A stretch of 64,000 bases of DNA, taken from assembly GCA_015146655.1 (NCBI GenBank), contig VKHL01000032.1, positions 1 through 64,000 of the forward strand, in the 5' to 3' direction. A program made the translations under genes and the position numbers. Positions 1 to 64,000 of the stretch are shown piece by piece. Source of the stretch: Ochromonas danica (taxonomy: Eukaryota; Sar; Chrysophyceae; Chromulinales; Chromulinaceae). Within the stretch, counting starts at the first letter, position 1, and the number at the start of each line of letters is the position of its first letter. The notes under the pieces were generated by a model. The model did not search any database, was not told the origin of the DNA, and worked only from the letters and a program-made list of their open reading frames with translations.

Positions 1-229
1 ATAGACTCTGGTAGTGTCGACTTCGGCTCCATCTCTCAACTTTTTCCTCTCAGCCTCATCTCGACCTATGGCAGTCACCTTGATAGAGGGGATCTTCTTC
101 TGTCCAGCACGCCTGCGCTTTCTGTTCAAGCCATCCAACCAATCGTGCATTGTCCATCATGAGAGGAGGTGCAGAATGTTGTTAAAGTCCGTATCATACT
201 GCTTGTCCTTTCTTCCAATCAAGTGACAT
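1..229 (-). pseudogene. Coding-like fragment of unknown origin
   Basis: Read on the minus strand, this stretch has coding-like composition and gives a basic, hydrophilic peptide (containing GLNRKRRRAGQKKIPS and DEAERKKLRDGAE) that runs off the left edge. I recognise no family. It lies in a zone of rearranged gene pieces, so it is more likely a relic than a working exon. The plus-strand ORF over the same bases has no sensible features and looks like a shadow. Confidence 0.25.
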
Positions 230-383
230 CCGTTTTGTCGAAAAATCCGTTTTGTCGCTCGAAAGCGTTTTTACCTAGTTTACGGAAATTACCGGGCCTG
301 CTGCTGCTGCTCTGGACTGCTGCTCACTGCTGATCATCGACCTGCTGCCGCTGTCACTCTCTGCGGCTGTCCCTGCTGACGAT

Positions 384-452
384 TTGCTTCAGCACAACCT
401 CCAAGACGAGAAGAAGCTCCCTGTTGGGTGGAAGCTTTTGGATTGTGGGAAA
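384..452 (+). repeat. 69-bp coding-like direct repeat, copy 1
   Basis: Nearly identical to 3453-3521. In this copy the plus frame reads LLQHNLQDEKKLPVGWKLLD. In the second copy a stop replaces a lysine codon. It abuts the inverted desaturase fragment starting near 454, so the junction marks a rearrangement breakpoint. The source gene is not recognised. Confidence 0.6.
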
Positions 453-453
453 A

Positions 454-885
454 CTCTGAGTCGGAAAATGCTTGATGACCGCATTCATGGGCCAGCACCC
501 ACCACCACACTCACACTCCGGTGAGCGCACTCCCCTGAGCATGCCAATAAATTAGATTGGCCAGAGCACATACTTCCGTGGCAAAAATGGACTTCCAATC
601 CAAGTGGCAAGATATCCCAAAATTGCCACAATCAAAAGATCATGAAGAACATGATAGGCATATCCTTCCTATAAGGCACAAAGCGAAAGCAATGAGGAAG
701 AAGCGCCTTAATTTCTCTGTTGGCGCATGATCCAAAGCAAGTTCTTCTTGGCATTATTGGTGCCTTACCATTCTTGGCGTATCACTCATGGAAAGCACCA
801 TTCCAATACTGGATCCCTCGAGAGTGACGAGGTGTTCTGTGCTTCTACTCGTTCTGATTGGGGAAAGGAGATGCTTCTTCGTGAG
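454..885. pseudogene. Scrambled duplicate of the neighbouring desaturase gene
   Basis: Bases 454 to about 680 are the reverse complement of the desaturase gene at about 4200 down to 3867. An internal piece (about 3885-4012) is missing, and the copy includes the intron 3' splice site. Bases about 722-746 are the reverse complement of exon 1 (near 3700-3725). Bases 750-885 are a direct copy of 4236-4370 with a 3-bp insertion and few substitutions, and they include the second histidine box. Because the intron/exon boundary was copied, this is a DNA-level duplication with inversion, not a processed copy. It cannot encode a desaturase. The high identity to the functional gene 3 kb away suggests a recent event or continuing gene conversion. 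Confidence 0.85.
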
Positions 886-926
886 GTCATATCATGTTCA
901 ACAGAATTTTAAATATAAGTGGTTGA

Positions 927-1139
927 AGCAACTCCAATTCCCACCCTAGTTCCAACAATGGATGCTCCACCTCAAGCCACTACAGAATCACCCTCCCAAG
1001 TTCCAACCCAATCTCCTACAAAAGCATCCTCCCAAGTTGAACTTCGGTGGGTGCTTCTGTAGGAGATTGATTTGGAAGTTCTGTGGGTGCTTCTGTTCCC
1101 ACCGAAGTTCCAGCACAAGCTCCAATAATCATCAAGCCC
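927..1139. repeat. Pro/Thr-rich block, copy 1 (truncated, diverged)
   Basis: About 213 bp, similar to the first two thirds of the blocks at 1140 and 1754. It directly abuts the next block, so copies 1 and 2 are in tandem. It encodes short Pro/Thr/Ser/Gln motifs (for example SPSQVPTQSPTKASSQ) on the plus strand and similar PT motifs on the minus strand in its second half, because the block is internally head-to-head. Confidence 0.7.
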
Positions 1140-1451
1140 AGCAACTCCAATTCCCACCCTAGTTCCAACAATGGATGCTCCACCTCAAACCCCAACAGAA
1201 TCACCCTCCCAAGTTCCAACCCAATCTCCTACAAAAGCATCCTCCCAAGTTGAACTTGGGAAGGTGTTTGTGTAGGAGATTGAGTTGGAAGTTCTGTGGG
1301 TGCTTCTGTTCCCACCGAAGTTCCAGCACAAGCTCCAATCATCAAGCCCACAGCTGCTTCTTGTTGCAGGCCTTTTTGACTCCAACGCTTGCTTGTTCTT
1401 CTTCTTCTGGCGCTACAGCAGCATCTCCTACCTTTCAACCAGAGATCATTG
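1140..1451. repeat. Pro/Thr-rich block, copy 2 (identical to copy 3)
   Basis: About 312 bp that appears identical to 1754-2065, offset 614 bp. The first part encodes a PT repeat on the plus strand (TPTESPSQVPTQSPTK). The second part encodes one on the minus strand (APTELPTQSPTQTPSQ). The two halves meet at an imperfect palindrome centred near 1252 with arms of about 38 bp. PT-repeat cell-surface proteins are common in stramenopiles, so this is probably a fragment of such a gene, folded back on itself. Confidence 0.75.
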
Positions 1452-1753
1452 TTGTGATCAACAGCTTCTACCAGTTGACGAGGAACATAAACTCGGATGC
1501 TCCTCTGGAGGATGCTGATATTCTGGCTATTCGGTAAGTGGTGGCAAAAAAGGAAGGTGGATAGACGTGCAATACTCTAAGTAGTATACGACGGGTTATA
1601 GTGAAGTGCCGACCTCATGATCTTCGATCGTTCCTGTTATGGTTCACTCCTCCATGGAGGTGGGTGAGTCTGAGGAGGAAGAGAGTGGAGAAAAAAGAGT
1701 CTGCATGAGAAGACGAGGAAGAGGTTTATCGTTGATAGGTTTGGAGAGGTTCG

Positions 1754-2065
1754 AGCAACTCCAATTCCCACCCTAGTTCCAACAATGGATGCTCCACCTC
1801 AAACCCCAACAGAATCACCCTCCCAAGTTCCAACCCAATCTCCTACAAAAGCATCCTCCCAAGTTGAACTTGGGAAGGTGTTTGTGTAGGAGATTGAGTT
1901 GGAAGTTCTGTGGGTGCTTCTGTTCCCACCGAAGTTCCAGCACAAGCTCCAATCATCAAGCCCACAGCTGCTTCTTGTTGCAGGCCTTTTTGACTCCAAC
2001 GCTTGCTTGTTCTTCTTCTTCTGGCGCTACAGCAGCATCTCCTACCTTTCAACCAGAGATCATTG
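1754..2065. repeat. Pro/Thr-rich block, copy 3
   Basis: Appears identical to 1140-1451 over about 312 bp. It is followed by a sequence (gatcttcgatcgttcctgt) also found at about 1620, between the two blocks. The duplicated unit is therefore longer and more complex than the block alone. Such identity with no evident coding constraint implies a very recent duplication, homogenisation, or an assembly effect. Confidence 0.75.
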
Positions 2066-2450
2066 TGATCTTCGATCGTTCCTGTTTGTTGCTGAAGGTT
2101 TTAGAGTTGGAGAGAGTTAGTGTTGTGACTTCTTCCTTTCTTCTTTCTTCGAGGTGAGGAAGTATAATCAGGAAGAGAAGAAAGTGAACGCCATAATCAG
2201 TAGTACCATCAATATCTTCTTCATCTGGCTTTATCGAAGACCTATGTGTAGCAAGTGGACTTGTATTTAACGCTGGTAGACTTGCCTATCTATCAAGAAG
2301 GCTATGCCACGGCTCTGTATGTCAATCTGACGCAGACGCTGCATAGATCAAATCTCGACTGGGTCGTTCCTGTGGGCACTACTATTTGAAGCATGCGCGG
2401 AGGGAGTGACAGTGATCACTACTGCTGAGAGCTTGGCAGCTGGAGCTAAC

Positions 2451-2650
2451 CAGGTGACTTTCACTGCTCCTCCTCTCTTCAATTCTCTTTCCCACCCACT
2501 CTGGCACCAAGCCAACATCCACTCCATAACGATAGTTGGTTGAGAGATGGCGCGGTAGTGGGCCTGGTGATTGGTCCGATCTTGGACTTGTTGGTTCCAA
2601 TGATTCTGGTGTATGGATCTATTGTGAGGATGAGAGAGTTGAAAAAGTAG
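2451..2650 (+). pseudogene. Possible C-terminal exon with one membrane segment
   Basis: An open plus-strand frame without its own start ends in a clear hydrophobic segment (GLVIGPILDLLVPMILVYGS) followed by a basic tail and a stop. This looks like the end of a type I membrane protein. It may belong to the Pro/Thr-rich gene whose pieces lie upstream (1140-1537 ends in a GGTAAGT-like donor near 1535). The upstream blocks are rearranged, so I treat it as a relic. The long minus-strand ORF over the same bases lacks recognisable features. Confidence 0.25.
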
Positions 2651-3057
2651 TCTGTAAGTCCGAGTTCTTTCTTTCGACTCTGCGCGCATCCTTCTGTCGT
2701 AATTCAGGTAACTTTCCATCAAACTTCTATTATCTATGCTTATACTGCATACTGTTTATTTGTAGTATAATACTTGTAGTATATTATTTGTAGTGCTTGC
2801 TTGTTCTAACCTTCATACGAGACTATTTGAGAACAATCAACAATTTCAACAGATTACAGATCGTGGTACTACGGTCCGTTTTATGTAAACAAGCGAACAT
2901 CCGACAGCCAAAGGGGCTTACCCCGCAGGCACACTTGGAAGATACAGCAAAGAAGGATTTTTGTATGCGCTTGTTGTCGTTGTTTGAGGACAGACGGATA
3001 ATAATAATAAATTACATTGAAATTATTGACAAAAAAGAATGGGTGCAATTCAGTTGC

Positions 3058-3250
3058 TGTTAGCTTTGTTCACACAATAACGTAAAATCATCGCACTGCC
3101 TTGTCCACTGTCACCACCAGAGAGGCTTTTCTTATAAACTTGCTGGGCGAATGACTCTTGGTGCATGGCAATCACTTTCATGGGAAGAAAGACAAATACT
3201 TCTCCACCTGAAAGTAATTGCCATGCATCAAGAGTCATTCGCCGAAGTTT
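3058..3250 (-). pseudogene. Trypsin-like protease fragment
   Basis: The minus-strand translation holds SGGEVFVF, VIAMHQ and KSLSGGDSGQG. These match, in order, the fragment at 5423-5780 (SGGAVFVF, VIAMHQ, KSLTGGNSGQG). The pattern resembles the catalytic-serine strand and next strand of trypsin-like peptidases, where Gly-x-Ser-Gly-Gly precedes a Val-Phe strand. In this copy the sequence before SGGEVF is replaced by an inverted repeat, so the nucleophile context is lost. Confidence 0.45.
3148..3241. repeat. Foldback hairpin, 33-bp arms
   Basis: Arms 3148-3180 and 3209-3241 are reverse complements with 2 mismatches in 33, separated by 28 nt. One arm is the protease fragment coding for VIAMHQES; the other is its inverted copy. 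It was formed by inverted duplication of a coding piece and does not resemble a transposon terminal repeat. Confidence 0.85.
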
Positions 3251-3452
3251 CATTTGGCGATGGCAAAAATCTAATGTCCGATAAGGGGTAGACAGCGAAG
3301 AAAAGAGTAACAACGTAGATGAGCTGGAATGTTCCGCCGCATCACAATAATAGACGACAAGGCGGACTTTCCAACGCACAGCAATAATTGATGACGATCT
3401 GCTGCTCGTCCATGGCGGTGTCGTCGCTCGTCGCCAACAACCCAACCTGGCC

Positions 3453-3521
3453 TTTGCTTCAGCACAACCTCCAAGACGAGTAGAAGCTCCCTGTTGGGTG
3501 GAAGCTTTTGGATTGTGGGAA
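3453..3521 (+). repeat. 69-bp coding-like direct repeat, copy 2
   Basis: Nearly identical to 384-452. The two copies sit at comparable places, each just before a desaturase sequence: copy 1 before the scrambled duplicate and copy 2 about 115 bp before the intact gene. This suggests that the duplication carried upstream flank as well as coding sequence. Confidence 0.6.
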
Positions 3522-3636
3522 GTGGTAAGAACACTTCGTCATCACCCTGATGATGAGGATAAGTATTTGCTTTATCATAATCTAATCTTCTTGTTGGATT
3601 CCTAGGACATATACTAGTACAAAGTGGTGAAAGAAA

Positions 3637-4995
3637 ATGGGCAAAGGTGGTGAACAGAATCTTACAGCCAAGACGGCTGCTACTACTACTTCTTCAACCA
3701 AGAAGTTTGCTTTGGATCATATGCCAACAGAGGAATTAAGAAAATGGGCCAAGGCGTATGGTGTGAAAGAAGATACTGAACGAGAAGTGCTCTTGGTCGA
3801 ATTGGTGGGCACACACACAGCCTCTTTCTCTCTACTTGCATTCACTTACCACTGTGTCTGCGTCTCATAGGAAGGATATGCCTATGGTATATTGGATTCT
3901 GATCGTCCTCCTCAGAACTTCCCTATGGAACCTCCTTCCTTCACTTTCCAAGATGTCACTAAGGCGATTCCTGCTCATTGCTTTCAGCGTTCCTTCTTGA
4001 CTTCTTTCTATCATGTTCTTCATGATCTTTTGATTGTGGCAATTTTGGGATATCTTGCCACTTGGATTGGAAGTCCATTTTTGCCACCATTTTCCAAGTA
4101 TGTGCTCTGGCCAATCTATTGGTATGCTCAGGGGAGTGTGCTCACCGGAGTGTGGGTGCTGGCCCATGAATGCGGTCATCAAGCATTTTCCGACTCAGAG
4201 TTTGTGAACAATTGCTTTGGTACTGTTCTTCATTCGGCATTATTGGTGCCTTACCATTCTTGGCGTATCACTCATGGAAAGCACCATTCCAATACTGGAT
4301 CCCTCGAGAATGACGAGGTGTTCTGTGCTTCTACTCGTTCTGATTGGGGAAAGGAGATGCTTCGTGAGACTCCTTTAGCTCATCTTTGGGGCATTATCAT
4401 CATGCTCACAGTTGGCTGGATGCCTGGCTATCTTATCATGAATGCCACTGGTCCAAGCAAGTATCACGGAAAAGATGCGAACCATTTCTCTCCCTCTGCA
4501 GCGTTTTTCAAGCCTGAAGAGTATTGGTTAATCGTACAGAGCGATATTGCCTGGGTCATGGCTTTTGCTGCCTTAGTCTATGCTATCTACATCTTCGGCT
4601 TCGCTCCTGTCTTCTTCTACTACTTGGTGCCTTACTTCATCACCAATGCACATTTGGTGCTCATTACCTATTTGCAACATACCGATGTGTTTGTCCCCCA
4701 CTTCCGTGAGAAAGAATGGTCTTGGTTCCGTGGTGCTCTTTGCACAGTGGATCGCTCATACGGAATCTTGGATTATTTCTTCCATCGTATCGCTGATACT
4801 CACGTCTGTCACCATCTTTATTCTAAGATGCCTTTTTATCATTGTGAAGAGGCTACCGAGGCAATCAAGAAAGTGGTTGGAAAGTACTATCTCAAGGACG
4901 ATACTCCAATTTTGAAGGCTCTGTGGAGATCTTACAAGGCTTGCCAGTTCGTAGAAGACGAAGGCGACTGCGTCTACTATAAGAACGTGAAATAG
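3637..4995 (+). CDS. Delta-12-type (FAD2-like) fatty-acid desaturase
   Basis: Two exons, 3637-3804 and 3871-4995, with a 66-bp GT-AG intron in phase 0, give 430 residues. The membrane enzyme would insert a double bond at delta-12 of oleoyl lipids in the ER. All three histidine boxes are present: HECGHQ (about residue 145), HGKHH followed by SNTGSLENDEVF, and HVCHH near the C-terminus. The SNTGSLE context is typical of FAD2 rather than omega-3 FAD3. Several hydrophobic segments lie between the boxes, and the end has the usual FVEDEGD region. The N-terminus (GKGGEQNLTAKTAA) shows no signal or plastid peptide, which fits an ER enzyme. A scrambled copy lies at 454-885. Omega-3 or delta-15 activity cannot be excluded from sequence alone. 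Confidence 0.93.
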
Positions 4996-5422
4996 GCAAT
5001 TATTGCTCCATCCACTAATGTGATTCTTCCCCCGTGGCGTTGCGTACAGTAGCTTGGTTGTGTCAGCTGTGAAGAGTAAGACTAAAGCGCTCTTTTCCTC
5101 TTCTTTGTTTGGTGTCTATTACTTCATTTTGAGCAACAAGTTGGGAGTAAAATAGGTATCGTCTTTTGCAGCTGTTGCTATAGCCTCTGGGCTCAACAGG
5201 TCCCACTGCAACTTACACAGTAAGAAACGGCTTTCGTTTTGCCATGTTAAGGGTGTCACACAAAACAATTACAACTACAAATATATATTATATCTAACTC
5301 CACTATCCTTCTGCTCACTCTTTCATTACCCAGTCATTTTTGCCAAGAAAGATTCCAATTCAGATTAAATTTACAAGTGCTGTCTACTACTTCTACTGCT
5401 TCACTCCTGTCTACTTCTACTA

Positions 5423-6080
5423 CTACGAGAACAATTGAGAACCATCAAACTGAACAGATAGATGGTGCTCACCACCTTGTCCACTGTTACCGCCAGTGAG
5501 GCTTTTCACGGTTTCGGAGTCATTCGACTTCCCCTGCTTCTTCAAGCCAGGCTCATACTCTTCCTCACTGTCGACCCGCTTATCAGACTTAAGATTTATA
5601 ACTTTATCACCATCCTCAAACAAAACTTCTGTGGATAGCACTTGGTGCATGGCGATTACGTTCATGGAAGGAAACACAAATACTGCTCCACCTGAAGATC
5701 CTCTGCACAAGGTCGTACCCTCGTAATGGAGATGATTGTTGTACTGAGACTGAATAGTGATCTTGGTTCTCCAAGTTTAATCAATGGAACGATTGGTCAA
5801 ACAAAAACGTGTTACTCCAAAGCCACATCGTCTCTTTGCATTGACAGCTTCTTCCTCAAAAATCTCACAAAATTTACGTTTACAAGGAGTTCTTTGCTGA
5901 CGAATTTGATCAACCACCGTTTTCTGATTGTTAGCCAAGCCCCCCCCCCCCCCTGTCGATGAGAGGAGGATGACCACCTTTGTCATGAAATCGGAAATGT
6001 TATATATTTCATCACAACGAAGATCAAGCAAATTTTTGAAGTACTGTTTGAAAATCCCAACAACTCGCGGCGATTGAAGA
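5423..6080 (-). pseudogene. Decayed trypsin-like protease gene
   Basis: One minus-strand frame stays open from about 6080 to 5423 except for a single TAA near 5778. It encodes YNISDFMTKVVILLSST, then a Gly run from a 14-C tract (5940-5953 on the plus strand), a basic stretch, then TTLCRGSSGGAVFVF, VIAMHQ and a Glu-rich acidic tail ending before KSLTGGNSGQGG. GSSGGAVF fits a trypsin-like serine-nucleophile motif. The catalytic His and Asp regions were not found. It could be a real gene if the stop lies in an unrecognised intron, but the homopolymer and the relic copy at 3058 favour decay. Confidence 0.45.
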
Positions 6081-6376
6081 GAAATTTGACCTCCAAGATA
6101 TTTTCGGGAGTGTTCATCATCCAGAATTCGAATTTGCTTGCGTCATCCCTGGAATTCTGGAGGCTTGGCTGTCTTTCCTCACTCACTCTGTGGCCATTCT
6201 CGTGTTTTCGAATATTCGCTTTTCCGTGTCTCTACAGAACATTCTCTGTGTTGTTGTTGGGCACTCAGTCAGTCAGTCTCGCTGTGGGGTGCTCTGCTGC
6301 TGTCCTCCGTCACTTTCCTTTCCATCTTCTTCTTCTTCTTCTTTCCATCCCATCCTTGCTAAATCAGAATTTATTC

Positions 6377-6865
6377 ATGATTGCTAGTGTTACCCTTGTC
6401 TTAGTCCTTGCCTTTTTGTGCACTGTCAATGCTTTCATGTTGACATCACGTGCATTAGTCAGCAGCAATCAACGCAGATTGTCTGCTTTGCACATGTCCA
6501 CCAATGAAGAAGACCCCATGGAAGCCATTCGTGCCAAAATGAAGGCTAATCCTAATTATGACCCAACAAAAGATCCTGAAGCAATGCGTGCTTTGGAATC
6601 TGAAATTACTGGACCTTTACGTGAATTTCCTAATGCCATTCAAAGGTTGAGAGTTGCTTATCAAGATGTAACCTCTGGTCTGGACCCTATTGACGATCTT
6701 GATGCTAGAGTCAGTGCAATGGGTGCTGATAGCAAGGGATTGATAAGCTCACCTCAGAGCACGTGGTTGAAGGAAGGCATGCCTGCAGAGAAAGTGGACA
6801 AAGCAAAGAAGCAAGCACTTCGAGAGAAGTTGCGAAAGGAATTCCCTCAAGTTCCTGAGAAATAA
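6377..6865 (+). CDS. Plastid-targeted protein of unknown function
   Basis: 162 residues. I chose the ATG at 6377 because it gives a clean signal peptide (MIASVTLVLVLAFLCTVNAF). The longer in-frame ORF upstream from 6074 is probably 5' UTR. A predicted cut before Phe in the Val-Asn-Ala-Phe site, followed by a Ser/Arg-rich stretch (LTSRALVSSNQRRLSALHMS), matches the bipartite presequence of stramenopile plastid proteins. The mature part is about 120 residues, acidic and then Lys-rich, with NPNYDPTKDPEAMRALE and a terminal helix ending KEFPQVPEK. No transmembrane segment follows the signal. I do not recognise the family; a small thylakoid-lumen or stromal accessory protein is possible. Confidence 0.8.
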   Translation: MIASVTLVLVLAFLCTVNAFMLTSRALVSSNQRRLSALHMSTNEEDPMEAIRAKMKANPNYDPTKDPEAMRALESEITGPLREFPNAIQRLRVAYQDVTSGLDPIDDLDARVSAMGADSKGLISSPQSTWLKEGMPAEKVDKAKKQALREKLRKEFPQVPEK

Positions 6866-7212
6866 ATGTTCTGTTGTACGTTTAAGCTTAATGCATATCT
6901 TCCTTCTTGTAGTTATCTTCTTGTATGGCTTGATGTCTTCCTTGTTTGGTGGTGGGGTTTTATGTTTAACACACAGGTCAAGACACTGTTCTGGTCGCTT
7001 CTTTGTTGTATGGCATCTGGGCATAAAAAGATCGAGAGTGAGTCGTATTAATGTTCATAACACACTGACCATCGTTTAATGGTACTCAACAGTACTGTAG
7101 CTACAGTAACGTCAGGTGAGAGTGAGAATACACCACCGCTAAACCGCCAGATTCTGACTGTCTGGCCTTGGCCACAATGATGAATGGATTGAAAAGACTG
7201 TGTCTATGATCC

Positions 7213-9610
7213 ATGGAAACCTTGAGAGAGGCTATCAGGTCACTGTTCAGAATCTCTCCCAAGGATGACTATGAAGAAGTGATAACCTCACAAGCAGCCT
7301 ATCCTAAGGCAGTATCAAGAAATCGTCTTGTGCAGTTGCATGTGCAATGGCTGGAAGTGATGAAAACAGCCGCTCCCTCCACAGTGAGAGAAGAATGGTA
7401 TCTCTTTAGTAATGAACTAGAGAGACTTCCATGGACTACGATTACTTTGACCAAGTTAAAGAGGTTACTCTCTGTCTGGGAGCAGGTGGTTGTTAACGAT
7501 AGTTATGGTCATAAAGAGGGAAACAGTGGTGTTATAGAGAAGCAGATGATGATGACCTGTGGTAGTAGTAGCAGTAGTAGCAGTAGTAGTAGTGGGGTAG
7601 ACCTTCTCTTCCTCACCTCTCTCGTGCATATCCTGCTAGCTCTGCAATTCAACAGTCCAGCACCTCTGCAGTTGATCCAAACTAGACTAGCCTTAGTCTT
7701 GCAATGTCTACACACTATGGAGTCTCTCTCTCATCACTTCTTATCTACTACCACCACTATGAGAGATGATAGTAGAGTTAGTCTAGGTTTAGAACTTCTT
7801 CATAATACCTTCCAACATCATCTCTCCTTAACAAGAAATGTAACTAAAGGATTAATCTCTTATCGATTCTTTATCTATCATTTTGTTATGATAGACTATA
7901 GTCGATTGTTTCTATCTGTCAAGAAGAAGAAGAAGAAAGATATGGATAATGAGAATGATAATGATAATAATATGGGTAGTCTAGTAGATTTATGGAAATT
8001 GTATTTTCGACAAGCTGTACTTTGTGATCAATTAGATTTGAAATATAATCTTCAAGTTGATGTGTCAGCTTGGTTAGCAAGACAAGAGTTGTTGTTTCAA
8101 GGTCATCCTTGGCAACAACAACAACAACAACAACAGCAACAACAACGAAATGTTATCTTTTGGAATGAAGTTGTCTTTTCTAACTTCCATGATAACAATA
8201 ACAATGAAGAGATAATAACAACTAGAGGCGATGCTTCATTGACTCTATTAGATGATCTTCACGATAATAATAGTGGTGTGAAGAATAAGAATGATAGTGA
8301 AGGAAGTGGTAGTAGTAAAGTGTTGAACTATTGGAGTGAATTGGTGGAAAGCTGTCAGAACAAAATGGAAGACATCGTGGTCTTGACTTTGATGCGATCT
8401 GTTGTCTTGCCTTCACCTTCGTCTACCTTGGATGATGACAATAACAATAATGATAACAATAATAACCTTCAACTCCTTATGCAAGAGCAGGAGCAGCAGC
8501 AGGTGATGGATTGGGAAGATCCGTCATTATCATTATCATCATGGTGTGATGGAAATGATGATGACCAACAGCCTGTCTCATCTCAACATGACGACGAACC
8601 TTCCACAACACACAGCACAACAACAGCAACAACAACCACCATGATGATGATGATGACGATGAAGCAGACAGTATCAGACAGTGACCATCATCGTCATCGT
8701 CATCGTCTTCATCCTTTGCATCGACTCCATCAAGAAGTTTCTGTACGATTTATTCAATTATTACAAAAGTCATCTCATTCTATCGTAAAGAAGTTAGAGA
8801 AGAGAAAGATGATCAATCAACAATCTCTTCCTCTTCTCTGTGATCAACTCCATGCCATCATCTTCTATCCCTCTATAGACAATAACAACAACAAAGGAGA
8901 AGAAGAGAGCCTACGTCGTCTTCTACGTCATTATCTTCATCCATGTAGAACATGGACAATCCTTCTCATCTTAATACATCGCAATAATAGTAACGCTATC
9001 AAAGAATTGCTTTTCTTTCTAATGGATACTATTCAAGAGATGCTATTAACACAAACCAAGAAGAAGAAGAAGAAGAAGAATGAGGTCATGGAAGACAAAG
9101 AAGAGATGAGAGACTATCTAGAAGAATGGATCTATTATCAGTTATTGATTAAAACTAGTTCTCTCTTTCTAGCACATGGTTCCTCTTTATTGATTCACGA
9201 AGAAGATGTCTTAGTTTGTCTATCTCGTTATAGTGATATCTTAGTAGAATATCTGTATGATCATCTCAATGAGTTATTACTCTATCCACTCAATCTAACT
9301 ACTATGACATCATCTTCTATTGTTGTTGGTGGTAGTGGTAGTGGTAGTGGTGTTGATGGTGGTGGGGGTGTAATAATAGATCGAAGTTATCGATTTAATC
9401 AACTGTTAGCAGATAGTCTAGCTTATGTCATATTACATCGAATGTTATGGTTAATAGATGATGATAATGATAATATGATGAAGAAGACAAAGTCAAGTCA
9501 TCATTTCTTTATGAATGTTGATCTCTTATTACAAGACTATTATGATGTCTATCTACGTCTTCTTTCTTATAGTTATATGATGATCTTTACAATCTTTGTC
9601 ACGAATCTAC

Positions 9611-9645
<35 letters not shown>

Positions 9646-10890
9646 CTACCACTACATCAACAGATGGTAGTAGACTATATAGAAGATGTACATGCTGCTA
9701 TCATAAAGAAAACTATGCCAACTATTCGATTAACTATGACCACGTCAATCTATTCAGATTATCTATTGTATTCTACTAAAGTCATAGAATCATTACATTT
9801 CATGTTAATTGAATGGTTACCTTCTTCTTCCCTGTCTTTACAAGAATTACCAAATATTCATCAATTACATACTGTTGACTATACTGCACTTCATTATCAA
9901 TGTATGTTACCATTGATTAGAAAGCCATTAACTAGTTCTTCAACTGTCATCTATGATACAGAAGAAGTCATCAATCCATTTGATGTTGTTGATATGAGAA
10001 GACCTTGTTTACATCTATTAGATCTACCTATGGAAGTGTTTCATGCTATTCTCTATTATCTCTCATTCAAACGTGTAGTGAAGCTATCTGTACTATCCAA
10101 GCATGCTTATGATATGATCTTAGGTGATAAAGGAAGTCGACTTTGGATGGAAATCTATACCATGAACTTCCCCAAACATGTCTATCTAGATCAACTTGAT
10201 CAACTTGATCAAAAGGGAAATTGGAAAGAAACAAAACAATATTGCATGGAATTACAAGCAATGAATAATACAAAATGTCTTGACGAAACAACAGTAGCAA
10301 AGATTCAATGTCCTAGTTGTAGAGATGTGTTGGAAAGAGAAGTCCATGAGAAAGAGAAGACAGAGAAGATATCCAAAAGGATGAAGAAAGGTTATTGTTG
10401 TTTGTCATTCCATTGTGGTCATGCCTGGTTAGACCTTCTCAAGGTAAAGAATCCAATCTTCTTCATTCATCTTCATCTACTACTTTAACTTGGTGGAATT
10501 TGCGAATAATGATTGTGATAAATAGAGAAGAGTATTGTTAGTGAGAAAGTCGAGGAAACGTTTGCATTTCTTTCGTGTTTGTCCAATTATTGGATGTTCC
10601 ATAGCGATGAGTCAAGATAATCGAACAGCTCAGGTTAGGATATAGGATAGCATTTGATTATCCTACACTATGTTCTCTATGATGATTGTGAATCATTTGA
10701 TATTCTATCACTTACACTTTGATTTGATTACATACAGGATCGACATTTTGCTAAGCATACAAGAGAACTTGCATTATTGCTGAAGCCAAAGAAAGATCGT
10801 TCTCACAAGAGAAAAGAAAGAATTGTGACGAAAGACGACGAAGATGAAGAAGATTCCTCTTCTATAGTAATAGAAGAAGAACAGTCCTAA
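7213..10890 (+). CDS. Large F-box protein with C-terminal zinc-binding region
   Basis: Three exons (7213-10443, 10526-10633, 10738-10890), phase-0 GT-AG junctions, about 1163 residues. Most of the chain is alpha-helical with many low-complexity inserts: Ser runs, poly-Gln near 8114, Asn/Asp runs, a KKKKKK run and ten His codons near 9613. At about residue 935, LLDLPMEVFHAILYYLSFK is a typical F-box start (LxxLPxEVxxxI), so the protein probably bridges SKP1 to a substrate in an SCF ubiquitin ligase. After it come CPSCRDVL, CCLSFHCGHAWL and, across the introns, RVCPIIGCS, a possible RING-like or treble-clef zinc site. The tail is Lys- then Asp/Glu-rich. The substrate is unknown. The His and Gln repeats look like recent microsatellite growth in a coding frame. 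Confidence 0.8.
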
Positions 10891-10993
10891 TAGACATGAT
10901 GTATGTATATATGATTAGAACTACTGTAGAAATGGTTAATTTAACAACAGCTATTTACAACTCAATTTAAACAGTTCCATCTTAAGTCATGAG

Positions 10994-13900
10994 TTAAACG
11001 GGAGCGAAATGTCCTTCTTTACGCAATGCCTTATCCTTTTGATGATGCTTGTCATACATCTTCGTTCTAGGCTTTCTATTGGGTTGCTGTGGTTGTTGTG
11101 ATTGTTGTGATTGTTGTTGATTAGTTTCGCTTTCTTCATTCTTCTTTTCTTTTGCTTGACTTTGATTGCGAGGATGTCTCTCGGAGGATTTCCCTTCACG
11201 ATGGTTATGTTCATTACCATGACCACTAGCGGCACCTTGAGCATTACTATTAGAATGCTTCTCTCCCTTTCCTTGCTTGGCTTTATCTTGCTTCTGATGT
11301 TGCTGCTGTTGTTGTTGCAGCTGATGTTGTGATGGACCAGCTTTCTTCTGACTATCATGATGTTGTTGGTGAGATAATGACAATCTTGTCATATCTTCTT
11401 CCAGAACACTATCATCACCTATTTCAGAATTATTTCCCTTTAATGACACCTTGTTTTGACGATTAGTATTCTCCATGCTTTTCCAATAAGCTGCATCAGC
11501 CATTTCTTCTCGAACCACTTTATTATATCGTTTAGTTTCTTCAATATTACGCATCCAATCCAATCCACTCTCAGAAGACTGTTGCAGTTGAGATGGTTTA
11601 GGAACATAATCATCATATTGATCATCATAATCATCATCATAGACAACATCATCCTCTTCTTCACGATCACCATCACCTGTTGTTGTTGTCTCTTTCCGTA
11701 CAATATAACTATCATAAGCTTGATTCTTCTCTATAGTCTTCACAATTTCCTTTTGTTTCTCTTGGAAAGTACGATTATTTTCCACTTCTTTATTAAGAAA
11801 GTCTTTATAAGAGACTTCTTTATTTATCAGAATACCTCCTGTGGCTTGTACAGCAATTGCATTCTTACCTTGAGCAATTCGTTCAAGTTTTCGATCAATA
11901 CCTTGTAGATGAGGAGGTAGATTATCATTTAGCAAAGCATCAATGACTTGTTCTGCATTATTGAAATATCCTAAACAACCTTCAATAAAACCTGTACCAT
12001 AGTCTGGAAAGATAGCTTGGACCATACTAATGTTCTCTTGAAGATTGTTGGCAGTAGTAGCAGTAGAATCTGTTGTCATCATAGATGATGTGTTAGACTC
12101 TAGAGTGTTATACTGAGATATAGCTTGACGTGAAGATGATTTGAGATAAGATTCAGATATCTTGAGAGAGGATAGATAATAGGCAATAGTTTCAACATCT
12201 CCACTGACTTTAGCCTGTGGATTCATTCCTAATAAGACTGCAACAATAGACTGTAAGGCATCTTTTCCTTCTTCATTCTCTTCCATTTGCAGTAATGCAT
12301 CAGAAGCAAAGATACCAGAGACAAACCAAACCCGTTGAGCAGTGGTGAGATTACACAGATAGTCATCGAGAGATAATGAAGTAGACAAACCCTCCAGCCA
12401 AGAGATCGTATCTGACATGGCAGAGGAAGCTTTACTTTGTACATCAGAACTATTATTATTAAATATCAACGCTTGGGAATGAATTAGTAATCTGAATAGT
12501 GACAAGAGAGTAAAATGCTGCAGTAGGGCGAGAAGGTGAAGGAGATTGTATGGACTACTGCCTGCCATCATTTGCTCTTCCTGCTGCTGCTTGTGCTGTT
12601 TATAACATTTCCTTATCAAAGGAATAACTATCTCATAGATACATTGTAGACTCTGATAGACAGTCAAACCTAATGGTTTTGTGATGTGTACACCATCATA
12701 ACTGATCCATCCAACTTCTGCTAGTAATGTAGAATGGCTACAGGATAAAGTTGTTGCTAGGCTATAGACTAGATCCACGAGAAACATCACGGTACTACCT
12801 ACACTTTCTTCACCATCTCCTACTCTAAGCACTGCTTTACACACACTCGTAGAGGATGTAGGACGACTCAATGATTGTAGAAGACTGTTTGCTGCTTCTC
12901 TCACGGCCTACACATCCACAAGAGACATCACATAAGAAATAGCAACACATACACACATACACACATGCAACTGCACTAACCGCATGTGAGTCCAACACCG
13001 TGTAGCTAATCTCCTTCTTCATCGCCTCTCCTCTCCATGTGAAGAAAGAATCGAAGATTGCCTGCAGCAGATCCTTATTACCTTCTCCAGACACTGCTGC
13101 CAGTCCTTGTAGGAATGGCCAGGAGGCAACCTCCATCTTTGATACTACCTTAGCATAGCTTTCTCTAATATCACCACTACTCACAGCAGCAGAGGATGAT
13201 CCCATTACAGCAAGAGGATGGAGCACTTGATCCACCTCCACAGCTAGACGATCAAGCTCTCCATAGCTACCTGTTAGACGAGCATAGATCAAGCAAATCT
13301 GTAGTACAATCACATCAGTGATGGTCATACAGTCAAATAAACAAGCAAGCAGCTATGAGGTGCTCACCTTACGATCAATCTTAAACAATCGTGAAGAGGT
13401 GGAAAGAGAGATTTGAGAGGTGAAAGATCTTTTTCGATAGGAGAGATAGGATATGATCAACTCTTTCAATGAGTCGTTCTCTACAACTTGCCTATGCAAA
13501 ACACAAATAGTCACACACCACATTAGCACATCACATACCACCTCAGAACACATCACATAGCACATTACTTGACACCATATAACATTACATAGTATCATAC
13601 CATCTCATAACACCATATCACNNNNNNNNNNNNNNNNNNNNNNNNNNNNNNNNNCATATAACATTACATAGTATCATACCATCTCATAACACCATATCAC
13701 GTAGTATAACATGTCATAACATAGTATCTCATAACATCACACCATATCACATTCTATCTCTTTATCTACAGCATGCTGCCATACTGTAATACACCATATG
13801 CACCTCCCCATAGCATATCATACAGTACATAGTAAATGTACTTACTTGAGGAAGTTTAAAGGAGATAATTTCAATAGTATAGTAAGACTGGTCAAATTAT

Positions 13901-14036
13901 ATCGTAAACAAAGATCAGAATCTAACTCAGCATGGACTGCAGATTCATGCAGAAGATTGTCACCAGGCAGAAATGGCACAAAACTCAACATGGGCTGTTT
14001 GACTTTCATCAGGCATTGCTCTAGATTTACCGCCAT
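10994..14036 (-). CDS. ASCC2: ASCC2 homologue (CUE-domain repair-complex subunit)
   Basis: Four exons on the minus strand: 14036-13846, 13491-13368, 13298-12981 and 12907-10994. All are GT-AG with matching phase and give 848 residues (human ASCC2 is 757). The CUE domain is clear in the last exon (ISMVQAIFPDYGTGFIEGCL, then LLNDNLPPHLQGIDRKLER), as in ASCC2, which binds K63-linked ubiquitin chains and recruits the ASCC3-ALKBH3 helicase complex; the same complex acts in ribosome-collision rescue. The N-terminal exons carry the helical ASCC2 region (LIISYLSYRKRSF). The C-terminus is disordered and Gln/Asn/Ser-rich and ends in a basic segment (TKMYDKHHQKDKALRKEGHF) like the end of animal ASCC2. 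The gene is convergent with the F-box gene, 103 bp apart. Intron 1 contains an assembly gap. Confidence 0.85.
13576..13700. other. 33-N assembly gap flanked by identical 46-bp sequence
   Basis: The Ns occupy 13622-13654 in ASCC2 intron 1. The 46 bases before the gap (13576-13621) are identical to the 46 after it (13655-13700). The surrounding intron is made of short CATA/CACC-type degenerate repeats. Either two contig ends overlap and were joined with a false gap, or the gap hides more units of a tandem array. Confidence 0.9.
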
Positions 14037-14432
14037 TGTATAGGGTTTTATTTATGAAATCAAGAGATGAATGGTTAATAATGTGGTTGAATTATTCTCA
14101 TCCTTTCTTCCTCATGACACAGGACAACTGGGAAAAGCAGAATTTGGCAATTTAGAAATCTGGACTTTGGGACTTTAGTGATTTTGTATTTCCGTTGCTT
14201 TTTGTTGTCGCCCCACTAAACGAAACTTCGAAAGTCCCAAAAAGCCTTCTCTCCCTTGTGTGCTTCTGTCAAGGTGAAGGGCGACGTCATCGCTGCAACA
14301 GTGACGATTGTTGGTGATGTCAATGACTTCTTCGCCTCTGCTGTGGTCTGCCTTTGGTCTCTGTGCCTTATTTTAGAATTGAATTGAGTCTCGAAGAGTA
14401 TCTCTACAAGTCTCTAATGCAATTCTCATGAG

Positions 14433-14714
14433 TTAGTTTAGGATAATACGAAAGGGTTGAGAGATTTCTTTGGCTTCTTTCTTATTGTTTGCTGATCTAC
14501 TACGTGAATTCCATGTAAGACTTTCATATCGCGAAATACAAGAGAAAGAAAACGATCTGATAAGGTCCACATGTTGAAACAGGTTGCTATCGCGTTCATG
14601 CATCCATCTGAACGAGTAGTATATTTTCTCACGCTTGTCAAGTCTTTCTTCGTGTGCGACTGTCACCGTTAATCGTCCACTGGCCATATTCACCGCATTG
14701 GAGTCGTGTTTCAT
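14433..14714 (-). CDS. Small hypothetical ORF
   Basis: A 93-codon ATG-initiated minus-strand frame with mixed composition (MKHDSNAVNMASGRLTVTVA, then a basic middle and KKEAKEIS near the end). No domain, signal peptide or membrane segment is recognised. A plus-strand ORF of similar length overlaps it, so either may be chance. It lies alone upstream of ASCC2. Confidence 0.2.
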   Translation of the reverse strand: MKHDSNAVNMASGRLTVTVAHEERLDKREKIYYSFRWMHERDSNLFQHVDLIRSFSFSCISRYESLTWNSRSRSANNKKEAKEISQPFRIILN

Positions 14715-15435
14715 CGCGTTTCGTTTTCATTACTAGTTTTGACATGCATTTCTCCTCGGTATTCGTAGAACAAGCACACGAGAGATACACTGCCACTGAG
14801 CGGGAGTGTGTTGACCTGTTGCTTGACTACACTACTTTCACACGACCAGTTCCCACGTGTAATGACATCGCCTTTCTTTATACCATGTTTCATTCTTTCC
14901 ATTTCCTTATTTTGAATTGCGACGTGTCTCCATTGAAACTTGATTTAAGCGATTAACGTGTAACCACTTTCACCAAACAAATGATTTCTGTTTAGCGTTC
15001 TGAAGGAAGGCTTTAATGAACAAATAATATGCAGCATTATCATGTACAATTTTAAAGGAAGGCGTGAATGTTGCGTCTGTTGGTATAGATAAATTACATC
15101 CAGATTACCCATGCTGGCTAAATTATCTCTAGTCTACGATCCCGGCGTCACAGCTAGATTAACTCCTGTCCTTGTACCGTCGCGACAAAGGCAGTGCCAG
15201 GAGGAATGTGCAAACTAAGTCCAAGAGACGAAGATTGGGCGATTAATGTTGATCAATGAACAAATAGTCTAGATAGTAACATCCAGAATACGATTATCAA
15301 TAGAGGCAAGACTATAGGGAAGAGAACACAAATTCCATATATTGATATGCGTCGTGGACAACATGGCGATCTCTTCTAGAGATGTCATGGACTGGAACAG
15401 TATCTTTATACGAACATGTTTCATTCTTCAAATGA

Positions 15436-15738
15436 AAGCAATGCTCAAAACCAAGAACATCAACACCAACTCAGGGGATATCCTTCAACTGTACAACAAC
15501 AAAAGGAGACAATTCAAAATTATCATCCTTTGTTAACATACACTGGCATGAAAAGACACACTCGGGAGAGACACACTTCAAAAGCGATGGAATCAATGCT
15601 CGAATATCTCCACCAAAAGAAGAGCAAGAGCAACTATCAAGTCTTGGTGACGACTCAAAGTCACTGTGCTCATCTTTTGACAGGATAGAAAGAACTGTGG
15701 ATAGAATAAGAAAAGATTATGCAATCCAATGCAGATAA
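15436..15738 (+). CDS. Possible cryptic exon
   Basis: A plus-strand frame without an ATG stays open for about 100 codons and ends at a TAA (15736-15738). Its second half looks protein-like: ISPPKEEQEQLSSLGDDSKS then FDRIERTVDRIRKDYAIQCR, with an amphipathic helix at the end. The other two plus frames are also partly open here, which weakens the case. A 5' exon would have to lie upstream (ATGs near 15366). No family is recognised. Confidence 0.25.
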   Translation, partial: KQCSKPRTSTPTQGISFNCTTTKGDNSKLSSFVNIHWHEKTHSGETHFKSDGINARISPPKEEQEQLSSLGDDSKSLCSSFDRIERTVDRIRKDYAIQCR

Positions 15739-17368
15739 TCTTCACTGTGGCTGATTTCCCTTCATCATGCAAGGATTGGCAGGCTGTGAAGGAGTGAAGG
15801 GATGCAGTGACTGAACGGTTTTGAAGACAAAAAGGCTCACTTTACTCTAGTAAAAGCGCGATAAATGGTGTTTTCCCCTCCTCTTCCTCCCTCCACACCA
15901 TCAAAAAAACAACCAGACCAGACCATAACAAAGTTTGGTGCCAGAATTTGATGTCTCTACCCACTTCTCTGTTGTCGTTTCGCTTGGAGTGGCTGTGTGG
16001 ACTGTTCCAGAACCACCGAGTGTGCAACAGCAAGCAGCCGGATGCAAATCTGCGAAGTGCTGGCAACACAGTGGCTGACTGGCTGACTGTGGGAGGGAGA
16101 GGGAAAGCCAGCACAGCACAGAGGCAGTGCTTCACACTTCCTTGTTCGACAACTCATCAATCACCTCTGCACTTCTCCTCCTTCCATCTCCTCCTCCTTC
16201 CATCTCTTCTCACCATTGACCTAGATCATATTCTAATCCATGAGATAAGAAGGTCTGATGAAGCAGAACCAAAGAAAGTTCTTGCTCTATCTTTGACTTC
16301 TTGTTTTATATTGTGATTAGCGCTTTGATAATCTTCCTATATGTTTGTTGATAATCTTGGATGTGATCAATCAAAAGTGCTTTCAATGTTTGATAGCCCT
16401 TTCGATAGAACATTTAGACAGTAAACGCTACCAACGAATTCAAATGCTTTTCGCTGGAGGATCTCAGAAAGATTGAGTGTCCGCCTTTAATATGGGTGTA
16501 ATCTCGCGTGCTGTTCCACGTCAGTGTACCATCTGCTTGACTTGAACGAAGCAACTGATGACCTACACACTTGATCAACTAACTCGCTCTATCAATTCGC
16601 ATCGCTTCTGTAACTTTCACTTGTGATTGCAGACCAACTACTTCTTCCTAGATGGATGGGATGGCCTGGTTCCTGCATTTTTGTGCAAGAGAAAGTTCTT
16701 GAATCGAGAAGGTAATAATTCAACAGAAGTACTAGACAAGACAGCGTCGTGGCCAAAAAGGCTTTGTTTTGTGGCAGTTGATTACTTGACGTATAATTGA
16801 TTTCTCGACAATTCATAAACGCCGACAGCACAATTCTTACATTTCTTCTTCTACCAGTTCGACAATTCGCCGCTCATGAATCATGCAATTCAAACTGCCC
16901 ACTTGGGCTCGCAATTGATTTTCGGGAAACAAAATATAATTTTGAAATAAAATTGTTTTGTATGCTGCTGCTTTCCTCATGGAAAGAGTACTTACTTTGT
17001 GGTTCTTCGTAGTGTGATATTGTGCGTGATTAGAATAGAGTAGACCATGTAATCGATTAATCAATTACTAAACGTCTAACTTGTACTGCTTCGTTTTAAT
17101 AACCCACTATCGCATTTTCCCTTGTCATTGGAAGATAATGCTTGCATCTTAGTGCACAGTCTTTGATGACTGCAACTACTGCTGTATGTACAGTATGTAT
17201 GATCTGAATCGAAATGGGAACTAGTGGACCGTCGAGTTTGCTCTGATTTAAAACTCGCAATTTCATAGTTACGCTATAACAAATGAGGACTTTTAAAAGT
17301 AATATACTTTTAAGAGAGAGAAGGGAGATGTATGGATATTTTATACATGGGATACGCCGCTTTGCATT

Positions 17369-18427
17369 TCATGCCTTCAAAATGCGGTCAATTAAGCGAT
17401 AAGATTCATTTAGATAAGATCCTCCAAAGAGAACAAAATGGTTTAAGATATGATACAGATTGTAAATAGTTTCTCTCAGTTCATAACCAGGGGGGCGTGG
17501 AAGAAGGCGGTCATAGGTCTCATAAAAGCTTCGAGCATTGCTTCCAAAGAGCTTAGTCATCGCAATGTCTGCCTCACGGTCACCATACTATAGAATGCAA
17601 TGGCACCAATAAGTCAGCAGGCAGATATGCTAATTAGCATGACAATTTCAGACACTTACATAGACTGCGGGATCAAATATAATGGGCTCTCCATGACGAT
17701 CAAAGCCTTGATTTCCCGACCATAGATCTCCATGAACAAGAGAGGGCTTGCAGTCATGATTGGAAAGGATATAACGAACTTTATTCCTCAATTCTTGTTC
17801 CATGGGAAAGTTCGCTCCGTCTCGTTTAGCTAAAGTCAGCATATGTCCCAAGCGATTGCGATCCCAAAACTCTGACCAAGACACGGAGTAACTATTAGGT
17901 TGATAGGTCGCTCCTATCGTGTTATCCATTTTCCATCCAAACATCTGATTTGGAGCAAATTTAGAGTGCATGGCAGCAAGTCGTTCTGCCATCACCTCAG
18001 GTTGGCCATGTCCACCTGTGGTTACTTTCTCAAACACAACATATGACTCATAATTATTGGTACCAAGACAAATCGGTTTGGGAACTCGAATTGTGTGAGT
18101 ATTATGGATTTCTTGGATACCAGCAAACTCTGCTTGTAGCATTTGGAAGCTTGCTAAACCTCCTCGTTTCACAAAGAACTCTTCTCCATTGGGGGCAATG
18201 ACCGTATTTGCAGTTGCACCGCTACCACCCACTCCATAGGAGTCTTTCCAGCGGAGGGGTTGATAGTTGCTTTGCAGTGTTCGACTGATATCCTGACCGA
18301 TGCTATCCAAGGTAGACATTTTCATTCCTTGGTTAGTCTTTAAGGTTCTCAGATCAAGTGCGAATGCAAATTGGAAAGAGATACAACTAAGGATGTTAAT
18401 AATCCTCAATAAACAGTAATTCTTCAT
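17369..18427 (-). CDS. Fructosamine-3-kinase family protein
   Basis: Two exons (18427-17660 and 17587-17369), GT-AG, phase 0, 328 residues. The FN3K family phosphorylates ketosamines on glycated proteins so that they fall off. Visible motifs are the nucleotide loop region (GVGGSGATANTVI), the lysine strand (EEFFVKRG), the catalytic loop VHGDLWSGNQGF and the metal-binding IIFDPAVY, then YGDREADIAMTKLFG across the splice and the family ending (YNLYHILNHFVLFGGSYL). The N-terminal 24 residues are hydrophobic (ILSCISFQFAFALDL), so ER or plastid targeting is possible; plant FN3K is plastidic. The P-loop cysteine that acts as a redox switch in many FN3Ks is absent, with GSG in its place. A start at the later MKMSTLD would remove the signal. 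Confidence 0.9.
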
Positions 18428-18781
18428 TCGGATTCCGGATTTTTAACACTGCAATGAAATTGGAAATGGCAATGTTGTTGCTAAGTTAACTGTCTGTGTC
18501 TTTGTTGAATAACGACAGCAATAAGGGTAATTGTAATTTACGATAACAATTCCAACTCGAAGACAAGTTCTATACAAGTACAACCTAAAATAGGAAAGCG
18601 ACGGGGAAAATGCACAGACTAATCGTTGTGAAAAGAGGAAATCCCAAAACACGAGTTGTAACTCTCAACTTGTTGGAAAAGCGAAGGTCCAGAGGTGGCC
18701 TTCATTGTGCTGTCTTGGGTCTTTCCTCTTCTCCAGTTCTCTGCAGCTTGGAGCTGATGACCATTGACTATACAGCACAGC
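18428..18781. promoter_or_regulatory. Shared divergent promoter region
   Basis: 354 bp between the start codons of the fructosamine kinase (minus) and the channel gene (plus). It must hold both 5' UTRs and promoters. I see no clear TATA box or other named motif. The short ORFs here lack features. Confidence 0.4.
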
Positions 18782-20374
18782 ATGACAAGAACTCCTTCAA
18801 CAACAATATCAACTACAACCTCCACGAGTCGAAGAAGGACATTAACTGGTAGTCAGAATGCAACATTGTCAACAACAACAACAACTACCACTACCACAAG
18901 TACTGCTGATAATACTGCCCACACATGGAGAAATATTCTAGTCTATCTCGCAACCAATATCTATCTTATTGCTGCTATTGTCTATTCTATTTGGACATTT
19001 CTTGGTGTTTTATTCTATGCTTATTATAATAATTGGACATTAGCTTCAGCTTTATATTATACTATGGATGCTGGATTAAGTATTGGATTTTGTAATCCAT
19101 TAGAAAGAGATCATAGTAAAGTCTTTACTATCTTTTATGTTCTCCTCTATGGTTCTTTTGTCTCAGGTGTGTTAGGATTATTTCTAACTTCTGCATTATA
19201 TACACGTGTTCTTCTTATTCCACCAGGACATTCCATAGGAGCAGTAGGATGGAGAGATAGTCAAGATCAATTAACTTTCTCTAGTGTCCTACAATGTATT
19301 TGGTATCATATCAAATACTTTAGTGGATGGTATAGTAATCGTTCACGTACTATTATTACTATTCTATTTATTATCTGGGTTGCTTTATGGACAGCTTTTG
19401 GTGTAGTCTATCAAAATTATACCTTTATTACAGCCTTATATTGGGTGATTACCACCTTATCCACAGGAGGTCTACAAAGTCCACCCTGTCTCTATGGTAC
19501 TGATCCATACAATTGTAATATGGGACAGTTTAATGGCTCTATGATGGGGATATTCATGCTCTTTGGTGTTCCCCTCTATGCTGCTACACTTTCTCAATTT
19601 GCTCGTATTGCTGTCCAGAAAGCTGTCCGTGCTCGAGAACGATCATTACTTGGTAAACCTATTAAAGATCAAGATTTTCTCTTTGCTGCTAATGTTCTTT
19701 CACCGGAAGGTAGCACCACATTATTATTAGGTGAGTATATATTATTAGAATTAATGCGATTGGAACAAACAGATCAAGCACAAATTGAAAGTTTAAAGAA
19801 GAAATTCTTTGAATTGGATGAACAACATTGTGGTGAGCTTGATATTGATGATCTAAGAAAAGCTGGGGTAGTTGTTCCTCGTAAAGTACATTCTGTGGAA
19901 CGTAAACGACGTTTTCGTACTCGATCTGTGGAACTCATTTCTCAGCTCTTGAGTGCATTGCCTATGGGAAGTCCTGCTCGTGAGACAGATCGAACTAATA
20001 CTCGATCTTCATCTCAGACGATGAAATATAATTCATCATCTGCTGGTGGTTTATTTGATGATTTTGACTTCAATAAAGATGTTCCAGAGATATCATCACC
20101 TTTGCCGAATGTTGAGGCACCATCATCACCATTGACTAGTCAGGTGAGCCACCATCATCTGGAGGAAGCATATCATCATCTTAAGAATATTCAAGATGAT
20201 GACGATGATGATAATGATAATAGCAGTTTTAACGGTAGTTATAAAGACAGTATACTTGACAGTGATGAAGAGAATGGAAAGGAATATATCACATCTGGTT
20301 CTCATCATTGTCATACCAGTAATACTAGTAAAACTGGTAATAGTCAAAAGTCTCTCTTAAAGAATCAAAGTTAG
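18782..20374 (+). CDS. Two-pore K+ channel-like protein with atypical filters
   Basis: 530 residues from the ATG at 18782 (an in-frame TTG at 18764 extends the frame but is not a normal start). After a Ser/Thr-rich N-terminus the order is membrane helix, pore loop, helix, helix, pore loop, helix, as in TPK/KCNK two-pore channels. Pore 1 reads YYTMDAGLSIGFCNP and pore 2 reads LYWVITTLSTGGLQSPP. The normal T-x-G-Y/F-G-D filter is replaced by SIGFCN and STGGLQ. The pore-helix context is still convincing. After TM4 comes an EF-hand-like loop (FFELDEQHCGELDIDDL), as in plant TPK channels, though only some ligand positions are acidic. The C-terminus is acidic and Ser/Asp-rich. Ion selectivity cannot be assumed to be potassium. 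No intron is seen. Confidence 0.85.
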   Translation: MTRTPSTTISTTTSTSRRRTLTGSQNATLSTTTTTTTTTSTADNTAHTWRNILVYLATNIYLIAAIVYSIWTFLGVLFYAYYNNWTLASALYYTMDAGLSIGFCNPLERDHSKVFTIFYVLLYGSFVSGVLGLFLTSALYTRVLLIPPGHSIGAVGWRDSQDQLTFSSVLQCIWYHIKYFSGWYSNRSRTIITILFIIWVALWTAFGVVYQNYTFITALYWVITTLSTGGLQSPPCLYGTDPYNCNMGQFNGSMMGIFMLFGVPLYAATLSQFARIAVQKAVRARERSLLGKPIKDQDFLFAANVLSPEGSTTLLLGEYILLELMRLEQTDQAQIESLKKKFFELDEQHCGELDIDDLRKAGVVVPRKVHSVERKRRFRTRSVELISQLLSALPMGSPARETDRTNTRSSSQTMKYNSSSAGGLFDDFDFNKDVPEISSPLPNVEAPSSPLTSQVSHHHLEEAYHHLKNIQDDDDDDNDNSSFNGSYKDSILDSDEENGKEYITSGSHHCHTSNTSKTGNSQKSLLKNQS

Positions 20375-20573
20375 AGAGACCACATCATGCCTAATGCGTG
20401 TCACATGTTTAGTTTTGCATTTCAACCCCATGGAGAGTTGTTGATGATTTGTAGTAGAGTGTTGTAGTTACAGTATCTTAGGCACTGAGTTAGCCAACTA
20501 GCGCTAGTGTTATTTGGTTAATTACAGTTAAATTTACTTAGCACTAGTGATTGTGTTCCTCCTATTTCCCATT

Positions 20574-21795
20574 TCACAAACCAACTAATCCTTCTGATAT
20601 TTGCCATAATTGTTTGGCCTTGTTCACATCTTGTGCTTCTCGAGAAGGTGTAACCTCATAGAGTTGGTCATCACTTGCTTTGGCTGTGAAGTACCTGCCA
20701 GTCTTTCCACGCAGGTCAGCGCTGTCAATCATATAGACCAAGCGAGATCCAGCCTTCTCCTCGCTTACAGCCAATTTAAAGACATTTCTCATCAGAAAGG
20801 AAAATATGCCTGAGAAGAAGGGGTTCTGATATCTGAATAATCCTGATGTTGGGACAAGACCAGGATTGAAGCAATTCGCTGTAACGTGACTATATTTAGG
20901 ATCTTGCTTTAATCGTTGATTGAGTTCTAAGCAAGTGAGAACATTGCAAAGCTTGCTATCTTTGTAGGCTTTGTCTGGATCGTACTCAGATCCATCGATC
21001 ATGTTGTTGGGTGCCTACTCCTCTCAACCCTCGATAGTCAGAATTTGTGTGAACATAAAGGTAATGACAAGTAATGATAATACTCACCTTTAAATTAGAT
21101 TTCAATCCTTTCATATCTTTCAAACCAGCAGGTAGACCAACATCTCCACCACGTTCTTCAGGATTATGAACTATTATCATTTATGATCAAATAGACCATC
21201 ATAAAGACAATATCGTTGATAAGAGAGAGAGGGATTAGTCTACCACTACAACACCAAATACAGAGAATCGCATACCAGATGATGCTGTGAAGACAATACG
21301 ACCTTCTGGACTTTTCGCAACATTTGGTAAGAGAAGATTCAATAATAAGAAATGACCTAAATGATTGGTCCCCACAGTGAGCTCATAGCCTTCTTTCGTA
21401 TAGGCAGGAGACTGTCCTTTAGCAAAGGAAAGCCCAGCATTCAAAGCTAAACAGTCAATTGGCTCATTTCCCCATCTTTGAGCAAAGGCACGTATACTAG
21501 ATAGATCAGCTAAATCCAGTTCTTCAAATTGTGTTCGTGTTTTATATTGAGATGGGAGATATTCGAATGCTTTTAATGTTTTCTCTTTTGATCGATTAGC
21601 TAGAATGATTTTATATTGTGGTCGACTCTCTAATAACTGTTTGACAGCAGCGAGACCAATCCCAGAGCTTGATCCAGTCACTATGATCGTCTTGGATGCT
21701 GTCTGTAGGGCTGTTGTTGTTATTGTTGACAAAGCGGTTGTCACATGAAGAACTGCCAAGATTTGGCAGATTATAACAAAGAAGAAGAATCTCAT
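20574..21795 (-). CDS. LPOR-like short-chain dehydrogenase (protochlorophyllide reductase family)
   Basis: Three exons (21795-21276, 21170-21088, 21014-20574), GT-AG with matching phases, 347 residues. I chose the ATG at 21795 because it starts a signal-like segment (MRFFFFVIICQILAVLHVTT); the ORF upstream to 21960 is probably 5' UTR. SDR features are TGSSSGIGLAAVKQL (NADPH loop), LALNAGL, TNHLGHFLLLNLLLP and the active site DPDKAYKDSKLCNVLT. KAYKDSK, PTSGLFRYQNPFF, VSEEKAGSRL and the closing LWQISEGLVGL match light-dependent protochlorophyllide oxidoreductase rather than general retinol dehydrogenases. LPOR reduces protochlorophyllide with light and NADPH in plastids. The presequence lacks an evident Phe at the cut site, so plastid location is not proved. 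It could be one of the LPOR-like paralogues found in algae. Confidence 0.85.
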
Positions 21796-22548
21796 GGTCA
21801 AGACCTTCACTACTATTGATAGAAGGTTTTCTATTGAGTGCAATACAATATGTTGAGATGATGAGATGGAGAGACCTTGAGGTTGCAGTAGATAATTCAC
21901 CAAGATATTCTCTCTCATGGTTGAGTTAAACACCGTTAACTTAAGAGAAATTGAGCCCAACCCACATGCCCTTGTATGACAGTTTTTGGAATGTAACTTT
22001 CACTGTGACAATGCTTATTGATTGATTTGTGAAGCTGCTCGTGTCCTTGAAATGTTATCAACTTGAGGCGTGTTGTTTGTATCTAAATCAACAAGTTCGT
22101 CCCAGCCATACGAATGATTGTTAATTAATTTCGATTGAATAAGTTGTTCGCCCTCTAACTACCAGCAGTGTAAATTTGTTGAGCTGATTCTATCTGCGAT
22201 TGAAGGGATCCGCTCTTACCAGCCTGCACCCTAAGCAACTCCACTGAACATGGACTGTTGAAGGAGTCGTCACATCATTACTTACATAACTTACTCCCCA
22301 TACATGATCTAATCTAGTTCAGTGCATATACGAAGCACAGAATCAATATCTACTAAATCAACAAATATTCTACACTACAAACTAATGATAGTGCTGATAG
22401 TAACAGCACTGGAGTTAACTAATAAATCTAGACAGCCTAATAGCACTACAGTCTTGCTTCAAGTATGATCGATCTCTCGAGCACAGAAGGAAGATGAGAA
22501 TGTGAGGCGGTTAGAAATGACAATTTCAAAGTGACTGTTCGACGTTTC
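21796..22548. other. Intergenic region
   Basis: About 750 bp upstream of the LPOR-like gene and downstream of the permease gene, which ends at 22549. AT-rich with scattered stops. The part near 21796-21960 is likely 5' UTR and promoter. I see nothing else. Confidence 0.4.
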
Positions 22549-24132
22549 TCAAGTTGAGGAAGCATATACTGTGGCATCACGACGGAAAGAAGTAAATTTC
22601 GAAAAGATGAAATTCCAGTCTTTTCTCTTTCGTGAGACAACACTATTATCAGATTCCCTCCTTCGGCCTTCTTGACTAAGATTTGAAACATAGATTCTCA
22701 AGAAACGGGCCTGTTCTTCGGCTGAAAAGCATTGTCTCTTTTCGGCAACAGCAAAATAATAGATAGCAACACAGAAGGAAGCAATAAAGAAGAATGTTAT
22801 GGAGACAATTGCTTCACTGGAAAATAGCGCAAGCGTAACAACAGCAAATCCAAATATCACAAACGCAAAGATTGCACCAGAAATGCCCAGAGGGCTACGG
22901 AATGTTCGCTCCATATGATGGAAATTCTTCGCATAGATCACATAGGACACCATCAAACTCATATAGACAGGCAAAGAGCTCAACATCGAAATGTTGTAGA
23001 GCAAAGATAGAAGATTATTATGAGCATAAAACAATATCAATTCAATCGCAAAAGATAAGACGCACACAGCCACTAAAGCATGAATAGGAGTTTGATGTTG
23101 CCCATATGCTTTGCCCAACCAGGCAGGAACCAAGCCAGATCTTGCCATGGCATAAAGCTGTCGATAAGCAGCAAAGAGAAAGCAGTAGGCAACTCCAAAG
23201 ATAGCTGGGGCAAATAACAAGGAAACAAATCTATCCGGGATATTAAACAATCTCTTCGTTCCAGCAAGAAGAGGTAGATAATAATCTAAGTTATGGACAT
23301 TAGGTTGGAGACTGCCCAAGATGAGGATTAAACTATACAGTAAGAAGATCATAGAGAGTACCGAAGACATCAACACTCGTGGGATTTGTCGTGCAGGTTT
23401 GTCAGCATGACCACTTGTTAGTGTGATTATTTCAATGCCTTTGTAACACCATCCACCCACAGAAAAGTTGTTCATAAAGGACGATTCTGAGGGCCAATAT
23501 ACTGCTTCATCATTCATCCTTGCCACACCAGAGTTTCCCAAGCAGAAAACGAAAATAAAGATAATCAACCAGAGGGAAAGAAAAGCTGCGAACCTCCAAA
23601 AGTAGGGTCCATCAAGCATCATTATTATCATGGATATCAAGTAGAAGGCAAGCCAATAGAGAGGTTCGAAAGCTGACGAAGTTTGTAAAGCTGTTCTGAG
23701 GATTTGTCCGAAGACTGAGAGTGTGGCAGCAACGAAAGTAATATACTCTACAGATTCAAAGAACCCCACCATATACCCCATAAAGGGTCCCAAGACACAT
23801 CGTACATATCCATAAGATCCACCTGAAAAGGGTAAAATCGAAGCCATTTCTGCGATACAGCTAGTGAAAGCAAGATAATGGACAGCAATCAAAATACCAC
23901 AGAAAAAGAACTCCCAATACCCCATAGCAAACCCTTTTGGCCAAACCATGAAGCATTTGCCAAAGATCAGCATAGCAAAGAAATAAAGTTCTATGGGAGA
24001 GGCTCGATAAGATCGACCTTTTCCACATACGATGGAGGAGGAAGTGGAAGATGAAGGATTTTCAGCTAAGTGAGATCTCCACCATTCTTTGAGATACTGT
24101 ATCTGTTGGGTGACGGGTTGCTCAGAGTTCAT
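22549..24132 (-). CDS. APC-superfamily amino-acid/amine permease
   Basis: 527 residues from one exon, about 12 hydrophobic segments, no intron seen. A short hydrophilic N-terminus precedes TM1. The first helices carry FSGGSYGYVRCVLGPFMGYM, the conserved glycine-rich loop of amino-acid permeases (family pattern FPxSGGxYxYxxxxxG). GIEIITLTSGHADKPARQIP is the typical loop after TM6. The overall style is close to ethanolamine or cationic amino-acid permeases. The C-terminal 70 residues are hydrophilic and basic with several serines (ESDNSVVSRKRKDW), a possible regulatory tail. The substrate cannot be read from sequence. It would move amino acids or amines across the plasma membrane or an internal membrane. 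Confidence 0.88.
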   Translation of the reverse strand: MNSEQPVTQQIQYLKEWWRSHLAENPSSSTSSSIVCGKGRSYRASPIELYFFAMLIFGKCFMVWPKGFAMGYWEFFFCGILIAVHYLAFTSCIAEMASILPFSGGSYGYVRCVLGPFMGYMVGFFESVEYITFVAATLSVFGQILRTALQTSSAFEPLYWLAFYLISMIIMMLDGPYFWRFAAFLSLWLIIFIFVFCLGNSGVARMNDEAVYWPSESSFMNNFSVGGWCYKGIEIITLTSGHADKPARQIPRVLMSSVLSMIFLLYSLILILGSLQPNVHNLDYYLPLLAGTKRLFNIPDRFVSLLFAPAIFGVAYCFLFAAYRQLYAMARSGLVPAWLGKAYGQHQTPIHALVAVCVLSFAIELILFYAHNNLLSLLYNISMLSSLPVYMSLMVSYVIYAKNFHHMERTFRSPLGISGAIFAFVIFGFAVVTLALFSSEAIVSITFFFIASFCVAIYYFAVAEKRQCFSAEEQARFLRIYVSNLSQEGRRRESDNSVVSRKRKDWNFIFSKFTSFRRDATVYASST

Positions 24133-24374
24133 TCTAGCAGACCTCCGTCCTTACAGAGCAGACTGGCTTTGATTTCGTTTAACAGCGATGATGATGAACC
24201 CTAACCTGAACCCTCCACACTGTAACATTCGGAATTTCGAAAGTTTGGGTTTTCGTAGACTAGTAATGTAAAGTCTATCCACCGTAAATAACAATATACT
24301 AAACCTGTTAATAATATAATATATTAACTATCAATGTTAATAGTTAATAATAATCGCCTGTTTGACGCTAACTA

Positions 24375-25550
24375 TCAATGTCGACCCATAAAACGAATAC
24401 GGTCCATCCAATGATTGATGAAAGCTCTACTGTAGTCCCAGTTCTCTCGAGGAATTTTCTTTATTCGCTCCCATTCAGCTTGAAGTCTTGCTAGAGACAA
24501 ATCTTCCCATTTATCAAGAATTACCACTGGCAAGCTACCTCGAGTGAGTGTTTGGCCAGTTTTGGGGTTGACCAAGACATTATCACTGTCATCGTAGCAA
24601 CTCGATAAGGTAGACCTCCGCATGACAGGGATCCCTCCAAGAAGCAGAATCTCTGAGATACGATGAGTATCAAGGCCATGACCAAAAGGAGCCAAGACGA
24701 ACTTGTGATACGTGATAGCTTCCAACCATTGCGCATGGCTAAGATCTGTATGATTATACCATGGATTTTCATCTTTTGGTTGACCTTTAGGAGGAAATAC
24801 TCTTAATATAGACAACACTTTATGTCTATCAGGTACTCTTGACTTAGGATAGAAAGCAATAAGCAGCCAAGGACGCTGTTCGTCAGTCAAGTTAGCAAAA
24901 GGTCTGTTAATCACAAATCGTTGTAAAGCCTCAGTATAAAGATGAACTTGTTTGCCAATATGCCATTGTCGATTTTCAAATCCAATAGGAATACAATGAG
25001 AAAAAGTTGGTCTAGGTGAGAAAGTATAGTTTTTCCACCATAGATTTTGTGCAAAATGTGCCAAAAGTCGACCTCGTTTGTATTCCTCTGCCAAGAGATC
25101 ACTGGTGACGTATTTGGGCATACCAATACGAGGTGCGTCATCTTGCCCATCTGGAGCAGAAAGATCACCATTATGAGAGATGACAAGATAAGAGGCATTC
25201 ATACGAGGAATAACAGATTTAACGAAGAAGTCAAAGAAGTCAGTTTTGACAAAGATGATGTCGTTATCTTTCACACTGGCAGGATCCATACGACAACGAT
25301 TAGCATCTTCACAGATATGATGAGCAAAGGAACGAAAACTATCACCAGAGATGAAAGGGGTAGATGGTCTGCGATCTGTTCCGCGGTAAGAAATTCGACT
25401 TCTCTCAGTTTCTGACTTCTTGAACTCTTCGATAGCTTTCTCAGCTATTTCCTTGGTCATCAAACTTCCATAACATAGACAATATAGTAAACTCAATAAA
25501 AGTATAATAATAGAAGTATATCTTGTTCTTCTTCCTATCATGATCAACAT
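24375..25550 (-). CDS. Exostosin-like (GT47-type) glycosyltransferase
   Basis: 391 residues from the ATG at 25550; the ORF opens upstream at a TTG, which I reject. The N-terminus has one membrane anchor (YTSIIILLLSLLYCLCYGSL) after a short basic head, giving a type II Golgi topology. The rest is lumenal with potential N-glycosylation sites (NAS, NYT, NLT, NHT). The C-terminal half has the exostosin signature: KFVLAPFGHGLDTHRISEIL and LLGGIPVMRR, followed by PVVILDKWEDL. Such enzymes transfer sugars to polysaccharides or glycoproteins; donor and acceptor are unknown. The 5' ends of this gene and the Stealth gene face each other 148 bp apart. Confidence 0.85.
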   Translation of the reverse strand: MLIMIGRRTRYTSIIILLLSLLYCLCYGSLMTKEIAEKAIEEFKKSETERSRISYRGTDRRPSTPFISGDSFRSFAHHICEDANRCRMDPASVKDNDIIFVKTDFFDFFVKSVIPRMNASYLVISHNGDLSAPDGQDDAPRIGMPKYVTSDLLAEEYKRGRLLAHFAQNLWWKNYTFSPRPTFSHCIPIGFENRQWHIGKQVHLYTEALQRFVINRPFANLTDEQRPWLLIAFYPKSRVPDRHKVLSILRVFPPKGQPKDENPWYNHTDLSHAQWLEAITYHKFVLAPFGHGLDTHRISEILLLGGIPVMRRSTLSSCYDDSDNVLVNPKTGQTLTRGSLPVVILDKWEDLSLARLQAEWERIKKIPRENWDYSRAFINHWMDRIRFMGRH

Positions 25551-25698
25551 TCCAACATATTCCACCGAAACAATCAACTGATTCCAACCAAACAAGAGAC
25601 AATTAAGCTATTACATAACATAAATTGGTCTATTTCATTAAATTTGTTGGGCCAAGTGGAAGGCAATCGCATAGATCTCGTCTATCCTAGGGTTGGTG

Positions 25699-28600
25699 AT
25701 GGTTGTTCTATTAAAAGCTATACAACGAAGGTGTTATACCTTTCTAAACACAACATGGGGATTTATCTTCTTTGTCTTATTAAACTATGTTTTGATCATC
25801 TCATTTGTTCGCTTTCTTCAGTCTCAAGATCCTTGTAGGTAGGTACCCTTGGTTCCCTGGTCATCATCATCTTCCATCTAACCTCTTTCTTTGTCTAACT
25901 GTCCAGATTGAGAGGGAGTGGTGGTATGCACTGTAGCACTGTCAACTTTCTGGATAATATCGGAAATGTTCGCTCGGAAGTCTATCGGGCCTATGGACCC
26001 ATCGATGTGGTCTATACATGGGTGAATGGTTCTGATCCTCGATGGCTTGCTAAGAAGAATTATTGGGCTGAGAAGTATTCCTCACGTTTCCCTCCTTCTC
26101 CACCTCTCAATATGTCTGCTGCCAACAATACCAACAATACCAACAACAGCACGGATAGTAGCAATAATAATACGCATGATGAAGATGAAGTAATGTCTGA
26201 TAATCGATATCGTGATAGTGAAGAGTTAAGATATTCTTTACGATCTATTGTGAAATATGCTCCATGGGTACGTCACATCTACCTGGTGACAGACAACCAG
26301 TTACCATATTGGCTCAACCTAGAAACAGGGAAATTAACTGTTGTCTCTCATGAAACCATCTTCCGAAATACCTCTCATTTACCTGTCTTTAGTTCTCCAG
26401 CTATTGAGGCTAACTTACATAACATTCCTGGATTATCTGATTATTTCATCTATTTTAATGATGATGTCTTTCTAGGAGCACCTGCTCTGCCTGAAGATTT
26501 TATCTCTTTATCAGGTTTACAACGATTTATAATGGCTTGGGAAGTACCTAAATGTGCTCCTGGATGCTCAGATACTTGGATTGGTGATGGATATTGTGAT
26601 AAAGCATGTAATGTGAGTGAGTGTAATTGGGATTACCCGGATTGTATAAATGGCTCGAATGTCATGTCTTCTAGCTATGGCTCATCATCTAGTAGCGGCA
26701 GTCATCATATGCAGACTATCGTACAGTGCTCTTCAGGATGTCCTGATTCGTGGTTGGCTGATAAGATTTGTGATCAGCGTTGCAATAACTATGAGTGTGG
26801 CTTCGATATGGGTGATTGTAGTATTCATTTGATCAAAGATGGATATCCAAGTCTTGCTCTTTCCAAACAAAACACGTTTCTCAGTGCTGAAAACCATGTT
26901 GAAAGCGAAAGTAGTTTTGGTTATGATTATTCCGAGTATTACCCTTGGCATGAAGTGCCTGATGAAGGACACGAATGGTTTTCATCACTTCCGCAAGATC
27001 GGCAAGAAGAACACAGATTGTCTCATCTCCACCATCATTCGTCAACAAACAAAGCGGTCAAAGATGCTACTTTGACAGTGCCTTATGGTACTCGACTAGC
27101 GTATTTTGATCTAGGCTATCTGGAAGAAGTTTTCCGACTGCTTGGAAACATCAATAGTAACTTATCCCAAAGCAATGTGAGTGCGACCGAAACTGTCGAG
27201 AGAGAAGTGAAACTCAAGTTTGTCAACGTGGAACATGACGATATAACTAACGAAGTTGTTCATGTTGCTACCCTTCTGCTCCGCCATCGCTTGCTGGTTG
27301 TCTTGCTTCATACAGATGATGAGCACTATCAGTCTTTACAACAAAAACAGGACATTCATCGTCTCTCCCCTTTTCCATTTGCGGTTTCATTCACTATTAC
27401 AGTTAATGATGAGCTATCACCTAATCCTCCTTTGATGCTTTCTTGTCGTTTGATGGTATCACAAAGAGAACAGTACTTGATGAGTAGTGAACTATCTTCC
27501 TCATTAGATAGCACTGCTCTCTATGTGGCAGGAAGGCGAAGTGCTTATTCTCTTGGAATGAGAGAAGTATCTCAAGGACATTATCGCTATCCAGAAGAGT
27601 TGGAGATTGATATTCTTCCGTTGCCCTTGCGGATCGAATCTTTGCCTTCCACTTTGGATGAGAGCAATAAGACCATTGTTAACAGTCCTCACTCTAGTGA
27701 TACTGTATTAGTTATGACGTTGCAAAATAATCTATCAGCTTCGTTTGAGGTATTGGGAATTCGCAACTGCGACGAAATCTTTGTGAAAACTGTTTTGAGC
27801 TTCTATACTGACTTACCGTCCAAACTGGAAGGACAGGAAATTGAGAAAGTAAACTCGAATTCGACAGCCAATTCTTTTAGGCGACTCCTTCCACTTTGCT
27901 CTCTTCTACTCAACTATGAAGTTGATAAGCAAGTCTTTTATCCATTACCCGCTGTGGATAGCGTAAATGATAGTCTAACGTCTAGTTGGCAACATTCAAA
28001 AGTTGGTTATGATGCATTTTTGTTTTCTTCTGCAGCAACTCATTTGTTGCAGCGAAATGGTCTCTACAAAATGCGTAAGGAAATCAACAACAATCCAAGA
28101 GTATTATTAGGTTTGCCTAGTTTGATTCCGTCAATTCAGAATAATCGATCGGAAGGATACTTCCACTTTCATGTTCAGATTGTTCAAGGGAAAATGTCAG
28201 AATGTGAATTGCTGCAGTCAGAGGTCGAAAATAACGATGATGGATGTAATGGTCATCCTTTAGCATTTTTTAGTGGCCTGGTGCGCTTGAAGAACAGTAT
28301 CTTATTGATGCCGTCCGTTTCAACAGCCACTCAGAGGGAAGAATTAGAAGGTGTTGGTGAAATCATGCGAGATTCTGCTATACCTGTTGACTCGGTTGAT
28401 TCGAATATTAGTGCCGTCAATACAACTAAAGAAATTGTCACAAACAGTAGTGAGACAACACCTGTCGCTCTTGATAATTTGCCTGCCGAAGTGGAAAGTG
28501 TCTTGAAAAACACTTCAGAACCACAACATGAAAACATTGATCAAGATGCGCGCAGATTGGCTTCCTCGTCGTCGCATGCTAACTTCATCGAAGATGTGTG

Positions 28601-30221
28601 GAAGGCGATGATTCATGGACTGGAGGCTTTTGATTTGGCACATTCTTCCTTTTCCTTTCTCTCACCTTGGCATGTTTCCAAAAGGCAAGGTAAACAGGCT
28701 ACAAGAAGATCATCCAATCGCTTGTATCTGCAAAATCTTTTCAGCGCTTTTCACCTAGAATCGCTCGAAGAAGATGAGGTGAATATTGCCAGAAGATCCA
28801 ATTCTCGCCGCCGTTTAGACACCTATGCACAGTCTCTGATTCATGTTAACCGACTCTATAACAAGGAATTCGGTTTGGAAAACCGCAAAGTTCCTGCACA
28901 CGTTCCCCATTTTATAGCAAAGAGGTATGCCGAGGAGATGCAATCATTCTATCCCGCTCAATGGGATCACACATCTAGCAATCGCTTTCGATCTGGAGAT
29001 GATATGCAATATGCTTTCTCTTATTATTATTGGGTCATTAATAGGCACAAGAAGGTCCGCTATGACCTGTTGTATTATTTGCAAACCTACGTCGACAGTG
29101 ATGGGGATGGCCATATCAACAACAATGAGATGAGAACCTTGGCTAACATATATTTCCAACATTCGGCCTCTAATGAGGAGATGGAGAATCTGTTTTCTAT
29201 GCTTAATAACTGTACCGCAAATAATGCAAATGAGACGGGTTTGTTACATCATCATAGTTTACGATACTCCACTCCCCTAGGTGAGGTACAAAAGACCTAT
29301 TCTATTCGTCTGCATCCTCGGCTGGATGAAGTGGTAGGCTGCAATGAGCTGAAAGAAGGATTATATAGTGCGATCCAATGGCAGCAAGTTTATGGCAATC
29401 CAATGATTCTTTCTGATAGAGACTATGTCGCTTTTGAAATGATAAACGACAATTACTCTACCACGGTGCAGCAGCTCGATTCCATTCGAGCTCGTCAAAG
29501 CAAGTTTATTTGTGTAAACGACAACATGAAGCACCCTTCGGAGGAGTTGATGGGCGAGCTTCGGGCGTTCTTTCTATCTTTCTTTCCCCAGCCATCAATC
29601 TTTGAACTGCCGAAGGAAAACTCTAACCCCACGCTCTATCTTGATGAGTATCTGGCTTTAAAAAAGAAAAGAGAAGAAGATTATGTCTCGACTTGGATGG
29701 AACGTTTTGAACAAACTGCTTATAAATGGACTCATTCCTTCAGAATGGAGGTGGTCAAGATTTTGCGCGATTATACATTTCGTCTCTATGCATCCTTCTC
29801 TGAATTATCGCCATCAGACGGGCAAGAGAGATATTCTTCCGTGGAAGAGCGCCGAAGGAAGCAGCATTTAGATGAGCTTACTGTCGGGTTACATCATCGA
29901 CCATCTCTGCCCTCTGAGTCTTCAGCAACACGTCCTCGAGCTTTTATACCCGAGATAGGCTTCAATAGAGGAAATATAGATAAACTATCTGGACCAGAAA
30001 ATAGTAGCCTGCATTTGGCTTTGTTTTGTGGAGTCATCGGAATTGTGTTGACTTACTTAATGCGGAGGATGCTTCGACGACGGGTGGAAGCAACGACAAT
30101 AACCACCGCTGTCTCTGATTCTGTAGTACTACCATCTACTTCGGAAGAAACATCCAAAGAGAAAGGACCTTCCAATACACTTTCCCAGTCTAATGGGCCT
30201 GAGAAGAAGAAAAGGAAATAA
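25699..30221 (+). CDS. Stealth/GNPTAB-like sugar-phosphotransferase
   Basis: Exon 1 is 25699-25838 and exon 2 is 25907-30221 (68-bp GT-AG intron, phase 2), 1484 residues. Exon 1 encodes a membrane anchor (MVVLLKAIQRRCYTFL then a hydrophobic helix) that resembles the start of animal GNPTAB. Stealth region 1 is IDVVYTWVNGSDP (about residue 78). Region 2 is RDSEELRYSLRSIVKYAPWV with YLVTDNQLPYWL and YFNDDVFLG. Two LNR/Notch repeats follow (about 261-293 and 321-352, each with six cysteines). Region 3 is VPAHVPHFIAKR and the DDMQYAFSYYYWV stretch. Next come an EF-hand (DSDGDGHINNNE, about 1110) and region 4 (FICVNDNMKHPSEE). A C-terminal membrane helix precedes a basic tail. GNPTAB adds GlcNAc-1-phosphate to lysosomal enzymes. 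Here the substrate is unknown, but the layout is nearly that of the animal enzyme. Confidence 0.92.
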
Positions 30222-30805
30222 ATAATGTGTAAATCAACAGTTAAACCGGGCATAAATCAACAAAGTCCCCCCATTTCTCTTGGATTCAAAAATTCAAAAT
30301 GGTGTTAACTTCCCACACACCATCTTCTTTCCTGTCCACCACGTTGCGGGTGGAAGAGTTGCAGCTTGGTGCGTCAAGTTGCAGCTGCAGCCACTCGATT
30401 TCTGTGGTTTCAGTTTTGGCCTCCCCCGCTGCCCATCGGCCCCCCGCGACAACGCGAACTGTTCACTCAACCAGCAAGAGTGATCGAAGTTCATCATTCC
30501 AGCCTCTTTGCCCAACCCACCCCTGTCAAGAAGGGAACTGTGGGGACGTTTGCCTGGCTCTACTCCTGCCTCTTGACGTCTTTTGATTGGACAGGATAGG
30601 ATTTATTATCGTTAGATTCCTTTGGGTGTTGAAGAAGAAAGTTATCCAATTTTCCGAAGGTGAATTATCAAATCGCCGTGATCGACCTTCTGAGAAAAGA
30701 AAGAACTTCTTCTGATTCGTCCTGTTTGAAAAAAAATTCGACTATTTCTTACAAGAGGGATTATTATAATTATTGTTATTATAATTATTACCTTAGTAAA
30801 TAAAT
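30222..30805. other. Intergenic region upstream of the Wee1 gene
   Basis: About 584 bp between two plus-strand genes. The first third is more GC-rich (CTTGGTGCGTCAAGTTGCAG area). The last 60 bp is a TTATTATAA-type AT-rich stretch just before the kinase start, a plausible promoter or 5' UTR. The overlapping short ORFs on both strands have no features. Confidence 0.4.
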
Positions 30806-32444
30806 ATGAAGCGTGTTCATGAAGATGACGAGCCTGCACATTCCTCTCTGCGGAGAACAGTTCAGCTTATGCGAAGAGAGACGCGCGTCTGTGTAACTCC
30901 TCGAATGAGCACCCCTCCGTTGGTTTCCACTGCTTGCTTCGTTCCAATTATGCATACAAATCGTGGAAGTCCTATTACTGACCGTGTCACCGCTAGCACG
31001 AGCTCCTCTCGTGGAACAACTCCTCCAGAGCGAATCAGTGATGACATTGTTCATTCGATATACCACTTAAAAAGTGAATCACTTTTTGGAAGCCATGAGA
31101 GCGAGTTGAATTTCAACAGCAAAATTCGAAAACTATCTTTCGATGACACTGACTATGAAGAAGATGAAGGTGCTCGATGGCCTCAAGTACGCAATATGTT
31201 ATGCAATATGTCGGTAATGGATGATTTTCCTTCTCAACCGTCGTATTTTAGGAATCGGAGCAGTCCTATTACTGCTATATTGTCGAATTGGAATAATGCG
31301 ATGATTAGGTCTCGCCCTACCACTCCTCAATTTTCGTCCGCAACAATGTTATCCTTGAAGCATTCTCCAAATGGTTTGTTGTTAATTCAAACCGGGGATT
31401 CGAGCTCTTTTTCCGAAATGGTTAACCCCTTTCTTCCAACGCCATCCCCTAGTCGACCTTCCGCGAAGTCGTTTCTTGCTTATAATATCCAAAGTATGTT
31501 GGGAAAAGGGATGTCTTCCGAAGTTTTCAAAGTGGAAGACCCTAATAATCGTCGGAAATATGCTATAAAACGATCAAAGAATGATTCTGCTCGTATGGAA
31601 GTGGTCAAGCGTCAGCGCAAGTCGTTTGTTATGGAAGTTGAAACATTCCACATGCTTCATCGTAGTCACTGCCCAAACATTCCGCATATCTATAATGCTT
31701 GGGAAGAAGAAAATCACTACTATTTGCTAATGGAATGTGCATTGTACGGATCTGTGCAGGATATGTTGGTGTCTCATGTTCAGCGACAATTGCTTACGAC
31801 ACATGAAGTTATTGGGCACATTCTACACGATATATGTCAGGCTCTACAGCATCTTCATGGAGTAGGTATTGTTCATCTTGATATCAAGCCGGCCAATATG
31901 CTTATTTTCGATCATGGTACTGTCAAGTTGACGGATTTTGGTCATGTCCATATTCCGGATAAGAGAGAAGGTTGTGAAGGTGATAGAAGGTAAATGTTTT
32001 GCTTCTTCTTGTATGTAGCCGAGGTTAATGTGCTATTTGATGTTGGTTAGGTATGTGGCCAAAGAACTTCCTTTAGTGGAGCGCTGGAAACCCGAACCTT
32101 CTGCGGACATTTTCTCGTTGGGAGCTAGCCTTTTCTCTATGGCGTTTCCTTCTTATTCCATGCCTTGTGAAGGTGACGAGTGGCTGGCTCTCCGTTCGAA
32201 TGAGTATCCCCCCTTACCAACGCATCTAGGCTCTGGTCTAAATCAGTTAATCGCCGACTGCTTGCAAAGTGATCCGGCGAAACGGCCCACTGCGCAGAAT
32301 TTGCTTTGTCGAAACCTTGTCGTTAAGCGCACTGATCTAATCTCCTATTTGGTGAGACACGATCTAACTGTGGAAGATTTCCCTCCACTAGTTGAGCTCA
32401 ATCGATCGACTAGCTTTACAGCAGCGATGTCAACACAGCAGTAG
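30806..32444 (+). CDS. Wee1/Myt1-family protein kinase
   Basis: Two exons (30806-31989, 32051-32444), GT-AG, phase 2, 525 residues. Wee1/Myt1 kinases phosphorylate CDK1 on its inhibitory Tyr (and Thr) and delay mitosis. The N-terminal 225 residues are Ser/Pro/Thr-rich with several S/T-P sites (TPRMSTPP, TPSPSRPS), likely CDK or regulatory targets. The kinase domain has GKGMSSEVFKV (Gly loop), KYAIKRSK (catalytic Lys), the Wee1-type catalytic loop HLDIKPANML, DFGHVH, and EGDRRYVAKEL across the intron, equivalent to the EGD-RY-x-A-x-E element of Wee1. It ends with DPAKRPTAQNLL. No membrane helix like animal Myt1 is seen, so Wee1 is favoured. Confidence 0.9.
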
Positions 32445-33400
32445 AAATTTCTGGAAAGCTGCTGCTCAATCTCAATAATCTTTCCTTGTCATAATGGATC
32501 TCAGCGTTGTTTTGCGTCGCCTCGTGATTCCTATTTGTCTTCTTGATGATTAATAGCAGAATGGTTAACTCTTGGAAGAACTTTCATCGACTACTACTTT
32601 CTGTTAACCCATGTGTGTCTCCGACGGTTTGAAGATGACAACATCTTCGGACTTCCACCAATCTGATTCTATGTTGATGTGATTGGTGGACCACTTTTTC
32701 TTTTTGAAATAGCCTCTGGTGATTGAACACCTAAGTTGTTTTGAGCGTGCTCAGTGGTATATATTGTGGTGATTGCTATATTACTTGTTAGTACTTGTTT
32801 ATACTCTTCATGCGGTATAAACGGTGATTGGTACACATGTACCTCAGATATGTATGACCCTTACATACAATCTGTTCTATTTTAGTGTGACTTTTTAGGA
32901 TTGCAAATTAGGAACTCTTCTTTCAGATTTTGCTTTGTTATCAGTAGCGCAGTTTAGTTGTTGTCGAGCTTTAGTTATCACTGCTTTTTTCTTGCTGGTG
33001 AAGCAACATAAATTACTCTCCATGTTTCTTTGATAAATTGATCATGTCCAGAATAAGTGCCATACATGCTTTCCTATGAATGTTGGATCGCTTTTCTGGA
33101 GGCTGTAAACCTTGCAGCAGGTTGGTTGTTTTGAAGACGACCAAACTGCTTCAAGGTGCCTATTTTAAATCAAAACTATATCAAGGGGGGTTGGGTCTAG
33201 ATCAACTTTAACACACGATTATTTTATGATGTTTGCAGGAAGTGTGTGATATTTGTAGTTATAATTTAGATGAGTCATGGAATGAAATGCTTTGTGTAGC
33301 ACTGGTATGTAACTATTAAATGTATTCAATGCAAATCATAAACATCAACGTTATCTTTATTTACACGGACTTATATTGTATAATACATATCACGGCAATC
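32445..33400. other. Intergenic region between convergent genes
   Basis: About 950 bp of AT-rich sequence between the 3' ends of the kinase gene and the N-myristoylated protein gene. No ORF with features, repeat or RNA gene was found. Unusually long for a convergent spacer in this window. Confidence 0.4.
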
Positions 33401-35563
33401 TTATTTACGTGGCTGAAAGCCTGCACTGGCAGTCCTGCCTTTGACATTGCTGCGGACTTTACTCACCGCTGCAAAGCTATCGTCCTCTTCATCCTCTTCG
33501 TCGTCAAGTCTACTGCGCACGAAACGTGAACTGCCTTCATTATCCTGCTCCGTCTTCTGACCGGCAGAGCTAGAGGAGGAATCATGAATATCTTCTTCCA
33601 CAATTCGTCTACGGAAGCGACTACCAGCAGATGCAGCACCTGAGGCTTGTGCAGTTGGTCGTGGTTTGTCTGCATTACCAAGACCTTCTCGACGTAATTG
33701 TAACACATCCTGAGCACTGTTATCATCAGGTGGTAGCTGTACACGACGGCTCTTTGTCTTGATTTTAGGAGTAGTAAACTCGTAATCCTTTTTAATGGTA
33801 AGCGAAGACTCGCTTCCTTGAGAATCCACAGAAAAGCTACGGTTACGATCTTGTGGCTTTTCTTCAGCTGATCGATCATCATTTTGTTTATCGGCCTTGT
33901 TTTGATCTTTGTCTGCTGAGTCCGAATCTTTGGCTTGTGCCAGAGGTTGTGGGGCAGTGGTAGGTTTGGATTGACTGCCCGTGCCGCACATGAAATAAGA
34001 GAGCAAATTTCGTTGAGGAGGTGGGGGCGGTACATCTTTGCTTTCTTTCTCATCTTTGGTATTACCTTGATGTGGCTTGGCATCATTTTTATTTTCTTCA
34101 GGAGTTGTTTTCTCGGCAGCTTTAGGATTGGGATTGGGTGCAATAACAGGTACTTGTCCAGCAGGCTTAGCAGTTGGTGGTGCTTCAACCTGCCGTGGTG
34201 CTTTGAAAGTCTTTGAAGTATCTAGACTTCTACGCATAGACTCTTGTCGAATCGCTACCCAATCTACAGATTGGCGAAAAGGAGAAGTTCCCAATAGGTG
34301 AGTGGGTAGATGTTGGAAGGAGTGGCTCTTCCTTGTCGTGGCTAGTCGACCATATAACTCCTCGAAAAATGCGAGGAAATGTCCATAGTGCACTAAACCA
34401 TTTAGTTCAAACCGCTCGGTCAAAAGGTCGATATCACTATGATCTAAAGGATCAACTTGGATTGGAGTAGTATCAATATCTTGCTTTGCTGGATTTTCTC
34501 CTGAAGATGATGTAGTAACAGGTTTTGATTTCGGAGCTACATTATCTTCTTTTTTATTCTGATTCTTCTCTCCAAGAGAAGCTGAATTAGTAGCAGAGGT
34601 GTTTGCAAGGATGATCTTCTTTTCGACAGCAGCGAGATGGAGCACAGAGGAATGTTTCCCACCAATCTCTTCCAACGTGCGCATGAAGACATCTTTGGAC
34701 ACCAATAACTGTCCCTGCTGCTGATCACTTCCCTCCCGATCACGAAATGTTTCAAAATTGCGCTGGAGATCTTCTTTAACTACTTCCCACATTGATAAGA
34801 GGCGTTTGGCTCCACGATCCAGACCTCCTCCACCCATTGCATTGCCCCTCCCATTATCATTGACACCTGCTTCTCCTTCAAGCTCTTCTTGAAACATCGC
34901 CTCAGTCTCAGCAATATCAATATCTAATTCCAATAAGTCAAGACTCATTCTTACAGCATTAGCTGCTAATCGAGCAGCTCGTACATCTTGTGGTGTTGAA
35001 AAGAAATCCAGAAAGTCAGGGATGACAACATATCCAAAACCATCTTCAAAGCGCAAGGCAATGACCTGCAGGTCAGCCTTAGAGACATGTTCAGTTACTG
35101 AGTAGACTTGTTGCATAAACTCATCTGCAGCTAAAGAAGGTGCAATCTTTCCTTCTTCAGTCGCTAGACAACGAATGATTTCTTCTTTCCTGCTCTCAAA
35201 ATCAACTCGCATACGATCCATGGCACCAGCAAGGTCAATAAGCTTAGCAGCTTGTAAGATTTGCTTCTTTTCACGAGATGAACGAACATCACTTCCATCT
35301 TGATTATCTGTCGTTTCTAATTGAGAGACAATACGTGTGAGTGTTTCCTCATTGACACCTTGTGAGTAAAGCAACCATTTGAGAGTATCAATACGTTTAT
35401 TATGAACTTCATTCTTCTTCTCTTCAACAGCTAACATATTCACTAAGACTTCAACCTTGAAACGTAAAAGGTTTTGTTGTTCATGGCTTTTTTGTTGTAG
35501 ATCGTGTAAATTTTGTTGTTGTGCTAAGAGTTGATTCTGTAAATCTGATGAAGCACATCCCAT
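33401..35563 (-). CDS. Predicted N-myristoylated, coiled-coil protein
   Basis: 720 residues, single exon. The start MGCASSDL is a strong N-myristoylation site (Gly2, small residue at 6) with Cys3 for palmitoylation, so membrane anchoring is likely. Residues 8-60 form a Gln/Leu-rich coiled coil. A helical domain follows (about 100-215), with YVVIPDFLDFF and later YGHFLAFFEELYG, each resembling the second helix of a degenerate EF-hand. The C-terminal half is disordered: Pro/Lys-rich, Ser-rich and Glu/Asp-rich, ending with SNVKGRTASAGFQPRK. No enzyme motif is seen and the family is not recognised. It could be a membrane-cytoskeleton adaptor or a calcium-sensor-like scaffold. Confidence 0.75.
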   Translation of the reverse strand: MGCASSDLQNQLLAQQQNLHDLQQKSHEQQNLLRFKVEVLVNMLAVEEKKNEVHNKRIDTLKWLLYSQGVNEETLTRIVSQLETTDNQDGSDVRSSREKKQILQAAKLIDLAGAMDRMRVDFESRKEEIIRCLATEEGKIAPSLAADEFMQQVYSVTEHVSKADLQVIALRFEDGFGYVVIPDFLDFFSTPQDVRAARLAANAVRMSLDLLELDIDIAETEAMFQEELEGEAGVNDNGRGNAMGGGGLDRGAKRLLSMWEVVKEDLQRNFETFRDREGSDQQQGQLLVSKDVFMRTLEEIGGKHSSVLHLAAVEKKIILANTSATNSASLGEKNQNKKEDNVAPKSKPVTTSSSGENPAKQDIDTTPIQVDPLDHSDIDLLTERFELNGLVHYGHFLAFFEELYGRLATTRKSHSFQHLPTHLLGTSPFRQSVDWVAIRQESMRRSLDTSKTFKAPRQVEAPPTAKPAGQVPVIAPNPNPKAAEKTTPEENKNDAKPHQGNTKDEKESKDVPPPPPQRNLLSYFMCGTGSQSKPTTAPQPLAQAKDSDSADKDQNKADKQNDDRSAEEKPQDRNRSFSVDSQGSESSLTIKKDYEFTTPKIKTKSRRVQLPPDDNSAQDVLQLRREGLGNADKPRPTAQASGAASAGSRFRRRIVEEDIHDSSSSSAGQKTEQDNEGSSRFVRSRLDDEEDEEDDSFAAVSKVRSNVKGRTASAGFQPRK

Positions 35564-35836
35564 TTCTAAATCAAAAGATTTCTTCTCTTTCTTCTTATTC
35601 TATCTTGTGGTTAGAACTACTATATCGTTGGTTTTGATAGTCTCTTTATCGTTGTTTGGTTTTGAATACCAAATAGACGGTGGAAAGTGATGAACCAAAC
35701 CAGAACAAGCGAGTATAACGGTCGTCTGCTCGGTCAAATAAAGGAAATACACTAAAATAGACAAGGAAATACACTAAAGAGACCATACAGTCAGCACCAA
35801 AAGGGTGTGTTTTTGAATGAGAATGGTGGGAGTTGA

Positions 35837-37216
35837 ATGCTCAGAGGAGAAAACAAGCAAGAAAATGCAATGAATTTAACACCAGATAGGAATATAAATA
35901 ATAATTTAATTTATATCTTTGCTAAGTTTAGTGTTGATGGGAAAGTGTTTTATTTTTCAACAGAAAGTTATTTCTTAATCTATTCTCTTCCTTCCAAACG
36001 AACCATTGTGGAACGAACTTTTGGTGGATTACGTTGTCTAGCCAATGTTGGTGATTCACCTTTACATTTAATTGTACCTTCAGGAGATAAAGCAGGAATT
36101 GAAAGTAGTCCTAGAAGACCGAAGTTTTGGAATGCGGAAGATTGTCGAGTAATGCATGACTTTGTCTTTGACACTGCTGTAGAGAATTGTGCTTGGAATC
36201 GTGAATTGATCATATTTCTTACTGCTAATAAGATCCATATCTATGATCTAGGAAGCTTACAGACAAGACAAGTACTTGATCGTAACACACAGTCTGATGC
36301 CATGGTGTTACAATTAGAAGGTGATATTCTCTGTTATCCTTCCACAGAGAAAGGTTCGATAGTCATCTATCAATGTAAAGAGAATCGCCCATTAAGCTGT
36401 ATTCAAGCACATCGTGGGGATATTGCTGTGATGGCGATGAGCAGGCAAGGCGATAAGTTGGCCACAGTGTCGACGACGGGAACAATTCTTCGAATCTTTG
36501 CAGTACCAACAGGAGAGCTTCTTCTCTCCTTCCGCATCAGTACTTTGCCTTTGTCCATTCTCTTCATGTCGTTTTGTCCATTAGGAAATTATGTCATTTG
36601 CTATGCAAAGAGTGGTTATGTCTATCTCTTCAGTCTGGTGCCTGATCGAAAAGAGGATGTCATCGCTATGGTAAACAACGAAGAGGATGACTATTGCACT
36701 GTAGTGACAAGGAGTAGTACTTCAGGAGGAGAAGGTCGTGTAGATAAGGGATGGATGGGAGTTCTAACCGAAGCGTGGCAATCCCCGCGAGCACAGCAAG
36801 TACTTGACACTGGACTGCATTCCCTCAGCCAGCTGTCATCCTTTTTCTCTGCTTCGCCACCTTCCAAGGCCGCTGGATCTCTTGGTCACCTTCAAGGAAA
36901 TGAAAAACTCCTTCGACCATGTCTAGAAGATGACATCGGGCAGTTTGTGCAGGCATTGTGCCTCGCCACCTCACCACTTCAACGCACTCCCTCTGCTACA
37001 TCCTCTGCAGCTGTTGATTGCAACGGACTTGCCATCTCTAAGCTGTCGTCTATTGATGGTAGTGTTGAACCCCCAGATTTGTGCGAATTTTCATCTTCGT
37101 TTGTGCTTCTTATATCCTTCGTGGGCGTTGTGCGCTGCTATGATGTAGTTCCACCATCTGATGAAGCAAAAGCACGGCTCGTTCTGAGGGAAGAAATCGC
37201 AGTGCCATTTCCTTAG
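35837..37216 (+). CDS. PROPPIN/WIPI-like WD40 protein without the FRRG motif
   Basis: 459 residues from 35837; the ATG at 35870 (MNLTPDRN) is an alternative. The chain follows the Atg18/WIPI propeller: FSTESYFLIYSLPSK, LIIFLTANKIHIYDLGS, a lipid-side blade with AHRGDIAVMAMSRQGDKLAT and then TILRIFAVPTGELLLSFR. PROPPINs bind PI3P and PI(3,5)P2 through FRRG at this place and act in autophagy. Here the motif reads FRIS, so both lipid-binding pockets are probably altered. Two loops are Ser-rich and disordered (about 300-380). A final blade includes FSSSFVLLISFVGVVRCYDV. Lipid binding is doubtful; a divergent WIPI3/4-like role is possible. Confidence 0.75.
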   Translation: MLRGENKQENAMNLTPDRNINNNLIYIFAKFSVDGKVFYFSTESYFLIYSLPSKRTIVERTFGGLRCLANVGDSPLHLIVPSGDKAGIESSPRRPKFWNAEDCRVMHDFVFDTAVENCAWNRELIIFLTANKIHIYDLGSLQTRQVLDRNTQSDAMVLQLEGDILCYPSTEKGSIVIYQCKENRPLSCIQAHRGDIAVMAMSRQGDKLATVSTTGTILRIFAVPTGELLLSFRISTLPLSILFMSFCPLGNYVICYAKSGYVYLFSLVPDRKEDVIAMVNNEEDDYCTVVTRSSTSGGEGRVDKGWMGVLTEAWQSPRAQQVLDTGLHSLSQLSSFFSASPPSKAAGSLGHLQGNEKLLRPCLEDDIGQFVQALCLATSPLQRTPSATSSAAVDCNGLAISKLSSIDGSVEPPDLCEFSSSFVLLISFVGVVRCYDVVPPSDEAKARLVLREEIAVPFP

Positions 37217-37372
37217 CTTGTGCACATTCCTATCTTCATTAAGTTAATTCCCACTATTCATTCTAATCAGTAAGATACATGGGATTGTATTTACTACACA
37301 AAGCAACATATGCTCCTATTCTATCGAGCAACATCTATGATATCCAACAACATCAGGAAAACTTATTTCACT

Positions 37373-38077
37373 TTATTCATCCATTTCTTCATCTTGCTCG
37401 CTAGTGCAGAAGGGCAGCGCACAGTCCACTTGCTCAGCTTGTAGCTCGCTGGTCACAGTGGTAGTAGTCTGAGGAAGCAGATAAGCACGATTGTAGGCAT
37501 CTCCGTAGTCTAGGAGGATTTCATCGCCAGGTAAGATATCTTCCATGCAGACGATGACGATATGTGGTAATGTGTCAACATAGGCTGTGCGCATGGTAAC
37601 GTTGGGTCTGAACGCTACATTTAGATAAGAGTTGATGAAGCGCATTTCATTACCCATTTTGTCTGCATCAATTCCAAGTGAATCATCATGACCTTTGTCT
37701 TCCAGTGCTGCAACATAATGTCCATTCACAGTGTCTCCTACAATCTTCCCCGTGTACTCGCCCATGACATCAAAGCGGAAGAACTTCTCGGTAGCGAAAA
37801 GACCATATTGTCCACATAGAAAATGATCAGAACCTAGCTTTCTAACTTCTACTCCTTTTACACGATGACGTTTTGCTTTTTTCTGTTCTTCTTTACTCAC
37901 TCCTTGCCATTGATTGCTACCCACATAGCGAACATGCAATTCTTCAAAGGCTTTATCATTATCATGCTTTTCTGTTGAAGAAGGTGATTCTACTATATTA
38001 GCCACTTTATTTAGGGGTATCTCCTCAGGAGGAGGACCAGGATACCAAGATATTTCTTGATTCGACTTTGCCTCCAT
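37373..38077 (-). CDS. SET-domain protein
   Basis: 234 residues, single exon. The SET core is visible: GLFATEKFFRFDVMGEYTG, GNEMRFINSYLN (replacing the usual N-H-S after RFIN), then VCMEDILPGDEILLDYGDAY. SET proteins transfer methyl groups from S-adenosylmethionine to lysines. The histidine of the usual RFINHS is missing, so activity is uncertain, although the last Tyr (LDYG) is kept. No pre-SET cysteine cluster or post-SET CxCx4C is present. The N-terminal 90 residues are hydrophilic and Lys-rich. The gene is divergent from the methyltransferase-glycosyltransferase fusion, 197 bp apart. Histone or non-histone substrates are both possible. Confidence 0.8.
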   Translation of the reverse strand: MEAKSNQEISWYPGPPPEEIPLNKVANIVESPSSTEKHDNDKAFEELHVRYVGSNQWQGVSKEEQKKAKRHRVKGVEVRKLGSDHFLCGQYGLFATEKFFRFDVMGEYTGKIVGDTVNGHYVAALEDKGHDDSLGIDADKMGNEMRFINSYLNVAFRPNVTMRTAYVDTLPHIVIVCMEDILPGDEILLDYGDAYNRAYLLPQTTTTVTSELQAEQVDCALPFCTSEQDEEMDE

Positions 38078-38274
38078 TCAATGCAAAAACCAGAAAACGA
38101 TCTGCTCGATGATGAGTGCTGCCATGGACTAAAGGTGAACTATTCTTACATTGCGAGGGGAATGGAAAGCGCAGAGAAGATGCAGGAAACGCGTTGTTTC
38201 TTCTACTAGGAAGCCAAGCAAGAAAGATTGGTTGTCACTACAAAGAAAGAGAAAGAAGAGAATTGTGTGGAGAG

Positions 38275-41200
38275 ATGACACTGTCTCCAAGAAGCTTCAA
38301 GTCCTTTGGAAGACCTCTGGATGATAATGCGAAGCCTTCTGGTTGGTGGACATCCACCTTGTCTTGTAGTAGTGGTAGTAGCAGCAAGACATCGTGGACA
38401 AGAGCGATGCTCTTCACTGTCCTCTTCATCACCTCCACTATCATCTATGTACATCTTACTATGAACATTGAAGGTCCACCTTCTGTTCCTTCCTCTCTCT
38501 CCTCTGATACCACAAGTCAATCACAAGCACTACCATTCCATTCACTATCACCAACACAAGCACTACCTCACGCAGCTGAAGAATGGACAAAGCATTGGTT
38601 ATTGAGACAAAGTGAGGTTATGACCAACAGTGAGCAGAAGAGGTCATCTCAGTCATCTCTTCCTCCTCTACTTTCTGATAGTTTTGATGCCTTTGCTGCT
38701 GGTTCAGGTGTTAACATTTGGGATCTTTACCCACCCACTATAAACTGTCCTGATATGTTACGACTTGGTCAAGTTGGTGAAGGTGGTAAATGGATTTGTG
38801 GTCTATCACATATACAATCTCTATCAGAGTGTGTCATGTATAGTTTTGGTATTAGCACAGATATGAGTTTTGAAATGGAAATCTTGTTACATAGTCAGTG
38901 TGTTATTTATGCATTTGATCCTACTATTGGAGAATTACCTTATAGTAATCTTCCTATTCATCTCAATAAGAGTCTAACAGATGAATTGAAAAAGCGAATT
39001 ATCTTTCATAAGATTGCTTTAGGAGTAACAAGTGGTTCCTCATCATCACATATTCTCAATGAAGCATTCTATGACATCATGACACGTTTCAATCATAGTT
39101 TTATTCATCTAGTTAAGATGGATATTGAAGGTGGTGAATGGGATGTTTTTCAAGAACTTTCCACTTCAACTATTCTACCGCGAAAATGGCCTGTAGGGCA
39201 GTTATTAATCGAATTACATCATCAAACATCATCACAAACCTCTCATTTCTTCCACTATTTACACTCAATTGGTTTCTATCCTTTTAGTCGAGAGATTAAT
39301 CTCATTCCTTGTCTTTCAGGTGGAAAACCATTTGCTGTGGAATATTCCTTTGTTCATCCTTCACAGTTCTATCATGATGATCAACTTTATCGTCATGCTC
39401 CCCCTACCCCTGCCACTCCTAGTTGGCATACTCCTATTCAAGCTATTATCTATTATCTTTCTATGCATAAACGAGTAGGAAGATTAACAAAAGCTTTACA
39501 TTCTTTATATACCAATTATTGGCAATTCTATCCATATTACACAGTTGTTATCTTCCATGATGACTTCACAACAAAAGACTTATCTGATATCATACAAACT
39601 GTACCAAGAATGATGATTAAGTTTGTTCAAGTCTCTTTCACTATTCCAGAGAGTTTACTTCGTAAGAAGATTGAAATTCCTGAGCGAACAGTCTGCGATC
39701 CACAATTTAGCACGATTGGCTATAGACATATGTGTCGTTTTCATGCTTGGATGGTACATAATGAATTGGAAGAGTTAGGAATAGAATATGAATATCTTAT
39801 GCGATTAGATGATGATTCGATCTTCTCTCAACCTATTGGATATGATTGGTTTCGTTTAATGTTAACAAATAATAAAAAATATGGTTATGTGAATACTGTA
39901 GAAGATAATGTTGATTGTGTGGTTAACTTATGGGATCATGCAAGAAGAGGCTTTGTTAATCAATCAAATATACAATCATTACTAAGAGATGATAACTTTC
40001 TACAAGAATGGCCTGATCCAATGGTATTTTATAATAATTTCGAAATTAGTCATGTTTCTATATGGAAGAGTGTATTATGGAAGAAGTTTATAAATTATAT
40101 TGATGATATTGGTGGTATTTATACACTTCGTTGGGGTGATGCACCATTACATACTATTGGTGTATCTATGTTATTATCAAAGAGAGAGTTACATGCTTTT
40201 ACTGATATTAGCTATCAACATAGTCCTTTCCTAGATCAGAAACCTCGTGGTCTACCTATGCCAGGGATTGATCCATTCTCATATGCTATGGTGGAATGTT
40301 CTTATTATGACCGTTGGATTTGTGGGAATTCCACACAGAATTCTACATCAACTAGTAATGCTTCCATCACAACTGCTTCGTCATCGTCGTCATCGTCATC
40401 TTCTTCTTCCTTGCATCACAGTCTGACCTATCTCAAAGAAAGAGCAAAGCAACAACAACAACAACAAAGTCAAACTGGTGCTGCTGCTGTTGTTTATCAT
40501 TCACAAGATCAATATAATGCTTTAGTAAAGAAAGAAAAAGCAGTTTTGTATAGTTTTGGTCATGAAGGACGTGAACATCTTCTCTTAGAAACCATTTTAA
40601 ATCTATTTCAAAACTATGCATTCTCTTTCCCAACAGTATTTATTATCTTTTATAATCAAAATGGAAGTTTCAAAATAGATCAAATAGAGCAGGGATTACG
40701 ATTACGATCAAGTGATTTACATCAATTAATACCTCGTCCTGTGATTCGTTTCATACCTGTCTCATTGGATAAGCTAACACTTCTTCTCTCTTCTACTACT
40801 TCTACTAGACTTGATCCTTATTGTTCATGTCAAGATATGGAAGTACAAAGTGCATCCATTTTTCTACGTTTTGAAGCATTTACAATATTATCCTCTCTTG
40901 GATATGAATGGTTTCTTCGTTTTGGTGATGATTCGAAGTTATTATATCCTATAGGATATCATCTATTTCATCGTATGAAGATAGAGAAGAAAGTGTTTGG
41001 TTATATTGAAACAATAAGTGGACGATTAGAATGTTCATTACCTGTATGGGAGATTGCTAAACGATTATGTTCATCAACTACTACTGCTACTACCACTACT
41101 ATTGGTCAACAATCATCATCGTCATCATCATCTTCATCGTGTAGTGCATTGTTTCATGAATGGCGGCCAGAAATGGTGTTTATGACAGCATTAGAAGTCA

Positions 41201-43057
41201 GTCATATCTCTCTATGGCAATCAAACTTTGCTAAAGCAATGATAAATGAGATTGAAAAACATAACCATACAGCATTAGGTGCATTAGATTCTATTGTTCA
41301 TACTGTAATTGTAGTGGGTAGTTTAACATCTGATCAATTACTTCAATTAGAAGATCTTCACTTTCATTATGAATGGAATCATAAAGCAGGGAGTCAGATT
41401 ATAGATCATCGTATTCATATTAAAGATTATCATGTAATGGAAGTACAAGCATTAGATGAAGCGTTTGCTCCACAACGTTTGGGATGGTTAGGTGGAGATG
41501 TAGCAACTTCCATTCTTCTTCCTTTGCCTACTACAACAACAACTACTACTACATGGAATGCTATCCATGGTAATGGTTCTGTTGATTCTATGAAGAAAGG
41601 CAAGAAGTTGATTTGGTTATTTGGTGATTCTATTTTGGGAATGTCAACAGCAGAAAGGTGAGTAAGAACACATTGTTTATCAATGACTATGTTATGATCT
41701 ATCTCATAGTTGAATGCTTGTATCTACTGTATCGTATTGTATTGTATCTATGTAGGCGTATTGGAGATTATTCTTCTGTTGTAGCGAATACAATAGGAAT
41801 ATCGACAATTTCCTCTTCGTCTCAATGTTCTCCGTCACTAACAAGTCCTGCAGGTGTATCTACATCATCATCATCTTCTTCTTCTTCTTCTACATCTCCT
41901 CTAGCAGATGTACAAGACATCAAGTACTACTGGCGCATTGCTAAAGATGGTTCTCCTAAGGCAATCTTCCATCCTACAGAGTCTATCCTCTGTCGTGATC
42001 CACAAGTCCAACCAGTGATTTGGCCTATAGCAGGATTGGCAATCACTGGAGAGAAGATATCAGAGAATCGATTAGTAATCTTAGCACAAGTGTCTTGTGG
42101 ACATAATCCACAGAAAGATAATCTTCATACGATGATGTCTAAGAAAGCATTAGATTTTGTTGCTGAGCAAACAATGTTGATTATTGTGAAGAATCCTTAC
42201 GATGATCCAGATCAATGGCATTACGACCAGACAGTCTTTCCCACTGTAACTACTAGTACATCGTCATCATCATCATTATCTGTGCATTGGTTAGTTACAA
42301 CGATGTACGCATTTCTGATGGTACAATACTAATGTTGTAACATGTTGTTGTTGTTGTTGTTGTGTTATGTATATATAGGATGGCAATGAGTCCTTCTCAT
42401 GGAAGAAGAGTTGCTCATATGACAGATCTGCTTTATCTCGTAGGAGCCTATCGTCCAGCTTCTCAACAGCATGTATCAAGTGGTGGATATCAAATTCTAG
42501 GTCGTATCTCAGTGCAATCATTGTTAGGTGCAGATTTCTCTCAACTGGAAGTCTTCCTGGAAGATGAGCAATGGCATCCTTTCTATTCCATCCACACCAT
42601 AGCTGCGAATCAAACAACAACAACTACCAACACTATCTCCCTTCCTCGCAGTCTCTTTGGACCTGTTGTCAGTGAGATCTCATTCTTCTATCATTTCCAT
42701 AAACATCAATGGCAGACTGTAAGTTTGCGATTACTTGATCGTTATATTGAATCATGTCATGCAGAGAATGTGACGGGTCCTTGGACTTGTCAGTACATTG
42801 CTGAAGTTCCTTCTCGTTGGCAACATTCTCGTCTTCTCTCTTATGCAGCCAAAATGCATCCTGATTTGCTTGCCTCGTCATCATCTTCTTGTCAGTCTTT
42901 TCTTGGTCTCAAGTCCAACAACAAGAAGAAATGGCAAGTGGTGATTTCCTTTGTCTCCAATACAGTGTCTGGACCAGCTGCTCTGTTTGAATCCAACAAT
43001 CGTGCAGTCTATTCTCCCAAGTTTCTTTTTCTTGAATCGTCAAGAACTGTTACTTGA
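38275..43057 (+). CDS. Methyltransferase / double GT15-like / propeller fusion protein
   Basis: Three exons (38275-41657, 41756-42304, 42379-43057); all phase 2; about 1336 residues. I use the ATG at 38275 because the frame from 38116 opens at a GTG. Order: type II membrane anchor (about residues 45-64, LFTVLFITSTIIYVHLTM); an FkbM/METTL24-like methyltransferase (about 158-300, LRLGQVGEGGKWICGL and MDIEGGEWDVFQEL); GT15 module 1 (about 390-655, YRHMCRFHAWMV, YNNFEISHVSIWKS and RWGDAPLHTIGV, matching KRE2/MNT1 mannosyltransferases); a Ser/Gln linker; GT15-like module 2 (about 750-1040, FLRFGDDS, ALEVSHISLWQS), lacking RWGDAP; and a third domain (about 1110-1336, WPIAG, DPDQWHY, VTGPWTC, AAKMHPDLL) resembling DUF4185-type propellers. 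Likely a Golgi enzyme that builds and methylates mannose-type glycans. The exon 2 donor (GTACGC) is weak. Confidence 0.8.
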
Positions 43058-43899
43058 TTTGATTTGTTTTTTGTAATTGTTTGTCTTTTGTATGTAGTCA
43101 ATACTGTATCTTGCCACACACTTGTACCTCCTCATCAACCAGTAGACCGTACGTTCCTTGTTGATGTTTGTCATTGTCGTGATAAAGGATGAAGAGTACA
43201 TTTCCCAACCTGCTGCCGCTGCCGCTGCTGCTTCTAATGGTGATGATGATAATGGTTAGTTATGAACCACATAGCAATCACACTATTTATGCGGAAAAAA
43301 GATGTCTAACCTGGTGATAATAATAAACAATTCCATTACTATCAGATCATAAACAACAACCTTTCTTGTCTTATGTTTTGAATATCAATACATAGTAGAG
43401 TCAACATCTCCTTCACTATCTGCTGCATTTCATCCTCCATGAGACAGCAGCAGTCAAGGTATTGCTATTGGTAACTATTGGTCATAAGATTGCTTGTTGC
43501 CTTATTGTTTTCGATTGGCTGGGTATTGTATTGACGGAGGCAAAAGAAAAGAATCACTCTACATAGCCTATACTAGAAGGTTCATTACAAACTATTCCCT
43601 GCTGGCAAAGATCTGTCAAGGAATTTCTCGAAAACAGTGTTGTTGTTGCTGTTGTTATTGGTGCAGACAAAGTGTAGACTTCCTCTATCATCAATCTCAT
43701 TACATTGTTTTTGAAAGATAAGGCATGATGATAAATCTAAACAATTGCATTACTGTGTTACTCTATTAGATAAAGCTTTTATCTTCTTATTGAGATTCCA
43801 CACTGTTGGATTGAACTAATAATAGAGGAAGGAAACAAGCTAATCTCTTGTTTCCAATACCAAAGATTCAAATAAGAAGAGAATCAAACAAATCGCGCA
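43058..43899. other. Intergenic region between convergent genes
   Basis: About 840 bp separate the 3' ends of the fusion gene and the ABC transporter gene. It has several short repeats such as GCTGCCGCTGCCGCTGCTGC near 43213 and a TGTTGTTGTTGCTGTTG stretch near 43640. The one plus-strand ORF (43494-43721) is Cys-rich only because of that microsatellite. Nothing else was seen. Confidence 0.4.
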
Positions 43900-48288
<4,389 letters not shown>

Positions 48289-48780
48289 ATTCTACTATGA
48301 AGGAGCGGCTGTTTATGGCAGGAATGGTGGAATGACGCTGCTTTGGGCTGGACAGAGTCTGACGAGGAAGTCGCTCGAAGAAGTTTTCCTCGCCACTGTG
48401 CCAGCAGAGCGCCAAACCACCACCAAGTGTGTCACAGTCACAGTGCCAGTCACAGTGCCAGTCACAGTGCAAACAGTGTGAGAGCGCTCAAAATGGCACA
48501 GTGGGCGAGTGAACGGTGTGCATGCCCTTCGCTCTCTCCTCTCCTCTCCTCTGCTGACGAGCACTCCGGTGAGCACAATTGCAAAAGGTGTTTGTGTGTT
48601 CATCATGTGTTTGTTGCAGCAAACACCCCCGTTACTTAACCGCCAGGGCTTGACCGTTTCACAGTCTCTGTTGCATCACCACAAAACACCCATCATCATT
48701 GTGATAAACCAACTTAATCACTTGAATGAAACTCTAACGAAATAACTTATTGTTTGATTTTTTGGTAATTTTTCCTCTCA
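48289..48780. promoter_or_regulatory. Divergent intergenic region with 12-bp tandem repeat
   Basis: 492 bp between the starts of the ABC transporter (minus) and the SAM-GAF gene (plus), so it holds both promoters. At 48435-48470 a 12-bp unit (cagtcacagtgc) is repeated exactly three times, with a partial fourth. Each unit contains GTCAC/CACAGTG half-palindromes that could be a factor-binding site. A CTCTCCTCTC run lies near 48532. The overlapping ORFs on both strands are low complexity and rejected. Confidence 0.5.
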
Positions 48781-50396
48781 ATGAGTTCTCGTTATTTACC
48801 AAGTATTCCTTCTCCAACCTCAAATAGGGGTCTAAGCAGTAGTGGAGGAATGATGTTGAGGGCTTCTTCCTCAACTTCCGCGATGTCCCTGCCCTCCCTG
48901 GTCAATCCATCCGATCCACTCCCTGAAGACATTGATTGTCAAGTCTGGTTAAGAGAACTTGATCTCGAGCAATATGTTGAGACCTTCTTGGCTAACCTGT
49001 CTATTGATGGCCGCATTCTCTCTCGTCGTAGGTTGCAGTCTATACGTCTGCAGGACTTGCCCAAGATGAACATCACCGACTTCGACCATCAGAAATTCCT
49101 TATGAAGCATATTGCTCTGGTTCGCAAGCACCCTTTCCATTCTCTCATTCGTCGCAAAGAGAGCTCCTTGATTCCTTCTCCTCCACGCAGACCACCGCCA
49201 GTTGTCGCTTTACGTGCTGCGGAAGAAGCGGCACGACACGCGAGAACATCTTTCTCCGAAGGAGAGGACCTCTCATTGTCTCGAAAAGAAACTCAAATAT
49301 TGCGAGGAGATGAGCAAGGGGAAGTGCTTCGTCCAGAAGAGGAAAGCAACAAGCGCGGTGTGGTTGTCAAAGACAACAAGACAGTCTCCAAAGACCGCAA
49401 GAAAGCCGATCGACGTCGGCGTTCTTTCGATAATTCTGTTTGGCAAAGTATATCCTCCTTAAGAACAAAGGAGAAACAAAGTGCAGCGGCTGCTTTACAG
49501 TTGCGCGAAGGTATCACCATCCCAACAAACAAAGATCCAATCACTACCAAAAGAACTCCAACTGCCAAGAGAAGATGGTCTTTTGCTAATGATGATGATG
49601 AATCCTCTCCTGTAAGTGCAGGAGGACGTGAGAAAGCCATGGCATATGGCAATCTTGCCTTGGAGTTTGACATGCTGCAGACCAACCTCAAGGTTTTAGA
49701 GCAACAATATCTATCCAAGTTCTGCTCCACGTTAAATTGTGAGAAAGCATCCATCTTCTTTGTGAATGAAGATACACATGAGCTACTTCTCTGCACAGAT
49801 AGCAAGACTTGGTATCGCATACCATCTGGTTCTGGTATTGCAGGTTATTGTGCTGAAACTGGGCAAAGTCTCAACATTCCTGACGCCTATCAAGACTATC
49901 GATTCAATCAAAATATGGATAAACGAACAGGTTTTAGAACGAAAACTGTTCTGTGTCAACCAGTACGACGCCTTCGAGGTGGTGGAGCTGTTTGTGCTGT
50001 CATAGAAATGATAAACAAGAACAATGGGGAAGTCTTTAGTCGCGAAGATGAGGAAGTGCTTGCAGTGTGTGTACAAAGAGTAGCGGATGTCCTGTCCGAT
50101 CGATTTAAAGATCTTCAACTTTGTGCGAAGAAATTTTCAGGTACTGTTTACTGCTTGCAACTTTTCGTTTCGTTCTTTCTTCTAAAAGTGCTGAATTGCA
50201 TGTGGTGGTTTATTATTATCTTCTAGCGAGTGCTGTCTATGTGGGCAATAAAGGTGGTAATGCATTAACTGAGACCCAGGCAGGATATCAACAACATACG
50301 CGCGCTTCTCGTGACCGCTCCGTGGATGGGTCAATTGCTAAAGCCGCGTTGGCTGCCGCTGCGGCGGTTGAGGGAAGTCGTCCTCCCACTTCTTAA
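48781..50396 (+). CDS. SAM-domain plus GAF-domain protein
   Basis: Two exons (48781-50140, 50227-50396), phase 1, GT-AG, 509 residues. An N-terminal SAM domain (about 40-120: VWLRELDLEQYVETFLAN, LPKMNITDFDHQKFL) should mediate self-association or adaptor binding. A basic, disordered, Ser/Arg-rich middle follows (RRRSFDNS, KRRWSFANDDDE; possible kinase or 14-3-3 sites). The GAF domain (about 300-450) has CEKASIFFVNEDTHELLL, SGIAGYCAETGQSLNIPDAY, KTVLCQPVRRLRGGGAVCAV and IEMINKN, close to the cyclic-nucleotide-binding GAFs of phosphodiesterases (family motif NKxnFDE, here NKNNGEVFSREDEE). No catalytic domain follows; exon 2 adds about 55 Ala/Arg-rich residues. It could be a cyclic-nucleotide sensor with a scaffold role. 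Confidence 0.8.
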
Positions 50397-50551
50397 TAGA
50401 TCATTCCAATACCCACTATTCTTATAGCGATTGTGTTGTGTATATGTTTGTCTGTCGTAGTTGTTATGTAATACCAGTATGATGCAACTCAATGGTTGAC
50501 TCATTTACCTTTCCTTTTCTTTTACTTCACCTCATCAGAGCACTGATTGTA

Positions 50552-53500
50552 TTAGGAGAGATAGACAACATAATACACGAAGGCCACGAGTGCTACAAAA
50601 TTTGTAATAGGCACCATCCACCCAAACGCAATTACATTTCCCAATTGCTGGAAGAGCAGAACTGAGACCAAAATGCCCACCAATGCCAAAATAGGAAGGC
50701 CTGGCTTAGTCGCCTCACTGGCACGCATCTCACTCTCCTTAACCTGGTGAAGTAATAGATCACTTGGAGGAGCGGGTTGTCTAAAATGATGAAGAAGTAG
50801 TTGATCGTAAAGATCTGGAAATTCAGATCGGAAATCTTCCACCAATTCCTTTTCCTCTTCTGCGTCAGACTCATCAGTCTTTTCTGCAATCAGCAGAGAG
50901 GAGAAATGATTCTCCAAGAAGGAAACTACTCGTGCCCGAAGAGCGGGTAGTCGTAATAAGTCAGCTGCTCTAAGTAGATCAAGCCAATTAGAACTTGTTG
51001 GTGCTAACATTTGCAACACCAATGCAGCCATGTCCTCCAATTGATATCTATGAAAAGAAGGCATAGAAGTGAGTTTCATTATGATTTGTTTGTCTATATT
51101 GCAGTCTCACCTGTCAGCTGCGAGAAGATCTTCCAATAGAAGACCATCTGACGCGTCCGGTAGATTGTCCGTATAAAGGAAAACCAAGACACGTAGAAGA
51201 CCCACAGCGCTATCAGGCACGGCAATTTCGATCAATCCCTCTGTGGGCCCTCTCACTTGGCCCTCACGGAAGGAAGAAGAAAACATTGTGCGGAAGTATG
51301 GACTACGGGACTCGAGTACAAATCGATGAGCAACAAGTCTCCTCCCTTCAGCAAGGAAAATAATATCCGCAAAATCCCTTTCTCCAAGCAATCCTCCAAG
51401 ATGTGCAGCCAATGTCATAGGAGGACGATCGACTATATCACGAATAGCTGAGGAAGCAGCTGCAGCGGTAGAACTATTGAAGAGATGAAGGTAATAATCA
51501 CATAATGCCGCTAGACGCCATAACTCAAACTCTTTGGCAAGATATAATAATGAATGTAATAAAGAAATACGCGCCAAGCACCATCTTGGCAGTACGTCCA
51601 AATAAAGATAGTACAATAAGACCTTCCCTGCCTCTAGACCTACTTCGGGTAAGAAAATCTGAGCAACCAATGAGGCAGCTTCAGGGGTGGTGGTAGTCGG
51701 CAGCGTCTCCAAGAGAATCTTCTCCCGTAACAATCGAGAACGCTGGGCTAATACTGCTTTGTGAGCAAGGAAAGCTCCACCACTTACTAATAATAGGCAA
51801 TCTGGTCGACCTCGTTCCAGCAGAAAAGCGGAAGACTGTTCATCAGCATCTCTAGCGACTCGTAAGAGAGAAGAAGAGCTACTAACGACACTTCCCTCAT
51901 CCAAAGTGACTTCTTCGTGTGAAGATATATTATCACCACGCTGTGCTGTCAGAGCTTGATAGAGTGGAAAAGCTAAACTACCCGAAATATGCTCTTCTCC
52001 CGCCAATGCAAGAAGGTACCCAGCCGAACCACCAAGATAGTGTATACGATGATGAGCTATCTCACGCAGCCAAACCGCCGAAGGTGTGCGTGGGGTAGTA
52101 ACCATCACTGCTCCAGACAGAAGTCTCTTATTATCAACCTTCTCTTTAGCTTGAGCAGAGGTTTCATCAGTGCTTATAGCATCCTCTTCTTCGGCTTCTT
52201 CTTCCAGACGATCAGTTAAAGGGATAAGAGGAGGTACAGCAGGGCCATTGCCGCAAAGTAATAGCCTTCCTCGTTTTGTAAGCATCGCAGTAAAGCTATC
52301 TCCTGCGACCACTTGCAAAACTGAAGAGCTTTGATCACTCGAAACAGTTGGTCGATCTCCCGGTGCAATGCAAGTTAGAATCGTTCGTGGCATGGACCAG
52401 GTAGTGCACCAATCGTACAGCTCGTAAGGAACCATTGTATTGATCTCTGAGGTGGATGTTGGGAAGAGCCTATCAATTTGCAGTCTCCAACCCGCACTAC
52501 TTGAGGTTCCTCCTCCAAGTGCATGGCCACCCAGACCTAAACAAGGCGCGCCTCGAGCACCCCAGCTGTATACTCGGCCTTGAAGATCAACACAAACACT
52601 GTGATAACTGCCACAACAAATCTGAGATACAATAGGCTTGTGAGAAGATGTCTCTCTAGCAAGGAGATCATAGTGAACATTTCCGTCGGTGGCTAATGTC
52701 TTCCACAACGGATCACCTGGATTTATTGGAGGGCCAAAGTGTGAAACCAAAACTGGGGTAAAGCTATCGCGAAGCACGCCCATTCGAGAAGGACCAATGC
52801 CAAGCTGTCCCATATTATTATAACCCCACGAAAGAACATGACCCGTGGTCAAAAGACAAAGAACATGAGCATGGCCTGCCGCGAGCTGTATTGCCTCAGA
52901 TTGCGGCGGGAGAGGAACAATCATGGGATGAAGAAGATGACGGGCAAGTTTGGATGCATTGGCACCGCTGCGACGGGATGTGACAGTAGGAATAGGACCT
53001 AGGCCCAGTCTGCCATGTGCCCATAGACCCCAGCTATAAACAACTCCTGTAGTTGAACAACAAGCAGTGAAACCATCACCACAAACTACTTGCTGGAGAA
53101 TTACTTCCTCTGAGGAATCTTGTGTCACGGAAATAGGCGCGGGTGTAAGGCAGTGTTGAACAGTCCCTCTACCCATAGCATGCCCCAAACCCCAGCCATA
53201 GAGAACCCCGGTGGTAGTGATAGCCATGGAGTGGCATCCAAGAATCCCACAGCCTGCAGCAATCATTCGTGTTTTCACAGTGCCATCTCCAATCTCAATG
53301 GGAGTTAAACCATTTCGTGCTAATTGGTCGCCTGTGCCTAGCGCACCTTCACTGTTATCACCTCGAACAAAAATAGTTCCTCCATGAGATAATATTAGCA
53401 TGTGCCTCGCACTGCATGCCATCATACGGACACGTTCAAGGACAAGATGACGTGGGAGAGCCAGTGGTTGTGGACTAAGGATAGGGAGAGAATTTAAACT

Positions 53501-54718
53501 CTGCGATGTAGAGGTCGTGGGAGGGAGAGTTGTCGAATCCACACCCCAGATAAGAATATCAGCATCAATTGGTCCCCGCACTCCATCCAGCGAAAAAAGA
53601 GAAGATTTGGGAGGCGTAGACGAAGATGAAGCATCAGACACGGAGATATTTTCATTAATAGTAGTAGAAGCTTGTTGTGATGTTCTTTCTCTCTCGCTTC
53701 CAAGCTCTTCGAGGGGAGCAAGTAAATAAACTCTGAAGCTCCCGTCATCTTCTAAAGGATGTAGCAGTTCCTCTTTCACGGTTACAAGTTCGTTAACTGA
53801 CGTAGATTTTGGTGAATCCTTTATATTAGATAGAATACTATCCAAAGAAGATTCAGGCCAGATGGGCAAGTCTTGATAGATAACAACAGAATAACTTTTC
53901 TCTTCTGTAGTCAATAGCAGTTTATCCTTGAAATAGCAATCACTTTCTAGACGCAACGTTACCATTAAATTATCTTTTCTGCTACTAACACTACTTTTCT
54001 TCTCATAACCTGGATGATGACCAACATAGATACGAATATGTTCAAAGAGAAATCTACGATGAAATGTCAAATCTTTGATATGAGGGAAATATTTGGTAAA
54101 GTTCTCTTGTAATACTGTAGAATAAAACTTTGATAACCAAGCAGCTCGATATAGAATATAACTTGCCATAGACTGAGAATCTTCTATGGATAAAGTAGCA
54201 TCATGATTTAACAGAGATTTACGAATGACTGCTACCATATCATCATAGGCTGTTGTTGGACGAAATGAACCTTTATAAACTAAAGTATATTCTGAAGAAA
54301 AACTATAACCACTATAATCAAAAAGAGAACAAATTAATGACTCATCTGAAAGTTGACTTTGAATTGTTTTCAAAGAAGGTAATTTGGGTATTTTGTTCGG
54401 CCACATAACAGTAGGAAATAATCTCAACCACACTTTTCCATTTTTATCTTTATTCTCTTCTTTATACTGACTAATCACATTACCAATAGTATCTTGAAGA
54501 CTAGCAACAGTAGTAATCGTTTCTTCTCTAGTAAGAAGATTGTCAAAAGGGACAGTATGGAGAAGACTATCCTTTCTTGTCAACCACAGAGAAGATTTCG
54601 CATCCACTGCCTGCTTTTCTTCAATTTCACCAATTAATTGTTCCAAACTATAGATAGCGTCATTCTTTGAAGGAGTTCTATGATTTGTTTCATTGTTGGA
54701 TGCTGTCATTTTCTCCAT
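50552..54718 (-). CDS. RCC1-repeat, double-BTB, tail-anchored protein
   Basis: Two exons (54718-51111, 51047-50552), GT-AG, phase 2, 1367 residues. The first 400 residues form an unrecognised helical region. RCC1 propeller repeats occupy roughly 415-880 (GWGLGHAMGRG, SWGLWAHGRLGLGP, SWGYNNMGQLGIGP, SWGARGAPCLGLGG). Two BTB/POZ domains follow: DCLLLVSGGAFLAHKAVLAQ (about 973) and DIIFLAEGRRLVAHRFVLES (about 1111). An acidic stretch leads to two hydrophobic segments at the very end (LALVGILVSVLLF and FVALVAFVYYVVYL), so it is probably tail-anchored in a membrane. RCC1-BTB proteins usually act with Cullin 3 ligases or small GTPases. The membrane tail and double BTB are unusual. The BTB-to-membrane part is in exon 2. 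Confidence 0.85.
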
Positions 54719-56057
54719 TCTTTCTCTCTCTTCTCTGTTTGATCGTCTTTCTTCGTTGCATGTTGTTACTGTAGCAGTTATAACTCAAACAAGCAGACTT
54801 TTCGATGAAAAAAGTCGAGGTTGTGACGCTCTGCTGCTCAAAGGGTTTCTTTCGGTTTGCGATGGCAATTAAGGGGTGGTTGGTGTGCTATGCCCAGTAT
54901 AGGTTGAAAAATGTTTATGGAATTAAGTATTGTTCAGTGTAATCACTCGATTCAAGGAAGTGATAGTGTTCAGGTCATTCAAATTTGCAGAAGAAGATTT
55001 GAGTATTGTTATCTGAGCCTAATTATCTCATTACATTATTGCTTCACAAGGCTAACAAAACTACCAACCACTCCGTGCTTTGTTAGTTAATCATCTGCGT
55101 TACTACAGATTCACCTCACCCTTCACCACCCACATCATAGAAAGGGAGAGTAATATGGCTGCTAACGAACCGTCATTTCATATACAAGAACATACTTGTA
55201 AGTACATTGAGGTAAACACATATCAATTTACCATTGGCATGGCTACTATCGAGCCTCTCATTAACATGTGCAGCAAGTAATATCTCGGTGACACGAACTG
55301 CAAGTGTGTGCTACAACCGCACAATTATTATCACATACTGTGAAAAGCATGCCACTACTGGGCTCACATTATTATCTCACATACCGTAAAAAGCATGCCA
55401 CTATTGGGCTCACATGTAAACATGCACAACATGAGCTTATTGCTCTCCAACACCATATAAGGTGTTGCATGTATGTATCTAAGTCTAGTGACCAAGGGTA
55501 CAGAATCTCATAACTTCTATCGAGTCAATACATATTTTCTCAATCCAGACTTCTCACAATAATAGTGGAAGATATGGGGAGCAGGGTACATTATGCTGTT
55601 AAGCCAGCAACTTCTCCTCGTACTCAGAGGATGATATCATGAAGTCTACTTAGGGACCTCTGAAAAGAAAATAACCATTACCATGTCATTCTTTTGTGTC
55701 GAACTCAACCCCACTCAACTTACAATAGCAGAAGAAGAAAGGGTAGCAGAGTTCGTCAAAGTCAATGCTGTGAAAGGTACAACAGCGAGAATATGTCGTA
55801 TCCGACAATTTGACCTATTTGTTTATGTGAAGCAAGCACATGGCCTAATAGCCTTCAGAAAGGACTTTCCTTTCCTTCAGAGGTAAATGGAGAAGATGGT
55901 GGACATGGTGTCTGTCATCTCATCCTTGATTTGATTGTGAGATCTCATCGTCCACCAAGTCGCTGGCAACAAAAGTTTTGTTGTCCGGTACCAACTCTTC
56001 CCCACCCCCACCAAAACCTTGCTCACTACCAAACTTTGGTAGAGAACCAACGTGAGA
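54719..56057. other. Intergenic region with a short tandem duplication
   Basis: About 1.3 kb upstream of the RCC1-BTB gene. A tandem duplication of about 45 bp lies at 55324-55414 (attattatctcac ... gccactattgggctcac, two units with a few mismatches). A small ORF at 55683-55886 is listed separately. The left part should contain the RCC1-BTB promoter. Confidence 0.45.
55683..55886 (+). CDS. Small hypothetical ORF
   Basis: 67 codons starting MSFFCVELNPTQLTIAEEER with a reasonable balance of residues (FVKVNAVKGTTARICRI). No domain or signal is recognised and nothing nearby explains it. It may be chance, or a fragment in a zone that accumulates gene pieces. Confidence 0.2.
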   Translation: MSFFCVELNPTQLTIAEEERVAEFVKVNAVKGTTARICRIRQFDLFVYVKQAHGLIAFRKDFPFLQR

Positions 56058-56214
56058 TTTTTCTCACAAAATACGATCTTTGTTGTTAAGTTGACAAATA
56101 TTCATTTTTTCATTGGCAGTTAAATTCAGAGTTTCTCAAACAAAAGGAAAGTGCATTTATAGATCAGAATATTTGACTTTAGCACGTCTGTTGTGTCATT
56201 CACCTCGTTGCCTC
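56058..56214. repeat. 157-bp dispersed direct repeat, copy 1
   Basis: About 97% identical (4 mismatches) to 59358-59514, in the same orientation, exactly 3300 bp apart. It contains an AT-rich stretch with ttgttgttaagttgacaa and the ttagcacgtctgttgtgtca segment. It lies just downstream (minus-strand sense) of the PIN1 pseudogene. No coding meaning; the ORFs in it are shadows. Confidence 0.85.
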
Positions 56215-56608
56215 GTTGCCTCCCCCTGCCAACTTGAGGCGTTTTCAAACGGCTTCTGCATTTGACCATGTGAACCACAATCACTATCTGTGGTGGCAAT
56301 TTCACGAAAGCGTTTGAGCATTTCGTCGTAACCTTGTTGCTGTAAGATACGCTGAAGCTCATCTCTGTATCCACTCACTTGAGCTCGAGCTTCATTTATG
56401 CTTTGTGTTATCTGGTTGTTTCTCCAGCTGGAAGGACGTCGAGAACCACTATGTTTGCGCAGAATATGGAAAACTCTTTCTCAATAACGTGGGAGTTACC
56501 TTGAGGTGGATGCCAAGATGACTCTCCTGTTGAAGAATTAAAATAGTAGATTTGTCCAGGATGAGATTTGGACTCTCGTTCAACCCAACCAGGTGGCAGA
56601 TGTGACAT
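56200..56608 (-). pseudogene. PIN1-type parvulin pseudogene
   Basis: Minus strand. An intact WW domain comes first (MSHLPPGWVERESKSHPGQI, then a YYF element, SSWHPPQG). A frame change of 2 nt follows, then the parvulin part VFHILRKHSGSRRPSSWRNN, then a helix (EARAQVSGYRDELQRILQQQ) and SDCGSHGQMQKPFENAS. The order matches PIN1, a phospho-Ser/Thr-Pro prolyl isomerase. The SHLLVKH start is altered, the GDLG-xF loop before GQMQKPFE is deleted, and the C-terminal strands are missing and replaced by unrelated residues. This is a host gene that has decayed; a working copy may lie elsewhere. Confidence 0.75.
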
Positions 56609-56761
56609 TTCAAAGACCAAGTCAATTCAATTCAATTGCGGACAAGGCGGACAGGCTGCCAGAGTTCCAGGGTGATAGAGGGACAGAATTCCAGAGGGCT
56701 GGAGGGCACCACTCATCACATCACATTTCAATTCCAGTCTCTTTGTGGCTAGAAGAAGACA

Positions 56762-57606
56762 ATGGTTTACTTTGTGTGTGAAGGTTGCAATGAGGTAGGG
56801 TTGTTTATCATCATAACCAAAGTCATCACCTTCCTCTAACAATGGATTATTGTTATCTCTTTCTATAGACATTAAAGAAGAATCAAGTAGACAAGCATGC
56901 CTATTCCTGTAAAAGTTGTCATGCTGTGACATGTGTTGATTGTCAAGTCTCCTTTTACGGTGATGATTATGCTGCACATGTTACATGTATTTCTGAAGCT
57001 GAGAAGTATGAGAAGAGCTTGTTCAAGCCTAAAGCGGGCAAGCCCAAGGCTCAAGACATCTGGAATGAACTCATTGAAGGCGTCGTTGCCATGAATAGCA
57101 AAGCTCCACCTCAAGTGCAACCTTATCTTGAACGCATAAGCAACTTGACTAATGTGCCAAGAAACCAGAAGAAATTCCTGAACTTTGCTCGTAATTCGCT
57201 CAACATTCGAAGTGACGGTCTGCTGGAAATGATCTGGAAGTTCCTTGATGGTTGTCGTGTTGAAAGAGAGAAGGAACTTGAGAAGGACACAACATCTCCA
57301 CCTTCTAGCAGTGGTGCCAAGACTGAGAAAGTAGCTGAGCCTGGTCCTGCTTCTGTTGTGGAAGAGGAAAAGGAGAGCAAGAAGGCCAAGAAAGAAAAGC
57401 GCAAATTAGAAGAAGTTGTCGCTGAAGTCAAACCTGACGCTACTACTGTTAGTGAAGAAGTTGTTGAAAATGATGAACAAAAGAAGAAAAAGAAGAAGAA
57501 AGATAAAAAGGAGAAAGAAAAGGTTGTAATGGAGGAGAAAGTGGAAGAGAAGAAGAAAGAGAAAAAGGAGAAGAAGGAAAAGAAATCTAAAAAGGATAAA
57601 GCGTGA
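56762..57606 (+). CDS. LYAR: LYAR-type zinc-finger protein
   Basis: Two exons (56762-56794 and 56869-57606), phase 0, GT-AG, 256 residues. Exon 1 gives MVYFVCEGCNE. Exon 2 continues TLKKNQVDKHAYSCKSCHAV, then TCVDCQVSFYGDDYAAHVTC and ISEAEKY, the double zinc finger of LYAR. LYAR is a nucleolar protein that assists ribosomal RNA processing and gene expression. After the fingers comes a helical domain (WNELIEGVVAMNSKAPPQVQ and the FLNFARNSLNI region) matching the C-terminal LYAR helices, then a very Lys/Glu-rich tail. Exon 1 is only 33 nt. A GTAAGA donor and a TTCCAG acceptor follow the stop within 210 bp, so a 3' UTR intron (about 57616-57816) is possible. Confidence 0.9.
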
Positions 57607-57824
57607 TTGATTAGGTAAGAAAACTGGTTCTCTCATTTATTTGTCTTACTTGTTGGTGGCAATGATGTGAAAACTTTTTATTGATTCTATGAAACATGAC
57701 TCATAATTATTAATCTTTGAGACCTGAGCCCCATACTTTCTGAATTGTGTCGATATTCTTTTGTTGAGTTAACCAAGTGAGATTATGCTAACCTTTGTTT
57801 TTGTGTATTATTCCAGGCAAGTGA

Positions 57825-58058
57825 ACCGATGACCATATCGTTTATGGTTTTCTGCAGACGGTCTTCTGGGATATCCCACTTCTTGGATGGATCTATATCA
57901 CGGATCGACTGGGTGGTCGTGCACTGCGTACATTCTACTCCCAAGTGACGACCAACTTGGCCATCGGCTACATGACCTTGGCGCGAGATGTTCCTTTATT
58001 GGTCTCCAATGAGGTCTCATTCGTGGTCAATCTCTGCAGAGAGTATAGTCGAAGTTGA
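57825..58058 (+). pseudogene. PTPMT1-like dual-specificity phosphatase fragment
   Basis: An open frame without ATG reads VFWDIPLLGWIYITDRLGGR, then YSQVTTNLAIGYMTLARDVP and VSFVVNLCREYS before a stop. This resembles the N-terminal part of PTPMT1-type phosphatases (family pattern VTxNxxxGxxPxxxDV...VVNxxxE). The catalytic Cx5R loop is absent. It lies right after LYAR and before the NTPase fragment, so it is a relic or an exon of an unassembled gene. Family assignment is from memory and tentative. Confidence 0.35.
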
Positions 58059-58088
58059 TGTGCAGTAGCAAGCTGCATGATGATTTTA

Positions 58089-58114
58089 CTCTCTCTCTCT
58101 CTCTCTCTCTCTCT
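58089..58114. repeat. (CT)13 microsatellite
   Basis: A perfect CT dinucleotide run of 13 units between the phosphatase fragment and the foldback. Confidence 0.95.
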
Positions 58115-58254
58115 GTATGTAATATATCGTTTGTTTTCTTGTATGTAGTGGAGTCACAGAGCAGAGGTACTTTAGGCTCGTTAGTTCGTAGGGTAATGAG
58201 TAGCCTGCTCATTTTTGTATCATTTATGGTGTAAAATTTCAATCAATCATTTAT

Positions 58255-58457
58255 GGAGATGGGATATCAATCATCGGAAGAGCTCGCACGTTTGATGCTG
58301 TTTCAAGTGGGTCTAGTACCTAGAGCTGTTCATCAGCGCATTCAATCTTTCTCCTCCAAATAAACTTTGAATGTGCTGATGAATAGCTCTAGGTACTAGA
58401 CCCACTTGAAACAGCATCAAACGTGCGAGCTCTTCCGATGATTGATATCCCATCTCC
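58255..58457. repeat. Foldback with 91-bp arms from an NTPase gene
   Basis: Arms 58255-58345 and 58367-58457 are reverse complements with 89 of 91 positions matching and a 21-nt spacer. The right arm is the 3' coding part of the minus-strand NTPase fragment; the left arm is its inverted copy. The minus-strand reading frame runs past the centre and then translates the inverted copy (LNALMNSSRY) before stopping. Confidence 0.92.
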
Positions 58458-59030
58458 TTCAAAAGTCCAATCATCGCCTCAACATCGTTCAACAATGAAA
58501 CACTTAATAAGCGCAAAGTTCTATAGCGCTGTCCGTTCAAATTGGGAGCTCCAATCTGAAGAGGAAACTCCTCTTTGTCGGCGTTGCAAGTTAGAAGCAG
58601 AGGGCAACTCGCTGATGAACCGCATAGAAACACGGCAAATCGGCCGGATTTCTGGTTACCCAACCAGGCAAGGTCGCCTAGATCAGACCTTGCCACTTCA
58701 TAGACTGAAGTGTTAAGATGGCTCTCACGATAGAGCTGGTCGATCTCGTCCACCACCAGGAAGAAATATTTGTCCTTAATCTCCAACGCTTTCGCCAGAC
58801 GCTCGCCCATATTTTTAGTAGTAATGGTGTTGCTGTCTATATTATGCTCTTGAAGGCATTCATCGATCAGCTGTAGTAGGACTGTCTTGGACTAGAGAGG
58901 GCTGTTAGTTTGAAGCAATTCATCATACGAAAGGTACAAACAAATAACTTTATCGTGTTTCTTGATCAAGAAACGATCGAAACGATGGTACTTTTACCAA
59001 TCCCTTTTGGCCCCTGCACTAGCCTGGAGT
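58346..59030 (-). pseudogene. P-loop NTPase (AAA/STAND-like) fragment
   Basis: Minus strand. A Walker A stretch (GPKGIGKST) lies near 59000 and a Walker B stretch (KYFFLVVDEIDQLYRES) near 58760. They are not in one open frame. Downstream come LGDLAWLGNQKSGRFAVFLC, GSSASCPLLLTC and FPLQIGAPNLNGQRYRTLRL, a sensor-like region of AAA or STAND ATPases. The end merges into the foldback. It has some AAA/ORC-like features, but I do not call it ORC4. The family is uncertain and the piece looks decayed. Confidence 0.5.
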
Positions 59031-59357
59031 GTGGACCATTTGTATCTTTGTATCTGTTCTGCTGTAATGCTTGAAGTTGAGAAGCGAGTCCTCTATGGAG
59101 CTCGATATGTGCGGCGGTATTGTAAATCTATATATTTTGCTTTGCCAATACCTTGTTTTGAAAATTTTCAAAGCTTTGGCATTCAGAAAACTTCACAAGG
59201 CATTGAGTGGCAAAAACAGCAGCTAAGGAATATCTCCAGAGTAACATATATTAGATTCTTATTTGATTATATTTATATTTGATTTGATTTGTATTCGTCG
59301 ACGAAGCAGATGCTTTATGCCAAGGATTTTCCCATTAAGACCCGCATTGCAAGGGAC

Positions 59358-59514
59358 TTTTTCTCACAAAATACGATTTTTGTTGTTAAGTTGACAAATA
59401 TTCATTTTTTCATTGGCAGTTAAATTCAGAGTTTCTCAAACAAAAGGAAAATGGTTTTATAGATCAGAATATTTGACTTTAGCACGTCTGTTGTGTCATT
59501 CACCTCGTTGCCTC
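59358..59514. repeat. 157-bp dispersed direct repeat, copy 2
   Basis: Partner of 56058-56214, same orientation. The similarity ends where copy 1 carries an extra tcgttgcc unit. The two copies bracket the PIN1 pseudogene, LYAR, the phosphatase fragment and the NTPase foldback. An ORF running through this copy (59413-59763) is spurious. Confidence 0.85.
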
Positions 59515-60701
59515 CTCCTGTCCAGCACTCCTTTGTCTTGTCATGTCACCACGCACAATACACACCCTTCCATATTTTGGCCTCAAACTTTAACCACCCG
59601 AAATACGAGTTTGACTAGGCAAGTAAGCGGGTTTTCCCAGTCTCTGCTATTCTCTTGGCAGGTGATGATGTGGAACAAGACGGGGAAGAAGATGATGATG
59701 AGGTGGGATGCGATGAGGAGAGATGGTCTCAGCTGTCATAATCAATCTGTCAACTCAAGATAGTAGACCTATAGACCAAATCAAATCAAATCAAATCAAA
59801 TTCTCTTTTCTTTCACTCTTTTCCTTTTCAAATCTCTTTTTCCTTCTCGTTTTGTTAGCAAAGGATGTTTGCTAGTAATCCAATTAATCTAATCTTGTGG
59901 TCTTGATTATGGTGGGAGGAGGAGGGATAGGATACATCCCTCCCTATCAACCAGCCCAAGGAATCTCATCTCTTCCTATCATGGACATTAGTCCTGTATC
60001 ACCACCTTGTGCTAAGGGGATATCCCCCATACCTTGCCCTCTCAATCGTGAGTTAATTAATCTTGATGATAATAATCTAGCAGTAGTCCGTCTAGTCTTG
60101 CCTAGTCTAGTCTAGCCTAACCTTAATCTCGCTTGCCTCTCCAGCAATATAATCTAACACATATTATCTTGCCCTGACCTGCTGTCTGCTCTAATCTTGC
60201 CTGCCTACCTGCCTGTCTAATCTTGCCCAAACAATCGCAATCTTGCCATTTTGTTGTAATTGTTCTACTAACCTCGCTATCTCTGAGAGAAGGATAATCA
60301 TAATTGATAATAATGATAATAGTAATAATCGAACCTTCTTTAGTCGGTTTACTGATCAAGAGTGAAGAAATCAATCAATCATTTTTGTATCTGTTTCTTG
60401 CAATCTAATGGTCTAGTCTATCTATCTAGTCTTGCCGTATCGAGGAGTCAGTCGGTATTGTATTGTATTTATTGTTGAGATAGCGTATGTTGTGTTTATC
60501 AGACAAGTTAGTTAAAGAGTTAAGATCTATCTCTTCCAATCAAACACAACAAACAACTTCTTCTTCTCCTTGTTTTGATCAACAATATCTCAATAAGATG
60601 GAATGGCTTTACGAGTGACATGATGTCTGTCCATTACAGTAAAAAAATACAAAGTTGTTGTTATGGTAGTCTACTAGACCAGCCTTGTCGTCTTGCCTAG
60701 T
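59515..60701. other. Intergenic region with a recurring TCTTGCC motif
   Basis: Contains (CAAAT)5 at 59777-59801 and at least seven copies of TCTTGCC between about 60098 and 60695, several followed by TAGTCTA-like sequence. There is no convincing gene. The plus ORF at 59897-60115 is Pro/Ile/Leu-rich and lies in this simple-sequence zone, so I do not call it. The right end is the downstream flank of the histidine phosphatase gene. Confidence 0.5.
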
Positions 60702-61505
60702 CTATGTGTGATGATGAGTGTTTCCCAGGCGATCTACAACTTCCAGAAATTCCAACTCGTTAGCAACTGAACCAGTAGAGGAGGGGACAGTTGGGTTGTC
60801 ACCAGGGGTAGTAGTGGTGTTAGTGACAGATGACGATGATGACCTTCTTCGACGGAAGGTCCCAATACAGCAATACGGTGTTGCTACCTTTTCTCCTACC
60901 AAACCACGAATTGTCTCACGATGACCCACAATAATAGGAATGACATCCACAGGAACTAATTGGTTGATAGAGTCAATAGCTGACTTCCAAGATGTAGTGG
61001 ACAGCGGATAGTCTGCGGTGGAAGTGTCGCAGTCGATGAAAGTCACGCCTGGACAATCTGACGCCAGCTCTTGGGCTGTTGAGAATTGAAACCTTCCTGC
61101 TGCACGTTCAACAGCAGGGATCACTCTGGCTAACCCAGTGCTAAGATGGATGGGTAGGCCTAATCGTTGTGCTAGAGGGTAAGCAGTTTGAACTGCTCGA
61201 CGCATACGAGAAGCAAAGAGAACCACTTGAGGTACACCACTGCCTCCTCCTCCTCCTCCTGCTCCTCCTTCATCATCTCTTCTACTAATCAGACCTTGTA
61301 AAGTAACGGCTACTTCTTCAGCATAATGACGTCCTCTTTCTCTTGTTATAGGAGGATCTTGACTGAAATAGATTTTGTTACGTTGATTAGGTCGATGAAG
61401 ACGATAGATCCGTTCTACTGTATTCTCCCATTCTTTCTTATTGACTTCATCTTCTCTCTCACTATGACGGACAACATAAATAAGCCCACTTGATGACGAT
61501 CTCAT
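60702..61505 (-). CDS. Histidine phosphatase (phosphoglycerate-mutase fold)
   Basis: 267 residues, single exon, ATG at 61505. VVRHSERED near residue 12 is the catalytic RHG-type motif (here RHS) with His as the phospho-acceptor. RMRRAVQTAYPLAQRLG is the second Arg element and IIVGHRET holds the second catalytic His. The family covers phosphatases and mutases acting on sugars, phosphohistidine or proteins; the long insert and RHSERED pattern are closer to UBASH3/TFIIIC-tau55-like eukaryotic members than to glycolytic mutase. A Gly run (GGAGGGGGG) interrupts the fold near residue 83. The C-terminus is Ser/Thr-rich and disordered. Confidence 0.85.
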   Translation of the reverse strand: MRSSSSGLIYVVRHSEREDEVNKKEWENTVERIYRLHRPNQRNKIYFSQDPPITRERGRHYAEEVAVTLQGLISRRDDEGGAGGGGGGSGVPQVVLFASRMRRAVQTAYPLAQRLGLPIHLSTGLARVIPAVERAAGRFQFSTAQELASDCPGVTFIDCDTSTADYPLSTTSWKSAIDSINQLVPVDVIPIIVGHRETIRGLVGEKVATPYCCIGTFRRRRSSSSSVTNTTTTPGDNPTVPSSTGSVANELEFLEVVDRLGNTHHHT

Positions 61506-61768
61506 ATCTCATACCCTTGACTATCTCATTGTTTCATTCAACCGCCCGCCAGATATCCAGACATCCAGATATCCAAATGTCCAGGCTACCAGATGTCCAG
61601 AAGTTTGGCTATCTGCATTGGACAGCTAGCACACTGTACTGTAGACTAAGTGTAGGTAATTAATAAATGTAAGGCTAGGTCAGAGATGAACTTGACATCA
61701 AAAAGTTAAGCCTTATAATAACAAGAGAAGTATATACATTAAAAGGGCTATCAATATAGATCAAAAAC

Positions 61769-64000
61769 TCAAATCCCACCCACACTATCATAAGACATGA
61801 CTTGCATCAAAACTGAGCCACGGTTACCATTACTACTACTACTACTACCAGAATTAGATAGATTATTGTTGCTTTGACCAGGACTTGATATAGGGGCAGG
61901 AGGAGGACTGAGAGAAGAAGTAGAAGTGTTAGTAGAGAAAAATGCTGTTTGTCTCATATACTTCTGCATCTTCTTGTTCATCCCCGAGGAGGCCATAGGA
62001 CTCATTCCATCTCGTTTCTCTTCTTGACTTGGTGCTGCTAATGTTGAAGATGTCATATTAGAAGAAGTAGCAGAAGAAGCTTTATTGGGATTGTTAGCTT
62101 CTGCTAATAATGTTAACAACCGCTTGACTTCATTGTTAGCTTCTTTCAGTTTGTTTTCCACATCTTGTAATGCTCGATTATCATGTTTCAATAGAACAGT
62201 CTCTTTTTCCAATGCCTTCACACGATTTTTATAAACTTGTAACATCTTATCTTGTTCAGAGAGTGCTTTAATGGAAGCACGAGCGGATCCACGCAATCTA
62301 GCAATTTCTGCTAATAAACCTGGGATCTTCTCTACTTTGTTTTTACAATCTTGGAACTCAGTCACCACTTCCTGGTATCGTTTATGTAGGTAAGGGACTT
62401 CCTTGAGTTGTGTTTCCAAGCCATGGACATGCAAAGACATGTCGCGCATTTCTTTACTCTTTGCTTTAAGTTGTTCACGCAAACTTTCCAATTGAGATTG
62501 AGCGATTTGACCTAATTGACAATCATCACCATAGAGCACACACACACACACACACACACACAGCACACAGTCAAGTTAGTTGACAGTCAAGCACTGTGTG
62601 ATTATCCAAATCACTACTCACCTTTCTCCAACTCAATGTTGTATTCTGAGATTTTGTGTTCTAGACCTTCAATAGTCCTCTCTGCATTGATGAGATCGTT
62701 ATGATATTTATCAGCAAGAAGTTGATTATTCGAAGCTTCATTAAGTTCATTCTTGTATTTGCTAATCTCAATTTGGAAATTCACCAGATTTTTATCATAC
62801 TCTTCTTTATAATATTTAAAGACTTTATGTTCTTCTAAATCTCTCGTTAACTTTGTGATTGTTGCCTTATGTAATGTAATTTCATCTTCTAGAGCATAAA
62901 TCTGATTATGTAAAGTCATTTGATCATTAATCGCATTCTTAATTCGTTTCTCAAGATATTGAATATTAGTAGTCAATTTATTATTCTCCTTGGAGAGGTT
63001 ATTATATTGCATATGTAAAGAAGTGATATATTCCGATAACTTCCTCACTTTGTCATTGTCTGCAATGTTAGCGTTATGAATGAATGCATTGACATTAGAA
63101 GCATCAACTAGTAAAGTTGTCACATCAATCGTAGATTGAGAAGATCCACCACCAGGCGCTGAAGAAGAAGAAGGCAAGTTGTTGTTGTTGTTATTGTTAT
63201 TGCCATTGCTCGCACTGCCCACAGACAAGGAATGGATTTGCTCTTCTAACTCTTTCACTCGCTTTGTTAATTCAATATTTCGTGTTTCAATAGCCTTATG
63301 TAAATTCTCATCTTTACTATATTTATTCATTTTTTCACGTAATATTTGATATTCTAAATGAACTGTCATAAGGTCACTCTTCTCAAAAGATGAAGATTCT
63401 TGTTGATGTACTAACTCTTTAATAACTTCATCTTTATGATGAATATCAACAATCATCTTTTCCATCTGATAATGGAAACTTTGAAATTGTTTGAGATTAT
63501 TTAATACCTCATAAGACATTTGATCAATTTGGTATAATGTAGAGAAAATAGCTTTAGAAGGATGCAGATGTGCATCAGGATTCTCCAATAACAATCCCAA
63601 TGGAAAGGATGGATGTGTTCGTTCTGATAACTCTGTTCCAAGATCAGATAATTCACGTAGAATTTCTTCAAAAGAAGGAGCTGGAGAGTCTCTTCCTTCT
63701 CTTTGCTGGGAATCCAGCAGCAAGTCACCTAGACCACCACCACCATTATTATTACCATCACGTCGATGATTACCACTGCTATGACCATAGGCTGTGGCTG
63801 ACCTCTTCTCTCGCTTGTATCCATGATTTGATGAGGAAGTAACAGAACCATTACGTAATGACTGGATGTGGTGAAGATGGTCAGCTTGGATAGTCTCCAA
63901 GATATGGATCTTCTTCTGCAGCTGACTGAGGGTCGTTTGTGAGTTGAACAGATCCTCAGCCAGTAGATACTGCAAGCCATCTGATGGTACATTAACTAAA
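61769..64000 (-). CDS. Long coiled-coil protein, 5' end beyond the window
   Basis: Exons 62511-61769 and (at least) 64000-62622, joined by a 110-bp GT-AG intron with phase 1. The frame is open to the right edge, so the start lies outside; the ORF start near 63975 is a TTG. The visible part (about 705 residues) is mostly heptad-like coiled coil (SQLQKKIHILETIQADHLHH, EYQILREKMNKYSKDEN, ISKYKNELNEASNNQ, AQSQLESLREQLKAKSKEMR), with short Ser/Asn/Gly-rich breaks. The C-terminus is Ser-rich and disordered and ends SVLMQVMSYDSVGGI. No motor or enzyme domain is visible. Centrosomal/basal-body or membrane-tethering coiled-coil proteins look like this, but I cannot assign a family. The intron contains a (CA)13 run. 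Confidence 0.75.
62537..62562. repeat. (CA)13 microsatellite in an intron
   Basis: A perfect CA run inside the intron (62512-62621) of the coiled-coil gene, about 25 nt from the 3' splice site in the sense direction. Length changes here could affect splicing. Confidence 0.95.

Follow-up and report, generated by a model that had tools for sequence, protein, structure and literature searches.

The alpha-1,2-mannosyltransferases of the GT15 family (PF01793), retaining enzymes that take the mannose from GDP-mannose, include Kre2/Mnt1 and Ktr4. Ktr4p and Kre2p contain one catalytic domain each, as do, to our knowledge, the other described members. The metal ligands of GT15 enzymes are the acid of the EPD/EPN motif and the second His of the YHH motif, as given in the available parts of two papers (PMC4546622, PMC11077754). 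When plants, animals and fungi were compared in one study, PF01793 occurred in fungi only (PMC5225481), and GT15 was not found when green and red algae were surveyed (PMC3797821), as far as the accessible portions of these publications extend.

N-glycans of several microalgae carry O-methylated mannose (PMC12507850), and where the accessible text of two reports names species with such N-glycans, these belong to the green and red algae and not to the stramenopiles (PMC12507850, PMC7773692). According to the available portion of a 2020 review, none of the enzymes that methylate the glycans of microalgae was characterised at that time (PMC7773692); a 2019 study, quoted from a similar excerpt, named the mannose O-methyltransferase as the gene to identify (PMC6344472), and a 2025 review does not use the word "methyltransferase" in its main text (PMC12507850). 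A mannosyltransferase, methyltransferases and a hydrolase acting on one mannan are encoded together in the mycobacterial methylmannose polysaccharide cluster (MeT1, pMeT3, ManT and MmpH), as described in the available part of a further paper (PMC9883506).

The analysed window, a 64,000-nucleotide stretch of Ochromonas danica DNA, contains a gene which unites a methyltransferase with two GT15 modules. Unlike the mycobacterial cluster, which consists of separate bacterial genes and produces alpha-1,4 chains (PMC9883506, same part), it encodes all of its domains in a single protein, and the analogy drawn between the two systems concerns function only. The parts of the protein are known; their order is apparently new. 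The positions of all features are presented in Table 1. Predicted splicing of three exons, with two GT-AG introns, yields a frame of 1536 aa plus the stop codon. Exon 1 encodes, in this order, a predicted cytosolic tail, the membrane anchor, the methyltransferase, GT15 module 1, GT15 module 2 and the first part of the C-terminal domain. Its open frame is not the product of chance, since the longest frame in 200 base shuffles of the exon reached 162 codons (mean 88), compared with 1127 in the real sequence. The fusion of these domains in one gene is real, and the spliced frame, the two introns and the motifs listed in the initial annotation were all found in place.

The best explanation of the locus as a whole is a Golgi enzyme that would add alpha-mannose and O-methylate the resulting chain, to which we assign a probability of about one half. 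It retains much of the overall interpretation proposed earlier, i.e. an anchored protein with a methyltransferase, a GT15 module and a degenerate second one, and drops the binding or trimming of the chains by a propeller.

Table 1. Features of the fusion gene (positions within the window).
Feature	Position	Strand	Basis or remark
Exon 1	38275..41657	+	open for 1127 codons plus a split codon
Hydrophobic segment of aa 45-63 (MLFTVLFITSTIIYVHLTM), immediately preceded by K and R	38407..38463	+	hydropathy
Methyltransf_22 / METTL24-type methyltransferase, aa 150-343	38722..39303	+	Pfam match
GT15 module 1, aa 371-651; LDDDS, NNFEIS, RWGDAP and YQH motifs	39385..40227	+	PF01793
Inter-module linker with Ser and Gln runs	40228..40527	+	
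GT15 module 2, aa 752-1036, degenerate	40528..41382	+	similarity to module 1
C-terminal domain, aa 1069-1536	41479..43054	+	genomic span, both introns inside
Intron 1, 98 nt, AG/GTGAGT...TATGTAG/G	41658..41755	+	predicted
Exon 2	41756..42304	+	
Intron 2, 74 nt, TACTAAT branch-point-like motif (by eye)	42305..42378	+	predicted
Exon 3, including the stop codon	42379..43057	+	

The N-terminal hydrophobic segment (hydropathy 1.82) may act as a signal-anchor with a type II layout. The only other window with a value above 1.5 (aa 1000-1018; 1.59) is located within GT15 module 2. The protein carries 11 N-glycosylation sequons and, judged from these and from the segment, would reside in the Golgi as a type II membrane protein; the Golgi assignment of the initial annotation is thus kept as a prediction.

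The presence of a clear GT15 module, claimed previously, was confirmed. PF01793 matches the protein best over module 1 (E 5.6e-38; 131.6 bits with the whole protein and 128.4 bits with the genomic stretch encoding the module, vs a cut-off of 25), and the motifs NNFEISH and RWGDAPL start at aa 587 and 619, respectively. Among PDB entries the module matches 1s4n (E 6.1e-27), 5a07 (E 1.2e-21) and 7boo (E 2.4e-20). For both modules we scored, from alignments, the 12 positions named for CaMnt1 at the donor, the metal, the acceptor or the active-site Glu in the available text of its description (PMC11077754). Eight of them are identical in module 1, and the metal acid shows a Glu-to-Asp replacement; the retained metal ligands and donor residues are D512 (the replaced Glu), H649, D622 and R510 (positions from the same excerpts of PMC4546622 and PMC11077754). 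Three positions in the acceptor/donor pocket, H312, W314 and S315 of CaMnt1, are occupied by V584, Y586 and N587, so the acceptor and the linkage may differ from those of yeast. The protein thus shares with Kre2/Mnt1 and Ktr4 the donor and metal residues, an N-terminal anchor and the PDB matches mentioned above, and differs from them in having two modules (one degenerate), a methyltransferase and a C-terminal tail. These data support module 1 as a putative GT15 mannosyltransferase, which would transfer alpha-mannose from GDP-mannose, with Mn2+, to a glycan in the lumen; the chains of N-glycans or of wall glycoproteins are the probable acceptors.

Searches of the 31-Mb genome, read exon by exon and thus giving lower bounds, revealed no further GT15 gene; the PF01793 search missed module 2 itself. 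Weak matches to module 2 on C83 (E 0.001), C143 and C7 disappeared, at E values up to 10, when low-complexity filtering was applied. The genome encodes GnT-I (E 3e-116) and gave no match to PMT, which makes Ser/Thr-O-mannose of the fungal type a less likely acceptor; the extension of fungal-type O-mannan was accordingly given less weight. The assignment of the DNA to the stramenopiles is based on one light-harvesting protein, which has XLH12, VCPI-1 and FCPI-1, chains from stramenopile algae, as its best PDB chains of ordinary length.

The methyltransferase domain exceeds the cut-offs of two Pfam families: Methyltransf_22 (PF13383; aa 150-343, E 8.9e-19, 68.5 bits vs 22.4, covering profile positions 51-240 of 252) and FkbM (PF05050; aa 266-329, E 1.4e-6, 29 bits vs 22.7). 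The stricter FkbM model TIGR01444 remains below its cut-off (18.4 vs 37.7). Three methyltransferase motifs (FGIST, FDPT and KMDIEGGE) were recognised by eye. The FkbM/METTL24-like region described initially is therefore present, and the HMM search suggested at that time, when run, placed PF01793, PF13383 and PF05050 above their thresholds. In contrast to other proteins of the METTL24/Methyltransf_22 and FkbM families, the domain is joined to glycosyltransferase modules. FkbM-type enzymes methylate sugars; membership of PF13383 does not by itself show sugar methylation. We infer from the domain assignment that this putative methyltransferase, situated ahead of module 1, may carry out SAM-dependent O-methylation of the glycan on which module 1 acts, and would thereby cap the mannose chain or space it. 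The methylation of mannose chains, as first proposed, is retained at this strength. A lumenal methyltransferase would need SAM in the Golgi.

A less probable alternative, which we still regard as a tentative option, is that the protein acts as a mannosyltransferase only, its methyltransferase domain being directed at a non-glycan target (protein or lipid) or being a non-catalytic remnant, so that the two activities are joined and share no common chain. In the titles and the starts of the abstracts of 15 of 48 METTL24 papers, no substrate is named. Moreover, two stand-alone Methyltransf_22 genes, with 28% and 31% identity to the fused domain (166 and 162 aligned positions), are located elsewhere in the genome, on C29, and glycan methylation therefore need not depend on the fusion. 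This alternative is opposed by the scores of the domain in both Pfam families and by its position, since the anchor does not separate it from the GT15 module.

The reading as a Golgi enzyme that adds and methylates mannose assigns a different role to module 2. The initial annotation correctly noted a second GT15-like module with a nucleophile-like glutamate: this residue is Glu974, within ALEVSHI (starting at aa 972), and the two modules are homologous (blastp E 4e-22; 25% identity over 290 aligned positions). Module 2 is recognised chiefly through its likeness to module 1, and alone scores 15.7 bits against PF01793, below the cut-off of 25. It keeps three of the 12 CaMnt1 positions (PMC11077754, in part): Glu974 (the active-site Glu), Asp1005 (donor) and Arg882. 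Both metal ligands are lost (the acid is Gly884 and the His is Tyr1032). Ser859 replaces the phosphate-side Tyr, Gly1002 the acceptor Arg and Ala972 the Asn of the donor contact. Since it lacks both metal ligands and retains three of the 12 residues, module 2 is probably non-catalytic and probably not a transferase. A model of it built with module 1 as the alignment was unusable (mean pLDDT 33.3). It is unlikely that both modules are active, adding successive mannoses, or that module 2 takes the donor without a metal: its three retained residues and its clear homology to module 1 would be consistent with activity, but the five replacements and the sub-threshold PF01793 score argue against it. 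Module 2 would rather be a duplicated copy devoid of the metal and nucleotide machinery, with a role in binding the acceptor or as a partner in the structure.

The start of the C-terminal domain is at about aa 1069 (GGD...WLFGDS). It had been described as a third domain split by two introns; both introns do lie inside it, but its start is already in exon 1, and its connection to GT15 module 2 is thus independent of splicing. The name "DUF4185-like propeller" rests on a match to PF13810 (aa 1400-1477, E 0.0018) that reaches 14.5 to 18 bits, below the cut-off of 39.5. No Pfam family besides DUF4185 is listed for the domain at E values up to 10, and the match is absent from the controls (one reversed and one shuffled sequence); a six-frame search of the genome with PF13810 gave no match, not even at the fusion locus. 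A GH183 profile was constructed from 10 sequences, nine phage domains (from 32 phage records) and one from a Mycobacterium MAG. Its score did not stand out from that of shuffles for exon 3 (equalled by 552 of 846 scored shuffles) or for the whole domain (602 of 688), and was modestly higher at the FGD end (23 of 795). Using hhalign, GH183 and the domain were matched with 0.2% probability, with the short FGD motif alone aligned. A PDB search gave no match for the domain, and a structure model of exon 3 alone was unusable (mean pLDDT 39.3).

It is doubtful, on these results, that the main reading can be extended to a GH183/GH43-like five-bladed propeller glycosidase which trims the methylated mannan, making the protein a counterpart of the whole mycobacterial methylmannose cluster. 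Besides the DUF4185 match, this extension draws on the resemblance of D1075 (GGD) and D1118 (FGD) to the two-Asp start of GH183, in which FGD is aligned and the first Asp was placed by eye. The two residues are 43 positions apart, vs 18 in EndoMA1, a GH183 enzyme with the catalytic pair D33 and D51 (PMC10509167, available part). GH183 enzymes act on D-arabinan (PMC10115798, PMC10509167; accessible text), and MmpH is similar to (alpha/alpha)6-barrel hydrolases rather than to propellers (PMC9883506, in part). The domain thus shares with the DUF4185/GH183 endo-D-arabinanases a sub-threshold Pfam match and the FGD motif, and differs in its failure to reach the cut-off or to match the GH183 profile over its length. 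The proposal that a propeller binds or trims the chains was not borne out. It is similarly improbable that the protein is a complete single-chain machine building, capping and editing methylated mannan in the algal Golgi, in which the missing algal mannose O-methyltransferase is linked to the very mannosyltransferase that supplies its substrate, while the degenerate GT15 module holds the growing chain and a propeller glycosidase trims it. Within the preferred reading, the C-terminal domain may be another unit of glycan-binding or glycosidase-like character, with an uncertain fold.

An artefact of the gene model or assembly, in which two or three genes are read as one, is very unlikely: a single stop-free frame runs from the anchor through the methyltransferase and both GT15 modules to the start of the tail, the flanking genes (37373-38077 and 44143-48288) both lie on the opposite strand (-), and an intron of a neighbouring gene has splice sites of the same type and a similar size.

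The third-position GC content of the core is 0.17-0.25, vs 0.34 and 0.40 in two neighbouring genes, which is a possible sign of foreign origin. Scans of IMG/VR revealed no relative of exon 1, exon 3, the whole C-terminal domain, GT15 module 1 or the methyltransferase (in one scan 14 stretches matched the pattern and none was confirmed); these scans require one of six exact 8-residue peptides and hence detect close relatives only. Exon 1 had no match in phages, and neither exon 1 nor the C-terminal domain had one in plasmids.

With no enzyme methylating microalgal glycans characterised according to the available part of the 2020 review (PMC7773692), the fusion is a concrete candidate. A methyltransferase fused to the product of the sole GT15 gene found in the genome offers a testable candidate for the methylation of mannose in algal sugar chains. 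GT15, confined to fungi in the accessible text of the plant, animal and fungus comparison (PMC5225481), is now seen in a photosynthetic organism, and the protein is one more example in which a glycosyltransferase module has degenerated and is retained next to an apparently intact one.

The fusion gene of Ochromonas danica is predicted to comprise three exons, whose joint translation yields a product of 1536 aa followed by a stop codon; both predicted introns (98 nt and 74 nt) are of the GT-AG type. The single first exon encodes the membrane anchor, the methyltransferase, both GT15 modules and the beginning of the C-terminal domain. When its bases were shuffled (n=200), the longest open frame reached 162 codons (mean 88), compared with 1127 in the real sequence. 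The gene is adjoined upstream by a SET-domain gene, whose start codon lies 197 bases from its own start, and downstream by an ABC-transporter gene (recognised by eye). Since both neighbours are encoded on the minus strand, the open frame is long and the modules lie within one exon, the fusion does not result from a merger with a neighbouring gene. The ABC-transporter gene contains a small intron (79 nt), whose sites (AG|GTGAGA...TGTAG) resemble those of the fusion gene. The 3′ end of intron 1 sits within an imperfect repeat, and intron 2 contains a TGT run. Third-position GC content is 0.17-0.25 over the region that runs from the methyltransferase into the beginning of the C-terminal domain, which is lower than in two neighbouring genes (0.34 and 0.40).

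Features of the fusion gene, the window and other contigs of the same genome (G000)
Feature	Position	Strand	Remark
Fusion gene, exon 1	38275-41657	+	open for 1127 codons
Fusion gene, exon 2	41756-42304	+	
Fusion gene, exon 3	42379-43057	+	includes stop
Low third-position GC	38722-41656		
Ser, Thr and Gln runs	40378-42363		within and between modules
Imperfect repeat	41718-41763		24 bases
RXYLT1-domain gene	24378-25595	-	
Stealth-type gene	25908-30218	+	
WD-repeat gene	35837-37213	+	
Methyltransf_22 pair	G000:C29:148888-150686		tandem, stand-alone
Light-harvesting genes	G000:C224:8673-16382		four genes

A Pfam search with the whole protein identified Methyltransf_22 (aa 150-343, E 8.9e-19), FkbM (E 1.4e-6) and Glyco_transf_15 (E 5.6e-38), the last in two stretches, of which the best is aa 371-651 (GT15-1, module 1). 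This module matches the solved GT15 enzymes 1s4n (6.1e-27), 5a07 (1.2e-21) and 7boo (2.4e-20) in the PDB. Module 2 (GT15-2), searched alone, matched only 1s4n (E 0.0079) in the PDB and scored 15.7 bits in Pfam, under the GT15 cut-off of 25. In a blastp comparison, however, it shows clear homology to module 1 (82 bits, E 4e-22). Its apparently closer similarity to module 1 than to yeast GT15, judged from scores of different programs, would fit an internal duplication. Some of the Ser, Thr and Gln runs are encoded by triplet microsatellites. A Menin match (E 0.053, Pfam) was set aside, as it spans a Ser/Gln-rich linker region.

The glutamate called nucleophile-like in the initial annotation corresponds to Glu318 of CaMnt1 (Glu329 of Kre2). 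The CaMnt1 study, in the part available, favours an SNi-like mechanism (PMC11077754). Twelve active-site positions, drawn from the accessible portions of the CaMnt1 (PMC11077754) and Ktr4p (PMC4546622) papers, were mapped to 1s4n via the constant residue spacing in the alignments, and then to both modules. Module 1 retains eight of them (Y209, R234, N316, E318, R347, D350, A351 and H377; CaMnt1 numbering), with Asp at E236 and other residues at H312, W314 and S315. Judged by these residues, it can be expected to work as a metal-dependent mannosyltransferase, its acceptor pocket being altered. According to its alignment with module 1, module 2 retains R234, E318 and D350 (3/12), the other nine being changed; the status of H312 and W314 is uncertain, because an alternative PDB alignment pairs them with a His and a Trp located a few positions upstream in the module. 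Module 2 is probably not a metal-dependent transferase.

The C-terminal domain was initially annotated as a DUF4185-like propeller. The DUF4185 match was below threshold (14.5-18 bits vs 39.5), with E 0.022 when the whole protein was searched and E 0.0018 when the domain was searched by itself; one reversed and one shuffled copy matched no family, nor did exon 2 alone in Pfam. We also applied a GH183 profile, built from 10 sequences, making 1000 shuffles per test and counting those scored by HMMER. The real score was reached by 552/846 shuffles for exon 3, by 602/688 for the whole domain and by 23/795 for its N-terminal end, where the FGD motif alone aligns; hhalign gave a probability of 0.2%. 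The domain had no match in the PDB, and the predicted structure of exon 3 has a mean pLDDT of 39.3. These results do not establish the propeller assignment. A distant relationship to GH183 may exist, since the profile is narrow and actinophage-heavy.

The strongest hydrophobic window (aa 45-63, mean 1.82) is directly preceded by K and R, and 11 sequons lie C-terminal to this anchor. A second window (aa 1000-1018, mean 1.59) was not taken as a membrane segment, because it lies inside GT15-2, aligned to the core of module 1. We infer a Golgi location for the protein.

Two other glycan-type genes are present in the window. The first, about 8 kb upstream, is also Golgi-type and encodes a sugar-phosphotransferase of the Stealth type, in which CR1 to CR4 each score over cut-off and LNR/Notch repeats are present; this layout is that of the GlcNAc-1-phosphotransferase alpha/beta subunit. 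The second carries an RXYLT1 C-terminal domain (27.4 bits vs cut-off 27) of a xylosyltransferase-type family. The WD-repeat protein matches PROPPIN (42.4 bits vs cut-off 30), an autophagy-type phosphoinositide-binding family.

The genome of the same organism (31.2 Mb, 337 contigs) was searched exon by exon, and absences from it are thus provisional. GT15 was not found elsewhere in it; the PF01793 search also missed module 2 itself. Methyltransf_22 occurs at four places: the fusion gene, a tandem pair over cut-off on contig C29 (C-terminal halves nearly identical) and one copy below cut-off on C54. The C-terminal domain was not found elsewhere in this genome, apart from weak, unfiltered matches over its Ser/Thr-run part on C143 (E 0.004) and C51 (E 0.3). 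GnT-I (PF03071) is present; PMT (PF02366) had no match at E <= 0.1, while 7/14 control genomes were positive. The light-harvesting family has 47 matches, gene fragments counted, and the organism is therefore photosynthetic. For one such protein, among the best 60 of 406 PDB matches, the top chains of ordinary length are XLH12, VCPI-1 and FCPI-1, outranked by seven long LHCI chains of 9vfj. The three named chains, which come from stramenopile algae, point with moderate confidence to an organism of that group. The four genes on C224 have identical scores and a constant 2407-base spacing, which points either to recent tandem duplication or to a stretch repeated in the assembly.

The constituent domains of the fusion are known families. 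Their order (anchor, Methyltransf_22, GT15, degenerate GT15, C-terminal domain) was not found in the viral, phage and plasmid records searched, and was not seen in the literature among the matches listed. In the available part of a comparison of plants, animals and fungi, PF01793 was detected in fungi only (PMC5225481). The accessible portion of a survey covering green and red algae reports no GT15 (PMC3797821). The mycobacterial methylmannose cluster, as described in the part consulted, offers a functional analogy: its methyltransferases, mannosyltransferase and hydrolase act on one mannan, but are encoded by separate genes (PMC9883506). O-methylated mannose is found in microalgal N-glycans, the species named in the passages available being green and red algae (PMC12507850; PMC7773692). 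None of the microalgal glycan-methylating enzymes had been characterised according to the accessible text of a 2020 review (PMC7773692), and no later identification was seen among the open-licence papers listed. In the best reading, the fusion protein would be a type II membrane enzyme of the Golgi, extending a chain with alpha-mannose and O-methylating that chain.
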